Assembly (NCBI GenBank): GCA_944386295.1
Contig: CALXAO010000027.1
Coordinates: forward strand, 1-60,331
Reading direction: 5' to 3'
Source: an uncultured Clostridia bacterium
GTDB taxonomy: Bacteria > Bacillota > Clostridia > Oscillospirales > UBA644
Length of the DNA stretch: 60,331 nt
Below, in pieces: positions 1 through 60,331 of the stretch. The notes beneath the pieces are model-generated. The model worked only from the letters and a program-made list of their open reading frames with translations, was not told the DNA's origin and ran no database searches. The stretch's first letter is position 1, and each line of letters opens with the position of its first letter. The position numbers and the translations under genes are program-made.

Positions 1-80
1 AACGTAGTAATGCCCACTGTCGTACACGGGGGACAGCAACTGGCGAAGGGGTTAGCGTCTGTTATTTTTGGAGGGGTATC
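1..80 (+). promoter_or_regulatory. thiC leader, possible 3' end of a TPP riboswitch
   Basis: This is the untranslated leader of the thiamine operon, cut by the window edge. The words TAATGCC (9-15) and GGCGAAGGGG (43-52) recall the 3' half of the thi-box aptamer, and CTGTC (18-22) can pair with GACAG (33-37). The spacing between the two words does not fit the consensus well and the 5' half lies outside the window. A TPP riboswitch is expected in front of thiC in Firmicutes, but this sequence alone does not prove it. The thiC ribosome-binding site GGAGGGG is at 70-76. Confidence 0.3.
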
Positions 81-1391
81 ATGACGTACAAGACACAAAT
101 GGAGGCAGCCAAGAAAGGAATTATTACAAAGGAAATGTCTGTGGTTGCAACAAAAGAGGGATTACCGGAAAAAAAGATCCGGGATAGTGTTGCCTGTGGG
201 GAAATTGCAATCCCTGCCAATATTCGGCATAAATCCCTTTCCCCAGAAGGAATCGGCTGTGGTCTAAAAACAAAGATCAATGTTAATCTAGGAATTTCCG
301 GTGACTGCAAAAACTACGACATAGAAATGCAAAAAGTGGATTTAGCCTTGCGCTTTGGTGCGGAAGCAATTATGGATCTAAGCAACTATGGAAAAACCAA
401 CACTTTCCGCCGGGAATTAATCCAAAAATCCACAGCTATGATTGGTACCGTGCCGATGTACGATGCCATTGGATACCTGGAAAAAGATTTGCTGGAAATT
501 CAACCGGAAGATTTTCTGCAAGTTTTGAGAGCGCATGCAGAAGAAGGGGTAGATTTCATGACTATTCACGCGGGCCTGAACCGGAAAACCGCTTCTGCCA
601 TTAAACAGGAAAAACGAAGAATGAACATTGTCTCTCGGGGTGGATCACTCCTGTTTGCCTGGATGGAAATGACGGGAAGAGAAAACCCATTTTTTGAGTA
701 TTACGATGATGTTCTTAAAATTCTGGCTGAATATGATGTGACCATTAGTTTAGGAGATGCTTTGAGACCCGGATGTATCGATGACAGCAGCGACGCCGGG
801 CAAATCGGAGAACTGATTGAATTGGGAAATTTAACAAAACGCGCCTGGGAACAAAATGTTCAAGTGATGGTGGAAGGCCCCGGACATATGGCCATTAACG
901 AAATCGAAGCCAATATGCGTCTGGAAAAAAGGCTTTGTCACAACGCTCCTTTTTATGTTCTTGGTCCGTTAGTAACTGACATTGCCCCAGGATATGACCA
1001 TATTACTTCCGCCATCGGAGGAGCCATTGCCGCAGCTTCAGGTGCAGATTTCCTGTGTTATGTCACGCCTGCTGAACATCTGCGGCTACCGAACCTGAAC
1101 GACGTCAAGGAAGGTATTGTGGCCTCTAAAATTGCAGCGCATGCGGCTGATATTGCAAAGGGCATTCCGGGAGCCAGAGAATGGGACAACAAGATGTCCG
1201 ATGCACGTCATGCCACCGATTGGGAAGAAATGTTCCGACTGGCCATTGACGGAGAAAAAGCAAAAGCCTATTTTGAGAGTACACCACCGGAAGACCGGCA
1301 TACCTGTTCCATGTGCGGCAAAATGTGCGCGGTGCGTACCACCAACCGTATTTTGGAAGGAAAAACCGTTGAATTCCGTCGGGAAAAATAA
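81..1391 (+). CDS. thiC: Phosphomethylpyrimidine synthase ThiC
   Basis: ThiC is a radical SAM enzyme that rearranges the purine intermediate AIR into HMP-phosphate, the pyrimidine half of thiamine. The product is 436 aa, the usual length for clostridial ThiC without the extra N-terminal domain of the E. coli enzyme. The C-terminal cluster motif is CSMCGKMC with cysteines at 409, 412 and 416, which binds the [4Fe-4S] cluster. The ATG at 81 follows GGAGGGG at 70-76. It is the first gene of a tight operon with thiM, thiE, a HAD phosphatase and thiD, and the operon is probably controlled through its leader. Confidence 0.97.
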
Positions 1392-1409
1392 TCTTGGAGG
1401 TCTAATACT

Positions 1410-2231
1410 ATGCTTAAAGAAATGCTGGACAATGTCCGTGCTACTACTCCCCTGATTCATAACATTACCAACTATGTTACCGTCAATGACTGTGCAAATA
1501 CCTTGCTGGCCTGCGGCGGCGCACCCATTATGTCAGATGACCGGGAAGAAGTCGAGGAAATTACCTCGATCTGTGGAGGATTGAATATCAATATCGGCAC
1601 ACTTAACGGCAATACAATTCCATCTATGTTTCTGGCCGGGAAAAAAGCCAATGAGTTGTCCCACCCGGTACTGTTAGACCCAGTCGGTGCAGGTGCTTCT
1701 TCCCTCCGGACCCGGACTGCATGCAAATTAATGGATGAAATTCATTTCACAGCCATCCGGGGAAATATTTCAGAAATCAAAACACTGGCGCTAGGCAGTG
1801 GATCCACCAAAGGTGTCGATGCAGACGTTGCTGATGTCATTACTCGAGAAAATATCAAAGATGGCGTAAGATTCGCAAAAGAACTTTCAGCCAAAACGAA
1901 TGCGGTCGTAGCCATTACTGGCGCAATCGATATTGTAGCAAACAGCTCTACCGCCTATGCCATTTATAACGGACACCCCATCCTAAGCAAGATCACAGGC
2001 TCAGGCTGTATGCTCTCCGCCATGACGACAGCTTATCTGACCGCCAATCCCACACAGCCCCTGACCGCAGTATTGGCAGCTGTTTGTGCTATGGGCCTTT
2101 GCGGAGAGCTGGCATTTGCACATCTTGGTGCCCAAGAAGGCAATTCCACATTTCGTAATAAACTGATCGACCAGATTTATTGTCTTACAGGGGATTTGTT
2201 GGAAAGCGGTGCTAGATATGAACTTCAATAA
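1410..2231 (+). CDS. thiM: Hydroxyethylthiazole kinase ThiM
   Basis: ThiM phosphorylates 4-methyl-5-hydroxyethylthiazole, so it salvages the thiazole half of thiamine. The 273 aa product has the family signatures VTVNDCANTLLACGGAPIMS near the N-terminus and TGSGCMLSA near residue 198, which carries the active-site cysteine region. The ATG follows a GGAGG at about 1396. It starts 18 bases after thiC and overlaps thiE. No thiazole synthase gene (thiG, thiS, thiF, thiH) is present in the window, so this operon pairs de novo pyrimidine synthesis with thiazole salvage; thiG could lie elsewhere. Confidence 0.96.
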   Translation: MLKEMLDNVRATTPLIHNITNYVTVNDCANTLLACGGAPIMSDDREEVEEITSICGGLNINIGTLNGNTIPSMFLAGKKANELSHPVLLDPVGAGASSLRTRTACKLMDEIHFTAIRGNISEIKTLALGSGSTKGVDADVADVITRENIKDGVRFAKELSAKTNAVVAITGAIDIVANSSTAYAIYNGHPILSKITGSGCMLSAMTTAYLTANPTQPLTAVLAAVCAMGLCGELAFAHLGAQEGNSTFRNKLIDQIYCLTGDLLESGARYELQ

Positions 2232-2859
2232 GGAATTTCTACGGCTGTATGCTGTAACCGACCGCGCATGGACAGGCACTCTTTCACTGAAAGAGCAAAT
2301 AGAACAAGCTCTAAAAGGAGGTGTTACCTGTGTTCAGTTGCGAGAAAAAGAACTCTCTTTGACCGAATTCGCCAAAGAAGCGGCAGAAATTCAAGCGCTT
2401 TGCAGAAGATATAACACGCCGTTTCTAATCAATGACAATGTGGAATTGGCGGTCGCCTGCAATGCAGATGGGGTACATGTAGGCCAATCAGATATGGCGG
2501 CTGGCGCAGTGCGAAAAAAAATTGGCCGTGAAAAAATTCTGGGCGTATCGGTCCAAACTCTCCAGCAGGCAATTGCCGCACAACAACAGGGCGCGGATTA
2601 TTTAGGAGTCGGCGCAGTGTTCACAACCGCTACAAAACTGGATGCAGACTTCGTTTCACTGACAACACTACAGGAAATCTGCCGTACAGTTACCATCCCC
2701 GTAGTGGCAATCGGAGGAATTAACCGATCCAACCTGCTTCAATTGTCCGAAACAGGAATCGAGGGTGTCGCCCTGGTTTCCGCTATTTTTGCCAGCACTA
2801 ATATTACACAGGAATGTGGGGAATTGATGGGCTTAGTAAAACAGGCGGTGGGGAAATGA
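2218..2859 (+). CDS. thiE: Thiamine-phosphate synthase ThiE
   Basis: ThiE couples HMP-pyrophosphate and thiazole phosphate to thiamine phosphate. The TIM-barrel motifs are visible: LREKELS, INDNVELA, DGVHVGQSDM, VGAVFTTATK and VAIGGI. I place the start at ATG 2218, eleven bases after GGAAAG (2201-2206); a GTG at 2209 in the same frame is an alternative that adds three residues. The start overlaps the end of thiM and the TGA stop overlaps the ATG of the next gene (ATGA at 2856), so translation is probably coupled. Confidence 0.95.
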   Translation: MNFNKEFLRLYAVTDRAWTGTLSLKEQIEQALKGGVTCVQLREKELSLTEFAKEAAEIQALCRRYNTPFLINDNVELAVACNADGVHVGQSDMAAGAVRKKIGREKILGVSVQTLQQAIAAQQQGADYLGVGAVFTTATKLDADFVSLTTLQEICRTVTIPVVAIGGINRSNLLQLSETGIEGVALVSAIFASTNITQECGELMGLVKQAVGK

Positions 2860-3515
2860 TTCCTGCCGGAATTATTTTTGACCTAGACGGAACTCTGCTG
2901 GATTCCATGCCCCATTGGGAACACTTAGGTGAAGATTACCTGCGACATCAGCAAATAGAACCGGAACCAGGACTAAACGAAATTCTTAGATCTTTAAGCT
3001 TATTGCAAGCCGCAGATTATTTTCGGAACCGTTACGGAATCCAGAAGTCAGCAAAAACAATTTTAGAAGAAATCCGCATGCAGATTGCCGATTTTTACCA
3101 ACGGCAAGCAAAACTGAAGCCGCAAGCCGACACATTTGTCCGAAAGATCCGCGCAATGGGAATTCCCTGTTGTCTAGCGACAGCCACAGAATTTTCCCTG
3201 GCACAGGCAGCGCTGGAAAGAACCGGGATTCTTTCCCTTTTTCAGGGAATTTTAACTTGCACGCAAGTTGGAAGCGGAAAAGAAAACCCAGAAATTTTTC
3301 ATGCAGCCAGAGCCGTTCTGAAAACGCCGCAGCAACAAACACTTGTCTTTGAAGACGCTTTGCATGCCATTCTTACAGCAAAACGGGCTGGTTATCCCGT
3401 TGCAGCAATATCAGATAAAACATCTGCTAGGGATGAAATTGAAATTCGGAAAGTTTCGGACTACTACTTTAAATCTTTTTCAGAAGCGGAGGAATTGTTT
3501 TGCATACAGTATTAA
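2856..3515 (+). CDS. HAD-superfamily hydrolase in the thiamine operon
   Basis: The product is a 219 aa haloacid-dehalogenase-type phosphatase of the beta-phosphoglucomutase-like branch. It has motif I DLDGT near residue 9, a helical cap segment, LATATE as motif II, GKENPEIF as motif III and FEDALHAI as motif IV. The ATG at 2856 overlaps the thiE stop. Its TTG-started neighbour thiD overlaps its end. The operon context suggests a phosphatase acting on a thiamine intermediate such as thiamine phosphate or HMP phosphate, but the substrate is inference only. Confidence 0.85.
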   Translation: MIPAGIIFDLDGTLLDSMPHWEHLGEDYLRHQQIEPEPGLNEILRSLSLLQAADYFRNRYGIQKSAKTILEEIRMQIADFYQRQAKLKPQADTFVRKIRAMGIPCCLATATEFSLAQAALERTGILSLFQGILTCTQVGSGKENPEIFHAARAVLKTPQQQTLVFEDALHAILTAKRAGYPVAAISDKTSARDEIEIRKVSDYYFKSFSEAEELFCIQY

Positions 3516-4285
3516 CTATCGCCGGCTCGGACTGTAGTGGAGGCGCCGGTATTCAGGCAGATATCAAAACCATTTCTGCGCATAAAATGTACGCAGAAAG
3601 TGTAATTACCGCAATGACTGCACAGAATACAACCGGTGTTTTCGGTATTCAGGAAGCAAATCCAGATTTTGTCTCTTTACAAATGGATTGCGTATTCCAG
3701 GACATCCCACCGGATGCAGTCAAAATTGGTATGGTTTCCAATCCGGACATTATCCGTACTATTGCCCGAAAACTTCAGGAATATCAGGCAAAAAATATTG
3801 TTCTGGATCCAGTAATGGTCTCTACCAGCGGAAATCGACTATTATCTGAAAATGCGGAAGAGACGTTACAGGAATTTCTGTTTCCGCTAGCAGATATCCT
3901 CACACCGAACCTTCCGGAGGCCGAAGTTCTCTGCAAATTTGAAATTAGGGGAGAATCAGAAATGCAAGCGGCGGCGGCAGCTATCAGCCTTTTTGTCCGC
4001 GGAGCGGTTCTCATCAAGGGAGGTCATGGCATAGCCGATGCGGCTGACCTGTTATGGGATGGGGAAAAAACATCTTGGTTTCGCGCCCCAAGAATCCAGA
4101 CAGAAAATACCCACGGAACCGGCTGCACCCTCTCCTCCGCTATTGCTTGCGGACTTGCTGCCGGACTTTCCCTGCATGAAAGTGTGCAACAGGCTAAGGA
4201 ATACCTAACTGGGGCATTGGCGGACGGGTTAAACCTAGGAAAAGGAAAAGGTCCGATCAATCATTTGTACCGCATCCCAGAATAA
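3500..4285 (+). CDS. thiD: HMP/HMP-phosphate kinase ThiD
   Basis: ThiD phosphorylates HMP and HMP-phosphate to HMP pyrophosphate for ThiE. The 261 aa product has the ribokinase-fold signatures TIAGSDCSGGAGIQADIK at the N-terminus and THGTGCTLSSAIA near the C-terminus. The start is TTG at 3500, chosen because ThiD proteins begin just before TIAGSD and because GGAGG lies at 3488-3492. It overlaps the HAD gene by 16 bases. No clear intrinsic terminator follows; the next sequence is a decayed MATE gene on the same strand. Confidence 0.95.
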   Translation: MHTVLTIAGSDCSGGAGIQADIKTISAHKMYAESVITAMTAQNTTGVFGIQEANPDFVSLQMDCVFQDIPPDAVKIGMVSNPDIIRTIARKLQEYQAKNIVLDPVMVSTSGNRLLSENAEETLQEFLFPLADILTPNLPEAEVLCKFEIRGESEMQAAAAAISLFVRGAVLIKGGHGIADAADLLWDGEKTSWFRAPRIQTENTHGTGCTLSSAIACGLAAGLSLHESVQQAKEYLTGALADGLNLGKGKGPINHLYRIPE

Positions 4286-4870
4286 TATTGGCCACATTCC
4301 TGAAAACGGAGACCTGGCATTAACAGGGCTGGGGTTTATATGCCGTTAATTATGATTATTTCTGTATTTACCGCATTGAATTAGTATGGAGACGCGCCCC
4401 GAGCATCGATTCATATAGGCAGCAGAAATCCAGTCACAACACATGCGTTGTCGTTCTTTGCATTCTTTCCCTTTTGCTGACTATTTTTTCGAATATTTTC
4501 CAAAGCAATGATACCTTTATTCGGAGCAAGCGAAAACACCATTGGCTTTGCAGAAGTATTGTTCTGAACCCACTATTTATCTTCGGACTAAACATGGGCA
4601 TTCAGGGAGCAGCCATTACTACTGTCACTATGGCCTGATATTGATACAAACACCGCAAGGACTGACTCCTTCTCAGTTATAATTTTGGTTCAAAAAACAA
4701 TACACGGGTAAAAAAAGCATTTTTCCTGTTACTGCGAACCTGTCTGGGTTATACCGTTGCCCTTTGGAGGCTGGTTATGCTATTTCCACTGTTTTTTTCT
4801 GCCCTGTGTTCACCTCAGATAACGCTCTATTGACCTATAATTTTGCAACCTCACTAATTTGGTTGCCTAC
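4286..4870 (+). pseudogene. Decayed MATE-family transporter
   Basis: No long ORF exists here, but short stretches in shifting frames spell MATE efflux protein motifs in the right order. They include IGHIPENGDLALTGLGF (from about 4293), PLIMIISVFTAL, PLFGASENTIGFAEV, LNPLFIFGLNMGIQGAAITT (from about 4564) and FTSDNALLTYN near 4812. Several frameshifts and stops separate them and the N-terminus is missing. It lies directly behind thiD on the same strand. Whether it was ever part of the thiamine operon cannot be told. Confidence 0.7.
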
Positions 4871-4958
4871 CAGAAAACCTTTGTGGCTATCGGAAATGCA
4901 AAAATATCGCTCTTTCTTGCATTGCCCGAGCAGTAACACAATCACTGCCACGATTCAT

Positions 4959-4994
4959 AAAAATCTGCCGGGATATTGCTCCCGGCAGATTTTT
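4959..4994. terminator. Bidirectional intrinsic terminator
   Basis: A perfect 14-bp inverted repeat, AAAAATCTGCCGGG (4959-4972) and CCCGGCAGATTTTT (4981-4994), encloses an 8-nt loop. It has A and T runs at its ends, so it can work in both directions. It ends the minus-strand dehydrogenase pseudogene, whose stop codon overlaps the stem. Confidence 0.9.
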
Positions 4995-6149
4995 ATGATA
5001 GGGAAGGAATCTGAATTTCCACTTCTTTCCCACAGGCCGAAGAACGGCAAATTCCATCGATAATCGCCTGATTGTAAAGAATTTCAGAAGTTGGCACAGG
5101 TGCTGTACCGTTAGACTAAACAGCAGTAATAAAAGACCGCAGTTTCCGATAAAACAACCCTTTCCCTACCGGCGGTGCCGGTAGGAGAGGAATCTGGTAA
5201 GATACCGAGCGCCCAGCTGTCTGTTTATATACAGTCAATGGCTTGTCAAATTCTCCGTTCCAACAATCAGTTGAGGGAATCCTCAGGCCGCCTTCAGTTC
5301 CCAGAATCAAAGCGTCGCCGCTGGTATCCATATGCATAGCCCAAGAAATCCGAAAATCCAGAATAATTCCGCCCTCCAGACGCACAAATGCGGCGGCAAA
5401 ATCATCTACACTGAAAGCTTTGGCATATTCCGGATGCTCCGGATAATACGCAGGATCTTTTCCAAAATAATCAGACATATATCCGGTCACTAGCCTACCG
5501 CTTTCAAAAGCATGTCAATAGAATAAGCACCGATATCGCCTACCGCCCCTACACCACCAGTATCTTTTTGAATAAAACTAGTCCCATGAGATGCAGGAAT
5601 ACCTCTCCGGCGCCCTCCGCCAGCCTGGAGGTAATATACCTTACCTAATTCACCGGAATCCACAATTTTTTGAATCATTTGCATATTTTCGCTCATCCGG
5701 GGTTGAAAACCAAACGTCAGAATCTTACCACTCTTTTTTTCCGTTTTCATTACCCGAATTGCTTCGTCCAGTGTTACGGTAAAAGGTTTTTCCAGCATTA
5801 CATGAATGCCATGTTCCAAGGCATAAATAGCAGGTTCCGCATGCTGTACGTTATAAGTGCAAATACTGACCGCGTCTAAGTCGGGTTCACTGTCAATCAG
5901 TTCCTTATGATTCCGATAACAACGGGCCCTCTCTACCCCAAACCGGCGGAAAAATGCTTCGGCTTTTCCCGGAATCAAATCTGCACCGGCAATCACTTCA
6001 ACATCTTCCATTTTCAAATATTCCCGGATATGGGCGCCTGCAATTCCGCCGGTTCCAATAATTCCAACCCGAATTTTTCGTTTGCTAGACACAGATTCCT
6101 GGCAAGCACAGTCTTCAGAAAAACGGTCTAACAATAAATCATGACCAAT
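4993..6149 (-). pseudogene. Broken Gfo/Idh/MocA-family dehydrogenase, tandem copy
   Basis: This is a degenerate tandem copy of the intact gene at 6157-7323. The Rossmann fold segment VGIIGTGGIAGAHIREYL and the EKPFTVTLDEA motif are preserved, and most aligned residues match the intact copy. Three lesions break it. About 16 bases are lost near 5488-5492 compared with the intact copy (the YPKPLT codons), causing a frameshift. A TAG replaces a glutamine codon near 5116-5118. The expected ATG at the N-terminus is absent (ATT or GGT at that place). The tail resumes in frame to a stop at 4993. It is presumably non-functional. Confidence 0.9.
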
Positions 6150-6156
6150 ACCTCTC

Positions 6157-7323
6157 TTATATTTCGGGAATGGTAATCTCAACTTCCTTACCGCAGGCCG
6201 CAGAACGGCAGATTCCATCAATAATCGCCTGGTTATAAACAATTTCCGAAGAAGGTACTGTAGCTTTTCCGCCAATTTGTACAGCATCAATAAAGGAACG
6301 AAGCTTCCGATAGAACAGACCATCTTCAGCATTGGGCGGCGGAAGAAGAGGAACCTGATAAGATACAGAGCGTCCAGCAACCTGCTTGTAAACCGTTAGA
6401 GGTTTATTGAACTCCCCATTCCAACAATCAGTCGAGGGAATCCGAAGTCCGCCCTTGGTACCGAGAATCAAAGCATCCCCGCAGGTATCCATATTCATTG
6501 CCCAGGAAATTCGGAAATCCAAAACAATCCCGCCTTCCAGACGCACAAATGCAGCGGCAAAATCATCTACCCCAAACACGCTGGCATATTCCGGATGATT
6601 GGGATAGTACGCAGGATCTTTCCCAAAGTAATCAGATGTATAACCAGTCACGGTCAGCGGCTTCGGGTAACCCACTGCTTTCAAAAGCATATCCAAGGAA
6701 TATGCGCCAATATCGCCCACGGCACCTACACCGCCAGTATCCTTCTGAATAAAGGTGGTTCCATATGGAGTAGGAATTCCTCTCCGGCGACCACCGCCAG
6801 CCTGGAGGTAATACACCTTACCTAATTCACCGGAATCCACAATTTTCTGAATCATCTGCATATTTTCGCTCATCCGGGGTTGAAAACCGATGGTAAGGAT
6901 TTTTCCGCTTTTCTTTTCAGCTTTCATTACTTGAATGGCTTCGTCCAATGTCACCGTAAACGGTTTTTCTAACATTACATTGATGCCATGTTCCAATGCA
7001 TAAATCGCCGGTCCCGCATGCTGGGTATTATACGTACAAATACTTACAGCATCCAAATCTTTTTCTGAATCAATCATTTCCTTGTGACTAGGATAGCACC
7101 GAACGCCTTCCACACCATAGGTCCGAAAAAATTCTTCCGCCTTTCCAGGCACAAGATCTGCACCAGCCACAATTTCAACATCGTCCATTTTCAGATATTC
7201 ATGAATATGAGCTTGGGCAATCCACCCGGTTCCAATAATTCCAACCTTAATTTTCCGTTTGCCTACCTCTCCTTTGGACACGGTCAGGTCTTTAGTAAAA
7301 TTATCCAATATGCTATCTGACAT
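6157..7323 (-). CDS. Gfo/Idh/MocA-family NAD(P)-dependent dehydrogenase
   Basis: The 388 aa product is a sugar or inositol-type oxidoreductase of the cytoplasm. It has the nucleotide-binding stretch VGIIGTGWIAQAHIHEYL after about 25 residues, the conserved EKPFTVTLDEA that carries the catalytic-site lysine, and a GFQPRMSENMQ segment. The ATG at 7323 follows AAGGAGTG; an upstream in-frame extension lacks a ribosome-binding site. It lies just downstream of a sugar phosphate isomerase broken by a stop codon and upstream of its own decayed duplicate. The substrate is unknown; a polyol or modified hexose is plausible. Confidence 0.92.
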   Translation of the reverse strand: MSDSILDNFTKDLTVSKGEVGKRKIKVGIIGTGWIAQAHIHEYLKMDDVEIVAGADLVPGKAEEFFRTYGVEGVRCYPSHKEMIDSEKDLDAVSICTYNTQHAGPAIYALEHGINVMLEKPFTVTLDEAIQVMKAEKKSGKILTIGFQPRMSENMQMIQKIVDSGELGKVYYLQAGGGRRRGIPTPYGTTFIQKDTGGVGAVGDIGAYSLDMLLKAVGYPKPLTVTGYTSDYFGKDPAYYPNHPEYASVFGVDDFAAAFVRLEGGIVLDFRISWAMNMDTCGDALILGTKGGLRIPSTDCWNGEFNKPLTVYKQVAGRSVSYQVPLLPPPNAEDGLFYRKLRSFIDAVQIGGKATVPSSEIVYNQAIIDGICRSAACGKEVEITIPEI

Positions 7324-7343
7324 AGTAAATAGTACACTCCTTT

Positions 7344-8165
7344 TTATTGAATTGTTTTCAAATACTGAATACTTGCTTCTGCGCATTCCAGTGGTGTCTT
7401 TCCCATACTTGGGTTGTCCTGTTCTACAACAACCCAACGAGTGCCGCACTCGCTGCAGGCTTGGAGAATCCTAGGAAAATCCTGACAGCCGCTACCTACA
7501 GGTCGCAGGCAAAATGCCTTGGTCTCATCCGCAGCATCAGACATTCCATCGTGAATTCCAATCAAAGCATACATCTATTCCGACTTACTTCCCACATAAT
7601 CTTTCAGATGGACCACTGGGACTCTTCCGCTGTATTTCCGGATATAGGAAGCCGGATCTTCGCCGCCAACCCGCACCCAGCAGGTATCCAGCTGCGTTTT
7701 CAGCAATGACTCTGGCACTTCCCGGTACAGAATGTCCAGCGCATATTCACCGTCTACCTTCTGGAATTCAAAATCATGATTATGGTACAACAGTGTAAGC
7801 CCTATACGGTTGGCTACTGCTCCTAAAACTTTGGCCCCTTCAATCACTTCGCCAAACCGGGGGGCGCCAGGGCGGTACTCTTCCGTCAAATAAGGAATTG
7901 CAATATATTCACAACCCAGATCCCGGTATTCCCTTAGTATCTCTTCTGGATTCTGCATCATGGAAACAAAGGGAACATGCGCAGAAATTGGAACCAATCC
8001 GACTTCCGAACACATCCGACGGACTGCCTCCGATGAATGACCGAATAGGCCGGCAAATTCTACACCGTCATAGCCCATAGCACGAACTTTCTTCAGCGTA
8101 CCGGCAAAGTCCGCCGCAAGATCATCCCGTACGGAATACAATTGCAAAGCAATGGGAAAATTCAT
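7344..8165 (-). pseudogene. Sugar phosphate isomerase/epimerase interrupted by TAG
   Basis: The two parts together form one TIM-barrel protein of the xylose-isomerase-like (AP endonuclease 2) family, about 273 aa. The first part runs from ATG 8165 (after GAGGTGG) to a TAG at 7577-7575, just after VVHLKDYVGSKSE. The second part continues in the same frame with an ATG directly after the TAG and holds the typical tail LRPVGSG and WVVVEQDNPSMGKTP. The active-site region LLYHNHDFEF is in the first part. A nonsense mutation is the simplest reading; re-initiation at the adjoining ATG could still yield two fragments. Confidence 0.85.
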
Positions 8166-8197
8166 AGATTTATCCACCTCTGTTCATAATTAATTAC

Positions 8198-8230
8198 TTG
8201 TATTATAAGACAAAATATGATATAATGCAA
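8198..8230. promoter_or_regulatory. Symmetric overlapping divergent promoters
   Basis: On the plus strand TTGTAT (8198-8203), 17 bases, then TATAAT (8221-8226) forms the AraC gene promoter. On the minus strand TTGCAT (8230-8225), 17 bases, then TATAAT (8207-8202) forms the isomerase-dehydrogenase promoter. Each -10 box overlaps the -35 box of the other. The arms TTGTATTATA and TATAATGCAA are inverted repeats with one mismatch. Confidence 0.75.
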
Positions 8231-8287
8231 GACATAAACCGTTTTTTAAAAGACAAATATTGCTCAAATTTAAGTGAGGAATTATTG

Positions 8288-9088
8288 ATGCAAGCTTTTT
8301 ACGAAAACAGAACCCTTCCTCTTTTTATCGAACGCAGCCATAGGCTCAATTGCGGTCCTCATTTGCACAATCACATCGAAATGATTTATATGTTGCAAGG
8401 AAAAACCCTAGCGGGCTGTGACGAAGAAGAATATGTAATTCGCTCCGGGGATATATATATTGCCTTTCCCAATCAAATTCATTGGTTCAAAACCACCGAA
8501 TGGGAAGACTATTATATTTATATTTTTTCACCAGACTTCTGTCCTGAATTCCGGGATATGTTTCAGTCTCAAATTCCTTGCAGTGCCGTAAACAGTACAA
8601 TAGCCTGTTCACCAGAACTTCCAACACTGCTCAAGAATCTATACAAAGAAAAACATAAACCGACCGATCCTTTTCAGGAAGCACGTTTGCGCGGTTATTT
8701 TCTTGCTGCGTTAGGAGAACTGTTCTCCGGAATTTCCTTTCAGCCCACACGCGCCGCTGATGGAAATATTCTGAAAAGTATCCTGAACTACTGTGACCAA
8801 AATTACACAGAGGAGCTGTCACTAAAAACCCTTTCACAGGCACTAAACGTCGGTAAATATTATATTTCCCATGTGTTTAACGAAAAACTTCACATCAGCT
8901 TTAATAATTACATTAACGACCGGAGAATTAGTCAGGCAATCCTTCAAATGAAAACTTTTCCGGAAAAATCAGTTACTGAAATCGCTTATGATGTAGGATT
9001 TAACAATACTCGAACCTTTAATCGGGCCTTTCTGAAATATGCTGGCTGTTCCCCCCGGGAGTTCCGGAAACTCCGGCAGAACCGATGA
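8288..9088 (+). CDS. AraC-family transcriptional regulator
   Basis: The 266 aa product has an N-terminal cupin-like sensor domain (HLHNHIEMIYMLQG, with PNQIHWF) and a C-terminal pair of helix-turn-helix motifs (LSLKTLSQALNVGKYYISHV; VTEIAYDVGFNNTRTFNRAF). An open frame reaches back to TTG 8198 and ATG 8225, but both lie inside the promoter, upstream of the expected transcription start near 8233. ATG 8288 follows GAGGA (8276-8280) at good spacing and is the likely start. It is divergent from the isomerase and dehydrogenase genes and probably regulates them in response to their sugar. It converges with the next gene with a gap of only 7 bases. Confidence 0.9.
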   Translation: MQAFYENRTLPLFIERSHRLNCGPHLHNHIEMIYMLQGKTLAGCDEEEYVIRSGDIYIAFPNQIHWFKTTEWEDYYIYIFSPDFCPEFRDMFQSQIPCSAVNSTIACSPELPTLLKNLYKEKHKPTDPFQEARLRGYFLAALGELFSGISFQPTRAADGNILKSILNYCDQNYTEELSLKTLSQALNVGKYYISHVFNEKLHISFNNYINDRRISQAILQMKTFPEKSVTEIAYDVGFNNTRTFNRAFLKYAGCSPREFRKLRQNR

Positions 9089-9095
9089 ATCCGTC

Positions 9096-9920
9096 TTATG
9101 AAACCAGTTCCAACACACCACCTTCTCGGACTAGAAAACGAACACCGGAAGCACGATCCTGAGTCAGCAGAATTTTTGCACCTCCCAGCCGAGCCTGCAC
9201 CATAAAATTGGCAGAATCCTCATCTACCGAGGTGTCAGTAGAAATTACCGCATATCGAGGAGACACCGCCTGAACAAAATCATAGCTAGTAGCATCCGGA
9301 TTGCCATGATTGCCTACTTTTAAAACATCGGCTGAAAGCACGGTATTTGCAGACAAAAGAGTACGCTCTTCGGCAAACTGCATATCTCCTGTAAATAAAA
9401 ACACAACCTCATCCACCGTCAACCGCAAAACCAACGAATTGTCATTTTCATTTTTTTTATTATGTTCTAAAGGCCCTAAAACTTCAAAGAAAAGTGTTCC
9501 GGCCTCTACCTGCTCAGCAACATCCAACTTTGTCAGCGGACAAGACAAATCCTCTGCCTGCTGGGAAATCTTTTCTTCAGAAATCTGTGAAGAATAAAGC
9601 ATATCCACTGGATATGCCTGACATATTCCGGCCAAACCGCCGATATGATCTTTGTGAGAGTGCGTTAGAAAAATTCCGGTAAGTTTTTTTATTCCGGCCC
9701 GCTCCAACGCAGACAATACAGTAGGGACAGACTCCGCGGTTCCAGTATCAATTAAGAAGGCGTTCTGCGCAGTATAAATCAAAGCACAGTCTGCTTTTCC
9801 AACATTAATAAACAAAATTTCCGCCTGAACTGCTGCTGGCGGTTCTTCTGTTTCCCGGCAACCACTTATACAAAGCAAAGAAACCATAAGAAGTAAAAAC
9901 GCCAGACATTTTCGTCGCAT
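9096..9920 (-). CDS. Secreted ComEC-type metallo-beta-lactamase-fold lipoprotein
   Basis: The 274 aa product starts with a lipoprotein signal peptide: positively charged MRRK, a hydrophobic core and the lipobox CISGC ending at about residue 21. The rest is a metallo-hydrolase of the ComEC/Rec2-like branch with LIDTGTAES, the metal motif THSHKDHIGG, FTGDMQ and KVGNHGNPDA. It is probably anchored outside the cell membrane. The family includes enzymes acting on phosphodiesters or DNA, but the substrate here is unknown. It is the last gene of a minus-strand run from 12564. Confidence 0.85.
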   Translation of the reverse strand: MRRKCLAFLLLMVSLLCISGCRETEEPPAAVQAEILFINVGKADCALIYTAQNAFLIDTGTAESVPTVLSALERAGIKKLTGIFLTHSHKDHIGGLAGICQAYPVDMLYSSQISEEKISQQAEDLSCPLTKLDVAEQVEAGTLFFEVLGPLEHNKKNENDNSLVLRLTVDEVVFLFTGDMQFAEERTLLSANTVLSADVLKVGNHGNPDATSYDFVQAVSPRYAVISTDTSVDEDSANFMVQARLGGAKILLTQDRASGVRFLVREGGVLELVS

Positions 9921-9951
9921 TTTACTGTCACCTTTCTAAACACAAAAAAAT

Positions 9952-10608
9952 TTATTTTTCCACGGACAACGCTTTCGGCAAACTCCAACGGAAATGCGCC
10001 GCCAAAACACGAATCAGAACCGTTACCGCCATAGCGGAACCTCCAGCAATCCCATTCGGAATATGCAGATAAAACAATAAATAAAACAATCCTCCGCCAG
10101 CCAAAGATGCTAATGCATAAACATGTTTATACAAAACCGCAGGGGTAGCATGACTTAAAATATCCCGAAGCATTCCACCACCTATTCCGGTAAGCATACC
10201 TAAAAACAGAACCATAAATACATTATCCCCATATCCGGCGTTAATTCCGGTCTGCACGCCAACTACGGTAAAAGCCCCTAAACCCACCGCGTCAAAGACA
10301 TTGACAATACGAAGCATCTGTTCTTTATGCCGCATATATCGCTCTCGAGCGCAACGTACAATCAAAAACAAAAGCAGGGATGTCGTCAGAGCAATCAGTA
10401 CATATTCAAAACTGTAAAACATCACCGGAGGAAACTGTCCAAGCAGCATATCCCGAAGAATGCCCCCGCCCAAGGCAGTTGTAGCTCCAAGAAACAAGAC
10501 GCCCACCAAATCCAGCCCCCGGTCAATAGCGACTCCTGCACCAGACAAAGCAAATGCAATGATTCCAAGGACTTCCGCCACATTAAAAACTGTTTTTTCC
10601 CATTCCAT
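9952..10608 (-). CDS. Trimeric intracellular cation (TRIC) channel family protein
   Basis: The 218 aa product is a membrane protein with about seven hydrophobic helices. It has the internal repeat of the YadS/UPF0126 family: ATTALGGGILRDMLLG in the first half and TGIGGGMLRDILSHATP in the second. Prokaryotic homologues form trimeric monovalent cation channels. The ribosome-binding site is weak (AGAGAAGTG). It sits between an AraC gene and the lipoprotein gene in one run, with no obvious functional link. Confidence 0.88.
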   Translation of the reverse strand: MEWEKTVFNVAEVLGIIAFALSGAGVAIDRGLDLVGVLFLGATTALGGGILRDMLLGQFPPVMFYSFEYVLIALTTSLLLFLIVRCARERYMRHKEQMLRIVNVFDAVGLGAFTVVGVQTGINAGYGDNVFMVLFLGMLTGIGGGMLRDILSHATPAVLYKHVYALASLAGGGLFYLLFYLHIPNGIAGGSAMAVTVLIRVLAAHFRWSLPKALSVEK

Positions 10609-10653
10609 ATGCTACACACTTCTCTTTAAAATCAGATTTTTTACCGTGGAGAA

Positions 10654-11541
10654 TTACCGTGTCTTTGCTGTGATTCCGTTGCGGTACTCCCGGGGTGACA
10701 TCCCTTCGATTCGATGAAACACCCGGGAAAAATAATGAGGATTATTAAACTGAAGCAAGTCTGAAATTTGGGAAAAATTATATTCTCCCTCACGAATCAG
10801 TTCCTTTGCCTTTTCCATCTTCATCCGGATAAAATATTCCGAAATTGTATATCCGCACTGTGTCTGAAAGAGCCGATTCAAATAGGTCCGGCTATAGTTT
10901 AGAACGGTACAAACATCTCCCACTCGAACCGTCTGATATACATTATCTTCCAGATATTCTAAAATGGAGGCCACCAGATGATTTTCCACATAATTCCGGG
11001 AAAAGTATAGGGAAACATCTTGAGGAGATCCTTCCCGGCGCGCTAGGGAAATCAGCAGCTGTTCAAGATGGGTCCGCACCATCTGCTCTCCGCCCAAAGG
11101 CGCCTCAGGACGCAAACAAAGTTCTTTCAAATCGGGGTCATTGTCCGGAAGATAAAAGGTCTTCCGGCCTTCAGATAAAATAGAACGGATATGATAATGC
11201 AACTCAGCCGGAAGTTGTCCCCGTTTCCCATCAAACAATCCCATGGCTTTGGAATGACACACAAAGGAAACGACAAAAAAAACGGGAGAATCTTCCTTTA
11301 CCGCCGCATGCTGGTGATATTCCTCCGGTCGATGAAAGCAATATTCCCCCTCCCGGAGAGAAAACTCACCGTGTGCAGTACGTACCTGCAATTCTCCCCG
11401 GCAAACAAAAACAAATTCCCAAAAATCGTGACTCTCCGGCTCTGATTCAAACAAACCTCCAAAATCGAACTGATGAATGGTAACAATCCTACTGATTACA
11501 AAAAAATTTTCAATTTTATGTTTTATATATACAGGCCGCAT
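10654..11541 (-). CDS. AraC-family transcriptional regulator
   Basis: The 295 aa product has an N-terminal cupin domain (FWEFVFVCRGELQV, REGEYCFHRPEEYHQH) and two C-terminal helix-turn-helix motifs (VRVGDVCTVLNYSRTYLNRL; FSQISDLLQFNNPHYFSRVF). The ATG at 11541 follows AAGGAAGAG. It is only 15 bases downstream of the dehydrogenase gene, so both are co-transcribed. It is the best candidate to bind the phased boxes upstream of that gene at 12645-12696, an inference from position. Confidence 0.92.
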   Translation of the reverse strand: MRPVYIKHKIENFFVISRIVTIHQFDFGGLFESEPESHDFWEFVFVCRGELQVRTAHGEFSLREGEYCFHRPEEYHQHAAVKEDSPVFFVVSFVCHSKAMGLFDGKRGQLPAELHYHIRSILSEGRKTFYLPDNDPDLKELCLRPEAPLGGEQMVRTHLEQLLISLARREGSPQDVSLYFSRNYVENHLVASILEYLEDNVYQTVRVGDVCTVLNYSRTYLNRLFQTQCGYTISEYFIRMKMEKAKELIREGEYNFSQISDLLQFNNPHYFSRVFHRIEGMSPREYRNGITAKTR

Positions 11542-11556
11542 AGCTCTTCCTTCTGT

Positions 11557-12564
11557 TTACACCTGCAGGGTTTTCCCAGCCCGAATTGCTTCATCTGCCA
11601 ACAATGAAATTCTAAAAGCGCTGTAGGCCTCATCCAACGTCGGAGCTCCTTTTGAGCCGTTTTCAATCATGTCAATTAATGTCATTAACTGTAAATACAT
11701 TTCCTTGTATTCTCCGGGTTGATTTACAGTTTCATATTCTCCAGTTCGACTGTGATACACGGTAATTAAATTTCCTTCCTCCCGATCCCGGACACGATTA
11801 ACATTCAGTGTCAATGAAATTCTGCCCTCGGTCCCGATAAATTCCTTAATATTTTCAGAAGCTGTATTCCGACTCCAGCCAGCCTCATAGTATGCAATGC
11901 AGCCGTCGGCCAAACGTGCAGTCATCATACCGTAATTCATCCGGGGAGCATCCGGATCAATTTTCGTTCCAAAACCGCTGACTTCCACCACAGGAACGCC
12001 GGAAAGCCACTGCATCACATCGATATAATGCACTCCACAGTCTACAATCGGAGAACAATCCTCCAGCAAACGACCGTACCGGTCCCAGTTCATTGTATGA
12101 TGATTTTGAACCATCCGCATCAGACGCAACGACCCAATTATGCCTGACGCAATCATTTCTCGAATTTTTTGGTAAGCTATATTATGCCGCAAAATATGTG
12201 CGATCAAAACCTTAGACTTGGACTGTTTTGCCAATTCAAAAAAACGGCGACCGGTTTCCAAATCAGATGCAACCGGTTTCTCACAAAGAACGTGTTTACC
12301 TGCAGCAATACAATCCTGAAGAATGGATAAGTGAGAGGAAGTATAGGTAGCAATAATAACGATATCCACTTCCGGCAAAGACAAAAAAGCCCGATAATCG
12401 GTACCGGATCGTTTGGCTCCAAACTTCCGTGCCGCAACTGCAGCGGCAAGAGGATCTGCATCTACCACAGCTTCAATACAAATATTCTCCCGAAAATAAA
12501 TATCCTCCAAATGCTGTGTTCCAATATGACCACAACCAATGACTACGACCCCGTAAATTTTCAC
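11557..12564 (-). CDS. Gfo/Idh/MocA-family dehydrogenase
   Basis: The 335 aa product has the Rossmann motif VVVIGCGHIGTQHL at the N-terminus and CEKPVASDLETG as the catalytic lysine region. The start is GTG at 12564, because AGGAGA lies eight bases upstream and the protein then begins MKIYGVVVIGCG as the family expects; an open frame reaching 12669 crosses the promoter and is not used. It is only distantly related to the copies at 4993-7323. With the AraC gene behind it, it forms a sugar-responsive unit. Substrate unknown. Confidence 0.92.
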   Translation of the reverse strand: MKIYGVVVIGCGHIGTQHLEDIYFRENICIEAVVDADPLAAAVAARKFGAKRSGTDYRAFLSLPEVDIVIIATYTSSHLSILQDCIAAGKHVLCEKPVASDLETGRRFFELAKQSKSKVLIAHILRHNIAYQKIREMIASGIIGSLRLMRMVQNHHTMNWDRYGRLLEDCSPIVDCGVHYIDVMQWLSGVPVVEVSGFGTKIDPDAPRMNYGMMTARLADGCIAYYEAGWSRNTASENIKEFIGTEGRISLTLNVNRVRDREEGNLITVYHSRTGEYETVNQPGEYKEMYLQLMTLIDMIENGSKGAPTLDEAYSAFRISLLADEAIRAGKTLQV

Positions 12565-12612
12565 AATCCGTCTCTCCTGTTTTTTTATCTTTGGCAAGCC
12601 CTTGCCGATATC

Positions 12613-12641
12613 AGTATATCTGTTTTTCATCTTCTTTACAA
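12613..12641 (-). promoter_or_regulatory. Proximal promoter of the dehydrogenase-AraC operon
   Basis: On the minus strand TTGTAA (12641-12636), a 17-bp spacer and TATACT (12618-12613) form a promoter that would start near 12606. The GTG start is about 40 bases further. The weak -35 box with repeat boxes directly upstream fits activator dependence. Confidence 0.6.
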
Positions 12642-12644
12642 TGC

Positions 12645-12696
12645 ACAAATCGACTGCGAATATAGACAAATCGACAATTTAAAGTTCCTGTTCGAC
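12645..12696. repeat. Three direct boxes phased at 21 bp, probable AraC-type operator
   Basis: ACAAATCGAC occurs at 12645-12654 and again at 12666-12675. A third, weaker copy CTGTTCGAC ends at 12696. The CGAC cores lie at 12651, 12672 and 12693, exactly 21 bp or two helical turns apart. The first box ends 3 bp upstream of the proximal -35 box, as in AraC-type activation sites. Confidence 0.6.
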
Positions 12697-12716
12697 ACAC
12701 ATTGTTTGTCGGAAAT

Positions 12717-12746
12717 ATTATAACACAGAGTAAAGAATGCTGTCAA
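12717..12746 (-). promoter_or_regulatory. Distal consensus promoter of the dehydrogenase-AraC operon
   Basis: On the minus strand TTGACA (12746-12741), an 18-bp spacer and TATAAT (12722-12717) form a near-perfect sigma-A promoter. Transcription from it would run through the phased boxes. A dyad TTCGACA / TGTCGGAA at 12691-12714 lies just downstream of the -10 box and could serve as a roadblock operator. Confidence 0.75.
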
Positions 12747-12792
12747 GAAAAAAAGAAAACAAAATCAGACATAAATTGCAGTTTTTAGAGAA

Positions 12793-12834
12793 GAAAAAAA
12801 ATTCAGCGGAGAACCCGAATGTTCTCCGCTGAAT
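12793..12834 (-). terminator. Intrinsic terminator of the LCP gene
   Basis: A perfect 14-bp stem (12801-12814 with 12821-12834) and a 6-nt loop are followed on the minus strand by a run of seven T residues. The stem abuts the LCP stop codon. Confidence 0.9.
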
Positions 12835-12835
12835 T

Positions 12836-13954
12836 TTAATAGTAAACCCAGTCATGAAGATACTTCATATTCTCATGGATATCAACCACCATCATGTCCA
12901 TTCCGCGAATAGTTTCCCCATAATAAGTACCTTCTAACGGAAGCGAGTGGGACTCAATCTTATAAGACAAATATGCAGGCAATGCATATACCAAATCCTT
13001 CAGAAGTTCATTCTCCATATTTGTAGATACCTGCGGCAAAATTTTCGTCAGTATATCCATCAGTTGAAAAACATTCTGCGATTTAACCTTTTCAGCTAGA
13101 GTCTGCAATACGCGCCGCTGCCGGTCAGCCCGCGCAAAATCGCTAGCCCCAGCCTCGTTTGGAGTGTACCGATTTCGACAATAGGCCAACGTTTGTTTTC
13201 CATTCAGCGAATAGGTTCCAGAACGAACCGGAAGAAAATCCTGGCCATAGGAATGACCTAACAATTGATTCATTTCACTGATATATTGGGAATTCATGAC
13301 CTTTATTTCCGCAGCAGTCACATACATTTCCAAGCCGCCCATCATGTCAACAATATCAATGAAAGAAAAAAAGTTAACAGAAATATAATAAGAAATATTA
13401 ATATTAAAATTTCGCTTTAACGTAGACAGTAATAACTTCGGGCCACCATAAGAATGAGCATGGTTCAACTTATCCTGCGCGTAATGCCCCTCAATATTTA
13501 CACACATATCTCGAAGTAAAGATGTCGCCACAATTTTTTGTGTATTGGTGTTAATCGAGACCAATAACATACTGTCTGAACGGGCCCACTCGTTTTTATT
13601 CCGCCCGTCCGATCCAATTAAAAGAATATTCAGCAAATATTCCTCATCCTGAACTCCACTTTCCGGAACTTCAGGAGGTTGGATAATAGTACCGGAGGTC
13701 CCAGTATCCGTTCCGGAAGCATCTGTGGTGTTATCCGTGGTATCAGGATCTTTACCGATAAGCCCCACAAAATGATTCACCAAAGCATCCACTGCAAAAC
13801 AGGCTGTCAAAGTCAGCACCGCCAAAACACAACAAACGACCATTACAGCCCGCAGCCAAGTCTTTCGCGGACTTTTCTTTTTCCCGTGTCCGCCGGCAGA
13901 ATGCTTGTTTCCCGTCGGACGGGATCTTTTATGATTGGAATCTAAATTACGCAA
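12836..13954 (-). CDS. LytR-CpsA-Psr (LCP) family cell wall ligase
   Basis: LCP proteins transfer undecaprenyl-linked glycopolymers onto peptidoglycan at the outer face of the membrane. The 372 aa product has a basic cytoplasmic N-terminus, one membrane helix near residues 32-55 and an extracellular LCP domain. Domain motifs are LLIGSDGR, SDSMLLVSIN, TSLLRDMCV, LNHAHSYGG and AYCRNRYT with DFARADRQRR. The start is TTG at 13954, nine bases after GGAG. It has its own promoter and terminator and lies at the end of the surface glycan cluster, which it probably serves. Confidence 0.93.
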   Translation of the reverse strand: MRNLDSNHKRSRPTGNKHSAGGHGKKKSPRKTWLRAVMVVCCVLAVLTLTACFAVDALVNHFVGLIGKDPDTTDNTTDASGTDTGTSGTIIQPPEVPESGVQDEEYLLNILLIGSDGRNKNEWARSDSMLLVSINTNTQKIVATSLLRDMCVNIEGHYAQDKLNHAHSYGGPKLLLSTLKRNFNINISYYISVNFFSFIDIVDMMGGLEMYVTAAEIKVMNSQYISEMNQLLGHSYGQDFLPVRSGTYSLNGKQTLAYCRNRYTPNEAGASDFARADRQRRVLQTLAEKVKSQNVFQLMDILTKILPQVSTNMENELLKDLVYALPAYLSYKIESHSLPLEGTYYGETIRGMDMMVVDIHENMKYLHDWVYY

Positions 13955-14021
13955 GATACAACGCTCCGTTTCTCACAGGGATAGAAATAAATAAAACAGG
14001 GAAAGTTTATATGATTATATT

Positions 14022-14050
14022 ATTATAACTCAATTTTCAAAAAAAGTCAA
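14022..14050 (-). promoter_or_regulatory. Promoter of the LCP gene
   Basis: On the minus strand TTGACT (14050-14045), 17 bases and TATAAT (14027-14022) form a strong sigma-A promoter in the 178-base gap upstream of the LCP gene. Confidence 0.8.
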
Positions 14051-14132
14051 TCCAAATGCTGAATTTTCAGGGAAATACACAAACAGAAACTTTCTTTCGT
14101 TTTATCTTTTTAACAGAATTACAGAAATATTT

Positions 14133-15566
14133 CTATTCCGACAGGAACTGACTTTTTTTTGACTCTGCGGCAAGACTTTGGTTTAAACATCCGAGGCTTA
14201 ACCAAAACAATGAGGAGATGGGGGAAGTGACATAAACAATTTCCATCATTACCAGGCTGCTACAACAGACAACCCCGAGAATACTAATAATTAAAACATA
14301 AAAAACATAATTCTCACTGTTCCAAAGAACCTTCCAACTTCTTAAAATTCCCCAAACCGACCAAATAGCAAATAAAAGAAATAAAATAATTCCCAGCAGG
14401 CCTTGACTGACCAAAATCTCAAAAAACAAATTATGCATACTTTCAAAACGCATGTGATCATTTTGTACTAGATATGAATCTGGAAGATGTTCGTCCACAT
14501 ACCGCAGAATATTGCCCCGACTGACCCCAAGCACAGGAGAAGTTCGGAACACCTCCACCGCACTTTTCCAAATATCAAATCTACGGTTAGACGGGTCCGC
14601 AATCAGGTCTTCCCCACGGCCAATACTGTCATCCTCTTCCGGAGGAATCACCGGGTCTATTCCGGGCTGTGGCACAAATGGCGCTGTTTGACTTACCGCA
14701 AAATTGTATCCTGTCCGGATTCCCCAGGGAATTGCATATGCTACCCCCGCCGTTAGGGAAATTAAAAGTACAATAGAAATAGTGCGCAAAAATTTTTGCT
14801 TCACCGGGAAATACTTTACGGCAAGTAGTAATGTTACCAGAACAGTCCCTGCAATCAAACACATTTTTCCGGTACGCGAATCAGAAAAGGTAATATAACT
14901 AATCTGTAGAATAATATTTACCCCGTAAAGAATCCGACAAAACAGTCTTTTTTCACGAATCAAAAAGAAAACAGAAATCAAAACGGCAACCGCAGCCATA
15001 GTTGCCGCAATATTCGGATCCCAATAGGCACCGAACAAGCGACCATGAATAAAGCCAATATAATAAACCGGACCTTCTGCTCCTGCTTCCGGAGCATAGG
15101 TGCGTACAAAGTTTAAACTCATAAACACAAAACTGGCAGCTGAAAGCAGACCGCACAATAGTAGATAGTACTGCATGCAACTCCGAAGCTGTCGTCGGTT
15201 TTGTTCCGGATCCCGTGCGGAATCAAATGCATATAAAAGCCCAAATTGCAAAACCATAAAGGCCAAAAAACGGAGATTTTCATGAATACCGTACTGTAAT
15301 GTATAAATTGAAGATATTGCATAACTAAAAGCAAACAGTACTAAAAAAACAATTCCGCGACTGGAAAGATACTTTTTAAAAAACAGGAGACGGTACAACA
15401 CCAATACCGCGCCCAAAAGGAACATAGGCCACTGCACCCAAGAAATAATTGGACGCCCAAAAGTCAAAGAACTTGCATGAAGAAATCCAACCGTAATCAA
15501 AAGAAGCTTAAAAATCAAATCAAACTTTTGAACCATACCGTCAACTTTTTGATAAAACTTTTCCAT
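14133..15566 (-). CDS. O-antigen ligase/polymerase (Wzy-like) membrane protein
   Basis: The 477 aa product has about ten to twelve hydrophobic helices and a large extracytoplasmic loop in the second half. The loop holds the ligase-type segment VLGVSRGNILRYV and then MHNLFFEILVSQGLLG, which is the signature of the Wzy_C/O-antigen ligase family. It probably polymerises or ligates lipid-linked glycan units. It ends with TAG, showing that TAG is an ordinary stop in this genome. It lies 17 bases behind a glycosyltransferase gene in one operon from glf. Confidence 0.88.
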   Translation of the reverse strand: MEKFYQKVDGMVQKFDLIFKLLLITVGFLHASSLTFGRPIISWVQWPMFLLGAVLVLYRLLFFKKYLSSRGIVFLVLFAFSYAISSIYTLQYGIHENLRFLAFMVLQFGLLYAFDSARDPEQNRRQLRSCMQYYLLLCGLLSAASFVFMSLNFVRTYAPEAGAEGPVYYIGFIHGRLFGAYWDPNIAATMAAVAVLISVFFLIREKRLFCRILYGVNIILQISYITFSDSRTGKMCLIAGTVLVTLLLAVKYFPVKQKFLRTISIVLLISLTAGVAYAIPWGIRTGYNFAVSQTAPFVPQPGIDPVIPPEEDDSIGRGEDLIADPSNRRFDIWKSAVEVFRTSPVLGVSRGNILRYVDEHLPDSYLVQNDHMRFESMHNLFFEILVSQGLLGIILFLLFAIWSVWGILRSWKVLWNSENYVFYVLIISILGVVCCSSLVMMEIVYVTSPISSLFWLSLGCLNQSLAAESKKSQFLSE

Positions 15567-15583
15567 AATACATATTGCCTTTC

Positions 15584-16693
15584 TTAATCCTTACCCAATA
15601 ACAAGGATTCTGTTTGTTTGTGTTGTTCCGCCAAAGAATAACAGTGAAACGCTGTCGGCGGCAGATGTGCCGCACACCGTTTTGCCCGCATCTGCAAAAT
15701 AGTCATCGCCCATTGCCGAGCGGTAACTCCCTTTTTCAAAAAGACAGCGCGGTCAGAAAGAGCGGCTTCTCTTGGAATCTCCGCCGAAAAAACTACGGGA
15801 AGACCACAGAATTGGGCTTCAATTCCAACAATTCCCAGGCCTTCAAATCGAGATGGAAGCACAAAGCAATCCATCGCCGCCATCAGTTCCGGAATATCTT
15901 TCCGAACACCTAAAAAAAGAATGTCCGAATTCAGTCCCAAATGTTTTGCATAAGAGACTACCCGGTCAAAATCTTCTCCACACCCTACAGAAAGCAGCAT
16001 CGATTCGGGACAGAGTTTTTTCACTTCTGAAAAAATGTCTATTAAAAAGAAATTGTTTTTTGCATAAGTAAAATGTCCCACATGCCCCAAAACCAATGTT
16101 TCTTCCCCGATTCCAAGTTCCCGCCGCAGAGATTCCCGGGCCGCAGGCCGATAAACAAACCGATCGGAATTTATAGCATTATAAATTACCGAAAACTGTG
16201 TTTTTCGAGGAAAAAGCCACTGTCCCGCCAAGTCAGAACAGGCAAAAAAATGAGTCCCGCAGCGGACTAAAAAGGGACGGACCATATAATGAAGAAGCCG
16301 TCGCAATCTACGAACCACTGGGTTTGCCACCGAAACACCGGAAGAGTGGCTGTGAATCATCCGGCGAGGTACTTTTTCCCTTTTCGCAACAAATGCGCCG
16401 ATACAGTGAAACGCTTCAGAAATATTAAAATACGTACAATCATATTTTTCTTCAGTCAAAATTTTCCGAATCCGACGATATTGTGCCACTGGATGTTTCA
16501 GACTGGGAATTTCCAGTAGTTTACTGCCAAATTTTGCAGCCAATTCTTGCTGAAGATCGGGAGTAACCTGATTCGTCAAAAAGTCCACATGCACTCCGTT
16601 TTCAAAGGCAATCTCAACAAAGTTCAGCAAATACTGGTCAATCCCGCTATGCACTCCTTCGGTCAGATAGCCAATTAAAATATTCTGAACCAA
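15584..16693 (-). CDS. Glycosyltransferase family 4
   Basis: The 369 aa product is a two-domain GT-B retaining glycosyltransferase. It has an N-terminal segment typical of exopolysaccharide GT4 enzymes (GGIDQ-like VHSGIDQYLLNF), HSHSSGVSVANP and a C-terminal nucleotide-sugar site with LPSRFEGLGIVGIEAQ. The start is TTG at 16693, seven bases after AAGGAG. It is a middle gene of the glycan operon. Donor and acceptor are unknown. Confidence 0.9.
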   Translation of the reverse strand: MVQNILIGYLTEGVHSGIDQYLLNFVEIAFENGVHVDFLTNQVTPDLQQELAAKFGSKLLEIPSLKHPVAQYRRIRKILTEEKYDCTYFNISEAFHCIGAFVAKREKVPRRMIHSHSSGVSVANPVVRRLRRLLHYMVRPFLVRCGTHFFACSDLAGQWLFPRKTQFSVIYNAINSDRFVYRPAARESLRRELGIGEETLVLGHVGHFTYAKNNFFLIDIFSEVKKLCPESMLLSVGCGEDFDRVVSYAKHLGLNSDILFLGVRKDIPELMAAMDCFVLPSRFEGLGIVGIEAQFCGLPVVFSAEIPREAALSDRAVFLKKGVTARQWAMTILQMRAKRCAAHLPPTAFHCYSLAEQHKQTESLLLGKD

Positions 16694-16705
16694 AACAAAT
16701 CTCCT

Positions 16706-17680
16706 TTATTTTGCTACCCGTAAATACATACGCCAACAAAAAGAAAAAAACGAAAAGCCAAACGTCAGAGAAAGAAGTGCCAATTTATCCCTCCGAGGTG
16801 CACGGGGATCTCGCAGTATGCTTTTCCGGTATAGCTTAATTTTTGCAATTAACTGTTTTTCAATCCCTCGGTTCCGCTCTTTGTCTTTAGCCAGCTGACA
16901 TAAAGTACTGAAACAGGCATGCACCCGTTTCCGCTCGGTAGCAGGTCGCAAATCTGGATACAGGGACAAAATTCCCTCTGCCATCACTTCAGCCATTTCC
17001 ACATAATCCAGTTTTGTTGAATCAAATTTTCCAGTTGTAATAGAATCATTTATATTTACATAAAAATACTTTGGCACGCATTGCGCGACAAGAACCGAAG
17101 CACGGCTGACAACTTCCCAGGTTGTTCCAGTATCTTCAAATTTCTTTCCCACCGGAAAACGCACACCGTCAAACAGTGCCTTCCTATATAGCTTGTCCCA
17201 AAGCGTAATATAAACCTGATCGTTGTAACACATCCGTTCCAGTGCTTCCCGGGGCCCCATAACATAAAGCGACTGATCACCTGGAAGCAAATGCTTTCCA
17301 GACAGACACACATTTTCAACCCCGCAACATGCAATATCCGCGTTATGGTCTGTAATTAAAGTATATAAATACGCAATATAATCCGCTGTAACATAATCAT
17401 CCGGATCCACAAACGCAATCCATTCCCCCTTTACAGCATCTAAGCCAGCATTTCGGGCGGCAGAAACACCTCCATTCCGCTGGTGAACCACAGTAATACG
17501 CGGGTCCTGTTCCGCATACCAATCACAAATCGTACCGCAACGGTCCGGAGAACCATCATCTATTAATATAATTTGCAAATTTTTATAGGTCTGGCACAGC
17601 AAACTGTCTACACAGCGTGTTAAAACCGCTTCTACTTTGTAAATCGGAACAATTACACTAATTAAGGGCATATTATTCAT
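16706..17680 (-). CDS. Glycosyltransferase family 2
   Basis: The 324 aa product is an inverting GT-A enzyme of the EpsJ-like type. It has ISVIVPIYKVEAVLTRCVDS, the metal motif FVDPDDYV and NGGVSAARNAGLD, followed by a hydrophobic C-terminus. The ATG at 17680 follows GGAG and overlaps the end of the preceding glycosyltransferase gene by eight bases. It probably adds one sugar to the lipid-linked surface glycan; the sugar cannot be told from the sequence. Confidence 0.9.
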   Translation of the reverse strand: MNNMPLISVIVPIYKVEAVLTRCVDSLLCQTYKNLQIILIDDGSPDRCGTICDWYAEQDPRITVVHQRNGGVSAARNAGLDAVKGEWIAFVDPDDYVTADYIAYLYTLITDHNADIACCGVENVCLSGKHLLPGDQSLYVMGPREALERMCYNDQVYITLWDKLYRKALFDGVRFPVGKKFEDTGTTWEVVSRASVLVAQCVPKYFYVNINDSITTGKFDSTKLDYVEMAEVMAEGILSLYPDLRPATERKRVHACFSTLCQLAKDKERNRGIEKQLIAKIKLYRKSILRDPRAPRRDKLALLSLTFGFSFFSFCWRMYLRVAK

Positions 17681-18578
17681 CTGTGTGACTCCTCAAATAA
17701 GGAATTCCAGGGCGAAACGAAAAATCTTCCCGGATACCGAGACATAAAACTCGTAGCTTTTTCCAACGCCACCCCTCAGAAAACAAAAGGATTCTCGTCG
17801 CATGATAAAAATCCTTGAGAAGTAAATAAAACGCCCCTTTTATTCCATGCCGTCGATAGACATACACTTCGTTTCGGTAACAATACCGGTATCGTTCTAA
17901 ACGTTCCGAACCCTCCGATGCAAGATTTACCCCAATATTGCTGCTCATCGCATGGGTAACACAACTTTTAGAAACTAAATAACAAGGATATTTTGCAGAA
18001 ATCCGATCGGTGTATTCCACATCATCGGTCCAGATAAAAAATTCAGGAATCGGCAACCCTACATCCTGTACAATCTCTGCTTTGGTAAACATACTGACAA
18101 AAGTAGCAACACCAATGGGGATAAGAGAACCGTCTCTGTTTTTTAAGCGGTGGAACACATCTTTTTTCTGCAGATTCATTCGGCATAACTTTCCGTCTGT
18201 CCATAGCGCCTTTCCGGATAAAAAACCATATTTTCCGTCCAAGGCCCGATCCGCAACTAAAAACTGTTCCAATGCGTCCGGATAAGGCAGGGTGTCATCG
18301 TCCATTAACCAAAAATACCGGTACCCGCGTTCCGCCGCCTGTTTTATACCAAACAAAAATCCACCGGCTCCACCGAGGTTTTCTCCGGGATTCAAATAAA
18401 TAATTTTCCCTGTTTCCACAAATGGAGCAAGGTCCTGGCCGGTTCCGTCAGTAGAGGCGTTATCCACCACTATAATATCAAAATCTTGCACAGTCTGCTC
18501 CGCTAAATGCCGCAGACATTCAAACAACATCATTTTTCGGTTATACGTCACAACAATCGCGACAATATCATTCTTCAT
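17673..18578 (-). CDS. Glycosyltransferase family 2, galactofuranosyltransferase-like
   Basis: The 301 aa product has the GT-A signatures VAIVVTYNRK, DNASTDGTG, NLGGAGGFLFGI and WLMDDDTLP. The NLGGAGGF and DDD pattern is typical of GlfT2- and rhamnosyltransferase-like enzymes. With the UDP-galactopyranose mutase gene two genes upstream, transfer of galactofuranose is a reasonable guess. It overlaps both neighbours, which points to one operon. Confidence 0.85.
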   Translation of the reverse strand: MKNDIVAIVVTYNRKMMLFECLRHLAEQTVQDFDIIVVDNASTDGTGQDLAPFVETGKIIYLNPGENLGGAGGFLFGIKQAAERGYRYFWLMDDDTLPYPDALEQFLVADRALDGKYGFLSGKALWTDGKLCRMNLQKKDVFHRLKNRDGSLIPIGVATFVSMFTKAEIVQDVGLPIPEFFIWTDDVEYTDRISAKYPCYLVSKSCVTHAMSSNIGVNLASEGSERLERYRYCYRNEVYVYRRHGIKGAFYLLLKDFYHATRILLFSEGWRWKKLRVLCLGIREDFSFRPGIPYLRSHTDE

Positions 18579-19335
18579 AACTTCCTCTAAATTTTCGCAT
18601 CAGCGCGTGCCAGGCTTTTTTTGCCATATGTTGCTCTTCCATAAACATCACAGGAACTTCCCGGAAACGAACTTGGTTCGCCTCAAGCCAAATGTCTAGC
18701 ATCAATTCTCCTAAGTATCCCCAAGCTCGCTGCTCCCGAACTGACCATTCCGAAATATCCACCTTTGGTTCCAGTTTTTCCAAAACTTCAAACAACCAAG
18801 AACAATAGCGGTCCAGAAAATCCCGGCGCATAATGAACATATTAAAAATATGGCAGGAAGTTTTTCGAAAATAACGATTGCAGGCTGAAACATAGGCAGG
18901 ATATTCCTCCTGAATCAACTGAATCAGAGCATCTACACTTTCCCGATGATGAGCATGAATAAAGTGGGAATAGTTTGTTTCAATGTAATATCTTCTTTTT
19001 TTTGCAACAAGCACAGGGCACTTTGTAAGAAGGGTTTCCGCCTCTCGGGAGGTTAGAACCCGATCAAAAATATCGTTTTGCTCGGGCGATTTTCCACGAA
19101 AATGGCGGCGATAGTGTGTCAAACCAATATAATCTGCGTCCAGATTCTTCCAAGCCCAATACAGTCCAGTTAGTTCGCAATAACTAGAATTTTTTTCTGA
19201 AATATTGTCACCCGTATTATCACCTACATAGCCCAGATCCACTTTCCCAGCTCGCCCTACATGAAGCGGCAGATACATAGGGTCTATCGGCATCTGATAA
19301 GGCTTGTGGGTAGCTACAACAACTGTAATTTTCAC
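18568..19335 (-). CDS. DUF4422 family glycan biosynthesis protein
   Basis: The 255 aa product matches the DUF4422 family: VATHKPY at the N-terminus, VGDNTGDNISEKNSSYCELTG, then IGLTHYRRHF and HIFNMFIMRRD. Members are found in exopolysaccharide clusters and are thought to be glycosyltransferases. The start is GTG at 19335, seven bases after GGAGG. Its stop overlaps the ATG of the next gene. Confidence 0.88.
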   Translation of the reverse strand: MKITVVVATHKPYQMPIDPMYLPLHVGRAGKVDLGYVGDNTGDNISEKNSSYCELTGLYWAWKNLDADYIGLTHYRRHFRGKSPEQNDIFDRVLTSREAETLLTKCPVLVAKKRRYYIETNYSHFIHAHHRESVDALIQLIQEEYPAYVSACNRYFRKTSCHIFNMFIMRRDFLDRYCSWLFEVLEKLEPKVDISEWSVREQRAWGYLGELMLDIWLEANQVRFREVPVMFMEEQHMAKKAWHALMRKFRGSYEE

Positions 19336-19371
19336 ACATAGACCTCCGTTTTCCCAAAATGAAGCGCAGCG

Positions 19372-20472
19372 TCACTCCGCTGCTTCCTTCCTAGCCAAGT
19401 TCATTGCGGAACGAACTACTTTGTCCATATCATAATACTTATACTCAGCCAACCGACCACCGAAAAGAACTCCGCTGCTTTCCGACAAAGCAGCATAACG
19501 GCGGTAAAGCGCCAAATTTTTCTCATCCGCCACCGGATAATAAGGTTCCATGCCTTTTTTCCAAGGAGAAGGGTATTCCCGGGTAATTACGGTTTTTTCC
19601 TGTGTTCCAAAAGTAAAATGCTTATGCTCAATAATTCGAGTGTAGGGTGTTTGTGTGTCGGTAAAATTCATCGCCGCAACGCCTTGATAATTCGGAAGAT
19701 CCAACACCTCAGTTTCAAACCGGAGACTGCGATATTCCAAAGCGCCGTAACAATAACCGAAAAACTCATCGATACAACCAGTATACAAAACCCGATCAGC
19801 CAAAGGATTTAACTCTCTACGGCAGAGAAGATAATCGGTATTCAGTATAACATCCGTACCTTCCAACAGCTTTTCACAAATCCGAGTATATCCTTCCGTG
19901 GGAATGCCCTGATAGGGATCATTAAAATAGTTATTGTCAAACCGGAATCTTACCGGGAGACGGCGAATAATAAATGCTGGTAAGTCCCGGCAGGAACGGC
20001 CCCATTGCTTCTCGGTGTATCCTCGGATCAGCTTTTCATAAATATCTGTTCCAACGAGAGAAATCGCCTGCTCTTCCAGATTGGAAGGCTGACTAATTCC
20101 GTTTCGCTGGGTTTCTATTTTTGCCATAGCAGCCTCCGGTGTCGTTACACCCCACATCTGATAAAAGGTATTCATATTAAAAGGCAGATTGTATAACTCC
20201 CCATGATAATTTGCTATTGGGGAATTAATAAAGGGAATCCAACTGCAAAACTGACCAAGGAAATCCCAGACCTCCCGGTCAGAAGTGTGAAAAATATGCG
20301 CACCATAACAGTGCACATCAATCCCTTCGATGGCCTCGGTATAAACATTGCCAGCAATATGCGGCCGTCGATCCACCACACAGCAGCGTTTTCCAAGCGT
20401 CGTCATCTGATGTGCAAAAACAGCGCCAAACAGGCCAGCACCAACAATCAAATAATCATACTGTTTCATCAT
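19372..20472 (-). CDS. glf: UDP-galactopyranose mutase
   Basis: Glf is a flavoenzyme that converts UDP-galactopyranose to UDP-galactofuranose in the cytoplasm. The 366 aa product has the FAD-binding motif YLIVGAGLFGAVFAHQ, VVDRRPHIAGNVYT, the HCYGAHIFHTSD segment and RYAALSESSGVLFGGRLAEY near the C-terminus. The length is typical. It leads the glycan operon behind its own promoter at 20512-20540, so the glycan very likely contains galactofuranose. Confidence 0.96.
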   Translation of the reverse strand: MMKQYDYLIVGAGLFGAVFAHQMTTLGKRCCVVDRRPHIAGNVYTEAIEGIDVHCYGAHIFHTSDREVWDFLGQFCSWIPFINSPIANYHGELYNLPFNMNTFYQMWGVTTPEAAMAKIETQRNGISQPSNLEEQAISLVGTDIYEKLIRGYTEKQWGRSCRDLPAFIIRRLPVRFRFDNNYFNDPYQGIPTEGYTRICEKLLEGTDVILNTDYLLCRRELNPLADRVLYTGCIDEFFGYCYGALEYRSLRFETEVLDLPNYQGVAAMNFTDTQTPYTRIIEHKHFTFGTQEKTVITREYPSPWKKGMEPYYPVADEKNLALYRRYAALSESSGVLFGGRLAEYKYYDMDKVVRSAMNLARKEAAE

Positions 20473-20511
20473 TCAATACTCCGCAATTAATTTATAAAAA
20501 CCAATATTATT

Positions 20512-20540
20512 AGTATAGCACAAAAACGTTTTTTTTTCAA
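20512..20540 (-). promoter_or_regulatory. Promoter of the glf glycan operon
   Basis: On the minus strand TTGAAA (20540-20535), a 17-bp spacer and TATACT (20517-20512) form a sigma-A promoter about 40 bases before the glf ATG. Confidence 0.7.
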
Positions 20541-20589
20541 TATACCAACAAAAAAATCCCAATTTTCGACATAATCCTTCTGAAACAAC

Positions 20590-20610
20590 AGTTCTATAAC
20601 TTTTAGAACT
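20590..20610 (-). terminator. Weak hairpin at the end of the ynzC gene
   Basis: AGTTCTA (20590-20596) and TAGAACT (20604-20610) form a perfect 7-bp stem with a 7-nt loop overlapping the YnzC stop codon. The following T-run is poor, so termination here is uncertain. Confidence 0.35.
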
Positions 20611-20812
20611 TTTTCTTATCCTTTACAAATTCTTTGTGTCCGTCCGGATACTGAATCGCCATATGATCCAGCTGTTCTTCCAGATTCCGGCAGACAGACG
20701 CCCTGTATTCCGCCCGCAACTGCGCCCGTTCTGCCGTTTCTTCCGGAGTCAGAGGGCGCTGCCGGGAAATAGCGGTGAGCTGGTTAATCCGCTGAAGTTT
20801 CTTCTTTTCCAT
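20603..20812 (-). CDS. DUF896 (YnzC) family small protein
   Basis: The 69 aa product matches the YnzC/DUF896 family: LQRINQLTAISRQRPLTPEE, then a charged helix RAQLRAEYRASVCRNLEEQL and a tail with PDGHKEF. Members are small cytoplasmic helical proteins of unknown function, one being in the SOS region of Bacillus. The ATG at 20812 follows AGGAG; an open frame reaching 20911 runs into the ABC transporter gene and is not used. It lies 19 bases behind the exporter gene. Confidence 0.9.
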   Translation of the reverse strand: MEKKKLQRINQLTAISRQRPLTPEETAERAQLRAEYRASVCRNLEEQLDHMAIQYPDGHKEFVKDKKKF

Positions 20813-20831
20813 CGGTAATAGTCTCCTTTGT

Positions 20832-22562
20832 TTAAGTGGCAAACTGGCTGTTGTAAAGTCCAGCATAAAATCCACCGGCAGCCAGCAAGGTTTCGTGATT
20901 TCCCTTTTCAATAATCTTTCCGTCTTTCATAACCAAAATCACATCCGCCTCCCGAATCGTGGAAAGACGATGCGCAACAATAAAACTGGTACGCCCTTCC
21001 ATCATTTTAGCAAACGCTTGCTGAATCTTGATTTCCGTTCGCGTGTCAATAGAAGATGTTGCCTCGTCAAGAATCAGCATCGGCGGCAGACAAAGCATTA
21101 CGCGGGCAATGCAAAGCAGCTGTTTCTGTCCCTGAGAAAGACTTCCTCCGTCTTCGGATAAGACCGTGTCGTACCCCTGAGGCAAGCGGCGGATAAAACT
21201 GTCAGCATAAGACGCCCGGGCTGCAGCCCGAATTTCCTCGTCGGTGGCATCCGGCTTTCCCATAGAAAGATTTTCCCGCACCGTACCGTTTTTCAGCCAG
21301 GTATCCTGTAGCACCATACCGTAACTAGCGCGCAACGCACTTCGTGTTGCCATCCGAATTTCAGTACCACCAACAAAAATTTCCCCGGAATTCACGTCAT
21401 AAAACCGCATCAACAGATTTATCAGAGTTGTCTTTCCACAACCGGTTGGACCAACAATAGCCACCCGTTGCCCGGGTCGTACGCTTAAATTGAAGTCTTC
21501 AATCAGTTTTTTGTCTGGAACATAAGAAAAACAAACATGTTCAATTTTTACACTGCCGTCGGCATTCAGAGACATCGCCGGATCCGGGTCAGGAGATTGA
21601 GCCGGCTGTTCAATCAAATCAAACACCCGTGCGGCACAGGCAAACGCATTCTGAAGTTCAGTTACAACCCCCGAAATTTCATTGAAAGGCTTTGTATATT
21701 GATTGGCATAACTTAAAAGACAGGAAAGCTGTCCCACTGAAATAGCACCCCGGATCACCGCAAACGCACCCACCAATCCAACTCCGGTATAGACCAAACT
21801 ATTTACAAAACGGGTACAGGGATTAGTCAAGGAAGAAAAAAAAGTGGCATTTAAAGAGCACTTTTCCAACCTTCTGTTAATTTCATCGAACTGTTCCAGT
21901 GCTTTCCTCTCCCGGGAAAAGGCCTGAACTACTTGCTGATTTCCCACATACTCTTCCACAAAAGCAGTTTGCTCCCCCCGGGTTTCCGACTGAAGCTGGA
22001 ACATAGAATAAGTGCGCCGGGCAATAAACGATGCAACAAGAAAAGACACTGGTGTAACCAAAACAACCACTGCGGTAATACCCAGATGAATGCTGAGCAT
22101 AAATCCAAGAGTTCCAAGAATTGTAGCAACACCAGTAAACAACTGCGAAAATCCCAGCAAAAGACCTTCAGCAAACTGATCTACATCAGTGATTATCCGA
22201 CTGACAGTTTCCCCGTAGGAATAGGAATCCACATATTTTAAAGGCAAAACCTGAAGGTGGCGAAAGGCCTTGTCCCGAACATCCTGAACCACCCGGTAAG
22301 CAATCCGGTTGTTAATCACATTCATTAACCACTGCCCTAGCGCCGTACCTCCAACACACACAACAATCCGGAACAATACTGCCTGCAGAGCAGAAAAATT
22401 TACCTGTCCGGGGCCAATAACAGCATCAACCGCCTGCCCAGTCAACACTGGAACATAAAGAGTCAGAGCAACAGTTATTGCAGCAAACAGAAAAGAAAAC
22501 AACAGCAAAAACCAATATTTTTTCAAATAAGAAAACACTTGTTTCAAGACAAACCAACTCAT
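20832..22562 (-). CDS. Heterodimeric ABC exporter, canonical half
   Basis: The 576 aa product is an exporter half-transporter with six membrane helices followed by an ATPase domain. The ATPase has Walker A GPTGCGKTTL, signature LSQGQKQ and Walker B LILDEATSSID with the catalytic glutamate. Its ATG overlaps the stop of the partner gene (ATGA at 22562-22559). The partner carries a degenerate catalytic site, so the two should form an asymmetric heterodimer of the BmrCD or LmrCD type, exporting drugs or lipids. The substrate is unknown. Confidence 0.92.
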   Translation of the reverse strand: MSWFVLKQVFSYLKKYWFLLLFSFLFAAITVALTLYVPVLTGQAVDAVIGPGQVNFSALQAVLFRIVVCVGGTALGQWLMNVINNRIAYRVVQDVRDKAFRHLQVLPLKYVDSYSYGETVSRIITDVDQFAEGLLLGFSQLFTGVATILGTLGFMLSIHLGITAVVVLVTPVSFLVASFIARRTYSMFQLQSETRGEQTAFVEEYVGNQQVVQAFSRERKALEQFDEINRRLEKCSLNATFFSSLTNPCTRFVNSLVYTGVGLVGAFAVIRGAISVGQLSCLLSYANQYTKPFNEISGVVTELQNAFACAARVFDLIEQPAQSPDPDPAMSLNADGSVKIEHVCFSYVPDKKLIEDFNLSVRPGQRVAIVGPTGCGKTTLINLLMRFYDVNSGEIFVGGTEIRMATRSALRASYGMVLQDTWLKNGTVRENLSMGKPDATDEEIRAAARASYADSFIRRLPQGYDTVLSEDGGSLSQGQKQLLCIARVMLCLPPMLILDEATSSIDTRTEIKIQQAFAKMMEGRTSFIVAHRLSTIREADVILVMKDGKIIEKGNHETLLAAGGFYAGLYNSQFAT

Positions 22563-24277
22563 TTGGCCCCCTCCTTCCGGAATTGGGATTCATAGATTTC
22601 CCTGTATACTTCGCATGTCTTCAGAAGTTCCTCATGGGTGCCCTGACCGACTACTACTCCATCTTCCATTACTAAAATCAAATCTGCATGCAGCAAAGAA
22701 GATGTTCTTTGTGAAATAAGGAAAATTACCGGAGAATCTGGCATCTTTCGCAGCGCGCTGCGCAATGCCGCGTCCGTTGCAAAATCCAAAGCCGACGCAC
22801 TATCGTCCAGAATCAGAATCCTGGGGCGCCGCACCAATGCTCTGGCAATGGTTAAGCGCTGCCGTTGTCCGCCGGAAAAATTTTTTCCTCCTTGTTCCAC
22901 CAATGCATCTAAACCGTCCTCTTTTTCTTGAACAAATACCTCGGCTTGAGCAATCCTCAGCGCCTCCCATAGATCTTCTTCTGAGGCATCTTCCCTGCCC
23001 CAAAGCAAATTTTCCCGAATAGTTCCTTGAAACAGTACCGCTTTCTGAGGAACAATGCCTACCAAAGACCGAAGCTCCTGCAAATCATATTCTTTAACAT
23101 CCGTTCCAAATACCGAAACACAGCCCTCGGTCGCATCATAAAACCGAGGAATCAATCGGATCAAAGAAGTTTTTCCCGCCCCGGTTCCACCGATAATTCC
23201 TATTGTTTGTCCTGCTTCCGCCTGAAAGGATATATCCCGAATGGCAGGTTCCCCACTGTTTTTGTAGGTCAAGCTAACGCGGTCAAATTTTACAGCAGGG
23301 CCATCCGCAGCGTGTTTTTGTCCGGAGGACAATCCGGAGGGAACCTCCAAAACAGAGGCAATCCGTTTTCCGCTAGCTACCGCTTTATTAACAGCAACAA
23401 TCATGTTTGCAAATTTAATTAGCTCTACCAAAATCTGCGACAAGTAATTCACAAGAGCGACAAGAACCCCCTGGGTCAGAATTCCGGCATCCACGCGAAG
23501 CGCACCGGTATAAAGAAGAACAACGAGTCCCAAATTGACAATTACATAGGTCAGCGGATTGAGCAAGGCAGACACCCTTCCCACTCGTAATTGCATGGTC
23601 GTCAGGTCCCGGTTTTCGGAATCAAATTCCTGGATTTCATTGCTTTCTCTTCGAAAAGCGCGCAGAACACGGATTCCAGTCAGATTTTCCCGCGTAATAC
23701 CTAGAACGCGATCCAGATGCTCCTGTACCCGTCGATACAGAGGCACACAAAACCGCATAATTAAAAATACAACCAGCGCAAGCAGCGGAATTACTACAGC
23801 AAAAATCATGCCGGCCTGCACATCCAACAACAGCGCCATGACAAAAGCGCCTAAAACAACAAAGGGAGACCGTAGCAACAGACGCAGTGTCAAATTAACT
23901 CCGGACTGCACTTGGTTAATATCGCTGGTCATACGGGTAATCATGGTTGCTGTTCCCATACGATCCATTTCCCCATAGGAAAATCCCTGAATATGAATAT
24001 ACAGCACCCGCCGCAGTCGGGCAGCAAACCCAGTAGCTGCCCGGGCTGCAAAATACTGAGCAGTCACTGAAGCCAATAGTCCTACAGCACCCAGCAATAT
24101 AAGAATAAGGCACATCCGAGCTAAATATCCCCGATCGCCGGAAGGAATGCCTCGGTCAATAATTGAAGCCATAATCATAGGGACAAACAGTTCCAGTGCC
24201 GCCTCAAACAATTTGAACAGCGGGCCCAAAACACATTCCCTACGATATTCTTTCAAATATATAAACAGCCGTTTCAC
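22559..24277 (-). CDS. Heterodimeric ABC exporter, degenerate half
   Basis: The 572 aa product has the same six-helix plus ATPase layout. Walker A is GGTGAGKTS and the signature is FSGGQRQR, but Walker B reads LILDDSASALD, with aspartate in place of the catalytic glutamate. This is the mark of the non-catalytic site in heterodimeric exporters. The start is GTG at 24277 after AAGAGG. It is the first gene of an operon with the canonical half and ynzC. Confidence 0.92.
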   Translation of the reverse strand: MKRLFIYLKEYRRECVLGPLFKLFEAALELFVPMIMASIIDRGIPSGDRGYLARMCLILILLGAVGLLASVTAQYFAARAATGFAARLRRVLYIHIQGFSYGEMDRMGTATMITRMTSDINQVQSGVNLTLRLLLRSPFVVLGAFVMALLLDVQAGMIFAVVIPLLALVVFLIMRFCVPLYRRVQEHLDRVLGITRENLTGIRVLRAFRRESNEIQEFDSENRDLTTMQLRVGRVSALLNPLTYVIVNLGLVVLLYTGALRVDAGILTQGVLVALVNYLSQILVELIKFANMIVAVNKAVASGKRIASVLEVPSGLSSGQKHAADGPAVKFDRVSLTYKNSGEPAIRDISFQAEAGQTIGIIGGTGAGKTSLIRLIPRFYDATEGCVSVFGTDVKEYDLQELRSLVGIVPQKAVLFQGTIRENLLWGREDASEEDLWEALRIAQAEVFVQEKEDGLDALVEQGGKNFSGGQRQRLTIARALVRRPRILILDDSASALDFATDAALRSALRKMPDSPVIFLISQRTSSLLHADLILVMEDGVVVGQGTHEELLKTCEVYREIYESQFRKEGAK

Positions 24278-24307
24278 AGAATTCCTCTTTTCTGCAAATT
24301 CTGTTTT

Positions 24308-24337
24308 ATTCTAACACAATTTACCGTCACCCGTCAA
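24308..24337 (-). promoter_or_regulatory. Promoter of the ABC exporter operon
   Basis: On the minus strand TTGACG (24337-24332), 18 bases and TAGAAT (24313-24308) form a good promoter just before the GTG start. Confidence 0.65.
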
Positions 24338-24442
24338 TAGATTTCACAAAAAAGCCGGACAGTCTCTTTGGAACAATCCAAAACAGAATGGATCCAATCA
24401 TCTGATTCGAAAAAAATTTCACCTTTTGTCGTTTTTTCGTCT

Positions 24443-24471
24443 TTGCATTCCACTAAGACCAATGTTATAAT
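24443..24471 (+). promoter_or_regulatory. Promoter of the DUF1846 gene
   Basis: TTGCAT (24443-24448), a 17-bp spacer and TATAAT (24466-24471) form a sigma-A promoter 26 bases before the start codon. GGAGG follows at about 24488. Confidence 0.8.
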
Positions 24472-24496
24472 AAATTAAAACAACACGGAGGGAATT

Positions 24497-25981
24497 ATGG
24501 TCACAATTGGATTTGACAATGAAAAATATTTAACTCTGCAATCTCGGAAAATTCAAGAACGGATTGACAGCTTCGGGGGAAAACTGTATCTAGAATTTGG
24601 CGGAAAACTGTTTGACGACCATCACGCGTCCCGTGTTCTGCCCGGATTTCAGCCGGACAGTAAAATCCGAATGTTGCTGCAGTTGAAAGACCGGGCAGAA
24701 ATCGTTATCGTCATCAGCGCATCCGACATAGAACAAAGCAAGGTTCGCAATGACCTGGGAATTACTTACGACACAGATCTGCTTCGTCTTATTGACGCTT
24801 TTTCGGAAATTGGCTTATATGTAGGTAGCGTTGTCATTACCCATTATGCTTCACAGCCTTTGGCAGATAACTTCAAAAAGCGTCTTGAATCTCTGGGGGT
24901 CCGAGTCTACCGGCATTATCCCATTCCCGGTTATCCCTCCAACACGCAGCTGATTGTCAGCGACGAAGGATACGGAAAAAACGATTATATTGAAACCACA
25001 CGTCCTCTGGTGGTGATTACGGCACCAGGACCTGGAAGCGGAAAAATGGCCGTCTGCCTATCTCAATTGTACCACGACCATAATCGGGGAATTCAGGCCG
25101 GTTATGCAAAATACGAAACATTTCCCATCTGGAATCTGCCCCTGCGACATCCAGTAAACCTGGCCTATGAAGCTGCTACTGCGGACCTGAATGATGTCAA
25201 CATGATTGACCCGTTCCATTTGGAGGCCTATGGGAAAACAGCTGTTAACTATAACCGTGACGTAGAAATCTTCCCAGTACTCAGCGCAATTTTTGAAAAG
25301 ATCTCAGGACAATCGCCCTATAAATCCCCCACTGATATGGGCGTTAATATGGCCGGTATGTGTATTTTTAACGAGGATGCAATAAAAAAAGCCGCCTGTG
25401 ATGAAATTATCCGGAGATATTACGCCACTCTTTGCCGTAAGAGGAAAGGCATTGCCTCGGCCGAAGAAGTCTATAAACTGGAACTAATTATGAAACAGGC
25501 CGGTTGTACACCTGATCGCAGACCGGTTGTCTCCGCAGCACTGATTCGGGCAGAAACAACCGGAGCGCCAGCTGCAGCGCTGGAACTTTCAGACGGAACT
25601 GTCGTAACCGGCAAAACATCCTCCTTACTTGGGGCATCCTCTGCTTTGCTTCTGAACGCCCTCAAATATCTAGGAGGAATCAGCCATGATACCATGCTGA
25701 TTGCCCCGGAAGTTATTGAACCGATTCAAAAGCTAAAAACTCAAGTGTTGGGTAATCATAACCCCAGACTGCATACGGACGAAACTTTAATTGCTTTGAC
25801 AATATCGGCAACCAGTAACAAAGCTGCGGCTGTAGCTGCAGAACAGTTAGAAAAACTAAAAGGCTGTGAAGCACATTCCAGTGTAATTCTTTCCACAGTT
25901 GACAGCGACATTTTCCGGAAGCTCGGTATCAATCTGACCTGTGAGCCTACATATCAAACAAAAAAACTGTATCATAAATAA
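24497..25981 (+). CDS. DUF1846 domain-containing protein
   Basis: The 494 aa product matches the DUF1846 family over its full length. It starts VTIGFDNEKYLTLQSRKI, has EFGGKLFDDHHASRVLPGF, a glycine-rich TAPGPGSGKMAVCLSQ that resembles a nucleotide-binding loop, and PTDMGVNMAGM. Members occur widely in Firmicutes and have no settled function known to me. It is a single-gene unit with its own promoter; no terminator is obvious downstream. Confidence 0.92.
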   Translation: MVTIGFDNEKYLTLQSRKIQERIDSFGGKLYLEFGGKLFDDHHASRVLPGFQPDSKIRMLLQLKDRAEIVIVISASDIEQSKVRNDLGITYDTDLLRLIDAFSEIGLYVGSVVITHYASQPLADNFKKRLESLGVRVYRHYPIPGYPSNTQLIVSDEGYGKNDYIETTRPLVVITAPGPGSGKMAVCLSQLYHDHNRGIQAGYAKYETFPIWNLPLRHPVNLAYEAATADLNDVNMIDPFHLEAYGKTAVNYNRDVEIFPVLSAIFEKISGQSPYKSPTDMGVNMAGMCIFNEDAIKKAACDEIIRRYYATLCRKRKGIASAEEVYKLELIMKQAGCTPDRRPVVSAALIRAETTGAPAAALELSDGTVVTGKTSSLLGASSALLLNALKYLGGISHDTMLIAPEVIEPIQKLKTQVLGNHNPRLHTDETLIALTISATSNKAAAVAAEQLEKLKGCEAHSSVILSTVDSDIFRKLGINLTCEPTYQTKKLYHK

Positions 25982-26202
25982 AATTTAGTTCAGTGCTTGG
26001 GAACGAGAACTTCTTTTCCTTTTTGAGAAACTGCAAACCTGAATAATATTACAAAAATAAGACTTAAAAAAAGAATATTTGATACCAAAAAGTATTTTTT
26101 CGGTCGATTTCTATTTCTATGGTTACTATAATAAGTCTATTAGGACGATTGAGTCCCATAATTTTGACTTTATATTAAAATGACGCAAGGAGGCTCGCAG
26201 AA

Positions 26203-29200
26203 ATGCTGTACAAAAAAAATGCGGAAAAATCACTTTCCGATGAATTGTTCCGCAATCCCACCTGTGAATACCGTGGCACCCCTTTCTGGGCTTGGAACTG
26301 CAAACTGGAATGGGAAGAACTAGAGCGCCAAATTGACATTTTCCGTCAGATGGGCTTTGGAGGATTTCACATGCATGTCCGGACCGGGATGGATACTCCA
26401 TATCTCGGAGAAGAATATATGAAATTGGTCCATAACTGTGTGAATAAGGCAAAAAAAAGCAAGATGCTTGCATGGCTGTACGACGAAGACCGTTGGCCAT
26501 CCGGAGCTGCAGGCGGAATTGTGACAAAGGACGAAAAATATCGTCAGAGATATCTTTTATTTACCCCAAAACCTTATGACAATGAAGGATCTTCTTCACA
26601 ATGCCTAAATTCATCCGCTGCTGCAGCTCGCTCGGGAAAAGGAAAATTATTGGCCTGTTTTGATATTGTTTTAAATGCAGAAAAAGAACTTCAGGAATAT
26701 CGCATCCTAAACGATGGCGAACTCGCCCATGGTACTATTTGGTACGCTTATCTGGAAACCCCAGCACCAAGTCCTTGGTATAACAATCAGACTTATGTTA
26801 ACACCATAGATAAAAAGGCCATTGACCGGTTCATTGAAGTCACCTATGAAAGCTATCAGAAAAGCGTCGGTGAAGAATTTGGGAAAATAATTCCGGCTAT
26901 TTTTACCGATGAGCCTCAATTTACCCGAAAAAATACTCTTCAGTTTGCCGACGGATATATGGATGTCACGCTTCCTTGGGCAGATGATCTGGAAGACACC
27001 TTTCATGATACTTATCAAACTTCCCTGATTGCACATATCCCTGAACTAATTTGGGAACTTCCGGATCGAAAGATTTCCCAAGTTCGGTATTATTACCATG
27101 ACCATGTGGCGCAGCGTTTTACTGAAGCCTTTGCTGATAATTGCGGAAAATGGTGCAAAGAGCACGGTATCATGCTGACAGGCCATATGATGGACGAACC
27201 GACCCTGTTTAGCCAAACCAAGGCTCTGGGGGAAGCAATGCGTTCCTACCGTAGTTTCCAGCTTCCCGGAATTGATATGCTGGCAGACCGGATTGAACAT
27301 ACTACCGCAAAACAAGCTCAGTCTGCCGCCCACCAATACGGCGCAGAGGGAGTTCTCAGCGAATTGTACGGCGTAACCGGATGGGACTTTGATTTCCGAG
27401 GACATAAGCTGTACGGTGACTGGCAAGCAGCCTTAGGAGTGACGGTACGCGTTCCGCACCTAGCCTGGGTTTCCATGGCCGGAGAAGCGAAGCGAGATTA
27501 CCCCGCATCCATCAACTATCAGTCTCCCTGGTACACCGAATATTCTTATGTAGAAAACCATTTTGCCCGGGTTAGCACAGCTATGACGCGAGGAACACCT
27601 ATTGTGCGTATTGGTGTAATCCATCCTGTAGAAAGTTACTGGCTCCACTGGGGACCGGCGGAACAAACAGCTTTGGTCCGAAACCAAATGGACGAAAACT
27701 TCAAAAATGTAACACATTGGTTACTTCGCGGCGCAATAGACTTTGATTTCATCAGTGAATCTCTTTTCCCCGAACTTTGTCCGGAAGCTGGAGCACCGCT
27801 ACAGGTCGGGAAAATGGCCTATGATGCTATTGTCGTCCCAGAGTGTGAAACCCTGCGTTCCACAACACTGGAACGATTGGAAACATTCCGTGACGCGGGC
27901 GGCACCCTGATTTTCATGGGCAGCAAGCCTAGCCTGGAAAATGCAATGCCATCCGACCGGGGCGCAAAGCTCTACGATCGCAGCATTTCTATTTCCTTTA
28001 GCAACGGAGCTCTTCTAAACGCGCTGAAAGAATACCGAACGATAGATCTACGCAACGGAGACGGAAGTTTGACAACAAATCTGTTGTATCAGTTGCGACA
28101 GGATGGACAAGATCGCTGGCTTTTCATTGCTCACGACGGAACCAACCCATACAACAAAGATGTCTCCACCCGGCAGACACTTCAGATCCGGGTGGTCGGA
28201 AAATTCCGTGTAGAATTGTACAACACACTTGACGGAAGCCACGGACCAGTTTCGGTTCAGCACAGAGGGAATGAAACTATCATTGATACCGCAATTTATG
28301 ATTATGACTCCCTCCTGTATCGGCTGATTCCCTCGGAAAAAGAAGAAACAATCTCTGTCCCGGAGGCAGTTAACGGTAAATCTGAACACATTCGACTGGC
28401 TCCAGAAGTGTCCTATGAACTGAGTGAACCCAATGCGTATATTTTGGATATTGCGGAATTTGCTATTGACAATGAACCATATGAACCAGAAGAAGAAATT
28501 CTTCGTGCGGAAAACATCTGTCGAAACAAATTGGGACTACGTCCCAGAGGCGGCCATGTCGTCCAGCCTTATATTTTGGAAAAACAGCCGGCCAAGCATC
28601 AAATGAGAATGCGCTTTACCATAGAAAGCGCTATTGACTACACATCTCCTCTCCTGGCGTTGGAAAACGCAGAACTTTCCCGAATTATTTGGAACAACCA
28701 GGAAGTAGCCCCCGTACCAAACGGCTGGTACGTAGACAAAGCAATCCGCACTGTACCATTGCCGGAACTGAAACAGGGAATTAATATTTTGGAAATCATT
28801 CAGCCTCTTGGCAAACGGACCAATGCAGAATGGTGCTATTTGCTGGGAAACTTTGGTGTTGAACTCCGGGGCCGCTGTAAAAAGATTATTCCTTTGCCCA
28901 AAACACTTGCTTTTGACAGCATTGTCCATCAGGGGCTTCCATTCTACAGCGGATGCGTCTCCTATCAGATTGAGACAATCACCAGCGGCGGTGCCTGTGC
29001 ACTGCATCTGCCCCATTACCGGGCAGGAGTGATGAAGGTCTTCTTAGACGGAAAAGATATGGGACACGTAGCTTATCCTCCTTACAATTGCGATTTGGGT
29101 ACACCAGAAGCAGGGAAACACCGCCTGACCGTAAAATTGTTTTTGTCACGGAATAACGGATTTTCTCCCTTGCATCTGGCCGACACAAAACGTGAATATC

Positions 29201-29304
29201 AAGATCCCAACACCTGGAGAGTAACTGGAGACAAATGGTCTTACGAGTATCATCCGTTTCCGGAAGGCTTGCTTTCCACACCGATTTTAACCGAAACCAA
29301 ATAA
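26203..29304 (+). CDS. Large glycoside hydrolase, GH106-like
   Basis: The 1033 aa product looks like the alpha-L-rhamnosidase (GH106-like) family: an N-terminal TIM-barrel region beginning RGTPFWAWN and GGFHMHVRTGM, then IFTDEPQFTRKN and GVLSELYGVTGWDF with candidate catalytic glutamates, and a C-terminal beta-sandwich. There is no signal peptide, so it probably works on sugars taken into the cytoplasm. AAGGAGG precedes the ATG. A TATAAT at 26127-26132 lacks a good -35 box, which suggests activator control. Family assignment rests on recognition of motifs only. Confidence 0.75.
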   Translation: MLYKKNAEKSLSDELFRNPTCEYRGTPFWAWNCKLEWEELERQIDIFRQMGFGGFHMHVRTGMDTPYLGEEYMKLVHNCVNKAKKSKMLAWLYDEDRWPSGAAGGIVTKDEKYRQRYLLFTPKPYDNEGSSSQCLNSSAAAARSGKGKLLACFDIVLNAEKELQEYRILNDGELAHGTIWYAYLETPAPSPWYNNQTYVNTIDKKAIDRFIEVTYESYQKSVGEEFGKIIPAIFTDEPQFTRKNTLQFADGYMDVTLPWADDLEDTFHDTYQTSLIAHIPELIWELPDRKISQVRYYYHDHVAQRFTEAFADNCGKWCKEHGIMLTGHMMDEPTLFSQTKALGEAMRSYRSFQLPGIDMLADRIEHTTAKQAQSAAHQYGAEGVLSELYGVTGWDFDFRGHKLYGDWQAALGVTVRVPHLAWVSMAGEAKRDYPASINYQSPWYTEYSYVENHFARVSTAMTRGTPIVRIGVIHPVESYWLHWGPAEQTALVRNQMDENFKNVTHWLLRGAIDFDFISESLFPELCPEAGAPLQVGKMAYDAIVVPECETLRSTTLERLETFRDAGGTLIFMGSKPSLENAMPSDRGAKLYDRSISISFSNGALLNALKEYRTIDLRNGDGSLTTNLLYQLRQDGQDRWLFIAHDGTNPYNKDVSTRQTLQIRVVGKFRVELYNTLDGSHGPVSVQHRGNETIIDTAIYDYDSLLYRLIPSEKEETISVPEAVNGKSEHIRLAPEVSYELSEPNAYILDIAEFAIDNEPYEPEEEILRAENICRNKLGLRPRGGHVVQPYILEKQPAKHQMRMRFTIESAIDYTSPLLALENAELSRIIWNNQEVAPVPNGWYVDKAIRTVPLPELKQGINILEIIQPLGKRTNAEWCYLLGNFGVELRGRCKKIIPLPKTLAFDSIVHQGLPFYSGCVSYQIETITSGGACALHLPHYRAGVMKVFLDGKDMGHVAYPPYNCDLGTPEAGKHRLTVKLFLSRNNGFSPLHLADTKREYQDPNTWRVTGDKWSYEYHPFPEGLLSTPILTETK

Positions 29305-29309
29305 TCTGC

Positions 29310-29342
29310 CGTCCGGGTATTCGCTTAACGAATGCCCGGACG
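29310..29342 (+). terminator. Intrinsic terminator of the glycoside hydrolase gene
   Basis: A 14-bp stem (29310-29323 with 29329-29342) containing one G-T pair and a 5-nt loop is followed by TTTG. Confidence 0.75.
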
Positions 29343-29376
29343 TTTGAGATGTCACAAAAAAGTTAGCAAAATAAGC

Positions 29377-29405
29377 TTGACAACGTAATTATATCGTTGT
29401 ATAAT
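29377..29405 (+). promoter_or_regulatory. Promoter of the V/A-type ATPase operon with internal palindrome
   Basis: TTGACA (29377-29382), exactly 17 bases and TATAAT (29400-29405) form a consensus promoter. ACAACG (29380-29385) and CGTTGT (29395-29400) form an inverted repeat separated by 9 bases that spans the whole spacer, so a bound repressor would block polymerase. Confidence 0.85.
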
Positions 29406-29477
29406 AATAAATTGTATAAAAGGAACCCGGTTTCCCCTACATGGAAATCGCGCTTGAGAACAAAGGAGAGGGTTTTC

Positions 29478-29798
29478 ATGCAAAGCTCTATTGCAAAAAT
29501 TGTACGCAATGATACCAAAGCAAGACAGGTAATTGAAAATGTAGAGCTTCGTCGGCAGGCAGAGGAAGAAGACCTAAAAAAACAACAGCAGGAAATCGAA
29601 CAACAGATCCAGAGACGTACCATGGCCCGGATCAAGGAAGATTCCAAACAGCAACGAGAAAAAATGACACAGCAACTGAAAGAAAAACGAAATCGGAATG
29701 CACAGGTCACACTTCAAATGGAGGCTTTGTATCAGGAAAAAAAGGACCTTTGGGTAAAACAGATTGTGCAAAATATACTGTCCGGCAAATGGAGTTGA
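29478..29798 (+). CDS. V/A-type ATPase peripheral stalk subunit G/H
   Basis: The 106 aa product is almost entirely charged and helical, a long coiled coil rich in Glu, Gln, Arg and Lys. This fits the small stalk subunit (AhaH, NtpF-type) that pairs with subunit E. ATG 29478 follows AAAGGAGAG and I prefer it over upstream codons that lie in the leader. It opens the operon. Assignment is by position and composition, since these subunits have little sequence conservation. Confidence 0.75.
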   Translation: MQSSIAKIVRNDTKARQVIENVELRRQAEEEDLKKQQQEIEQQIQRRTMARIKEDSKQQREKMTQQLKEKRNRNAQVTLQMEALYQEKKDLWVKQIVQNILSGKWS

Positions 29799-29802
29799 GT
29801 GC

Positions 29803-30840
29803 ATGCCTATATCGTTTGCTTCCAATGCAGTTTTGACCAAAACCCGAGCAATGTTCGGAAAACGTCTGATGCCAGGAGATTACAATTTGCTGCTCGCTCA
29901 GCATTCGGTCAGCCAGGTAGCAGGCATACTCAAGCAGCACCCCGGATATGAACATTTTCTGGACGATATCAACGAGGGCACCGTTCACCGACTTCAACTG
30001 GAAGAGCGGCTTCGCCAAAAGCATTTTGAAAATTTTGAATCTTTTGCCCGATATGAACTGTCCGCCGGAGAGAAACTTGCTGACTACATTATCCGAAAAA
30101 GTGAATTGGAATTAATTATTGAGGCGTTGACTCGAATTAAATCTGCAAACACCTCTCCAACAGTATTTTTTATTCCAGCTTTTTTGGATCGCCATATCGG
30201 AATAGACACACCGGCGTTAGAAAAAGCACAAACTTTTGAAGACCTCCTTCAGGCTGTCCGCGATTCATTTTTCTATGAAACACTCCTGCCTTTGGCACCT
30301 ACAGCAAGCAGTAACCCGGATATTGCCACCTATGAAAATATTTTGTATTCTGAACTTTACCAGCAACTCTTTCGGCAGATTTCCCGAATTGCCTCTTCTG
30401 AATGCCGCAAAGAACTAACAGACATGATTGTCTCCTACCTGGATTTGGAAAACCTTGTTCGTATTTACCGTCTTAAAGTTTTCTTTAACGCATCTCCAGA
30501 ATACATTTTGAACCACCTGCTCCCAGGTGGGAGTATTCCGGAAAAACGTCTCCGTACAATGACAGAAAGCCCCAAAGGAACACTGCTTCAATTGGCACAG
30601 GAAGGAAAAATTCATCCCAGTCTGCAAAAAGATTTTCGCTATACTGTTCCGGACGAGCTTCCGAAGCGTTATCTGGGAAAGATCAGTATTCATAATATCC
30701 GGTATTCGGTCCATCCGCCGGTCGTTATGTTGTCTTATCTTTATTTTTCCGATATCGAAATTTCCAATATTATTAAAATTGTTGAAGGCTGTCGGTATCA
30801 ACTTCCGGCTGAACAGGTCCGGAAAATGCTGATACTATAA
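29803..30840 (+). CDS. ntpC: V/A-type ATPase subunit C
   Basis: The 345 aa product is the socket subunit that connects the central stalk to the rotor ring. It is mostly helical, with family-like segments TKTRAMFGKRL at the start, YLDLENLVRIYRLK and a C-terminal repeat of the same helical bundle. The ATG at 29803 follows GGAG by eight bases. It lies 4 bases after the stalk gene. Confidence 0.9.
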   Translation: MPISFASNAVLTKTRAMFGKRLMPGDYNLLLAQHSVSQVAGILKQHPGYEHFLDDINEGTVHRLQLEERLRQKHFENFESFARYELSAGEKLADYIIRKSELELIIEALTRIKSANTSPTVFFIPAFLDRHIGIDTPALEKAQTFEDLLQAVRDSFFYETLLPLAPTASSNPDIATYENILYSELYQQLFRQISRIASSECRKELTDMIVSYLDLENLVRIYRLKVFFNASPEYILNHLLPGGSIPEKRLRTMTESPKGTLLQLAQEGKIHPSLQKDFRYTVPDELPKRYLGKISIHNIRYSVHPPVVMLSYLYFSDIEISNIIKIVEGCRYQLPAEQVRKMLIL

Positions 30841-30859
30841 TTCACCGCGGCTATGCCTT

Positions 30860-30907
30860 CCCCGACAGGCACCGTAAAGAAAATACTCGGGGAGAAAGGA
30901 TTTTTTT
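30860..30907 (+). terminator. Attenuator-like hairpin between the C and I subunit genes
   Basis: TTCCCCGA (30858-30865) can pair with TCGGGGAG (30887-30894) around a 21-nt loop, and seven T residues lie at 30901-30907. This could be a partial terminator or an mRNA processing signal that lowers distal expression. The stem is short, so the call is tentative. Confidence 0.3.
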
Positions 30908-30932
30908 ATCAAAGGATAAAAAGGGGACACCA

Positions 30933-32861
30933 ATGGCTGTTGCATCTATGAAACTGGTTAATATTGCCGGTCCTTTGGATCGATTAGATGAAATTATCGA
31001 CCTGACCGGAAGTTCCGGCGTTTTTCAGCCGGAAGACGCAATGACATTTTTTTCAAATAACAAAAACTTTTCTCCAATTTTGCAGGAAGATCTGTTTCGT
31101 CCGCTGCTTTCCGCATTGGAAAATGCACTACCGGAGAATTGCACATTTTCCACCCCTGCTGTAGAAGATGCAATGAATTATAGCACCATGAAAGAAAAAA
31201 CGGAAGCATTTTTAAGCGAAATTTCAGAACGGAATTGCAGAACAGAACAATTGCAGAAAAAAATCTTAGAAATAGACACGTCTTTACAGAAACTGGAGCA
31301 TTTTATCGGTTTAAATCTGGACATGAAAGAAATCTGTGCCTGCAAATATACTTCTGTCCGATTTGGCCGAATTCCTACCCGCTGTATGGAACGGATGGAT
31401 TCCTTTGGAAAAAATACAAACATTTTTGCATTTAAATGTACCGAAGACAATGAATTTACCTATGGGGTATTCTTTTCTCCGAAATCCGATTCCGGAGAAA
31501 TGGATCGGATTCTTTCAGGATTTTATTTTGAAAGGATTTATGTCCCGAACACTGGCCAAACTATTGAAAATGCTTATGAAAACCTATTGCAACAAAAAGA
31601 AACCTGTGTTGAAGAATTAAAGGAAAACAACCACGCCTTACAAGATTTCTGGAAGGAAAGAAAAGACGGAGTTTCGGAACTTCGGCGGCAAATACAAGCA
31701 CAGATTTCTTATTATGAACTGAAAAAACACGCGGTACAGTATGGCGAAGGTCAGAAAGCCTTTCTTTTAGTTGGATGGGTTCCGGCCTGGGAAGGACGAC
31801 ATTTGCTTAAGACACTATCGGGGATGAAAGGGATCGACTGCAACATTGAAAGCGCGGAAAACGAAATAGAGCACAATCCGCCTTCACACCTGAAAAATTT
31901 GCGCTGCTTTAAGCCTTTTGAATTTTTTGTAGACATGTACGGGCTTCCTACTTACGGAGAATTTGATCCTACTCCGTTTGTGGCAATTACCTATACATTG
32001 CTGTTTGGCATTATGTTCGGTGATGTAGGACAGGGACTGATTCTTTCTCTGATTGGCTGGCTGATGTGGAAATTGAAAAAAATGAAATTGGGACGTGTTC
32101 TGATTCCCTGCGGAATCAGTTCTGCCTGTTTTGGATTGATTTACGGCTCAGTTTTTGGACTGGAGGAAGTACTCAATCCTTTGTATAAAAGCCTGTTCGG
32201 TTGGGAAGAAAAACCTGTTGATGTAATGGCTCCGGCAACCACAAATATGATTATTTATTTATCCATTGCCTTAGGCGTTGTCCTGATTGCTGTAGCACTG
32301 TTGCTAAATATTATTTCCTGTATCCGGCGTAAAAATCTACCTGTTCTGCTCTTCAGCGCAAACGGCTTGCCCGGATTGCTTTTTTACAGTGCCTTGGTTG
32401 GCGGATTGGTATGTCAGATACGATTACAGATTCCGGTTATGCAACCATTGTATATACTGTTTCTAATTGTTCTTCCTCTGCTCCTGATGTTTCTTCAGGA
32501 ACCGCTTGCAAATTTGATCACCAGAAAAAAAGAAAAAATACAGTGGGGCAACTATCTGGCACAAAGTTTCTTTGAATTGTTTGAAACCCTATTGTCCTTT
32601 GCGACAAACACCATGTCTTTCCTCAGGGTCGGCGCATTTGTCCTGGTACACGCAGGAATGATGATGGTTGGGTTTACCTTAGCGGAAATGGTCCCTAGCG
32701 CATTTGGCGTTATTATTGTGGCATTTTGGAATGGGTTAGTTATTGCCTTGGAAGGACTTCTGGTGGGAATTCAAGTACTGCGTCTGGAATTTTATGAAAT
32801 GTTTAGCAGATTCTTTGAAGGCGGAGGGCGTCCTTTTACCCCCTCTGTTTTGAAAAAATAA
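30933..32861 (+). CDS. ntpI: V/A-type ATPase subunit I (a-type)
   Basis: The 642 aa product is the stator that holds the ion half-channels. The N-terminal half is a cytoplasmic coiled-coil arm. The C-terminal half, from about residue 345, has about seven or eight membrane helices with FGIMFGDVGQGL, NTMSFLRVGAFVLVHAGMM and the family tail LRLEFYEMFSRFFEGGGRPF. The arginine in FLRVGAF is the likely essential one. Confidence 0.94.
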   Translation: MAVASMKLVNIAGPLDRLDEIIDLTGSSGVFQPEDAMTFFSNNKNFSPILQEDLFRPLLSALENALPENCTFSTPAVEDAMNYSTMKEKTEAFLSEISERNCRTEQLQKKILEIDTSLQKLEHFIGLNLDMKEICACKYTSVRFGRIPTRCMERMDSFGKNTNIFAFKCTEDNEFTYGVFFSPKSDSGEMDRILSGFYFERIYVPNTGQTIENAYENLLQQKETCVEELKENNHALQDFWKERKDGVSELRRQIQAQISYYELKKHAVQYGEGQKAFLLVGWVPAWEGRHLLKTLSGMKGIDCNIESAENEIEHNPPSHLKNLRCFKPFEFFVDMYGLPTYGEFDPTPFVAITYTLLFGIMFGDVGQGLILSLIGWLMWKLKKMKLGRVLIPCGISSACFGLIYGSVFGLEEVLNPLYKSLFGWEEKPVDVMAPATTNMIIYLSIALGVVLIAVALLLNIISCIRRKNLPVLLFSANGLPGLLFYSALVGGLVCQIRLQIPVMQPLYILFLIVLPLLLMFLQEPLANLITRKKEKIQWGNYLAQSFFELFETLLSFATNTMSFLRVGAFVLVHAGMMMVGFTLAEMVPSAFGVIIVAFWNGLVIALEGLLVGIQVLRLEFYEMFSRFFEGGGRPFTPSVLKK

Positions 32862-32891
32862 AGGAAAATACTGTTAAGGAGAATTTGAATT

Positions 32892-33344
32892 ATGTTTACA
32901 ACTATTTTATTTGCACTTCCTCTGATTGCTTTAGCCCTGACGGTATTCTACGCTATTAAAATGGTCCAAAAAGGATCCTCTTCCCCCAAAGCAGCCTTTA
33001 TGCGGCAGTTGTGCTTATTTCTACTGGTAGGGGTTGCCTGCTGCACCATAGCTGCAACCACTTCGGCGACAGCGGAAGTTCCTGACGCCGACCTTTCGAC
33101 ACAGACAGAAACGGTTCAGAATGACGGTTTTGCCCAGGGAATGGGATACTTGGCTGCAGCCATTGTTACGGGTCTTTCAGGGATTGGCGGCGGCATCGCA
33201 GTAGCTGCCGGCGCACCCGCAGCTATTGGTGCTACTTCGGAAGATCCAAAAGCATTTGGAAAAGCACTGATTTTTGTTGCTTTGGGAGAAGGAATCGCCT
33301 TATACGGATTACTAGTTTCCATTTTGATTCTGACTAATCTCTAA
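32892..33344 (+). CDS. ntpK: V/A-type ATPase rotor ring subunit K
   Basis: The 150 aa product forms the ion-binding rotor ring. It has four hydrophobic helices, as in duplicated 16-kDa subunits. Only the second hairpin carries an ion-binding carboxylate, Glu133 in the GEGIALYG segment. The third helix is glycine-rich (TGLSGIGGGIAVAAG) and the loop has SEDPKAFGKAL. The first hairpin has no membrane-embedded acid. Whether the ring carries protons or sodium cannot be settled by eye. Confidence 0.93.
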   Translation: MFTTILFALPLIALALTVFYAIKMVQKGSSSPKAAFMRQLCLFLLVGVACCTIAATTSATAEVPDADLSTQTETVQNDGFAQGMGYLAAAIVTGLSGIGGGIAVAAGAPAAIGATSEDPKAFGKALIFVALGEGIALYGLLVSILILTNL

Positions 33345-33352
33345 GAAATATC

Positions 33353-33661
33353 ATGCGATTTTATTTACTCAGCGACAACACTGATACCGTCGTCGGCATG
33401 CGCTTTGCCGGTGTCGAAGGCATTGTCGTTCATGAAAAAGAAGAATTTCTTATCGAACTGAACCGAATAATGGATTATAACGATGTAGGGGTCATCCTAG
33501 TAACGAAAAAGTTGGTTTCCCTTTGTCGGGAAGAAATTTATCAAACCAAGTTGACCCGCACTCTTCCATTGATTGTAGAAATTCCAGACCGACACGGAAA
33601 TGCAAAAATCAGTGAATCCATTACCTATTATGTGCAGAACGCCATTGGATTAAAGCTGTAA
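33353..33661 (+). CDS. ntpG: V/A-type ATPase subunit F
   Basis: The 102 aa product is the small central stalk subunit F. It starts MRFYLLSDNTDTVVGMRFAG, has GVILVTKKLV in the middle and ends LPLIVEIPD with a helical tail, all typical of the family. It lies 8 bases after subunit K and 19 bases before subunit E. Confidence 0.92.
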   Translation: MRFYLLSDNTDTVVGMRFAGVEGIVVHEKEEFLIELNRIMDYNDVGVILVTKKLVSLCREEIYQTKLTRTLPLIVEIPDRHGNAKISESITYYVQNAIGLKL

Positions 33662-33680
33662 GAAAGGAAGAACCCTATTT

Positions 33681-34268
33681 ATGGCTGAAGAAGTCAAGTT
33701 TCTGCGTTTTTTAGACGCGGTTTACAAAACAGCAGAAGAAAAGGCAAACGCCATGATCAGCGAAATTCAGCAGGCAAAAGCCGCAGCTCTACGGCAGTTT
33801 AAGAAAACTACCCGTGAAAATGCGGAATATACCTACCAAAGGGAGATGCAAAAAGCAAAAGTCGCTCTCTCCGCGGAATTTTCCCACACTGAAACCGAAT
33901 TAAAGGAAGAATTGTTCCGACAAAGAGAAGCATTAACTGAAAAAGTGTTTTCGGAAGTGAAGCTACGTTTGCAGATCTTTACCAAAACCGAAGCATATCT
34001 TCCTTTCCTGAAAGAAAAAGCAACAGAATTGGCCTATGCTTTGCCAGAGGGTGCTGAACTGTTACTGCGACCAGACGATATGTTGTATGCAGAGGAAGTC
34101 CGGCAGGCATTTGGAAAAGAATGCAATGTTACGGCAGACGCTAGAATTTTACTGGGTGGAATTTTTGCCCGATGCGACACACTTGTTGCAGACAATACAT
34201 TGGACACTGCGGTAGAACAGCAACGGGAACAGTTTATCCGTTGCTCCGGATTGAAGGTGATCGTATGA
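33681..34268 (+). CDS. ntpE: V/A-type ATPase subunit E
   Basis: The 195 aa product is the peripheral stalk subunit E. The N-terminal half is a long charged coiled coil and the C-terminal part is the globular head with LLRPDDMLYAEEV and GGIFARCD. It pairs with the small stalk subunit encoded at the start of the operon. Its TGA overlaps the ATG of subunit A. Confidence 0.9.
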   Translation: MAEEVKFLRFLDAVYKTAEEKANAMISEIQQAKAAALRQFKKTTRENAEYTYQREMQKAKVALSAEFSHTETELKEELFRQREALTEKVFSEVKLRLQIFTKTEAYLPFLKEKATELAYALPEGAELLLRPDDMLYAEEVRQAFGKECNVTADARILLGGIFARCDTLVADNTLDTAVEQQREQFIRCSGLKVIV

Positions 34269-36025
34269 CAGAAAATAATACACCTGTCATTTACGGAATT
34301 AATGGCCCAGTAGTAACGGTGCAAGGCTATCGGGGCTTTTCCATGATGGAAATGGTTTATGTGGGAACTGAACGGCTAGTGGGGGAAGTTATCGGCATTA
34401 CCGACCAAAAAACCACCATACAGGTCTATGAAGAAACCCTTGGTCTAAAATTAGGAGAACCAGTAGTCGGCACAGGAAATCCTTTAAATATTACCCTGGG
34501 GCCGGGTATTTTGAATAATATCTTTGACGGAATTGAACGCCCCCTCCGCGATCTGTCCGAATTGGACGGTGCATTTTTGCAACGGGGAGGAAAAATTCCT
34601 TTGCTTTCTGAAACCAGAAAATGGAAGGTTGCTGTTCTTGCAAAAATTGGCCAAACCCTTTCCGGTGGCAGTATTTTTGCCGAATGTCCAGAAACTCCTA
34701 TAATTACACACCGTTGCATGGTTCCTCCGGATTTGGAAGGAACCGTAATTTGGGTCGCAAAAAATGGGGAATACACTGTAGCCGATCCAATTTTAAAAAT
34801 CCGGAACGATGACGGCCGAGAGCATGTACTGTATCTTGCACAGAGGTGGCCCATTAAAATCCCCCGACCAATGAAAAAACGGCTCCCGCCAAACATTCCT
34901 CTGATTACCGGACAACGGATTATCGACACTATTCTTCCTATAGCAAAAGGAGGAACAGCAGCGATTCCCGGCGGGTTTGGCACAGGAAAAACAATGACCC
35001 AACATCAGCTGGCAAAATGGTGTGACGCAGATCTGATTGTCTATGTAGGATGCGGAGAACGAGGCAACGAAATGTCTCAGGTTCTGGAAGAATTTTCTGC
35101 CCTGACTGACCCAAAATCCGGACGTCCCATGATGGAGCGAACCTGCTTAATTGCAAACACTTCCAATATGCCTGTTGCTGCCCGGGAGGCATCCATTTAT
35201 ACTGGAATTACGCTAGCAGAATATTATCGGGACATGGGATACCATGTGGCCATTATGGCAGACTCTACCTCCCGCTGGGCAGAAGCTCTTCGGGAAATCT
35301 CCGGACGACTGGAAGAAATGCCGGCGGAAGAAGGTTTCCCCGCATATCTGTCTTCCCGCCTATCGGAATTTTATGAACGGGCGGGCCGCGTCACAAATCT
35401 GAATGGTACCGAGGGTTCCGTGACTATTATCGGCGCAGTGTCACCACAGGGGTCAGATTTTTCCGAACCGGTAACACAAAACACAAAAAGATATGTTCGC
35501 TGTTTCTGGGCCCTAGATAAGGCGCTGGCCTACGCACGGCATTATCCGGCAATTAATTGGATTACCAGCTACAGTGAGTATTTTGATGACTTAAACAACT
35601 GGTATGAAGACCACGTTGGCTTGGATTTTGTCCAGAACCGAAGGCGAATTAATGTGCTGCTTCAAGAAGAAGACCGGCTTATGGAAATTGTTAAGCTGAT
35701 TGGCGAAGACGTTCTTCCCGACGATCAAAAGCTGATTATTGAAACAGCAAATGTCATCCGCACCGGATTTCTGCAGCAAAACGCATTTCACAAAGATGAT
35801 ACATTTGTTTCCATTCAAAAACAGCAGCAAATGATGGAAGTTATCTTGCATTTGTACGATGCGGCAAAACGTAGAGTCTCGATGGGGATTCCCATTTCTC
35901 GGATCAAAGAAACCGGTCTTTTTGAAAAATTAATTCGTATGAAATATGAAATTTCCAATAATGCATTAGAACTGTTTGGACAATACAAGGAAGAAATTAC
36001 CCGAACACTGGATGCGTTAAACTGA
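34265..36025 (+). CDS. ntpA: V/A-type ATPase catalytic subunit A
   Basis: The 586 aa product is the catalytic subunit. It has the N-terminal beta barrel, the bulge domain insert typical of V/A-type A subunits, Walker A GGFGTGKT at residues 236-243, GCGERGNEM, and MADSTSRWAEALREISGRLE. ATG 34265 overlaps the subunit E stop; an open frame extending to 34172 lies inside subunit E and is not used. Confidence 0.96.
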   Translation: MTENNTPVIYGINGPVVTVQGYRGFSMMEMVYVGTERLVGEVIGITDQKTTIQVYEETLGLKLGEPVVGTGNPLNITLGPGILNNIFDGIERPLRDLSELDGAFLQRGGKIPLLSETRKWKVAVLAKIGQTLSGGSIFAECPETPIITHRCMVPPDLEGTVIWVAKNGEYTVADPILKIRNDDGREHVLYLAQRWPIKIPRPMKKRLPPNIPLITGQRIIDTILPIAKGGTAAIPGGFGTGKTMTQHQLAKWCDADLIVYVGCGERGNEMSQVLEEFSALTDPKSGRPMMERTCLIANTSNMPVAAREASIYTGITLAEYYRDMGYHVAIMADSTSRWAEALREISGRLEEMPAEEGFPAYLSSRLSEFYERAGRVTNLNGTEGSVTIIGAVSPQGSDFSEPVTQNTKRYVRCFWALDKALAYARHYPAINWITSYSEYFDDLNNWYEDHVGLDFVQNRRRINVLLQEEDRLMEIVKLIGEDVLPDDQKLIIETANVIRTGFLQQNAFHKDDTFVSIQKQQQMMEVILHLYDAAKRRVSMGIPISRIKETGLFEKLIRMKYEISNNALELFGQYKEEITRTLDALN

Positions 36026-36043
36026 GAAAGGAGTGTTCTTCTC

Positions 36044-37435
36044 TTGATTATCGATTACCTTGGCACAAACGAAATCAATGGCCCCTTGGTGGTTTTAAAG
36101 AACATTCCGGGCGTAGCTAACGAAGAGATGGTAGAATTGCGCATGGACAACGGTACAGTCCGTCAAGGCCGGATTGTACAAATGGACAGAGAACGGCTAG
36201 TTGTTCAAGTCTTCCAGGGAACCAGAGGTATATCCCTCAACAATACACGTACCCGTTTTCTGGGACATCCCATTGAACTGCCACTGTCGCTGGAAATTTT
36301 AGGACGTACCTTTGATGGCGCAGGCCGTCCCATTGACGGTTTGGGCGAAGTCTATTCCGACCTTCGTAGGAATATCAATGGTCTGCCGATGAATCCAGTG
36401 TGCCGGACATATCCTCAAAATTATATTTGTACCGGCATTTCCTCCATTGATGTTCTTATGACCCTGATCCGAGGACAGAAACTACCAATTTTCTCCGGTT
36501 CTGGTATGAGCCACAATGAACTGGCAGTGCAAATTGCACGCCAAGCGCGTCTGACGGGCAGTGAAGATGAAAACTTCTGCATTGTTTTTGCAGCCATGGG
36601 CGTAAAAAACGACATAGCCGATTACTTTAAACGCAGTTTTGAAGAAGCAAATGTTCTGCATAGAGTTGTTATGTTCCAGAATTTATCCAGTGACCCCATT
36701 GTAGAACGCATTTTGACGCCTCGCTGCGCTTTAACAGCGGCAGAATATCTGGCTTATGAAGAAAATATGCACGTACTGGTCATCATGACCGATATGACAG
36801 CCTACGCAGAAGCACTCCGGGAATTTTCTTCCTCTAAAGGAGAAATTCCCGGCAGAAAGGGCTATCCAGGATACCTATATTCCGATTTAGCCTCGCTTTA
36901 CGAGCGGGCAGGAATTGTTCGGGGAAAGCAAGGTTCGGTGACTCAACTGCCCATTCTAACCATGCCAAACGACGATATTACTCATCCTGTCCCCGATTTA
37001 ACCGGATACATCACAGAAGGGCAAATTGTTTTGGATCGTTCTTTGAACGCATCTGGCATTTATCCACCGGTTGCAATTCTGCCCTCCCTGTCCCGACTCA
37101 TGAAAGACGGCATTGGTGAAAATTTTACCCGCGCAGACCATGCGGCGGTTTCCGGTCAGGTGTTCGCATCTTATGCAAAGGTTATGGACGCCCGCTCTCT
37201 GGCATCGGTCATTGGAGAAGAAGAATTGTCGGAAATTGATCAGAAATACCTGAAGTTTGGTCGTCTGTTTGAGCAAGAAGTACTAAAACAGGGACATCAC
37301 GAAAACAGGACCATTGAAGAAAGCTTAAACCTTTGCTGGCGGATTCTCTCTACCCTTCCCCGCTCAGAACTGTCCCGTGTAGAAAACACAATGCTGGAAC
37401 AATACTACCGACCAGAACAAGGTGACACATTATGA
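36044..37435 (+). CDS. ntpB: V/A-type ATPase regulatory subunit B
   Basis: The 463 aa product is the non-catalytic subunit B. It lacks a Walker A loop and has [21 protein letters not shown] in its place, with [20 protein letters not shown] and the family segment [15 protein letters not shown]. The start is TTG at 36044, ten bases after AAAGGAG. Its TGA overlaps the ATG of subunit D. Confidence 0.96.
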
Positions 37436-38052
37436 TCAATACCGCACCCACCAAAGGAAATTTATTAGCTGAAAGGAAACGGCTTTCCCTAGCAAAAACC
37501 GGATATGATCTACTAGACAAAAAACGTAACATTTTGGTACGTGAAATGATGCAGCTGATTGATTCAGTAAACCGACTGCAGGAAGAAATTGAAAAAACAT
37601 TTGGAGCTGCCTACGCAGCACTACAGAGAGCAAACGTGGAAACTGGAATACGCAGTGATTTGGCAGGCGATGTTCCCGTTGATACTTCTCTGGAAGTTAA
37701 AACCCGCAGTGTCATGGGTGTGGAAATTCCAATTATAACCTGCGACACTGCAATGCCAAACCAGATTCCATATGGTCTGTCCACTTCCAACGCTGCGTTA
37801 GACGAGGCTTATCTCTGCTTTATCCGGGTCAAACATCTTTCCGCAAAAATTGCAGAAGTGGAAAACAGCGTTTATCGGTTGGCAATTGCCATAAAAAAAA
37901 CGCAGAAAAGAGCCAATGCCTTGAAAAATATTATTATTCCGAGTAGCTGCCAAACCATTCGGGAAATTACCTCAGTTTTAGAAGAAAAGGAACGGGAAGA
38001 ATTTTCCCGCATGAAAATCATTAAACAGCAAAAAAAGACAGGGTTGAATTAG
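37432..38052 (+). CDS. ntpD: V/A-type ATPase central stalk subunit D
   Basis: The 206 aa product is the rotating shaft of the enzyme. It has the family start [20 protein letters not shown], a long antiparallel coiled coil, and a C-terminal region with [14 protein letters not shown]. It ends with TAG and is followed by an intrinsic terminator, so it closes the operon. The full set of nine subunits suggests a working ATPase or ATP synthase in the cell membrane. Confidence 0.95.
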
Positions 38053-38085
38053 CCAACGCTGGATAAGGAATTTTTTATGTAAGGA

Positions 38086-38127
38086 AAACGATGTAACTCA
38101 ACAAAATGGGTTACACCGTTTTTTTGT
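38086..38127 (+). terminator. Intrinsic terminator of the V/A-type ATPase operon
   Basis: The stem arms lie at about 38087-38100 and 38107-38120, with two G-U pairs and a 6-nt loop, followed by seven or more T residues. It is a clear intrinsic terminator. Confidence 0.85.
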
Positions 38128-38313
38128 TTTCGGAAACTGTCAATACAGTTTCCTTGCTTGTTGCAGTATACGACATCTCCGCTGTCTTTTCCGTATATGT
38201 TTTTTTGCCGATCTGCCCGAATGCCGTTCCTGCCCTGTCAGGCGATGTATTGTTTCTCCCGGCACGCTCATATCTTAGCAATACTTCCACAAAAAAATAT
38301 CCTATTTCGCAGA
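38128..38313. other. Intergenic stretch without recognisable gene
   Basis: Open frames on both strands exist here, but none has a ribosome-binding site or family resemblance that I can recognise. It borders the decayed sirtuin gene and is probably also relic sequence. Confidence 0.4.
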
Positions 38314-38913
38314 TTATTCAATAGGAGATTTGATGATAACAGGTGTGTTTGCTCCAACCTCCAATTCAAAAAATAAAATACACAAATCTTTATGGCGGCA
38401 AATAAAGTCGTGATAATGACTTGCCGCCGCATACCACCCCTCTTGCAAATTCATTTTCATAGGTGCGCCACATACAGGACATTGGGGATTAGTTCTGTAG
38501 GAATTTTCAAGTCCTTTTGACGCTTTACCATTTTCCGCACTTTGTTCTCATTATCATAGGTCTTATTATGACTTGCCATAAACCATAATCCCTGCGTATA
38601 ATACAAACGCTTCTTATCAAAGCCCTCAAGCTGAAATTGATGGTCAATATTTGTTATCAGAACAAAAGCAGATCAAGGTATGGCTTGCCGACGGAAACAT
38701 CATATCTGTTTACAAAGATGTGTCTTGACCACCACGCTCAATATTCTTCCAATGTCTCGAACGGATAAAAGCCGCCTGCATACATATCGGTAATTCCAAA
38801 CTTTTCGTGAAAATCTGCAAAGCACTTTTCAAACCGTTCTCCATTATAGGTAAGTCCTGCCGAAACAGACACGCCTGCCCCTGCACCGATAACGATTGCT
38901 TCAGAGGCTTCTA

Positions 38914-38935
<22 letters not shown>
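38314..38935 (-). pseudogene. Decayed class-M sirtuin (SirTM)
   Basis: Read on the minus strand in several frames, this sequence spells a Sir2-family protein in order. It has EAIVIGAGAGVSVSAGLTYN (NAD site), MYAGGFYPFETLEEY, AWWSRHI, LEGFDKKRLYYTQG, PTELIPN, a CPVCGAPM zinc motif and NTPVIIKSP near the end. Stops and frameshifts interrupt it repeatedly. Class-M sirtuins are protein ADP-ribosyltransferases usually encoded next to macrodomain hydrolases, and the relic next to it is one. The N-terminus is fused by a deletion to the end of that gene. Confidence 0.85.
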
Positions 38936-39581
<646 letters not shown>

Positions 39582-39585
39582 CTTC

Positions 39586-39835
39586 TTATCCTCTCCGTAC
39601 AACTGCTCTTTGGGAACAAATGCTTAAACAGTTGCCACAATGCAAGCAGTTTTTCTTCCTTATTACAGCAGGGATTATGGAAAAATCAATACAATCTTGC
39701 GGACATACGGTTTGACATGTTTTGCAGCCAATACATTTATATGTAATCTCATAGCATTGTGATTTTTCATGTTCTTTACCAATCGCTCAATCGGCTTTTT
39801 TGAAAAGTCAAACCATTCACCGCTATCCTCATAGA
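39586..39835 (-). pseudogene. C-terminal fragment of a ferredoxin-domain oxidoreductase
   Basis: The minus strand carries EDSGEWFDFSKKPIER and then, in another frame, a two-cluster ferredoxin domain: CIGCKTCQTVCPQDC followed by CLHCGNCLSIC. This resembles the C-terminus of clostridial pyridoxamine-phosphate-oxidase-like proteins with a ferredoxin tail. The N-terminus is lost; the fragment joins directly onto the SnoaL-like fragment. It ends seven bases before the macrodomain relic and may have been co-transcribed with it. Confidence 0.65.
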
Positions 39836-40036
39836 ACTAAAAGACAGAAAGCGCCTGATAGAATAATTGATAGGAGCAGAAGCAAGGCAAGCAACTGAGC
39901 CAACAAAAGCATCACGACCTGTACTATAGGCAAGGTTGTGTTGAATGTACCCTTCTGCAAGTAGGCTTGCCGCTTTTTTGGTATCACTGTTTGCAAAGGT
40001 ATTAAAGAGTTCGAGAGCTTTTTGTGTGTTTGTCAT
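39836..40036 (-). pseudogene. N-terminal fragment of a SnoaL/NTF2-like protein
   Basis: The fragment reads MTNTQKALELFNTFANSDTK, then LLAEGYIQHNLAY and GRDAFVGSV, which is the start of the nuclear-transport-factor-2-like (SnoaL) family. After about 55 residues the similarity stops and the sequence runs into the ferredoxin-domain fragment. The open frame continues to 39776 only as a chance fusion. A deletion that joined two genes explains this best. Confidence 0.65.
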
Positions 40037-40330
40037 CTTGAGATGTTCATAATGGATTTTCTCCTTTGAATATGCTTTGAGCTGCGCAGCGGCCGTTCTC
40101 CGTAGCTCTTGATTATATTAAGTTTCAAGTGTAAAGTAGGCATTTTATTGTGCTGTAGTTACTCAAAAATACTATTGAACGGGTACTCAAAGGTAACAAA
40201 TGCGTGATTTCAGGCTTTTTAGCAATTTGTGGTGCAAAATAAATTTCTAAAAATTTTTTTTCGGATTGATCTTGAATGGTATAATTGCATCCAAAGTTTC
40301 AGATAGAAACTATTTTAAGGAAAGGATACT
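40037..40330. other. Divergent intergenic region
   Basis: This AT-rich stretch separates the SnoaL fragment (minus) and the HxlR relic (plus). A TATAAT at 40280-40285 with an AAGGAAAGGA ribosome-binding site at about 40318 belongs to the HxlR relic; no good -35 box is visible. Nothing else was recognised. Confidence 0.4.
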
Positions 40331-40664
40331 ATGAATAAACCAAAAACAGTTAAAAAATTGCCGACTTGCCCCGTAGAAATAACATTAACTTTAATTGTGA
40401 TAAATGGAAAGTTTTAATTTTGCGTGACTTACTCACAGGAACAAAGCGATTCGGCGAACTAAAAAATCTATTGGCAGCGTATCGCAAAAGGTATTGACAG
40501 CACAGCTTCGAGCAATGGAAGAAAAGGGTCTTTTAAGTCGTAAGGTTTATGCAGAAGTTCCGCCACGGGTAGAATATACGCTAACTGAATTAGGATATAG
40601 TCTGAAACCTATTCTGGACGCAATGTGGAATTGGGGTGAAGGCTATAAGGCTTCTTTGTTATAG
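40331..40664 (+). pseudogene. Decayed HxlR-family transcriptional regulator
   Basis: The sequence begins MNKPKTVKKLPTCPVEITLT, continues in the next frame as DKWKVLILRDLLTGTKRFGE, and then as VSQKVLTAQLRAMEEKGLL and PPRVEYTLTELGYSL. This is a winged-helix HxlR regulator of about 110 residues. Two single-base losses, near 40393 and 40470, shift the frame. It is divergent from the SnoaL fragment, which it probably once regulated. Confidence 0.85.
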
Positions 40665-40669
40665 AAATA

Positions 40670-40699
40670 GCGGGTATCCAAATCATATGGATTACCCGC
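40670..40699 (+). terminator. Hairpin after the HxlR relic
   Basis: An 11-bp stem with one bulged base (40670-40680 with 40688-40699) and a 7-nt loop lies just behind the HxlR stop. The T-run is weak. Confidence 0.5.
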
Positions 40700-41187
40700 T
40701 GCTTTAGCATTCAGATATGTCACTCTTTTGGGTGTGAAAAAGCCTTGTTTTCAGAGCATAAAACAGGACGGGAGGTGTTATCCCTACCCGCTATGATTAT
40801 ACTATATGCGTTGCTCTAAGCATAGATTATCTCTCTATTCACAATCTCCATCGCACACGCTCGTATAGTAATTATTCGCGTCCATTCCTAAAACGTTTTC
40901 TTCCTTTAACCGTTCCGTAATACCCTGCGCCTGTTTCATCTGCTCTGTGAGTATGACCAAGTGTTTCTGTGTTTGTCTGTCGATGTTGGCAAAGTAGACG
41001 TTTAGTCTGCCCCTTGCAGGCAGAGTAGTCTAAATTATCCCGTGATGTTTCTTTAAATACTACAAATGACTCTGTCCGAATAAACCTATCAGCTGTTTTT
41101 TTCGACAGGTAAGGCAAAGCAGGGCGAGCAGATAACCGCTATGCATTTGCAAAACCCATAAAGTTGTATTATGTAGTGTTGGAATTA
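40700..41187. other. Relic region with an unidentified minus-strand ORF
   Basis: A minus-strand open frame (40872-41117) and a second frame reading HLVILTEQMKQAQGITERLK look like remains of a small protein, possibly from a mobile element. I cannot name the family. The rest holds nothing recognisable. Confidence 0.35.
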
Positions 41188-43041
41188 TCAACTCTGTTTT
41201 TTTTCAATCAGGGTTCGCATCGCATTAAGAATTGCAAGTACAGAAACCCCGACATCGGCAAACACTGCTGCCCACATAGAAGCAAATCCACAGGCCCCAA
41301 GAACCAAAACTATTCCTTTAACAGCCAAAGCAAAAATAATGTTTTGCCAGACAATGCCCACTGTTTTTCGGGCAATTTTTACCGCTAACGGAAGTTTTGC
41401 CGGATTATCGTCCATTAAAACAACATCAGAAGCTTCAATAGCAGCGTCCGCCCCCAGACCGCCCATGGCCACGCCCACATCACACCCAGCAAGCACTGGA
41501 GCGTCATTAATTCCATCACCTACGAATACAACCTTCCCACGAGCAGAAGTGTCAGCAAGATATTCCGCCGCCGCCGAGACTTTTTCTGCCGGCAAAAGTT
41601 CCGCCCGAACCTCGTCAATGCCAAGGAACTCTGCCACATTCTCCGCCACATTGCGGTTATCCCCGGTCAGCATTACGGTTTTTCGTACACCAAGTGCCCG
41701 CAGATGCCCTATTGCCTCTTTAGCCCCCGGTTTGATTTCATCCGAAATCACAATATGTCCCAGATATTTGCCATCCAAAGCCATATGTACAATTGTTCCG
41801 ATACTCTGACACGTTTTCCATACAATCCCCACCGATTGCATAAGCTGCTCATTCCCGGCATAAACCCGTTTGCCGTCCACGATCGCACAAACACCCTGTC
41901 CTGAAATCTGTTGAAAATCTGAAATATGTCCCGGGTCCAATGGTTTTTGTACGGCTTGCCGCAGAGCTTCAGATAAAGGATGCGTACTGTAATATTCCAC
42001 CGAAGCAGCCAGAAAAAGCAATTCCTGTTCTGAGACAAACTGGGGATGAACAGCTGTTACCACGAAATTGCCCTTTGTCAAGGTTCCGGTTTTATCAAAA
42101 ATCACAATTTCACTTTTTGCCAAAGTTTCCAGATAATTAGACCCTTTTACCAAAATTCCGGCACGAGAAGCTCTTCCAATACCACCAAAAAAGGACAGAG
42201 GAACCGAAATAACTAAAGCACAGGGACAGGAAATCACTAAAAAGGTCAAAGCACGGTGAACCCAGTCAAACCAATTTCCTTGAAGTAGCAGCGGAGGTAC
42301 AATCGCAAGTAATGCAGCAAAAATTACAACTATCGGCGTATACCAGCGGGCAAAACGTGTAATAAAGTTTTCGGTCACAGCTTTGTTTTCCGAGGAATTT
42401 TCCACCAATTCCAAAATTTTGGCCACCGTGGATTCCCCATATTCCCGACTGACCCGTACCCGCAATACACCGTTCAGATTTACACAGCCGCCGATAACGT
42501 CATCCCCTGCCTTCACATCTCTTGGAAGAGACTCTCCTGTCAATGCGGTCGTATTCAAAGACGAGGTTCCTTCTAATATCACCCCATCCAAAGGAATCTT
42601 TTCGCCGGGAAGAATTACAATACATTCCCCCACCTGAACCTCTTCCGGGGCTACTGTCAGTATCTGACCATTCCGTTCTACTGAAGCAGCATCTGGACGA
42701 ATTTCCATTAAATCAGAAATGGAACGACGACTTTTCCCCACCGCATATCCCTGGAACCACTCGCCAATCTGGTAAAAAAGCATTACGACAACGCCTTCCA
42801 TTGCTTCCCCGATAGCAAAGGCCCCTACGGTAGCAAGAGCCATTAAAAAATTTTCATCAAAAATCTGCCCCCGCAGAATGTTGCGAATTGCCCGCCACAA
42901 AATATCCCAGCCGCAGACAAGATACGGTACAGCAAAAGCAAGTACCGAATGCCAACTCTCCAAAGGAAGAAACAAACACACTCCAAAAAGGAATACGCCG
43001 ATTCCCAGACGGACAAGCATTTTTTTTTGACTAGAAGACAT
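41188..43041 (-). CDS. Zn/Cd/Pb-type heavy metal P-type ATPase
   Basis: The 617 aa product exports divalent heavy metals. It has the SCPCALVISVP metal motif in helix 6 (CPC at 272-274), the phosphorylation site DKTGTLTKG (Asp316), the HP motif in YSTHPLSEAL and GDGINDAPVLAG. The last helices hold LAVKGIVLVLG and FADVGVSVLAILNAMR, whose Lys and Asp mark the Zn/Cd/Pb group (P1B-2). ATG 43041 follows AGGGGTGG. The usual N-terminal metal-binding domain is not fused but encoded by the small gene just upstream. Confidence 0.95.
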   Translation of the reverse strand: MSSSQKKMLVRLGIGVFLFGVCLFLPLESWHSVLAFAVPYLVCGWDILWRAIRNILRGQIFDENFLMALATVGAFAIGEAMEGVVVMLFYQIGEWFQGYAVGKSRRSISDLMEIRPDAASVERNGQILTVAPEEVQVGECIVILPGEKIPLDGVILEGTSSLNTTALTGESLPRDVKAGDDVIGGCVNLNGVLRVRVSREYGESTVAKILELVENSSENKAVTENFITRFARWYTPIVVIFAALLAIVPPLLLQGNWFDWVHRALTFLVISCPCALVISVPLSFFGGIGRASRAGILVKGSNYLETLAKSEIVIFDKTGTLTKGNFVVTAVHPQFVSEQELLFLAASVEYYSTHPLSEALRQAVQKPLDPGHISDFQQISGQGVCAIVDGKRVYAGNEQLMQSVGIVWKTCQSIGTIVHMALDGKYLGHIVISDEIKPGAKEAIGHLRALGVRKTVMLTGDNRNVAENVAEFLGIDEVRAELLPAEKVSAAAEYLADTSARGKVVFVGDGINDAPVLAGCDVGVAMGGLGADAAIEASDVVLMDDNPAKLPLAVKIARKTVGIVWQNIIFALAVKGIVLVLGACGFASMWAAVFADVGVSVLAILNAMRTLIEKKQS

Positions 43042-43058
43042 AGGTTCCACCCCTTTCC

Positions 43059-43277
43059 TTATCGGCGAATCATACAGTCTGGTTCTACTTTCCGGCAAAC
43101 AGCAACCGCCTGTTCCAATACCTGTTCAAAGATATCATCCGGAGTTTCCAGGGAAAGACGCTGGGTCATAAAACTGACATTTGCGGAAATAACACCGGGA
43201 ATTTTCCGAATAGCTGTTTCCATTTTCGCAGCACAGTTTGCGCAGTCCAAATGCTCAAGATGAAAAACTTTTTTCAT
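43059..43277 (-). CDS. Heavy-metal-associated (HMA) domain protein
   Basis: The 72 aa product is a free metal-binding domain with the core LDCANCAAKMETAIRKIPGV, whose CANC cysteines bind the metal, and the typical NVSFMTQRLSLE strand. It probably hands metal to the ATPase encoded 17 bases downstream, replacing the N-terminal domain missing there. The genes are in different frames, so this is not a recent split by a single stop codon. Confidence 0.9.
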   Translation of the reverse strand: MKKVFHLEHLDCANCAAKMETAIRKIPGVISANVSFMTQRLSLETPDDIFEQVLEQAVAVCRKVEPDCMIRR

Positions 43278-43295
43278 GTTGTTTTCTCCTTTGAA

Positions 43296-43652
43296 TTATT
43301 CTTCTATATGTTCCATTCCCTGATTAATAATCGTTCGCACATGATCGTCAGCCAGAGAATAAAACACAGTTTTTCCTTCCCGGCGATATTTAACTAACTG
43401 GGACTGTTTCAAAACGCGAAGCTGATGAGAAATGGCAGAAGTATTCATATTCAACAGTTGGGCAATGTCACATACACACATCTCAGATTCAAACAGAACA
43501 TACAGAATCTTAATCCGGGTACTATCACCGAACACCTTATAGAGTTCGGCCAAATCATACAGCAATTCTTCTTCCGGCATAATTTCCTTTACCTTTTGAA
43601 CCAGTTCCTCGTGAGCATGCATATATTCGCAAGCAGGAACTTCTGATTTCAT
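43296..43652 (-). CDS. ArsR/SmtB-family metal-sensing repressor
   Basis: The 118 aa winged-helix repressor senses divalent metals. It has the alpha-3 site motif MCVCDIAQLLN followed by the recognition helix SAISHQLRVLKQSQLVKYRR. The C-terminal helix has Asp-x-His, ten residues, His-x2-Glu, which matches the alpha-5 zinc site of SmtB/CzrA. Both sites are thus present, as in CadC-type proteins. It leads the operon with the HMA protein and ATPase, and an operator-like palindrome overlaps its promoter region. Confidence 0.93.
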   Translation of the reverse strand: MKSEVPACEYMHAHEELVQKVKEIMPEEELLYDLAELYKVFGDSTRIKILYVLFESEMCVCDIAQLLNMNTSAISHQLRVLKQSQLVKYRREGKTVFYSLADDHVRTIINQGMEHIEE

Positions 43653-43670
43653 AATCGCTCATCCTTTCAT

Positions 43671-43686
43671 TTGAATAATTGTTCAA
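43671..43686. promoter_or_regulatory. Probable ArsR-type operator
   Basis: TTGAATAATTGTTCAA has the arms TTGAA and TTCAA and resembles operators of the SmtB/CadC group. It lies just downstream of the -10 box, over the expected transcription start. Confidence 0.65.
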
Positions 43687-43690
43687 TTAT

Positions 43691-43719
43691 ATTATATACA
43701 AAGAAGGCCCAATTGTCAA
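43691..43719 (-). promoter_or_regulatory. Promoter of the metal efflux operon
   Basis: On the minus strand TTGACA (43719-43714), 17 bases and TATAAT (43696-43691) form a consensus promoter. Its -35 box lies in the loop of the preceding terminator hairpin. Confidence 0.85.
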
Positions 43720-43730
43720 GGGCCTTCTTT
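43700..43730 (-). terminator. Intrinsic terminator of the isomerase gene
   Basis: AAAGAAGGCCC (43700-43710) and GGGCCTTCTTT (43720-43730) form a perfect 11-bp stem with a 9-nt loop. It is followed by TTTG on the minus strand and lies 27 bases after the isomerase stop codon. Confidence 0.8.
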
Positions 43731-43756
43731 CATCGTTCAATATTTATTCAAAATTA

Positions 43757-44554
43757 TCAACGTAACATAAATTTCCGGATATAATCAATTGTAAACAGAA
43801 TTCCCCGATCGCCCAATTCGGTTCCACCTTTCCAGGTAGACGAATGGGGTTCGATACTTAAATTTCCATCATAATTTCTTGCATACAGCGTAGCAAAAAT
43901 TGATCCCCACATCAAATCATCCATTCCAGCCGGTGGATCAGACACACGGTTGACTCCATTGGATTTGACTGTGCCTTTTATATGAAAATGCGCAATTCGC
44001 TCGCCCCAATCGCTGAGTTCCTTCAAATAATCCCGCCCCTCGTTATACGCATGGGAACAATCATATTTCAGCATCAACTCCGGAATTTCACCCAAAACCA
44101 CCGACCAGGTTTCCGGAGAAACAATAAAATTACTCCAAGAACAGTTGCAAACTGCCACTGTTATTCCTTTTGAACGGGCATAGTCCGTTAACTGGCCGAA
44201 ATATTCCACTGCAGCGCAATAATTGCGAAACCGACTAACCGAATCATCGTAATTAAACCCACAAACAAACACTGGAGCTCCCACCGCCACCGCAGAGTCC
44301 AAATTACACTTTACCGTAGAAAACTGCTGCTCGTCCAGTTTTCCACCCCGATTGACCTGGGAATTCCAGCGGCCCACCGAACCAATCACAAGCCCAGTTT
44401 CCCTTAAGTTCTCCTGTATCTGCGGAACGGCATCCCGCAAAGCTTGGGTATCTTTATCATAATTACAGCAAATTTCCACAAAAGAAAGCCCTCTTTGCTT
44501 CACCTGCTGATACGATTCCAAAGTAAATTGATTATTAATCATGCCAAGTTTCAT
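43757..44554 (-). CDS. Sugar phosphate isomerase/epimerase family protein
   Basis: The 265 aa product is a TIM-barrel protein of the xylose-isomerase-like family. It starts MKLGMINNQFTLESYQQVK, has FVEICCNYD, a metal-site region LKYDCSHAYNEGRD, HFHIKGTVKSNG and LSIEPHSSTWKGG. ATG 44554 follows GGAG by eight bases; an upstream in-frame ATG lacks a good site. It is a single gene between nrdR and the metal operon. The substrate is unknown. Confidence 0.88.
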   Translation of the reverse strand: MKLGMINNQFTLESYQQVKQRGLSFVEICCNYDKDTQALRDAVPQIQENLRETGLVIGSVGRWNSQVNRGGKLDEQQFSTVKCNLDSAVAVGAPVFVCGFNYDDSVSRFRNYCAAVEYFGQLTDYARSKGITVAVCNCSWSNFIVSPETWSVVLGEIPELMLKYDCSHAYNEGRDYLKELSDWGERIAHFHIKGTVKSNGVNRVSDPPAGMDDLMWGSIFATLYARNYDGNLSIEPHSSTWKGGTELGDRGILFTIDYIRKFMLR

Positions 44555-44582
44555 AGCATTATCTCCTTTTGACTTCAAAGAA

Positions 44583-45062
44583 TTAGTTCCGGTTCCCGCT
44601 ATCGGAAGAATATCCCCGTTTTTCCAAAATATTTTTCAGTTCTTCCATAAAAGAATTGGTATCCTTAAACTGGCGGTATACCGACGCAAAACGAACATAG
44701 GCGACATCATCAATTTCCCGCAAATGCTCCATAACCAATTCCCCGATACGGGCAGAGGGAACTTCTTTGTCAATATTGCTTACTAAAGTATTTTCAATTT
44801 CAGCCGTAGCCTGTTCCAGTACCGAATAGGAAATCGGTCGTTTGCTGCAGGCCTTCAGCATACTGGAAAGCAGCTTTTCCCGATCAAAAATCTCTCGGGA
44901 TTTATCCTTTTTTATTACAACCAAAGGCGTATGCTCCACCGCTTCAAAGGTAGTAAACCGCTTCTTGCAGTTTTCACATTCCCGCCGCCGTTTAATACGG
45001 TCATCGGTATGCCTAGAATCCAGCACTTTACTTTCATAGTGACCGCAAAAGGGACATTTCAT
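44583..45062 (-). CDS. nrdR: Transcriptional repressor NrdR
   Basis: NrdR represses ribonucleotide reductase genes in response to ATP and dATP. The 159 aa product has the N-terminal zinc ribbon with cysteines 3, 6, 29 and 32, the segment DSRHTDDRIKRRREC and an ATP-cone domain starting PLVVIKKDKSREIFDREKLL. ATG 45062 follows GGAG. The length is usual. No ribonucleotide reductase gene is in the window. Confidence 0.96.
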   Translation of the reverse strand: MKCPFCGHYESKVLDSRHTDDRIKRRRECENCKKRFTTFEAVEHTPLVVIKKDKSREIFDREKLLSSMLKACSKRPISYSVLEQATAEIENTLVSNIDKEVPSARIGELVMEHLREIDDVAYVRFASVYRQFKDTNSFMEELKNILEKRGYSSDSGNRN

Positions 45063-45242
45063 AGAGTACTCCGTTCTGCCGCAATCTTGCGGCATAAAAT
45101 CAAACAAAAAATGGATTTTTCTTCTATGCACAGTATACAAGAACAATGTGAAGTTTTCACGAAATTATTAAAAAGAAACAGGCACTTTTTTGTTCTGGGA
45201 AGAAAAATCCTTTCATAAAAATGAAGAAAGGAGGGAATCATT

Positions 45243-45824
45243 ATGCAACACACAGCCCCCAAAAACAATCTATTTTGGCTCCCCTTTCTGGTGCTGCCGA
45301 CTGCCGGCCTGATCAGTGCTCAACTTTTCGGAACGGACCGACCGATAAAATGTATTTTGGCGGCAGCTGCCGCTTTTCTGGGGTTCCTGCTCAGTGATGC
45401 TTTTATCCGCACAGTTCTGCAAAACCACAAAGAAAAAACAACATACAGCAGCTCCAGTCAGCTGGAAAAGATACGCCGAACCGCCTTTTGGATTCGGAAC
45501 CGAACAGTACGGGAAGAATTAAAAAAAATACGGAAAGCATGCAAAATTCGGTTTAAAAAAAATTCTCCAACATCTCCGGAACAGCAGCGAATTCTAATCG
45601 CGCAAACACTGCCGGCCCTCCTTCGATTGACCCGAACCTATCGGGACCTGGAACGGCATCCTTTACGGGGCATGAAAATGGAACAGACCATGCGTCAGAT
45701 TGAAACGGAACTGACACAACTCCGGAAAATCTGCGAACAGGACTGCGATAACGACCATTTGCTGACATTGTTGGACACCTCAGCGGAACTGTCATCTTTG
45801 AAAAAAGCACAAAAGGAGAATTAA
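45243..45824 (+). CDS. XpaC-like membrane protein
   Basis: The 193 aa product has two membrane helices near residues 10-30 and 37-56 and then a basic, helical cytoplasmic part. Position directly before a TelA gene and this layout match the XpaC (5-bromo-4-chloroindolyl phosphate hydrolysis) family, as in the xpaC-yceH pair of Bacillus. The motif match is weak. AGGAGGGA precedes the ATG. The two genes are 3 bases apart and surely co-transcribed. Confidence 0.65.
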   Translation: MQHTAPKNNLFWLPFLVLPTAGLISAQLFGTDRPIKCILAAAAAFLGFLLSDAFIRTVLQNHKEKTTYSSSSQLEKIRRTAFWIRNRTVREELKKIRKACKIRFKKNSPTSPEQQRILIAQTLPALLRLTRTYRDLERHPLRGMKMEQTMRQIETELTQLRKICEQDCDNDHLLTLLDTSAELSSLKKAQKEN

Positions 45825-45827
45825 CCT

Positions 45828-46859
45828 ATGGAACAAGAACTTTCTGTTTCTCTCAGTCCAAAACAAGCTGCCGAAGCCATTAATCTGGACGATCCCAGCA
45901 CGCTGCTTCAATACGGCGCTGCCGCACAAAGCAAAATCGCAGAATTTTCCGATCTTGCCCTTCGGTCCTTCCGGGATAAAACACCCGATAACATCAATGA
46001 AATGATGACCGACCTAATTACACAGCTGGAAGGATTTTCACAAACAGAACCGGAAGGAACATTCCGAAAATTTCTATACAGACCGGTCAAAGCTGTCCAT
46101 GCTATTAAAACCAAATACCGTCAGACCTCAGAAAATATAGATCAGATTGTCACCCGGCTTCAGGAACAACAAAGTCTGCTGATGAAAGACATTGAGCTTC
46201 TGGAGCAACTTTACGCCATGAATCTGGAACATTTCCGGGAACTAGAAGACTATGTAGAAGAAGGAACAAAAAAACTTACGGCATTACGAGAGGAAGACCT
46301 TCCCGAACTAATTCAGCAGGCCAAAATTTCCGGACGACCGGACGATGCTCAACGTGCAAAAGATTTTGAAGACAAATGCAACCGCTTTGAACAAAAGATT
46401 CAGGATCTGATATTAACCCGCACAGTAGCGCTGCAGATGGCACCACAGATCCGGATGATCCAAAACAATGATATGCTGCTAGCGGAAAAAATCCGTTCCT
46501 CTATTGTCAATACCGTACCGCTTTGGAAAAGTCAAATGGTTTTGGCATTAGGAATGGAAAACTCCAAAGAAGCCCTTCGGATTCAAGGAAAAGTAGATAA
46601 CCTGACCAACCGACTTCTTCGACTGAATGCCGATACGCTAAAAGCCTGTACCGTGCAAACCGCCCGGCAAACTGAACAGAATATCGTCGAAACCGAGACC
46701 CTACGGGAAACCAACCGCATCCTAATCTCAACACTTGACGAAGTTCTCAAAATCCGAGAAGAAGGCCAAAAACAACGCATAGCTGCTCAAGGAGAACTAA
46801 AAAAAATGGAAGAAGAACTGAAAGAAAAACTTTTAGCCGGAACGACAATATCAAAATAA
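45828..46859 (+). CDS. TelA-family toxic anion resistance protein
   Basis: The 343 aa product is a helical protein of the TelA (tellurite resistance) family. It has the typical region RPVKAVHAIKTKYRQTSENI, QLYAMNLEHFRELEDYVEEG and, later, LALGMENSKEALRIQGKVDN and LRETNRILISTLDEVL. Members are linked to tellurite and antimicrobial stress, with unclear mechanism. AGGAG precedes the ATG. A strong terminator follows. Confidence 0.9.
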   Translation: MEQELSVSLSPKQAAEAINLDDPSTLLQYGAAAQSKIAEFSDLALRSFRDKTPDNINEMMTDLITQLEGFSQTEPEGTFRKFLYRPVKAVHAIKTKYRQTSENIDQIVTRLQEQQSLLMKDIELLEQLYAMNLEHFRELEDYVEEGTKKLTALREEDLPELIQQAKISGRPDDAQRAKDFEDKCNRFEQKIQDLILTRTVALQMAPQIRMIQNNDMLLAEKIRSSIVNTVPLWKSQMVLALGMENSKEALRIQGKVDNLTNRLLRLNADTLKACTVQTARQTEQNIVETETLRETNRILISTLDEVLKIREEGQKQRIAAQGELKKMEEELKEKLLAGTTISK

Positions 46860-46860
46860 T

Positions 46861-46897
46861 AGCAGCGGTGCAGACCATTTGGTTCTGCACCGCTGCT
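46861..46897. terminator. Bidirectional terminator between telA and GDPD genes
   Basis: A perfect 14-bp stem (46861-46874 with 46884-46897), with two further inner pairs, separates the converging telA-family and phosphodiesterase genes. Flanking A- and T-rich ends suit both directions. Confidence 0.88.
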
Positions 46898-46922
46898 GTT
46901 ATTGGAATGAATAAATAACACA

Positions 46923-47654
46923 TTAAAACTCCTCATCCCGAATTTGCAAAGCAAGGTCCGGTTTGTTGGTAATAATAGCATTAGCCCCCTGTTGGATCAT
47001 ACTGCGCATCAGGTCAGGATCATCTACGGTCCAAGGGTGAACCAGAATACCGCTTTCTCGGCAGCCTTCCCAAATACCGGGATATTGCAAAGTCGAATAC
47101 AACGGATGAACAGCATCCGCACCCACTGATTTGGCGTACAAATGGGGATTGACCAAGGCAATGGAATACAAAAGACCAATCCTAGCCGTCGGGTCAATCG
47201 CTCGAATCTCTGTCAATCCATAGTGATTAAAATCCGAATAAAGAATCCGTCCGGACATGCCCATATCCCGCTCCATAGCAATCAGCATGGGTTCAATTCT
47301 TTTGTAATTGTAAGAACTCGTTTTGATTTCCACGTTCACAATCATATTACTGGGACGAAGCAGTTCGTAAACCTCTGCCAGAGTGGCAATCCGGACGGGC
47401 GAATACTCCGGGTGTAGCTTTGAAAAATCATATTCCCGCAACTGAGCCAAGGTCTTTTCACAGATTTTCCCGTCTCCATCTGAAATTCGGTCCAGGCGGT
47501 CATCATGGGCAATTACAATCTGATCATCAGCCGTCAGGCGCACATCCAGTTCAATCCCATCTGCCCCCTGTTCCATTGCCAAAGCAAACGCTTTCAGCGT
47601 ATTTTCCGGCGCGTAAGCACTGCTCCCCCGATGAGCCCAAATCTTAGTCTTCAT
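46923..47654 (-). CDS. Glycerophosphodiester phosphodiesterase
   Basis: The 243 aa product hydrolyses glycerophosphodiesters to glycerol-3-phosphate and an alcohol. It has AHRGSSAYAPENTLKAF with the catalytic His-Arg and Glu, ADGIELDVRLTADDQIVIAHDD, VNVEIK and VHPWTVDD near the end. There is no signal peptide, so it is cytoplasmic. ATG 47654 follows GAGGAG. It lies 11 bases behind ispD and is probably co-transcribed. Confidence 0.93.
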   Translation of the reverse strand: MKTKIWAHRGSSAYAPENTLKAFALAMEQGADGIELDVRLTADDQIVIAHDDRLDRISDGDGKICEKTLAQLREYDFSKLHPEYSPVRIATLAEVYELLRPSNMIVNVEIKTSSYNYKRIEPMLIAMERDMGMSGRILYSDFNHYGLTEIRAIDPTARIGLLYSIALVNPHLYAKSVGADAVHPLYSTLQYPGIWEGCRESGILVHPWTVDDPDLMRSMIQQGANAIITNKPDLALQIRDEEF

Positions 47655-47665
47655 TCCAAATCTCC

Positions 47666-48358
47666 TCAATTCCGTTCTTTATTTCCTGCCAGAAACATTT
47701 CCGCAAAGGTAATGTCATCCGGCTCGGTTACTTTTAAATTACTGCGGGCACAAACCGCCATTCGGACAGAATATCCGGCAGCACAAACCATTCCAGCATC
47801 GTCGGAAAATTCACGTCCACGGGTCTTTTGCAACGCGTCTTCATAAATTTCCCGGGAAAACACCTGCGGAGTCAAGGCGCACATCAACTGACTCCGATCC
47901 GGAGTAGAGCATATTTTTTGTTCTTCATCCACCAATTGCACGGTATCATACAACGGATGCCCAGCACAAACTGCACCGAACTCCAATGCCATGCGGTGAA
48001 TCTGATCAATCTGCTCTGGTTGAATTAGCGGCCGTGCGCCGTCATGAATGCTGAAAAAACCAATTCCGGGAGAAAGAGCTTCTATTCCCTTCCGAACGGA
48101 TTCGCCTCTGGTTTTCCCGCCAGAAACAACATCGACCACTTTGGAAAATCCCGCGTTGGAAATCAGAGTCCGCACTGGGGATAGGATCGACTTCCGGACC
48201 ACAAGAACAATCTCATGGCAAGTACAAGCCATTTCGAAAGCACGCACCGTATAATAAAGCAGCGGACGGCCATAAATCGGATATAAAATCTTATCTCCAC
48301 CGAATCGTTGACCGCTTCCGGCGGCCGGAATCACAACACCAACCCGTTTTCCGCACAC
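47666..48358 (-). CDS. ispD: 2-C-methyl-D-erythritol 4-phosphate cytidylyltransferase
   Basis: IspD forms CDP-methylerythritol in the non-mevalonate isoprenoid pathway. The 230 aa product has the nucleotide-binding start GVVIPAAGSGQRFGGDKI, the SIHDGARPLI motif and TPQVFSREIYEDAL near the C-terminus. I place the start at GTG 48358 after GGTGGG, downstream of the promoter at 48390-48418; the open frame upstream of it crosses that promoter. Other ispD-like enzymes such as ribitol-phosphate cytidylyltransferases are a remote alternative. Confidence 0.92.
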   Translation of the reverse strand: MCGKRVGVVIPAAGSGQRFGGDKILYPIYGRPLLYYTVRAFEMACTCHEIVLVVRKSILSPVRTLISNAGFSKVVDVVSGGKTRGESVRKGIEALSPGIGFFSIHDGARPLIQPEQIDQIHRMALEFGAVCAGHPLYDTVQLVDEEQKICSTPDRSQLMCALTPQVFSREIYEDALQKTRGREFSDDAGMVCAAGYSVRMAVCARSNLKVTEPDDITFAEMFLAGNKERN

Positions 48359-48389
48359 ATTTCCCACCCGCTTTTCTTTTTCTATTGCT

Positions 48390-48418
48390 ATTATAGCACA
48401 CATCCCAGGAAGTGTCAA
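48390..48418 (-). promoter_or_regulatory. Promoter of ispD
   Basis: On the minus strand TTGACA (48418-48413), 17 bases and TATAAT (48395-48390) form a full consensus promoter. Confidence 0.85.
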
Positions 48419-48524
48419 GATTTCTTTCGGCTTTTTTCCTTCTTTTTTGATAAATAAAGTGTATTATTAAAAAAGATTTTACAGTCGAACGGAAAATTTC
48501 CGTACGTTGGGAAAGGAGTTGGAA

Positions 48525-49166
48525 ATGATTCAGATTTCGCCCTCGCTTCTTGCCGCAGATTTTGCCAATTTGCAATCAGAAATTGAAAGCATCGACAATG
48601 CGGATCTGCTGCACATTGATGTAATGGACGGACACTTTGTTCCAAATCTTTCGTTCGGTCCAGATGCTGTCCGTTGCATGAAAGCATGCACCCATATTCC
48701 TCTGGATGTTCATTTAATGGTTTCCAAACCACAGAACTACATCGAAGCATTTGCAAAGGCAGGCGCGGACATCCTTGGCTTCCACGCGGAAAGCGAATGC
48801 AATATTGACAATTGTCTTCAAAAAATCTGCCAGACAGGCAAACGTCCCTCTCTGACAATCAACCCTGCCACGCCGGCAGAGACGGTTTTTCCCTATCTTG
48901 ACCGACTGTATATGGTGTTGGTTATGACCGTACAACCCGGCTTCGGCGGACAGAAATGCAGGACAGAATGTTTGGACAAGGTCGCTCTACTCCGACAGGA
49001 AATTCAAAAAAGAAATCTGGAATGCCATATTGAAGTAGATGGCGGAATCACAGAAGAAAACGCTGGAGACGCTATCCGAAAAGGTGCAGACATTCTGGTC
49101 GCAGGTTCTGCGATTTTCCGTGCCAGTGATCGAAAAAGTCTGATTAGCCGTCTAAGACAGATGTAA
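48525..49166 (+). CDS. rpe: Ribulose-phosphate 3-epimerase
   Basis: Rpe interconverts ribulose-5-phosphate and xylulose-5-phosphate. The 213 aa TIM-barrel product has ISPSLLAADFANL, LHIDVMDGHFVPNLSFGP with the metal and catalytic aspartate, DVHLMV, VQPGFGGQ and EVDGGI. ATG 48525 follows AAAGGAG. The phosphate-loop segment reads VMTVQPGFGGQ where VMSVNPGFGGQ is more usual, so a related ketose-phosphate epimerase is possible. It is divergent from ispD. Confidence 0.93.
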   Translation: MIQISPSLLAADFANLQSEIESIDNADLLHIDVMDGHFVPNLSFGPDAVRCMKACTHIPLDVHLMVSKPQNYIEAFAKAGADILGFHAESECNIDNCLQKICQTGKRPSLTINPATPAETVFPYLDRLYMVLVMTVQPGFGGQKCRTECLDKVALLRQEIQKRNLECHIEVDGGITEENAGDAIRKGADILVAGSAIFRASDRKSLISRLRQM

Positions 49167-49181
49167 GAAAGGAAGTATGGA

Positions 49182-49808
49182 ATGCTATTTACCCCGGGAC
49201 ACGAAAAAACAGTCAAGGATGCTATTGTCAACCTGCGTACGCTTCTGATCAATCCAGAAACAGCAGTTGTTGTCAATATAGACACAATTAATGGTTTTTT
49301 TAAACAAGGAGCGCTTTCCTCGTCTCGTATGGTTGCTGTTATTCCTCAGATCCGCAAAGTAAATGAATATTTTCTCAGCAGCCGGAAGCTGTTTTTTACA
49401 GATTGGCATAAAGATGGATGCCCGGAATTTAATGCGTTTCCCGCGCACTGTGTCAGTGAAGAGGAGCAGCAGATTATCAGCGAACTGGCCCCTTTCTCCT
49501 CTACCGGAGAAATTTTTCGAAAAAATTCTACAAACGGTTTTCTCTCTATGGAATATCTGGCCTGGATGACCAAACATTGCCGACAAATTGAAAACTATAT
49601 CATTGTGGGCGGAGTCACCGATATCTGCGTACTGCAATATGCCTTAACCCAGAAGGCCTATCTGAATGAAAATAACATCCGGGCAGGTATTGTCGTAGTG
49701 GAAAATGCGGTACAAACCTTTCACAGTGCGATTCACAACGGAGACGATATGCATTTTTTTGCACTCTACAATATGTTATTAAACGGAATTAAATTAGCAC
49801 AAATCTGA
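49182..49808 (+). CDS. Isochorismatase-like cysteine hydrolase (nicotinamidase type)
   Basis: The 208 aa product belongs to the cysteine hydrolase family of nicotinamidases and isochorismatases. It has VVVNIDTINGFFKQG with the catalytic aspartate, TDWHKDGCPEF, FPAHCV and VGGVTDICVLQYALT with the nucleophilic cysteine. The aspartate, DWH and cysteine pattern suggests nicotinamidase and a role in NAD salvage, but this is not certain. It lies 15 bases behind rpe. Confidence 0.87.
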   Translation: MLFTPGHEKTVKDAIVNLRTLLINPETAVVVNIDTINGFFKQGALSSSRMVAVIPQIRKVNEYFLSSRKLFFTDWHKDGCPEFNAFPAHCVSEEEQQIISELAPFSSTGEIFRKNSTNGFLSMEYLAWMTKHCRQIENYIIVGGVTDICVLQYALTQKAYLNENNIRAGIVVVENAVQTFHSAIHNGDDMHFFALYNMLLNGIKLAQI

Positions 49809-49848
49809 CCGTGCCGTCTGCAAAAGTGCAGAAAAAGGGAGGATAAAC

Positions 49849-51588
49849 ATGCGACGATTTTTTCACTTTTTTTACGATAATATTAAATCACAGCTCATTT
49901 TATACATATTCTCAATTTTGGCATACTGTGCAATGCCGTTGACACTTCTTTGGCGTACAGACGTAACTAAAAATATTCTTGATAATGTATTTTCAGCCGG
50001 CAATCACGGGCTTTTGCCTCGATTGCTTCTTTTTTTGATTTTAGCGCAAGTCATTCGAACATTGCTGCACTACACGGTGCGGCTGTATCACCACAATGTT
50101 TCGCAAACCATGCTACAAAATCAAAGAGAAAAGCTCTATGCAACGATACAAGCGCAGGATATGAACTTTTTTAAGTCCTCTTCTACCGGCGAACTCATGT
50201 CCCGTCTTTCAGGAGACCTAGATCTGGCAAGATACTTTATTTCAGATTTTGTTCCAGCTGGTGCAGAATGCATTGTATCTTTTCTTTCTACATTTATTTA
50301 TCTTTGTTTTATCAATCTTCCGCTGACACTTTGCCTAACGGCCTGTACTCCATTCTTTTTCCTGTGCGCCCGCCTGATTGCAAAAGCAGTTCGGCCACTT
50401 TATCGGGCGATTCGAGAAAAATCAGCGGACTTAAATAAGGTTGTCCAGGAAAACATTGAAGGAAACCGTGTTGTCAAAGCTTATGCCCAGGAAATCTACG
50501 AAGTACAAAAGTTTGACGACCAGAACGACACCCTGATGGATATGCAAATCAAAACTAATAAAAAAGCGTTGAAGTACTCTACTCCCTTTGACTTTTTTGG
50601 AACACTGATGTCAGCAATTGCTTTGGTCGGCGGCGGATTCTTAGCAGTAAAAGGACAAATTACTGTTGGTGAGCTTTCCGCCTTTATTTCACTGACGTTT
50701 ACTTTATCCAACCCGCTACGGGTCTGGGGAACTCTAATCAGTGACTGGCAGAGAATCACCACCTCCGTAGACCGAGTTCTTCCGATTTACGATGCAAAAC
50801 CCATGATTGTTTCGCCAAAACATCCCTATAAACCGGAGAACATTATCGGAGATATTACCTTTGACCATGTAACTCTCGATTTGGAAGGTACTCGGATTTT
50901 AGATGATGTATCTTTCCAGATTCACAAGGGGGAAACTGTAGCAATTATGGGCCCCACAGGATCTGGAAAAACATTTATTATTAATTTGATCCTGCGTCTA
51001 TATGATGTAACTAGCGGGAGCGTCCTGGTAGATGGTGTAGATGTACGGGAATATGATCTGGCAACCCTACGTCACTTTATAGGCGTTTCCACACAGGACG
51101 TATTTCTGTTTTCCGAAACAATTGAAGAAAATATTTGTTACGGCATACCGGAATTACCAATGCAGAATATTATTGCCGCAGCACAGCATGCTCAGGCCTA
51201 TGACTTCATTAATCATACCGAATCCGGATTTGATACGATCATCGGAGAACGTGGGGTAGGATTATCCGGAGGACAAAAACAGCGTCTTGCACTGGCCCGT
51301 GCCCTGGCAATTCGCGCACCGATTTTAATTTTGGACGACACCACATCCGCTCTGGATATGGAAACCGAACATGAAATTCAACTGTGCCTGAAAGAATATT
51401 ATGCCGATGTGACTCAGCTTATTGTAGCACAACGGATTTCTTCCGTCCGGTCAGCAGATCGGATTATCATCATGGATAAGGGAAAAGTTGTGCAAATAGG
51501 GGAACACAATCACTTGATTCAAACCTCTGGATATTACCGGGATATTTACTGTTTGCAGTGCGGAGGTGACAGTGATGGCCAGAAATAA
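49849..51588 (+). CDS. Heterodimeric ABC exporter, degenerate half
   Basis: The 579 aa half-transporter has six membrane helices, then an ATPase with Walker A GPTGSGKTF, signature LSGGQKQR and Walker B LILDDTTSALD. Aspartate replaces the catalytic glutamate, as in the non-catalytic subunit of heterodimeric exporters. AGGGAGG precedes the ATG. It overlaps the gene of its partner. It repeats the organisation of the pair at 20832-24277, but the two pairs differ in sequence. Confidence 0.92.
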   Translation: MRRFFHFFYDNIKSQLILYIFSILAYCAMPLTLLWRTDVTKNILDNVFSAGNHGLLPRLLLFLILAQVIRTLLHYTVRLYHHNVSQTMLQNQREKLYATIQAQDMNFFKSSSTGELMSRLSGDLDLARYFISDFVPAGAECIVSFLSTFIYLCFINLPLTLCLTACTPFFFLCARLIAKAVRPLYRAIREKSADLNKVVQENIEGNRVVKAYAQEIYEVQKFDDQNDTLMDMQIKTNKKALKYSTPFDFFGTLMSAIALVGGGFLAVKGQITVGELSAFISLTFTLSNPLRVWGTLISDWQRITTSVDRVLPIYDAKPMIVSPKHPYKPENIIGDITFDHVTLDLEGTRILDDVSFQIHKGETVAIMGPTGSGKTFIINLILRLYDVTSGSVLVDGVDVREYDLATLRHFIGVSTQDVFLFSETIEENICYGIPELPMQNIIAAAQHAQAYDFINHTESGFDTIIGERGVGLSGGQKQRLALARALAIRAPILILDDTTSALDMETEHEIQLCLKEYYADVTQLIVAQRISSVRSADRIIIMDKGKVVQIGEHNHLIQTSGYYRDIYCLQCGGDSDGQK

Positions 51589-53350
51589 ATATGATATCGA
51601 CGAATTATTAGAAGCCGACTTTAACAGCAAACAATTTCTGCGTGCCCTTCACTATGTAAAAAAATATGCCATATCCCTTTCAGGCGCCTTGCTACTGAGC
51701 ATTCTCTCCACAGTTGCCGGACTGATCAGTCCGCTTCTTATCAGAGATATTACAGACCTATACATTCCAGCACAGGATACCCATGGCATCGTTCGTGTAG
51801 CTGTAATTTATGTGGGCATCCTGATTACAACAACTGCTTGTAATCTGTTCCGAAATTTTCTGACAAACTATGCCGGGCAGCATATTGTTCGGGATATGCG
51901 GCGAGATTTGTTTGTGCATCTGCAAAAGTTACCATTTACGTATTACGACAGCCGTCCTCACGGAAAAATTCTTGTTCGGGTCACAAACTATGTCGGAGCA
52001 GTGTCGAACTTTCTGACCTCTGGCTTGGTTAGTTTTGTTATCGATATTTTTTCCATTGCAATTATTGCAGTATTCATGTTTGCTTTGGACTGGCGGCTTA
52101 CACTGGTTTCCTTGCTGGGTGTTCCGTTTATTGTTCTTACTGTAGGAATTCTCAAGCCAAAACAGCAACGAGCAAAGCGAATTTATAACAACAAAAGTTC
52201 AAACTTCCACGCCTACCTAAACGAAAGCATTATCGGCATCCGAATTACTCAGATTTTCAGCCGGGAAGATTTCAATCAGGAGATTTTTCACCGGCTGGCA
52301 ACCGAAAACAAAGACAGCTGGCAGAAACGAACCCGACTGAATTTGGTGGTGTCAGCCGTAATTGATAACATTTCCATTATTTTTACCTGTTTGTTATACA
52401 TAGCAGCCTCCTGGCTGATTACCGGAGGAAATCTGCAGCTGGGGGTACTGCTGGCCATGACCCGTTACTCCAGCCGCTTCTGGAACCCGATTGTTAACCT
52501 TGGGAACCTGTACAGCCAGCTGGCAGAAGTGGGTGCATACCTGGAACGGATTTTTGAGACAATGAATGAACCGGTAGACATTCAGTCCATTCCAGGTGCG
52601 GAAAAACGGCTGCTAACCGGAGAAGTCCGGTTTGATCAGGTCTGTTTTGAATATGAAAAAGGACACCGCGTACTGGATAATGTGTCATTTACCGCAAAAC
52701 CAGGCGAACGCATTGCTTTGGTTGGACCAACCGGTTCGGGAAAAACTACAGTAGTAAACCTAATTTCCCGTTTTTACGATGTTACCGAAGGCACAGTTCT
52801 GATTGACGGATTAGATATCCGCAAACACGACCTCCACAGTCTCCGCTCACAAATGGGAATTATGCTGCAGGACACTTTCCTGTTTTCCGGCAGTATCCGG
52901 GACAATATCCGCTACGGAAATCTGGACGCTACAGACGAAGAAATCGAACAGGCCGCCAAAGCTGTCTGTGCCCATGATTTTATTATGCATACCACCCAAG
53001 GTTATGACACAGTGATTTCAGAGCGTGGCCAATCCCTGTCCGCCGGTCAAAGACAGTTGCTTTCCTTTGCCCGGACACTGCTCTGCAAGCCTAAAATCCT
53101 GATTTTAGACGAAGCGACCTCGACCATTGATACACAAACTGAAAAACTACTTCAGGAAGGCATCAAAGCACTTATGCACGGACGGACCTCATTTATTATT
53201 GCGCACAGACTGTCTACCATTCAAGATTGTGACCGGATTATGTACATTGAAAACGGCCGAATTATGGAAACAGGAAACCATGAAAAACTGCTTGAGCAAA
53301 AAGGCTATTACTACAGACTTTATACCTCACAGGCAACCGAAACACACTAA
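51575..53350 (+). CDS. Heterodimeric ABC exporter, canonical half
   Basis: The 591 aa half-transporter has six helices and an ATPase with Walker A GPTGSGKTT, signature LSAGQRQ and Walker B LILDEATSTID with the catalytic glutamate. ATG 51575 is eight bases after GGAGG (51562-51566); a GTG at 51566 is inside that site and unlikely. With its partner it should form a multidrug- or lipid-type exporter. Substrate unknown. Confidence 0.92.
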   Translation: MARNKYDIDELLEADFNSKQFLRALHYVKKYAISLSGALLLSILSTVAGLISPLLIRDITDLYIPAQDTHGIVRVAVIYVGILITTTACNLFRNFLTNYAGQHIVRDMRRDLFVHLQKLPFTYYDSRPHGKILVRVTNYVGAVSNFLTSGLVSFVIDIFSIAIIAVFMFALDWRLTLVSLLGVPFIVLTVGILKPKQQRAKRIYNNKSSNFHAYLNESIIGIRITQIFSREDFNQEIFHRLATENKDSWQKRTRLNLVVSAVIDNISIIFTCLLYIAASWLITGGNLQLGVLLAMTRYSSRFWNPIVNLGNLYSQLAEVGAYLERIFETMNEPVDIQSIPGAEKRLLTGEVRFDQVCFEYEKGHRVLDNVSFTAKPGERIALVGPTGSGKTTVVNLISRFYDVTEGTVLIDGLDIRKHDLHSLRSQMGIMLQDTFLFSGSIRDNIRYGNLDATDEEIEQAAKAVCAHDFIMHTTQGYDTVISERGQSLSAGQRQLLSFARTLLCKPKILILDEATSTIDTQTEKLLQEGIKALMHGRTSFIIAHRLSTIQDCDRIMYIENGRIMETGNHEKLLEQKGYYYRLYTSQATETH

Positions 53351-53362
53351 AAAAGGAATGTT

Positions 53363-53716
53363 ATGAAACAAGAAAAAACTCCAATTCAAAAACTGTATGA
53401 TAAAATTCCCTCTTTTTCCTGCAAGGAAGGTTGCATTGAATGCTGTGACAACCAGATTCAATTTGCACCGGAAGAAGGTCAACGCTGCGGCGGATTCCCG
53501 TTTACCTCCCGATGGTGTCCTTATATAACCGAAAAAGGTTGTTCTGTTTATCAGGACCGGCCATTTCTTTGCCGGCTTTACGCATCCAGCATCCTTCTTC
53601 CCTGCCCTTACGGATGCAAACCGGAACATCCGCTGAGCGAAAAAGAAACACGGGAACTACTGCAGCAATATTTGAAATTAAAACAGGAACAGGAGGCATC
53701 CAATGCCAGCAAATAA
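53363..53716 (+). CDS. YkgJ-family cysteine cluster protein
   Basis: The 117 aa product has the CxxxCxxCC-type cluster SCKEGCIECC, then CPYITEKGCSVYQDRPFLCR and CPYGC. This fits the YkgJ zinc- or iron-chelating domain. Its function is unknown. Its end overlaps the radA start by 14 bases, so both are co-transcribed with the ABC pair upstream (12-base gap). Confidence 0.85.
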   Translation: MKQEKTPIQKLYDKIPSFSCKEGCIECCDNQIQFAPEEGQRCGGFPFTSRWCPYITEKGCSVYQDRPFLCRLYASSILLPCPYGCKPEHPLSEKETRELLQQYLKLKQEQEASNASK

Positions 53717-55061
53717 AATTAATACCTTTTACATCTGTTCCGAATGCGGCTTTGAAAATCCCAAATGGGCCGGACAATGTTCGGCCTGCGGTGCTTGGAA
53801 TTCCTTTACCGAAGAAATAAAGCAGTCCGAAAAAACCTCCACTTCCATACAAAAAGTTCTTTCCGCCCAATCTACAGCCCACCGTCTGGAAGAAATCACT
53901 GCGGAAACTGAATTACGAAAAAAAACTGGGATTAAAGAACTGGATAGAGTTCTAGGCGGAGGAATTGTCCGGGGATCCCTGGTTCTGGTCAGCGGCGAAC
54001 CGGGAATTGGAAAATCCACAATTTTGCTGCAAATGTGCATGAAAATGGGCAACGCACTCAAGATTTTGTATGTATCCGGAGAAGAATCGCCCCGGCAAAT
54101 CAAGTTACGCGCTGACCGGCTGGGAAAAGGCTGCAAAAATTTGTATATTTTGGCAGAAACTGATATTTCTTCCATTTCAGCCAAAGCGGAAGAAATGTCA
54201 CCGGATATTTTGGTGATTGATTCCATTCAAACCATGTATCGCGAAGATCTGACTTCCGCACCAGGCAGTGTTCCTCAGGTTCGGGAATGTACTGCAGAAC
54301 TGATGCGAATTGCAAAGTCCAAAGAGCTGCCCACCTTTGTTGTCAGTCACGTTAACAAAGAAGGTGCCATCGCAGGCCCAAAGGTCATGGAACATATGGT
54401 AGACGCAGTGCTTTATTTTGAGGGAGAGCGTTCCTCCGACTACCGGATCCTACGTGCCATCAAAAACCGTTTTGGTTCTACCAATGAAATCGGTGTATTT
54501 GAAATGACCGGAACCGGTCTGACAGAAATTGATAATCCATCTGCCCTGTTTCTGCAAGACAAGCCGGAAAACAGCACTGGCATCGCTACACTCTGTGTCA
54601 TGGAAGGAACTCGCCCCATTGTAGCAGAGGTACAGGCACTGGTCGCAAAAACACCCTTTCCCTCTCCCCGGCGAACATCAGTAGGATTTGACTACAATCG
54701 GCTAAATCTGCTTTTAGCCGTTTTAGAAAAACGACTAGGAATTATTTTTGCTGCTTATGATGTTTATCTCAATGTTATTGGCGGGCTTCGGTTGGATGAG
54801 CCGGCAGCAGACTTAGCGGTAGCAACTGCTCTTGCTTCAGGTGTTAAAGATTTTATAATTCCGGAAAAAACTTTGCTGATCGGTGAAGTTGGATTAGCGG
54901 GAGAACTCCGAGCAGTTTCTGGAATTGAAAAGCGTTTGACAGAAGCCTATAATTTAGGGTTTACAAGATGTATTATTCCCCTAAGAAACCATCCAAAAAC
55001 CGAAATTCCCATAGAAGTTGTACGGGCAGCTTCCCTACGGGAAGCATTTAATAAACTATAA
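53703..55061 (+). CDS. radA: DNA repair protein RadA
   Basis: RadA is a RecA-like helicase that promotes branch migration in recombination. The 452 aa product has a C4 zinc finger (cysteines 12, 15, 26, 29), Walker A GEPGIGKST at 98-106, the RadA-specific KNRFGSTNE motif, and a C-terminal Lon-protease-like domain ending ALASGVKDF and LIGEVGLAGELR. AGGAGG precedes the ATG. The length is standard. A long relic region follows. Confidence 0.97.
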   Translation: MPANKINTFYICSECGFENPKWAGQCSACGAWNSFTEEIKQSEKTSTSIQKVLSAQSTAHRLEEITAETELRKKTGIKELDRVLGGGIVRGSLVLVSGEPGIGKSTILLQMCMKMGNALKILYVSGEESPRQIKLRADRLGKGCKNLYILAETDISSISAKAEEMSPDILVIDSIQTMYREDLTSAPGSVPQVRECTAELMRIAKSKELPTFVVSHVNKEGAIAGPKVMEHMVDAVLYFEGERSSDYRILRAIKNRFGSTNEIGVFEMTGTGLTEIDNPSALFLQDKPENSTGIATLCVMEGTRPIVAEVQALVAKTPFPSPRRTSVGFDYNRLNLLLAVLEKRLGIIFAAYDVYLNVIGGLRLDEPAADLAVATALASGVKDFIIPEKTLLIGEVGLAGELRAVSGIEKRLTEAYNLGFTRCIIPLRNHPKTEIPIEVVRAASLREAFNKL

Positions 55062-55152
55062 AAACAAAGCATTTCCGTTTAACCGAAGTGCGATAACGAA
55101 GTATTTATGTAGTGTGGCTGTATAGCGAAAGCTATGCCGCCATTCTGCGTTG

Positions 55153-55331
55153 TTAAGCTGTTTTCTTCTTTCGATTTTTCATACCGAGTCTGCCGTCGAG
55201 AGCAGCACATTCCTCATTGGAGATATTGATAATTCCAACAGCCTTGTAGTAAATTTCAATCTTTTGTTTTCTGTGTCCATTGCTCTTATCGGGTGCGTGG
55301 ACTGCAATTTTGTCAATGAGATTGTTTAGAT
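55153..55331 (-). pseudogene. C-terminal remnant of a large serine recombinase
   Basis: The minus strand encodes NNLIDKIAVHAPDKSNGHRK, then QKIEIYYKAVGIINI and a basic tail ending KKKTA with TAA at 55153. This is the typical C-terminal domain of TnpX-like large serine recombinases found in clostridial mobile elements. The catalytic domain and most of the protein are gone. Confidence 0.75.
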
Positions 55332-55353
55332 GATTTCATAAGGTTTTTTAGAA

Positions 55354-55379
55354 ATGCCGCCCACTTTATTGCAGGCGGC
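55354..55379. terminator. Hairpin between relic genes
   Basis: TGCCGCC and GGCGGCA form a 7-bp stem at 55354-55379 with a 12-nt loop. A possible terminator of the AraC/GyrI relic; T-runs are poor. Confidence 0.35.
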
Positions 55380-55393
55380 AAGGTTGTATTATT

Positions 55394-56219
55394 TAATTTT
55401 TTCTATTGGTATCTACATTTACATTTCGTTCGGATTTAGGCTGCTAATGATAAACTGCAAGTTCAGGTGTATTTTTTAATTGAAATCCCATATCAGGCAT
55501 CCATTCGATCAAAATTTGGAAGATCAAAATAATCGCAAATGGGACTTTCACATCCTTCGTTTCAAAAATTACATAAGTGCCTTGGGGAACAATTATGTTT
55601 TTTAACCTCAAATCTTCAACAAAATCAACACCTGTAACTGATTTGTTATAAGATTATCTCTTTCCCAACTATCTAACAAATAACAGTAATAATAGTCATA
55701 ACCTTCATCTGTGATATTGGTAATAACGCAATGTGCATCAATGTTTCTTGATGCTCCACAAAGAAACCATTGTTTGCCTCTTGTTGTTATAAAAAGTTAT
55801 TCTTCTTGCTGCTCTCTTTCTTTACCGTAGGGAGCGCCGGTAAAATGTTTTTTATATCCCGTTAAAATCCTTTCCGGCTTTTCTTCGATTCTGTAATTCA
55901 TTAATTTACCGCTTTCCAAAGATATTTTAAGAATAAGACGGGAGATGGATTTCAGTTTGCGACCATTCATACGTGCTGACGAAGGTGTTACACCGTGAAA
56001 CACCTTAATATCTGTGGTAGCTAATTTGCTTCCCGCAAGCGACAATCTGCGATTTCGTATATACTCGCCAACAGCAACCCCACACAAGATACTAAATAGC
56101 CGCTGAAAATGATATGTTGATGAGAAACTTTGCTCTGCAACAATATTGTAATCAATCACTTCCGTTAAATGATTTTCTATATAGTCAATAGCGTTTTGTA
56201 TTCCAGTTATCCAATCCAT
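55394..56219 (-). pseudogene. Decayed AraC regulator with GyrI-like effector domain
   Basis: The N-terminus is clear: MDWITGIQNAIDYIENHLTE, SFSSTYHFQRLFSILCG and EYIRNRRLSLAGSKLATTDI. The frame then jumps to FHGVTPSSARMNG, so about 20 codons holding the second helix-turn-helix are missing. After GAPYGKERE a frameshift follows, and pieces such as TGVDFVEDL, PQGTYVIFETK and EWMPDMGFQLKNTPELAVYH appear in other frames to TAA at 55394. These pieces form the GyrI-like effector domain. The gene cannot make an active regulator. Confidence 0.85.
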
Positions 56220-56239
56220 TGTATCCCTCCTTATCTGCC

Positions 56240-56803
56240 AATATTCTATCAAAAGGTGATTTGATTTGCCCGATAATTTGTGCTAAGTGTTGTCGGGGTG
56301 TTTTTTTGCAATAAAGATATGTGCAAATTCAGTTTCGTACTGTTCAATCAATAATAAGCCTGAATTTTTGATATAAGATTTTATTTCCGAAGGTGTATCC
56401 GAAAATACTATGGTTTATTGCTTTCTGCTTTTTCTCAATGTGCATAAGGTTAAAGAGGAATATATAATATCGAAAGAATGAGAAATATCGAGTGTTAGAA
56501 AATCTCCGCAAAGTAGCTTTACATTATTCTGTTCAGAGAGATTTTTTTTGATCGCTCTATGGTTTTAGGAGAAATATCAACACCATAAAACTTATCACAT
56601 AAGGAAGCGACACAAACCGCAAGACGACCTGTTCCCACATCGATTTCAAGAACCAATTTATCTTTATCAAGTTCCATTTTGTCAATAAAGGATTTTCCGG
56701 CCCATTTATCCATATAATCCTGCAAAGGCATTGAATCGTGAACGGGATCGTTTTTTTTCATCAATAAGAAAGTCGTAGTGTCGAATAATTTCGTTGATTT
56801 TAT
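56240..56803 (-). pseudogene. Decayed class I SAM-dependent methyltransferase
   Basis: The minus strand reads DKINEIIRHYDFLIDEKNDP, then YMDKWAGKSFIDKMELDK, LEIDVGTGRLAVCVASLC and FYGVDISPKTIERSKK, which is motif I of a SAM methyltransferase. A run of eight A residues at 56751-56758 (plus-strand T) adds a base and shifts the frame. Later pieces such as NVKLLCGDFLTLDIS and the tail ICTYLYCKKTPRQ lie in other frames with a large internal loss. The start codon is also missing. Confidence 0.75.
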
Positions 56804-56816
56804 CCTCTCAAAAATC

Positions 56817-57000
56817 GTTTGTAATTTAAGTAATTTATATCGTTATTCACGATTTCTATTGCCCCGCTGCGGATGTTATTCATCCGAGCAACTTACTCCA
56901 TTTGATTATCCGCTTCGATCGGTCAATATCAGCAAGGTAACTTAACTTGCCGCTTTTCAGCAGATTGTAATAAAGAACTTTATGATGTTATTTCAGATAC
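56817..57000 (-). pseudogene. Remnant of a TnpV-like mobile element protein
   Basis: Minus-strand pieces read LYYNLLKSGKLSYLADIDR and, in another frame, EADNQME, a stop, VARMNNIRSGAIEIVNND. These match the C-terminal half of TnpV, a small protein common in clostridial transposons and conjugative elements. Much of the middle is lost. Confidence 0.6.
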
Positions 57001-57138
57001 CATGCGTGCCGCTGTGCCCATACACCAATCGGTTGATTTCATTGCAGTTTCCTCCAAATATAATTTTTAGATTTTCTGCAATATACCGTACCGACTGTCT
57101 TTACAACTTGTTTTCAAAACCTTCGTTACGGCATCTCA
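57001..57138. other. Short intergenic stretch before tadA end
   Basis: A minus-strand ATG at about 57036 with a GGAGG opens a 20-codon reading frame (KSTDWCMGTAARMVSEITS) that leads into the TnpV relic. It is probably another part of it. Nothing else is recognised. Confidence 0.3.
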
Positions 57139-57618
57139 TCACCATTCGGAAAGGCTTTGTTTTTTACGTTTCTGTTCACGTAAAGACCGAAAAAAATCCT
57201 GCAGCAGAGTACGACACTCTTCTTCCAACAAGCCTCCATTCACCTCCGGGTGATGATTCAGCGGCAGCTGATTCAAATCGCATACACTTCCAAAAGCACC
57301 GGCTTTAGGATCCCAGGCACCGATATAAACCCTGCGAATACGTGCGTTGACAATCGCGCCTGCACACATAGGACAAGGTTCCAAGGTTACATATAAATCA
57401 CAATTCTGCAGTCGCCATCCGCCCAACCGTTTACAGGCCCGATGCAGAGCAATTAATTCCGCATGACACAGCGCATCCCGATTGGTTTCCCGCCGGTTGT
57501 ACCCCCCGGCAATCAGTTTTCCGTCTTGAACAACAACGGCACCAACCGGAACTTCTCCCAATTTTTCAGCTTTTTTTGCCCGCAAAATCGCCTGTTGCAT
57601 CCAGTATTTTGCATTCAT
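57139..57618 (-). CDS. tadA: tRNA-specific adenosine deaminase TadA
   Basis: TadA converts the wobble adenosine of tRNA-Arg(ACG) to inosine. The 159 aa product has the zinc deaminase motifs HAE (His52, Glu54 in ALCHAELIAL) and PCPMCAGAI (Cys82 and Cys85), plus VPVGAVVV and DPKAGAFGSVCDL. The ATG at 57618 overlaps the stop of the preceding gene (ATGA). It is the last gene of the prmC-murI operon. Confidence 0.95.
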   Translation of the reverse strand: MNAKYWMQQAILRAKKAEKLGEVPVGAVVVQDGKLIAGGYNRRETNRDALCHAELIALHRACKRLGGWRLQNCDLYVTLEPCPMCAGAIVNARIRRVYIGAWDPKAGAFGSVCDLNQLPLNHHPEVNGGLLEEECRTLLQDFFRSLREQKRKKQSLSEW

Positions 57619-58568
57619 ACAATCACCGCGCCGTACCGGCGTATCCAGCGTTCTGCACCCTCCTCGGACAAAGAACCTAAAGGATGCAGCAAAAGAATTC
57701 CTCCGTATTCAGCAGCCGCATGCTCCAATAAATCAGAAGAACGAGATGTCAAACAAAGAGGGCAATCCAATTGCATCTGTTGTTTTAAGAAGCAATCTAG
57801 ATCTAAAGAATGCTTCAAAATCACCTGAGCAATACTTCCGGAATTTCGGCGGAATTCTGAAACCTTCCGCAAAGCGGAATAAATTGAAACAGGCGGCAAT
57901 AGCGTCAGGGAATACGGTAATGGAAAAAAGGAACGGACTGATGCGCAATGAAACATCTGTGTTGTTCGGCACAATTCGCTATTGGCATCAAATAAATGCT
58001 CATATGCTTCCCACGGAGCCAGACTGGAACAAACAGAGGAAACTGCGGCTCCGACGCCGTACTGTGCCAAATGTGTCCAATCGGCATCGTTCTCGGGTGC
58101 TACACCCAAATAAGTTTCACAAACCGTTTGGCAGGAAGCAAGCATCGTTTCCAATCCATCTCCAGAAAACCCAATAACCTCGGCACCCACTTTTTGCAAA
58201 ACAGCAACACAAGCTTCTGGAGCACTATCAGAAAAACCAGAAGAAAAAAAGCACCACACTGGAAGAGAATACCGCTCTTTAAAAGTAATTACCCGCTTCC
58301 GTGCTTCAGAAAGTGAAGTCTGAAAATCCAGAAAAATTCCATCCCAAAGGTCAGGCTCCAAATCAGAAACTAAGGTAGAACAATGAAACAGAGCAGGTAC
58401 TTTTCTTTGCATCAGCAAAGTTCTTGCCTCCAGAGAAAGAGCGGCAGAGGGTAAACAGGGAGATACCCACACCTTCTCAGAAGACACTCCAGGCAATTTT
58501 CGCAGCGCGTCTTCCAGCGAAAGCCCTTCGTCGGCAGGCCTTGCAATTAGAGGATAAGTTAGCTGCAT
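57615..58568 (-). CDS. Protein of unknown function in the prmC-murI-tadA operon
   Basis: I do not recognise this 317 aa protein. It has no signal peptide, membrane helix or clear metal motif. It alternates beta strands and helices as a TIM-barrel would, and the piece EACVAVLQKVGAEVIGFSGDG faintly recalls homocysteine S-methyltransferase-like barrels. It has many cysteines but no zinc-binding CC pair of that family. It overlaps DUF1934 at its start and tadA at its end, so it is firmly part of the operon. Confidence 0.75.
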   Translation of the reverse strand: MQLTYPLIARPADEGLSLEDALRKLPGVSSEKVWVSPCLPSAALSLEARTLLMQRKVPALFHCSTLVSDLEPDLWDGIFLDFQTSLSEARKRVITFKERYSLPVWCFFSSGFSDSAPEACVAVLQKVGAEVIGFSGDGLETMLASCQTVCETYLGVAPENDADWTHLAQYGVGAAVSSVCSSLAPWEAYEHLFDANSELCRTTQMFHCASVRSFFPLPYSLTLLPPVSIYSALRKVSEFRRNSGSIAQVILKHSLDLDCFLKQQMQLDCPLCLTSRSSDLLEHAAAEYGGILLLHPLGSLSEEGAERWIRRYGAVIV

Positions 58569-58996
58569 ACTGAAAAACTACCTTTCTCGGCTGAGGGGCA
58601 AACATTCAGCGTCATTTCATTTTCTACTGAAAGCATCCGATCATAGGCAATATTGTATTGCAAAGAAAGCCGCCCGCCCCGCTCATTCATGGTCGAATGA
58701 ATCCAGCCGGCTGTCAAGGTTACACAGGAGTTATCATCATCGGACAGATAATGAACCTTCGGTCCCCGTTCCAGTACAAAGGACACCGGATTCCCTTCTC
58801 CGACAGCAAAAATCCGAACCCTGTCCTGTCCGAGAATTCGAATTTGAACTCGTTCGCTGTTCCTTCCCAAAGGCGCCTCACCTTCAAATTCCACACAAAT
58901 CTCGTCGCCTTCTCGCCAACAGGCGCCATAGGTCAATAGAGAAGAAAGTTCTTCTCCGTCCCGCAAAGCAGAAAGTTCTATTACCGCATCTTTCAT
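58559..58996 (-). CDS. DUF1934 (YwiB-like) family protein
   Basis: The 145 aa product matches the DUF1934 calycin-like beta-barrel family: GDEICVEFEGEAPLG, ERVQIRILGQDRVRI and LSLQYNIAYDRMLSVENEMTL. Its biochemical role is unknown. Its ATG overlaps the murI stop and it overlaps the next gene by ten bases. Confidence 0.82.
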   Translation of the reverse strand: MKDAVIELSALRDGEELSSLLTYGACWREGDEICVEFEGEAPLGRNSERVQIRILGQDRVRIFAVGEGNPVSFVLERGPKVHYLSDDDNSCVTLTAGWIHSTMNERGGRLSLQYNIAYDRMLSVENEMTLNVCPSAEKGSFSVCS

Positions 58997-59796
58997 CCGA
59001 TTTCCACCTTTCGAACCTTACCCTCCAAATTGCTGTTGAGAAACATCCCTGCCAATTGTGTAAAATGATCCACCTCATCGGTCACAAAATACAAATGTTC
59101 CGTCGCAAACGGTTTCTGTGTTTGCAAGTTCTGTCGATACAGAACATTGGCCAATTCCAGCGCACCTTCCCTGCCGGAATCAACTAAAACAACATTTTCT
59201 CCAAAAATCTCCCCCAACAGCGGACGCAGCAAAGGATAATGCGTACAACCCAAAATAACCGTATCCACGCCAGCTTCCCGCAAAAGCGCTGTATAATCCA
59301 ACGCAACCGAATAGGCAATGGACTCCCGCCCCACATATCCGTTTTCTACCAAAGGAACAAACAAAGGACAGGAACGGCTGATAACTTCCACCGGTCGCAA
59401 ACTCCGGATTTCCGCTTCATAGGCGCCACTCTGAATAGTGGCTGCTGTGCCTAAAATCCCTATTTTCCCGTTCCGGGTAGCTTTGGCTGCAGCCTGAGCA
59501 GCGGGAGAAACAACACCAATCACAGGAACATCTGTCATAGTACGAAGATCTTCCAAGGCTACCGCGCTCATAGTTCCGCAGGCCACTAAAACAGCTTTGG
59601 GTTCATATTGCAGTAAAAACTCCAGATCTTGCCGAGCAAACCGACGAATTAAATCTACTGACCGTGTTCCGTAAGGAACCCGGGCCGTATCACCGAAATA
59701 AACAATATTTTCTCTAGGCAACACCGAAAACAATTCTCGAACCGCAGTCAAGCCACCCAACCCAGAATCAAATACGGCAATCCGATCTTTGATCAA
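58993..59796 (-). CDS. murI: Glutamate racemase MurI
   Basis: MurI makes D-glutamate for peptidoglycan. The 267 aa product has VFDSGLGGLTAVREL, FGDTARVPYG, the first catalytic cysteine in VACGTMSA (Cys73) and the second in LGCTHYPLL. The first motif reads CGT where most family members have CNT. No ATG is available; TTG 59796 or TTG 59802 are the candidates. The second overlaps the prmC stop as TTGA but is only four bases from AAGGAG, so I prefer 59796. Longer open frame upstream lies in prmC. Confidence 0.93.
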   Translation of the reverse strand: MIKDRIAVFDSGLGGLTAVRELFSVLPRENIVYFGDTARVPYGTRSVDLIRRFARQDLEFLLQYEPKAVLVACGTMSAVALEDLRTMTDVPVIGVVSPAAQAAAKATRNGKIGILGTAATIQSGAYEAEIRSLRPVEVISRSCPLFVPLVENGYVGRESIAYSVALDYTALLREAGVDTVILGCTHYPLLRPLLGEIFGENVVLVDSGREGALELANVLYRQNLQTQKPFATEHLYFVTDEVDHFTQLAGMFLNSNLEGKVRKVEIG

Positions 59797-59798
59797 TA

Positions 59799-60331
59799 TC
59801 AACGCACTCCTTCCATAGGCGTCCAAACGCCGCATATCACCCGTTCTACACCGCTGTAATCCTGAACTTTTCGAATTCCGGAATATCCGGCCCTGGCCAT
59901 CATTCCAGCAATCACATCCCCTTGTCCCCAGCCGCATTCAAACAACAATCGGCCTTCCGGACACAGATGCTCGGAAAAATGGGATAAAATTTCCCGATAA
60001 AACAACAACCCATCTGGACCGCCATCCAAAGCCTGCCGAGGCTCTTTCTGGACATCTTCCGGCAAAAAGGGCAATTCTCCGCAAGGAATATAAGGGGGAT
60101 TAGAAACAATCATATCAAATACGCTGTCCACAGACGAATTCAAAACATCCTGACAAAGAATTTTTACATTTCCACCAAGCCGTGCCGCATTCTTCTGCAA
60201 ATAAAACAAAGCTTGCGGACTCTTTTCCAACAAAACCACTTCCGCCCCGGTCTCTGCCGCCAAAGTCAGCCCAATACAGCCAGACCCGGCACAAAGATCC
60301 AATACCCGCTGTGAACCTTGCAAGGTTTCCA
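59799..60331 (-). CDS. prmC: Release factor glutamine methyltransferase PrmC (5' end outside window)
   Basis: PrmC methylates the glutamine of the GGQ motif of peptide release factors. The visible C-terminal part, about 176 aa, has the SAM motif VLDLCAGSGCIGLTLA, the catalytic SNPPYIP, and EPRQALDGGPDGLLFYREI. The reading frame continues to the window edge and the N-terminal helical domain is missing, so the gene is cut only by the window. Its TGA overlaps a possible TTG start of murI. Confidence 0.94.
   Translation of the reverse strand, partial: ETLQGSQRVLDLCAGSGCIGLTLAAETGAEVVLLEKSPQALFYLQKNAARLGGNVKILCQDVLNSSVDSVFDMIVSNPPYIPCGELPFLPEDVQKEPRQALDGGPDGLLFYREILSHFSEHLCPEGRLLFECGWGQGDVIAGMMARAGYSGIRKVQDYSGVERVICGVWTPMEGVR

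Follow-up and report, generated by a model that had tools for sequence, protein, structure and literature searches.

How is the direction of transcription set when the promoters of a regulator gene and of its divergently oriented neighbors lie on the same short piece of DNA? The question is raised by a 60,331-nucleotide stretch from an uncultured Clostridia bacterium (contig CALXAO010000027.1; "the window" refers to this whole stretch), in which positions 8198–8230, TTGTATTATAAGACAAAATATGATATAATGCAA, carry two opposed −35/−10 sets within 33 bp, as read from the sequence. A first-pass annotation had described the element as a symmetric switch between a regulator gene and sugar genes. As regards the neighbors, Pfam bears this description out, identifying an AraC-family regulator on one side and sugar-type genes on the other:

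8288–9088, plus strand: AraC-family regulator (cupin sensor, HTH_18), ATG at 8288 (Pfam)
7347–8165, minus strand: xylose-isomerase-like TIM barrel (sugar isomerase/epimerase), ATG at 8165 (Pfam PF01261)
6157–7449, minus strand: Gfo/Idh/MocA oxidoreductase, downstream of the isomerase (mechanical ORF bounds; Pfam)
5116–6380, minus strand: second Gfo/Idh/MocA oxidoreductase, frame broken near 5490 (mechanical ORF bounds; Pfam)

Three domains of the regulator (PF12833, PF00165, and PF02311) scored above cut-off and place it among proteins that join an AraC-type helix-turn-helix to a cupin; sugar binding is a prediction.

Two Opposed Promoter Sets within 33 bp

The features of the element, with their occurrence in an alignment of 17 loci described below, are as follows:

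8198–8203, plus strand: −35-like TTGTAT of the regulator promoter (TTG in 17/17 aligned loci)
8218–8219, plus strand: extended −10 TG on the regulator side (13/17 loci)
8221–8226, plus strand: −10 TATAAT of the regulator promoter, after a 17-bp spacer from TTGTAT
8225–8230, minus strand (reads 8230–8225): −35-like TTGCAT of the sugar-gene promoter, with a 17-bp spacer (TTG in 16/17)
8202–8207, minus strand (reads 8207–8202): −10 TATAAT of the sugar-gene promoter (variants TATAAT, TAAAAT, or TATGAT in 17/17)
8233–8234, plus strand: predicted transcription start of the regulator gene, 7–8 nt from the −10 (A8234 invariant, 17/17)
8195, minus strand: predicted transcription start of the sugar genes, 7 nt from the −10 (minus-strand A, plus-strand T, in 14/17)

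The claim that both strands carry a complete −35/−10 set holds for the two 17-bp spacers and for TATAAT, which occurs twice, and fails for the −35 sequences, each of which matches TTGACA at only three of six positions. Because the last two bases of each −35 are fixed as AT by the overlap, neither can match TTGACA fully; a simple promoter scanner that wants a match of at least 4/6 lists neither promoter. Each −10 does overlap the opposite −35, with 2 bp common to each pair, and the 10-bp arms do differ by a single base. The term near-palindrome fits these arms, which are symmetric, but not the 13-bp center that separates the two −10 boxes, which is asymmetric. The predicted starts lie 38–39 bp apart and would give leaders of approximately 54 nt (regulator) and 30 nt (sugar genes).

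The 33-bp element at 8198–8230 was confirmed to be real, and its origin by chance is unlikely. An accidental overlap of AT-rich promoter-like words could draw on the frequency of −10-like words in AT-rich intergenic DNA and on the loose arm matches (three mismatches or fewer) present in 45 of 59 relative genomes. We rejected this explanation as extremely improbable, since it is contradicted by simulated windows, by shuffles, and by conservation. The pattern TTG-N20 followed by at least five of the six bases of TATAAT occurs at 21 places in the window, and only at the 8198–8230 element (once per strand) is it joined by the mirror −10; mirrored hits averaged 0.075 in 40 simulated windows. For each of the 17 loci, which come from ten families of the class, the arm score was not reached by any of 200 shuffles. 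A pattern extending the arms had one exact match and one match with three mismatches in the 2.39-Mb draft genome (200 contigs).

Conservation beside Regulator Genes

Homologues of the regulator were sought in 59 relatives and in 20 family, 394 order, 391 class, and 398 phylum genomes. At E ≤ 1e-40 the order yielded 17 genomes with the regulator out of 394 and the class nine out of 391 (the window's own included in both), and among the 398 phylum genomes no match at E ≤ 1e-36 was seen except the window's own gene (1/398). A protein scan of genome contigs matched three distant Bacteroidota loci, which were excluded from the analysis. When the DNA preceding the regulator gene was scored for both arms at 32 loci, an ungapped element that kept both −10 boxes was found upstream of 17 of the 32 homologous regulator genes, from ten families. 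These 17 loci, selected by an arm score of at least 17/22 and by the presence, required by eye, of a downstream box that we call H3 (see below), constitute our alignment; L044, which scored 18 and had no H3 box, was excluded.

Conservation extends without gaps over approximately 66 bp across the 17 loci, the other 16 regulators being 31%–48% identical to that of the window. Pairwise DNA identity averages 0.73 across the element and 0.81 across H3, as compared with 0.36 before and 0.30 after them. Because the loci were chosen by arm score and H3, the forward −10 and −35 counts and the conservation of the boxes are partly selected; the flanks and the spacer lie outside the arm score. Invariant in all 17 loci are TTG (8198–8200), A8202, T8203, T8206, and A8207 in the left part; TA (8221–8222), AT (8225–8226), C8228, G8231, and A8234 in the right part; and G8252, C8254, and A8255 in H3. 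Substitutions in both −10 boxes are confined to hexamer positions 3 and 4. An extended −10 TG, present on the regulator side in 13 of the 17 loci (four linked sites are without it), occurs on the sugar side in one. The first-pass annotation had proposed aligning the region in relatives: both boxes are kept in the four same-family relatives with a close regulator homologue (L002–L005) and in more distant loci, so that the refuting case it had named, in which every close relative would be missing a box, was not seen. In G014, the fifth genome of the genus to which these belong, no close regulator homologue was found.

The surroundings of 28 loci were read (the distant, siteless L007–L010 being absent from this reading). 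In every one of the 17 element-bearing loci, the side away from the regulator gene holds a long divergent ORF. Among the 11 loci without a called site, seven regulator genes are preceded by a longer open frame in the same orientation, and four (the distant L044, L048, L055, and L059) have a long divergent ORF and no full element, indicating that the design is not universal; L055 keeps an H3-like box, its left arm being absent. In the set used for the Fisher test, a divergent ORF thus accompanies 17/17 loci with the element versus 3/10 loci without it (4/11 if L044 is counted). A tree of the regulators required five changes of site label; it is poorly resolved, had not stabilized, and supports no particular history.

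A Candidate Operator on One Side of the Element

The regulator's operator, which was absent from the first-pass annotation, likely lies beside the promoters. The candidate is a pair of boxes, CAAGWCA (8228–8234) and GMCAAAWATTGC (8252–8263), that form a 21-bp direct repeat about as conserved as the promoters themselves. In the window the putative half-sites are:

8228–8234, plus strand: half-site H2, CAAGACA, overlapping the sugar-side −35, at −33 to −39 from the predicted sugar start
8252–8263, plus strand: half-site H3, GACAAATATTGC, 21 bp from H2 (identity 0.81 versus 0.30 just beyond)
8209–8212, plus strand: possible third half-site H1, GACA, 22 bp before H2 (weak: C in 12/17, A in 16/17)

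GWCA-like boxes stand in the same register at 8231–8234 and 8252–8255 in 17/17 aligned loci, and the CAAG of H2 coincides with the TTG of the sugar-side −35. The pair spans −33 to −68 of the predicted sugar start and −5 to +31 of the predicted regulator start. The direct repeat lies on one side of the element only, and with the TG asymmetry noted above this makes the symmetry of the supposed symmetric switch only apparent; a purely symmetric switch was rejected on the TG counts. Direct repeats with a 21-bp period are described for AraC-type rhamnose regulators of Bacillales, Bacteroides, and Enterococcus in extracts of PMC3870299, and extracts of PMC8579813 interpret AraC-type sites that precede mapped Caldicellulosiruptor starts as activator sites.

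Putative Operator Sites Away from the Regulator Gene

A pattern consisting of the operator alone (both boxes, at most one mismatch) was run on 388 order genomes, a sample less biased than the 17-locus alignment. It gave 45 hits in 36 genomes, 17 exact and 28 with one mismatch. The latter are mostly attributable to chance, since the reversed pattern gave 27 hits in total. We examined 42 of the 45 hits, second hits in G386, G287, and G175 being left out, and found a sugar-side −10 in only six of the 25 one-mismatch hits examined. (The same pattern run on 22 chosen genomes gave 17 hits in 14; these overlap the 388-genome search and are uncounted.)

The 17 exact sites present a consistent picture. 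They occur in 13 genomes, all of which are among the 17 that hold the regulator at E ≤ 1e-40 (the regulator set comprised 394 genomes and the operator set 388; all 13 are in both). A sugar-side −10 (at least 5/6), which was outside the search pattern, is found at the fixed 17-bp place in 17/17, so that in every case the operator adjoins or overlaps the target −35 at a fixed distance from the −10. Judged by their N-termini, the ORFs downstream of these sites are TIM-barrel isomerase-like in 14 cases and Gfo/Idh-like in three, and Pfam confirms three isomerases (L141, L145, and L121) and three Gfo/Idh proteins (L162, L163, and L049). At the 11 regulon sites that lie apart from the regulator gene, the bases of the sugar-side −35 other than TTG are less strictly kept.

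The forward promoter accompanies the regulator gene, with one partial exception. A regulator-side −10 (at least 5/6) is present in 6/6 regulator-linked versus 1/11 unlinked exact sites (Fisher test, 6e-4) and a forward CTTG in 6/6 versus 0/11 (8e-5), values that overstate independence because the genomes are related. The lone unlinked exception, in G368, has a forward TATGAT and is without CTTG. A second pattern that included the sugar-side −10 and allowed two mismatches gave 26 hits in 22 of 197 genomes. Among the 17 of these 26 that were read, all away from the regulator gene, two stand, by eye, beside another AraC-like gene (L096, with a forward TAAAAT plus TG, and L100, with GACAAT); in the remaining 15, no forward −10 reaches 5/6.

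An example is the family f20, in which seven genomes hold the regulator at E ≤ 1e-40 (G129, G220, G290, G296, G344, G368, and G385). The element is missing from all seven regulator genes: six are preceded by an open frame in the same orientation, and that of G385 (L048) has a different divergent ORF. All seven genomes nonetheless have at least one exact operator site before an isomerase-like gene elsewhere. Operator and sugar-side −10 together thus have the appearance of an activated promoter that recurs throughout a regulon, on which the regulator's own promoter appears to be overlaid where the regulator gene is divergent.

These sites bear on an alternative reading, in which the palindromic arms are themselves the regulator's operator (an inverted CAAG...CTTG), only one promoter is real, and the second −10 is a by-product of symmetry. 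The recurrence of CAAG in the arms would fit this reading, as would the ability of AraC-family proteins, such as E. coli RhaR, to bind inverted repeats (extracts of PMC3870299) and the conservation, in 13–15 of 17 loci, of TA at 8195–8196 and a T run at 8191–8193 outside the left arm (the window itself deviates at two of the three T in 8191–8193). Against it, 10 of the 11 unlinked sites, all of which have H2, H3, and the sugar-side −10, are without both the left CTTG and the right TATAAT, a pattern more readily explained by a removable promoter than by one half of an operator, and substitutions in the −10 boxes fall only at the two hexamer positions given above. We therefore regard an operator in the arms as unlikely.

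A Proposed Composite Switch

The arrangement of the boxes is probably that of a composite switch, in which the regulator, bound at H2–H3, would activate the sugar promoter and block its own, overlaid promoter. In this model, whose starts, binding, activation, repression, inducer, and polymerase exclusion we infer from the sequence, the sugar promoter (reverse strand, −10 at 8207–8202, weak −35) would be activated by the AraC-type regulator on H2–H3, which lies just upstream of the sugar −35 and touches it, as expected of an activator position. The regulator promoter (TTGTAT-17-TATAAT plus extended TG) would overlie the sugar promoter, and because of this overlay the same bound protein would cover the regulator start region (−5 to +31) and block it. 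If both promoters work, they would be mutually exclusive for polymerase. Given the distribution of TG (13/17 versus 1/17), the unbound state should favor the regulator gene; in the absence of inducer polymerase would face forward and a little regulator would be made, and in its presence the bound regulator would shut the forward direction and recruit polymerase to the sugar genes. Extracts of PMC4207663, citing earlier work, state that polymerase holds only one of two overlapping promoters and that overlapping pairs can switch if their strengths differ and a regulator acts on them unequally.

Could both promoters instead be constitutive and weak, with the regulator acting elsewhere or only repressing both? 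By its coordinates a protein on H2 would indeed touch both promoters. However, H2–H3 occupies a typical activator position upstream of the sugar promoter in 17/17 exact sites, and the poor sugar-side −35 is what would be expected of an activator-dependent promoter. We consider constitutive promoters quite improbable and retain the composite switch as the favored model.

It is conceivable, if rather doubtful, that the element exemplifies a widespread, unnamed module of the class, in which an activated sugar promoter receives a complete opposing promoter on top of it each time the regulator gene comes to be divergent, the direction of polymerase is the switch variable, and induction is all-or-none. 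Since the module's targets differ (isomerase, Gfo/Idh, GH3, GH30, and GH120), such overlays may have arisen or disappeared on several occasions. The sites would offer a compact, naturally replicated test of whether superimposed opposed promoters make a sharper switch than separated ones, its natural arms being the 11 exact unlinked sites (of which 10 show no opposing −10 at 5/6 or better) and the six with an opposing promoter. They also provide a predicted operator and candidate targets for an AraC-type group of which no description was found in the open-licence literature searched.

Comparison with Known Systems

In the araC–araBAD system of E. coli, an AraC regulator gene diverges from sugar genes and is subject to autorepression. 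Direct-repeat half-sites about 21 bp apart touch the target −35, as here, but the promoters lie well over 100 bp apart and repression involves a DNA loop, whereas at our element the promoters are superimposed. The Tn10 tetracycline-resistance genes reportedly have overlapping divergent promoters of regulator and target. TetR represses both Tn10 promoters, whereas activation of one side is predicted here.

The suggestion that the element is more extreme than ordinary divergent promoters is not supported, there being precedent in plasmid pLS20 (extracts of PMC4207663) and, by the title of a paper, in Tn10 tet. In pLS20, a Bacillus subtilis plasmid, the promoters Pc and Pr overlap divergently and are controlled by the regulator Rco (this and the following, extracts of PMC4207663). 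At the level of sequence our element belongs to the same type: both promoter sets occupy one stretch of DNA between divergent genes, regulator and target promoters being on the same DNA, and the unequal strengths of the pLS20 promoters may have an indirect counterpart in the TG asymmetry. The Pr start precedes the Pc −35 by 6 bp, as compared with a predicted 3 bp here. Rco acts oppositely on its two promoters, as is predicted for our regulator, but it represses the target and activates, then represses, itself, whereas here activation of the target and self-repression are predicted. Finally, DNA looping takes part in the pLS20 system and not in the model proposed here, and the arms of our element are palindromic.

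Two further systems show partial likeness. In Caulobacter, driD and the activated operon CCNA_03891 share a bidirectional promoter with an activator site that overlaps the −35, as here; DriD differs in being a WYL-domain DNA-damage regulator, reported in extracts of the preprint (PMC12340889) to be without self-regulation. The bidirectional promoters of Warman et al., as summarized in extracts of PMC10268837, have starts 7–25 bp apart, mostly 18, and overlapping −10 boxes, and their symmetry lets polymerase start both ways. Our element shares the symmetry and falls outside the 18-bp class, its predicted starts being 38–39 bp apart, its −10 boxes 13 bp apart, and each −10 overlapping the opposite −35 rather than the other −10. 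Overlapping divergent promoters are thus already known; what appears to be new is the conserved AraC-type variant. In the open-licence literature searched, no AraC-type operator was found described together with two completely superimposed promoters of this kind, most subscription papers lying outside this coverage.

The Sugar Genes and Their Surroundings

The divergent genes of three distant loci encode, by Pfam, glycoside hydrolases of the GH3 (L056), GH30 (L060), and GH120 types (L064); that of L065 had no Pfam match. The three targets hint at plant-polysaccharide sugars, for example xylan products.

In the window the isomerase gene contains an in-frame TAG (7577–7575, minus strand) where eight relatives have N (six), K (one), or R (one) and the frame continues, as would be seen in a pseudogene or as the result of a sequencing error. 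TAG as a sense codon was considered and dropped: the aligned residues are these N, K, and R, and TAG ends five of the 45 window ORFs of at least 180 codons, two of the five being the broken genes themselves. The second Gfo/Idh gene (5116–6380) is a near copy of 6157–7449, with a TAG at 5116–5118 opposite a Q of the copy. With the isomerase interrupted and the second oxidoreductase frame-broken, the target operon may be decaying or misassembled here.

Elsewhere in the window, a second AraC-family regulator (Pfam; 10654–12669, minus strand) lies directly behind an ORF that is Gfo/Idh-like by eye, on the same strand; the region is possibly a second local sugar cassette. At 81–4285 (plus strand) are ORFs that by eye resemble thiamine-synthesis genes (thiC, thiM, thiE, a HAD phosphatase, and thiD). 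Finally, the same two-arm layout, with one mismatch, was observed in relatives at L091 (G005:C1:13167-13201), L092 (G002:C24:13496-13530), and L069 (G032:C117:10814-10848).
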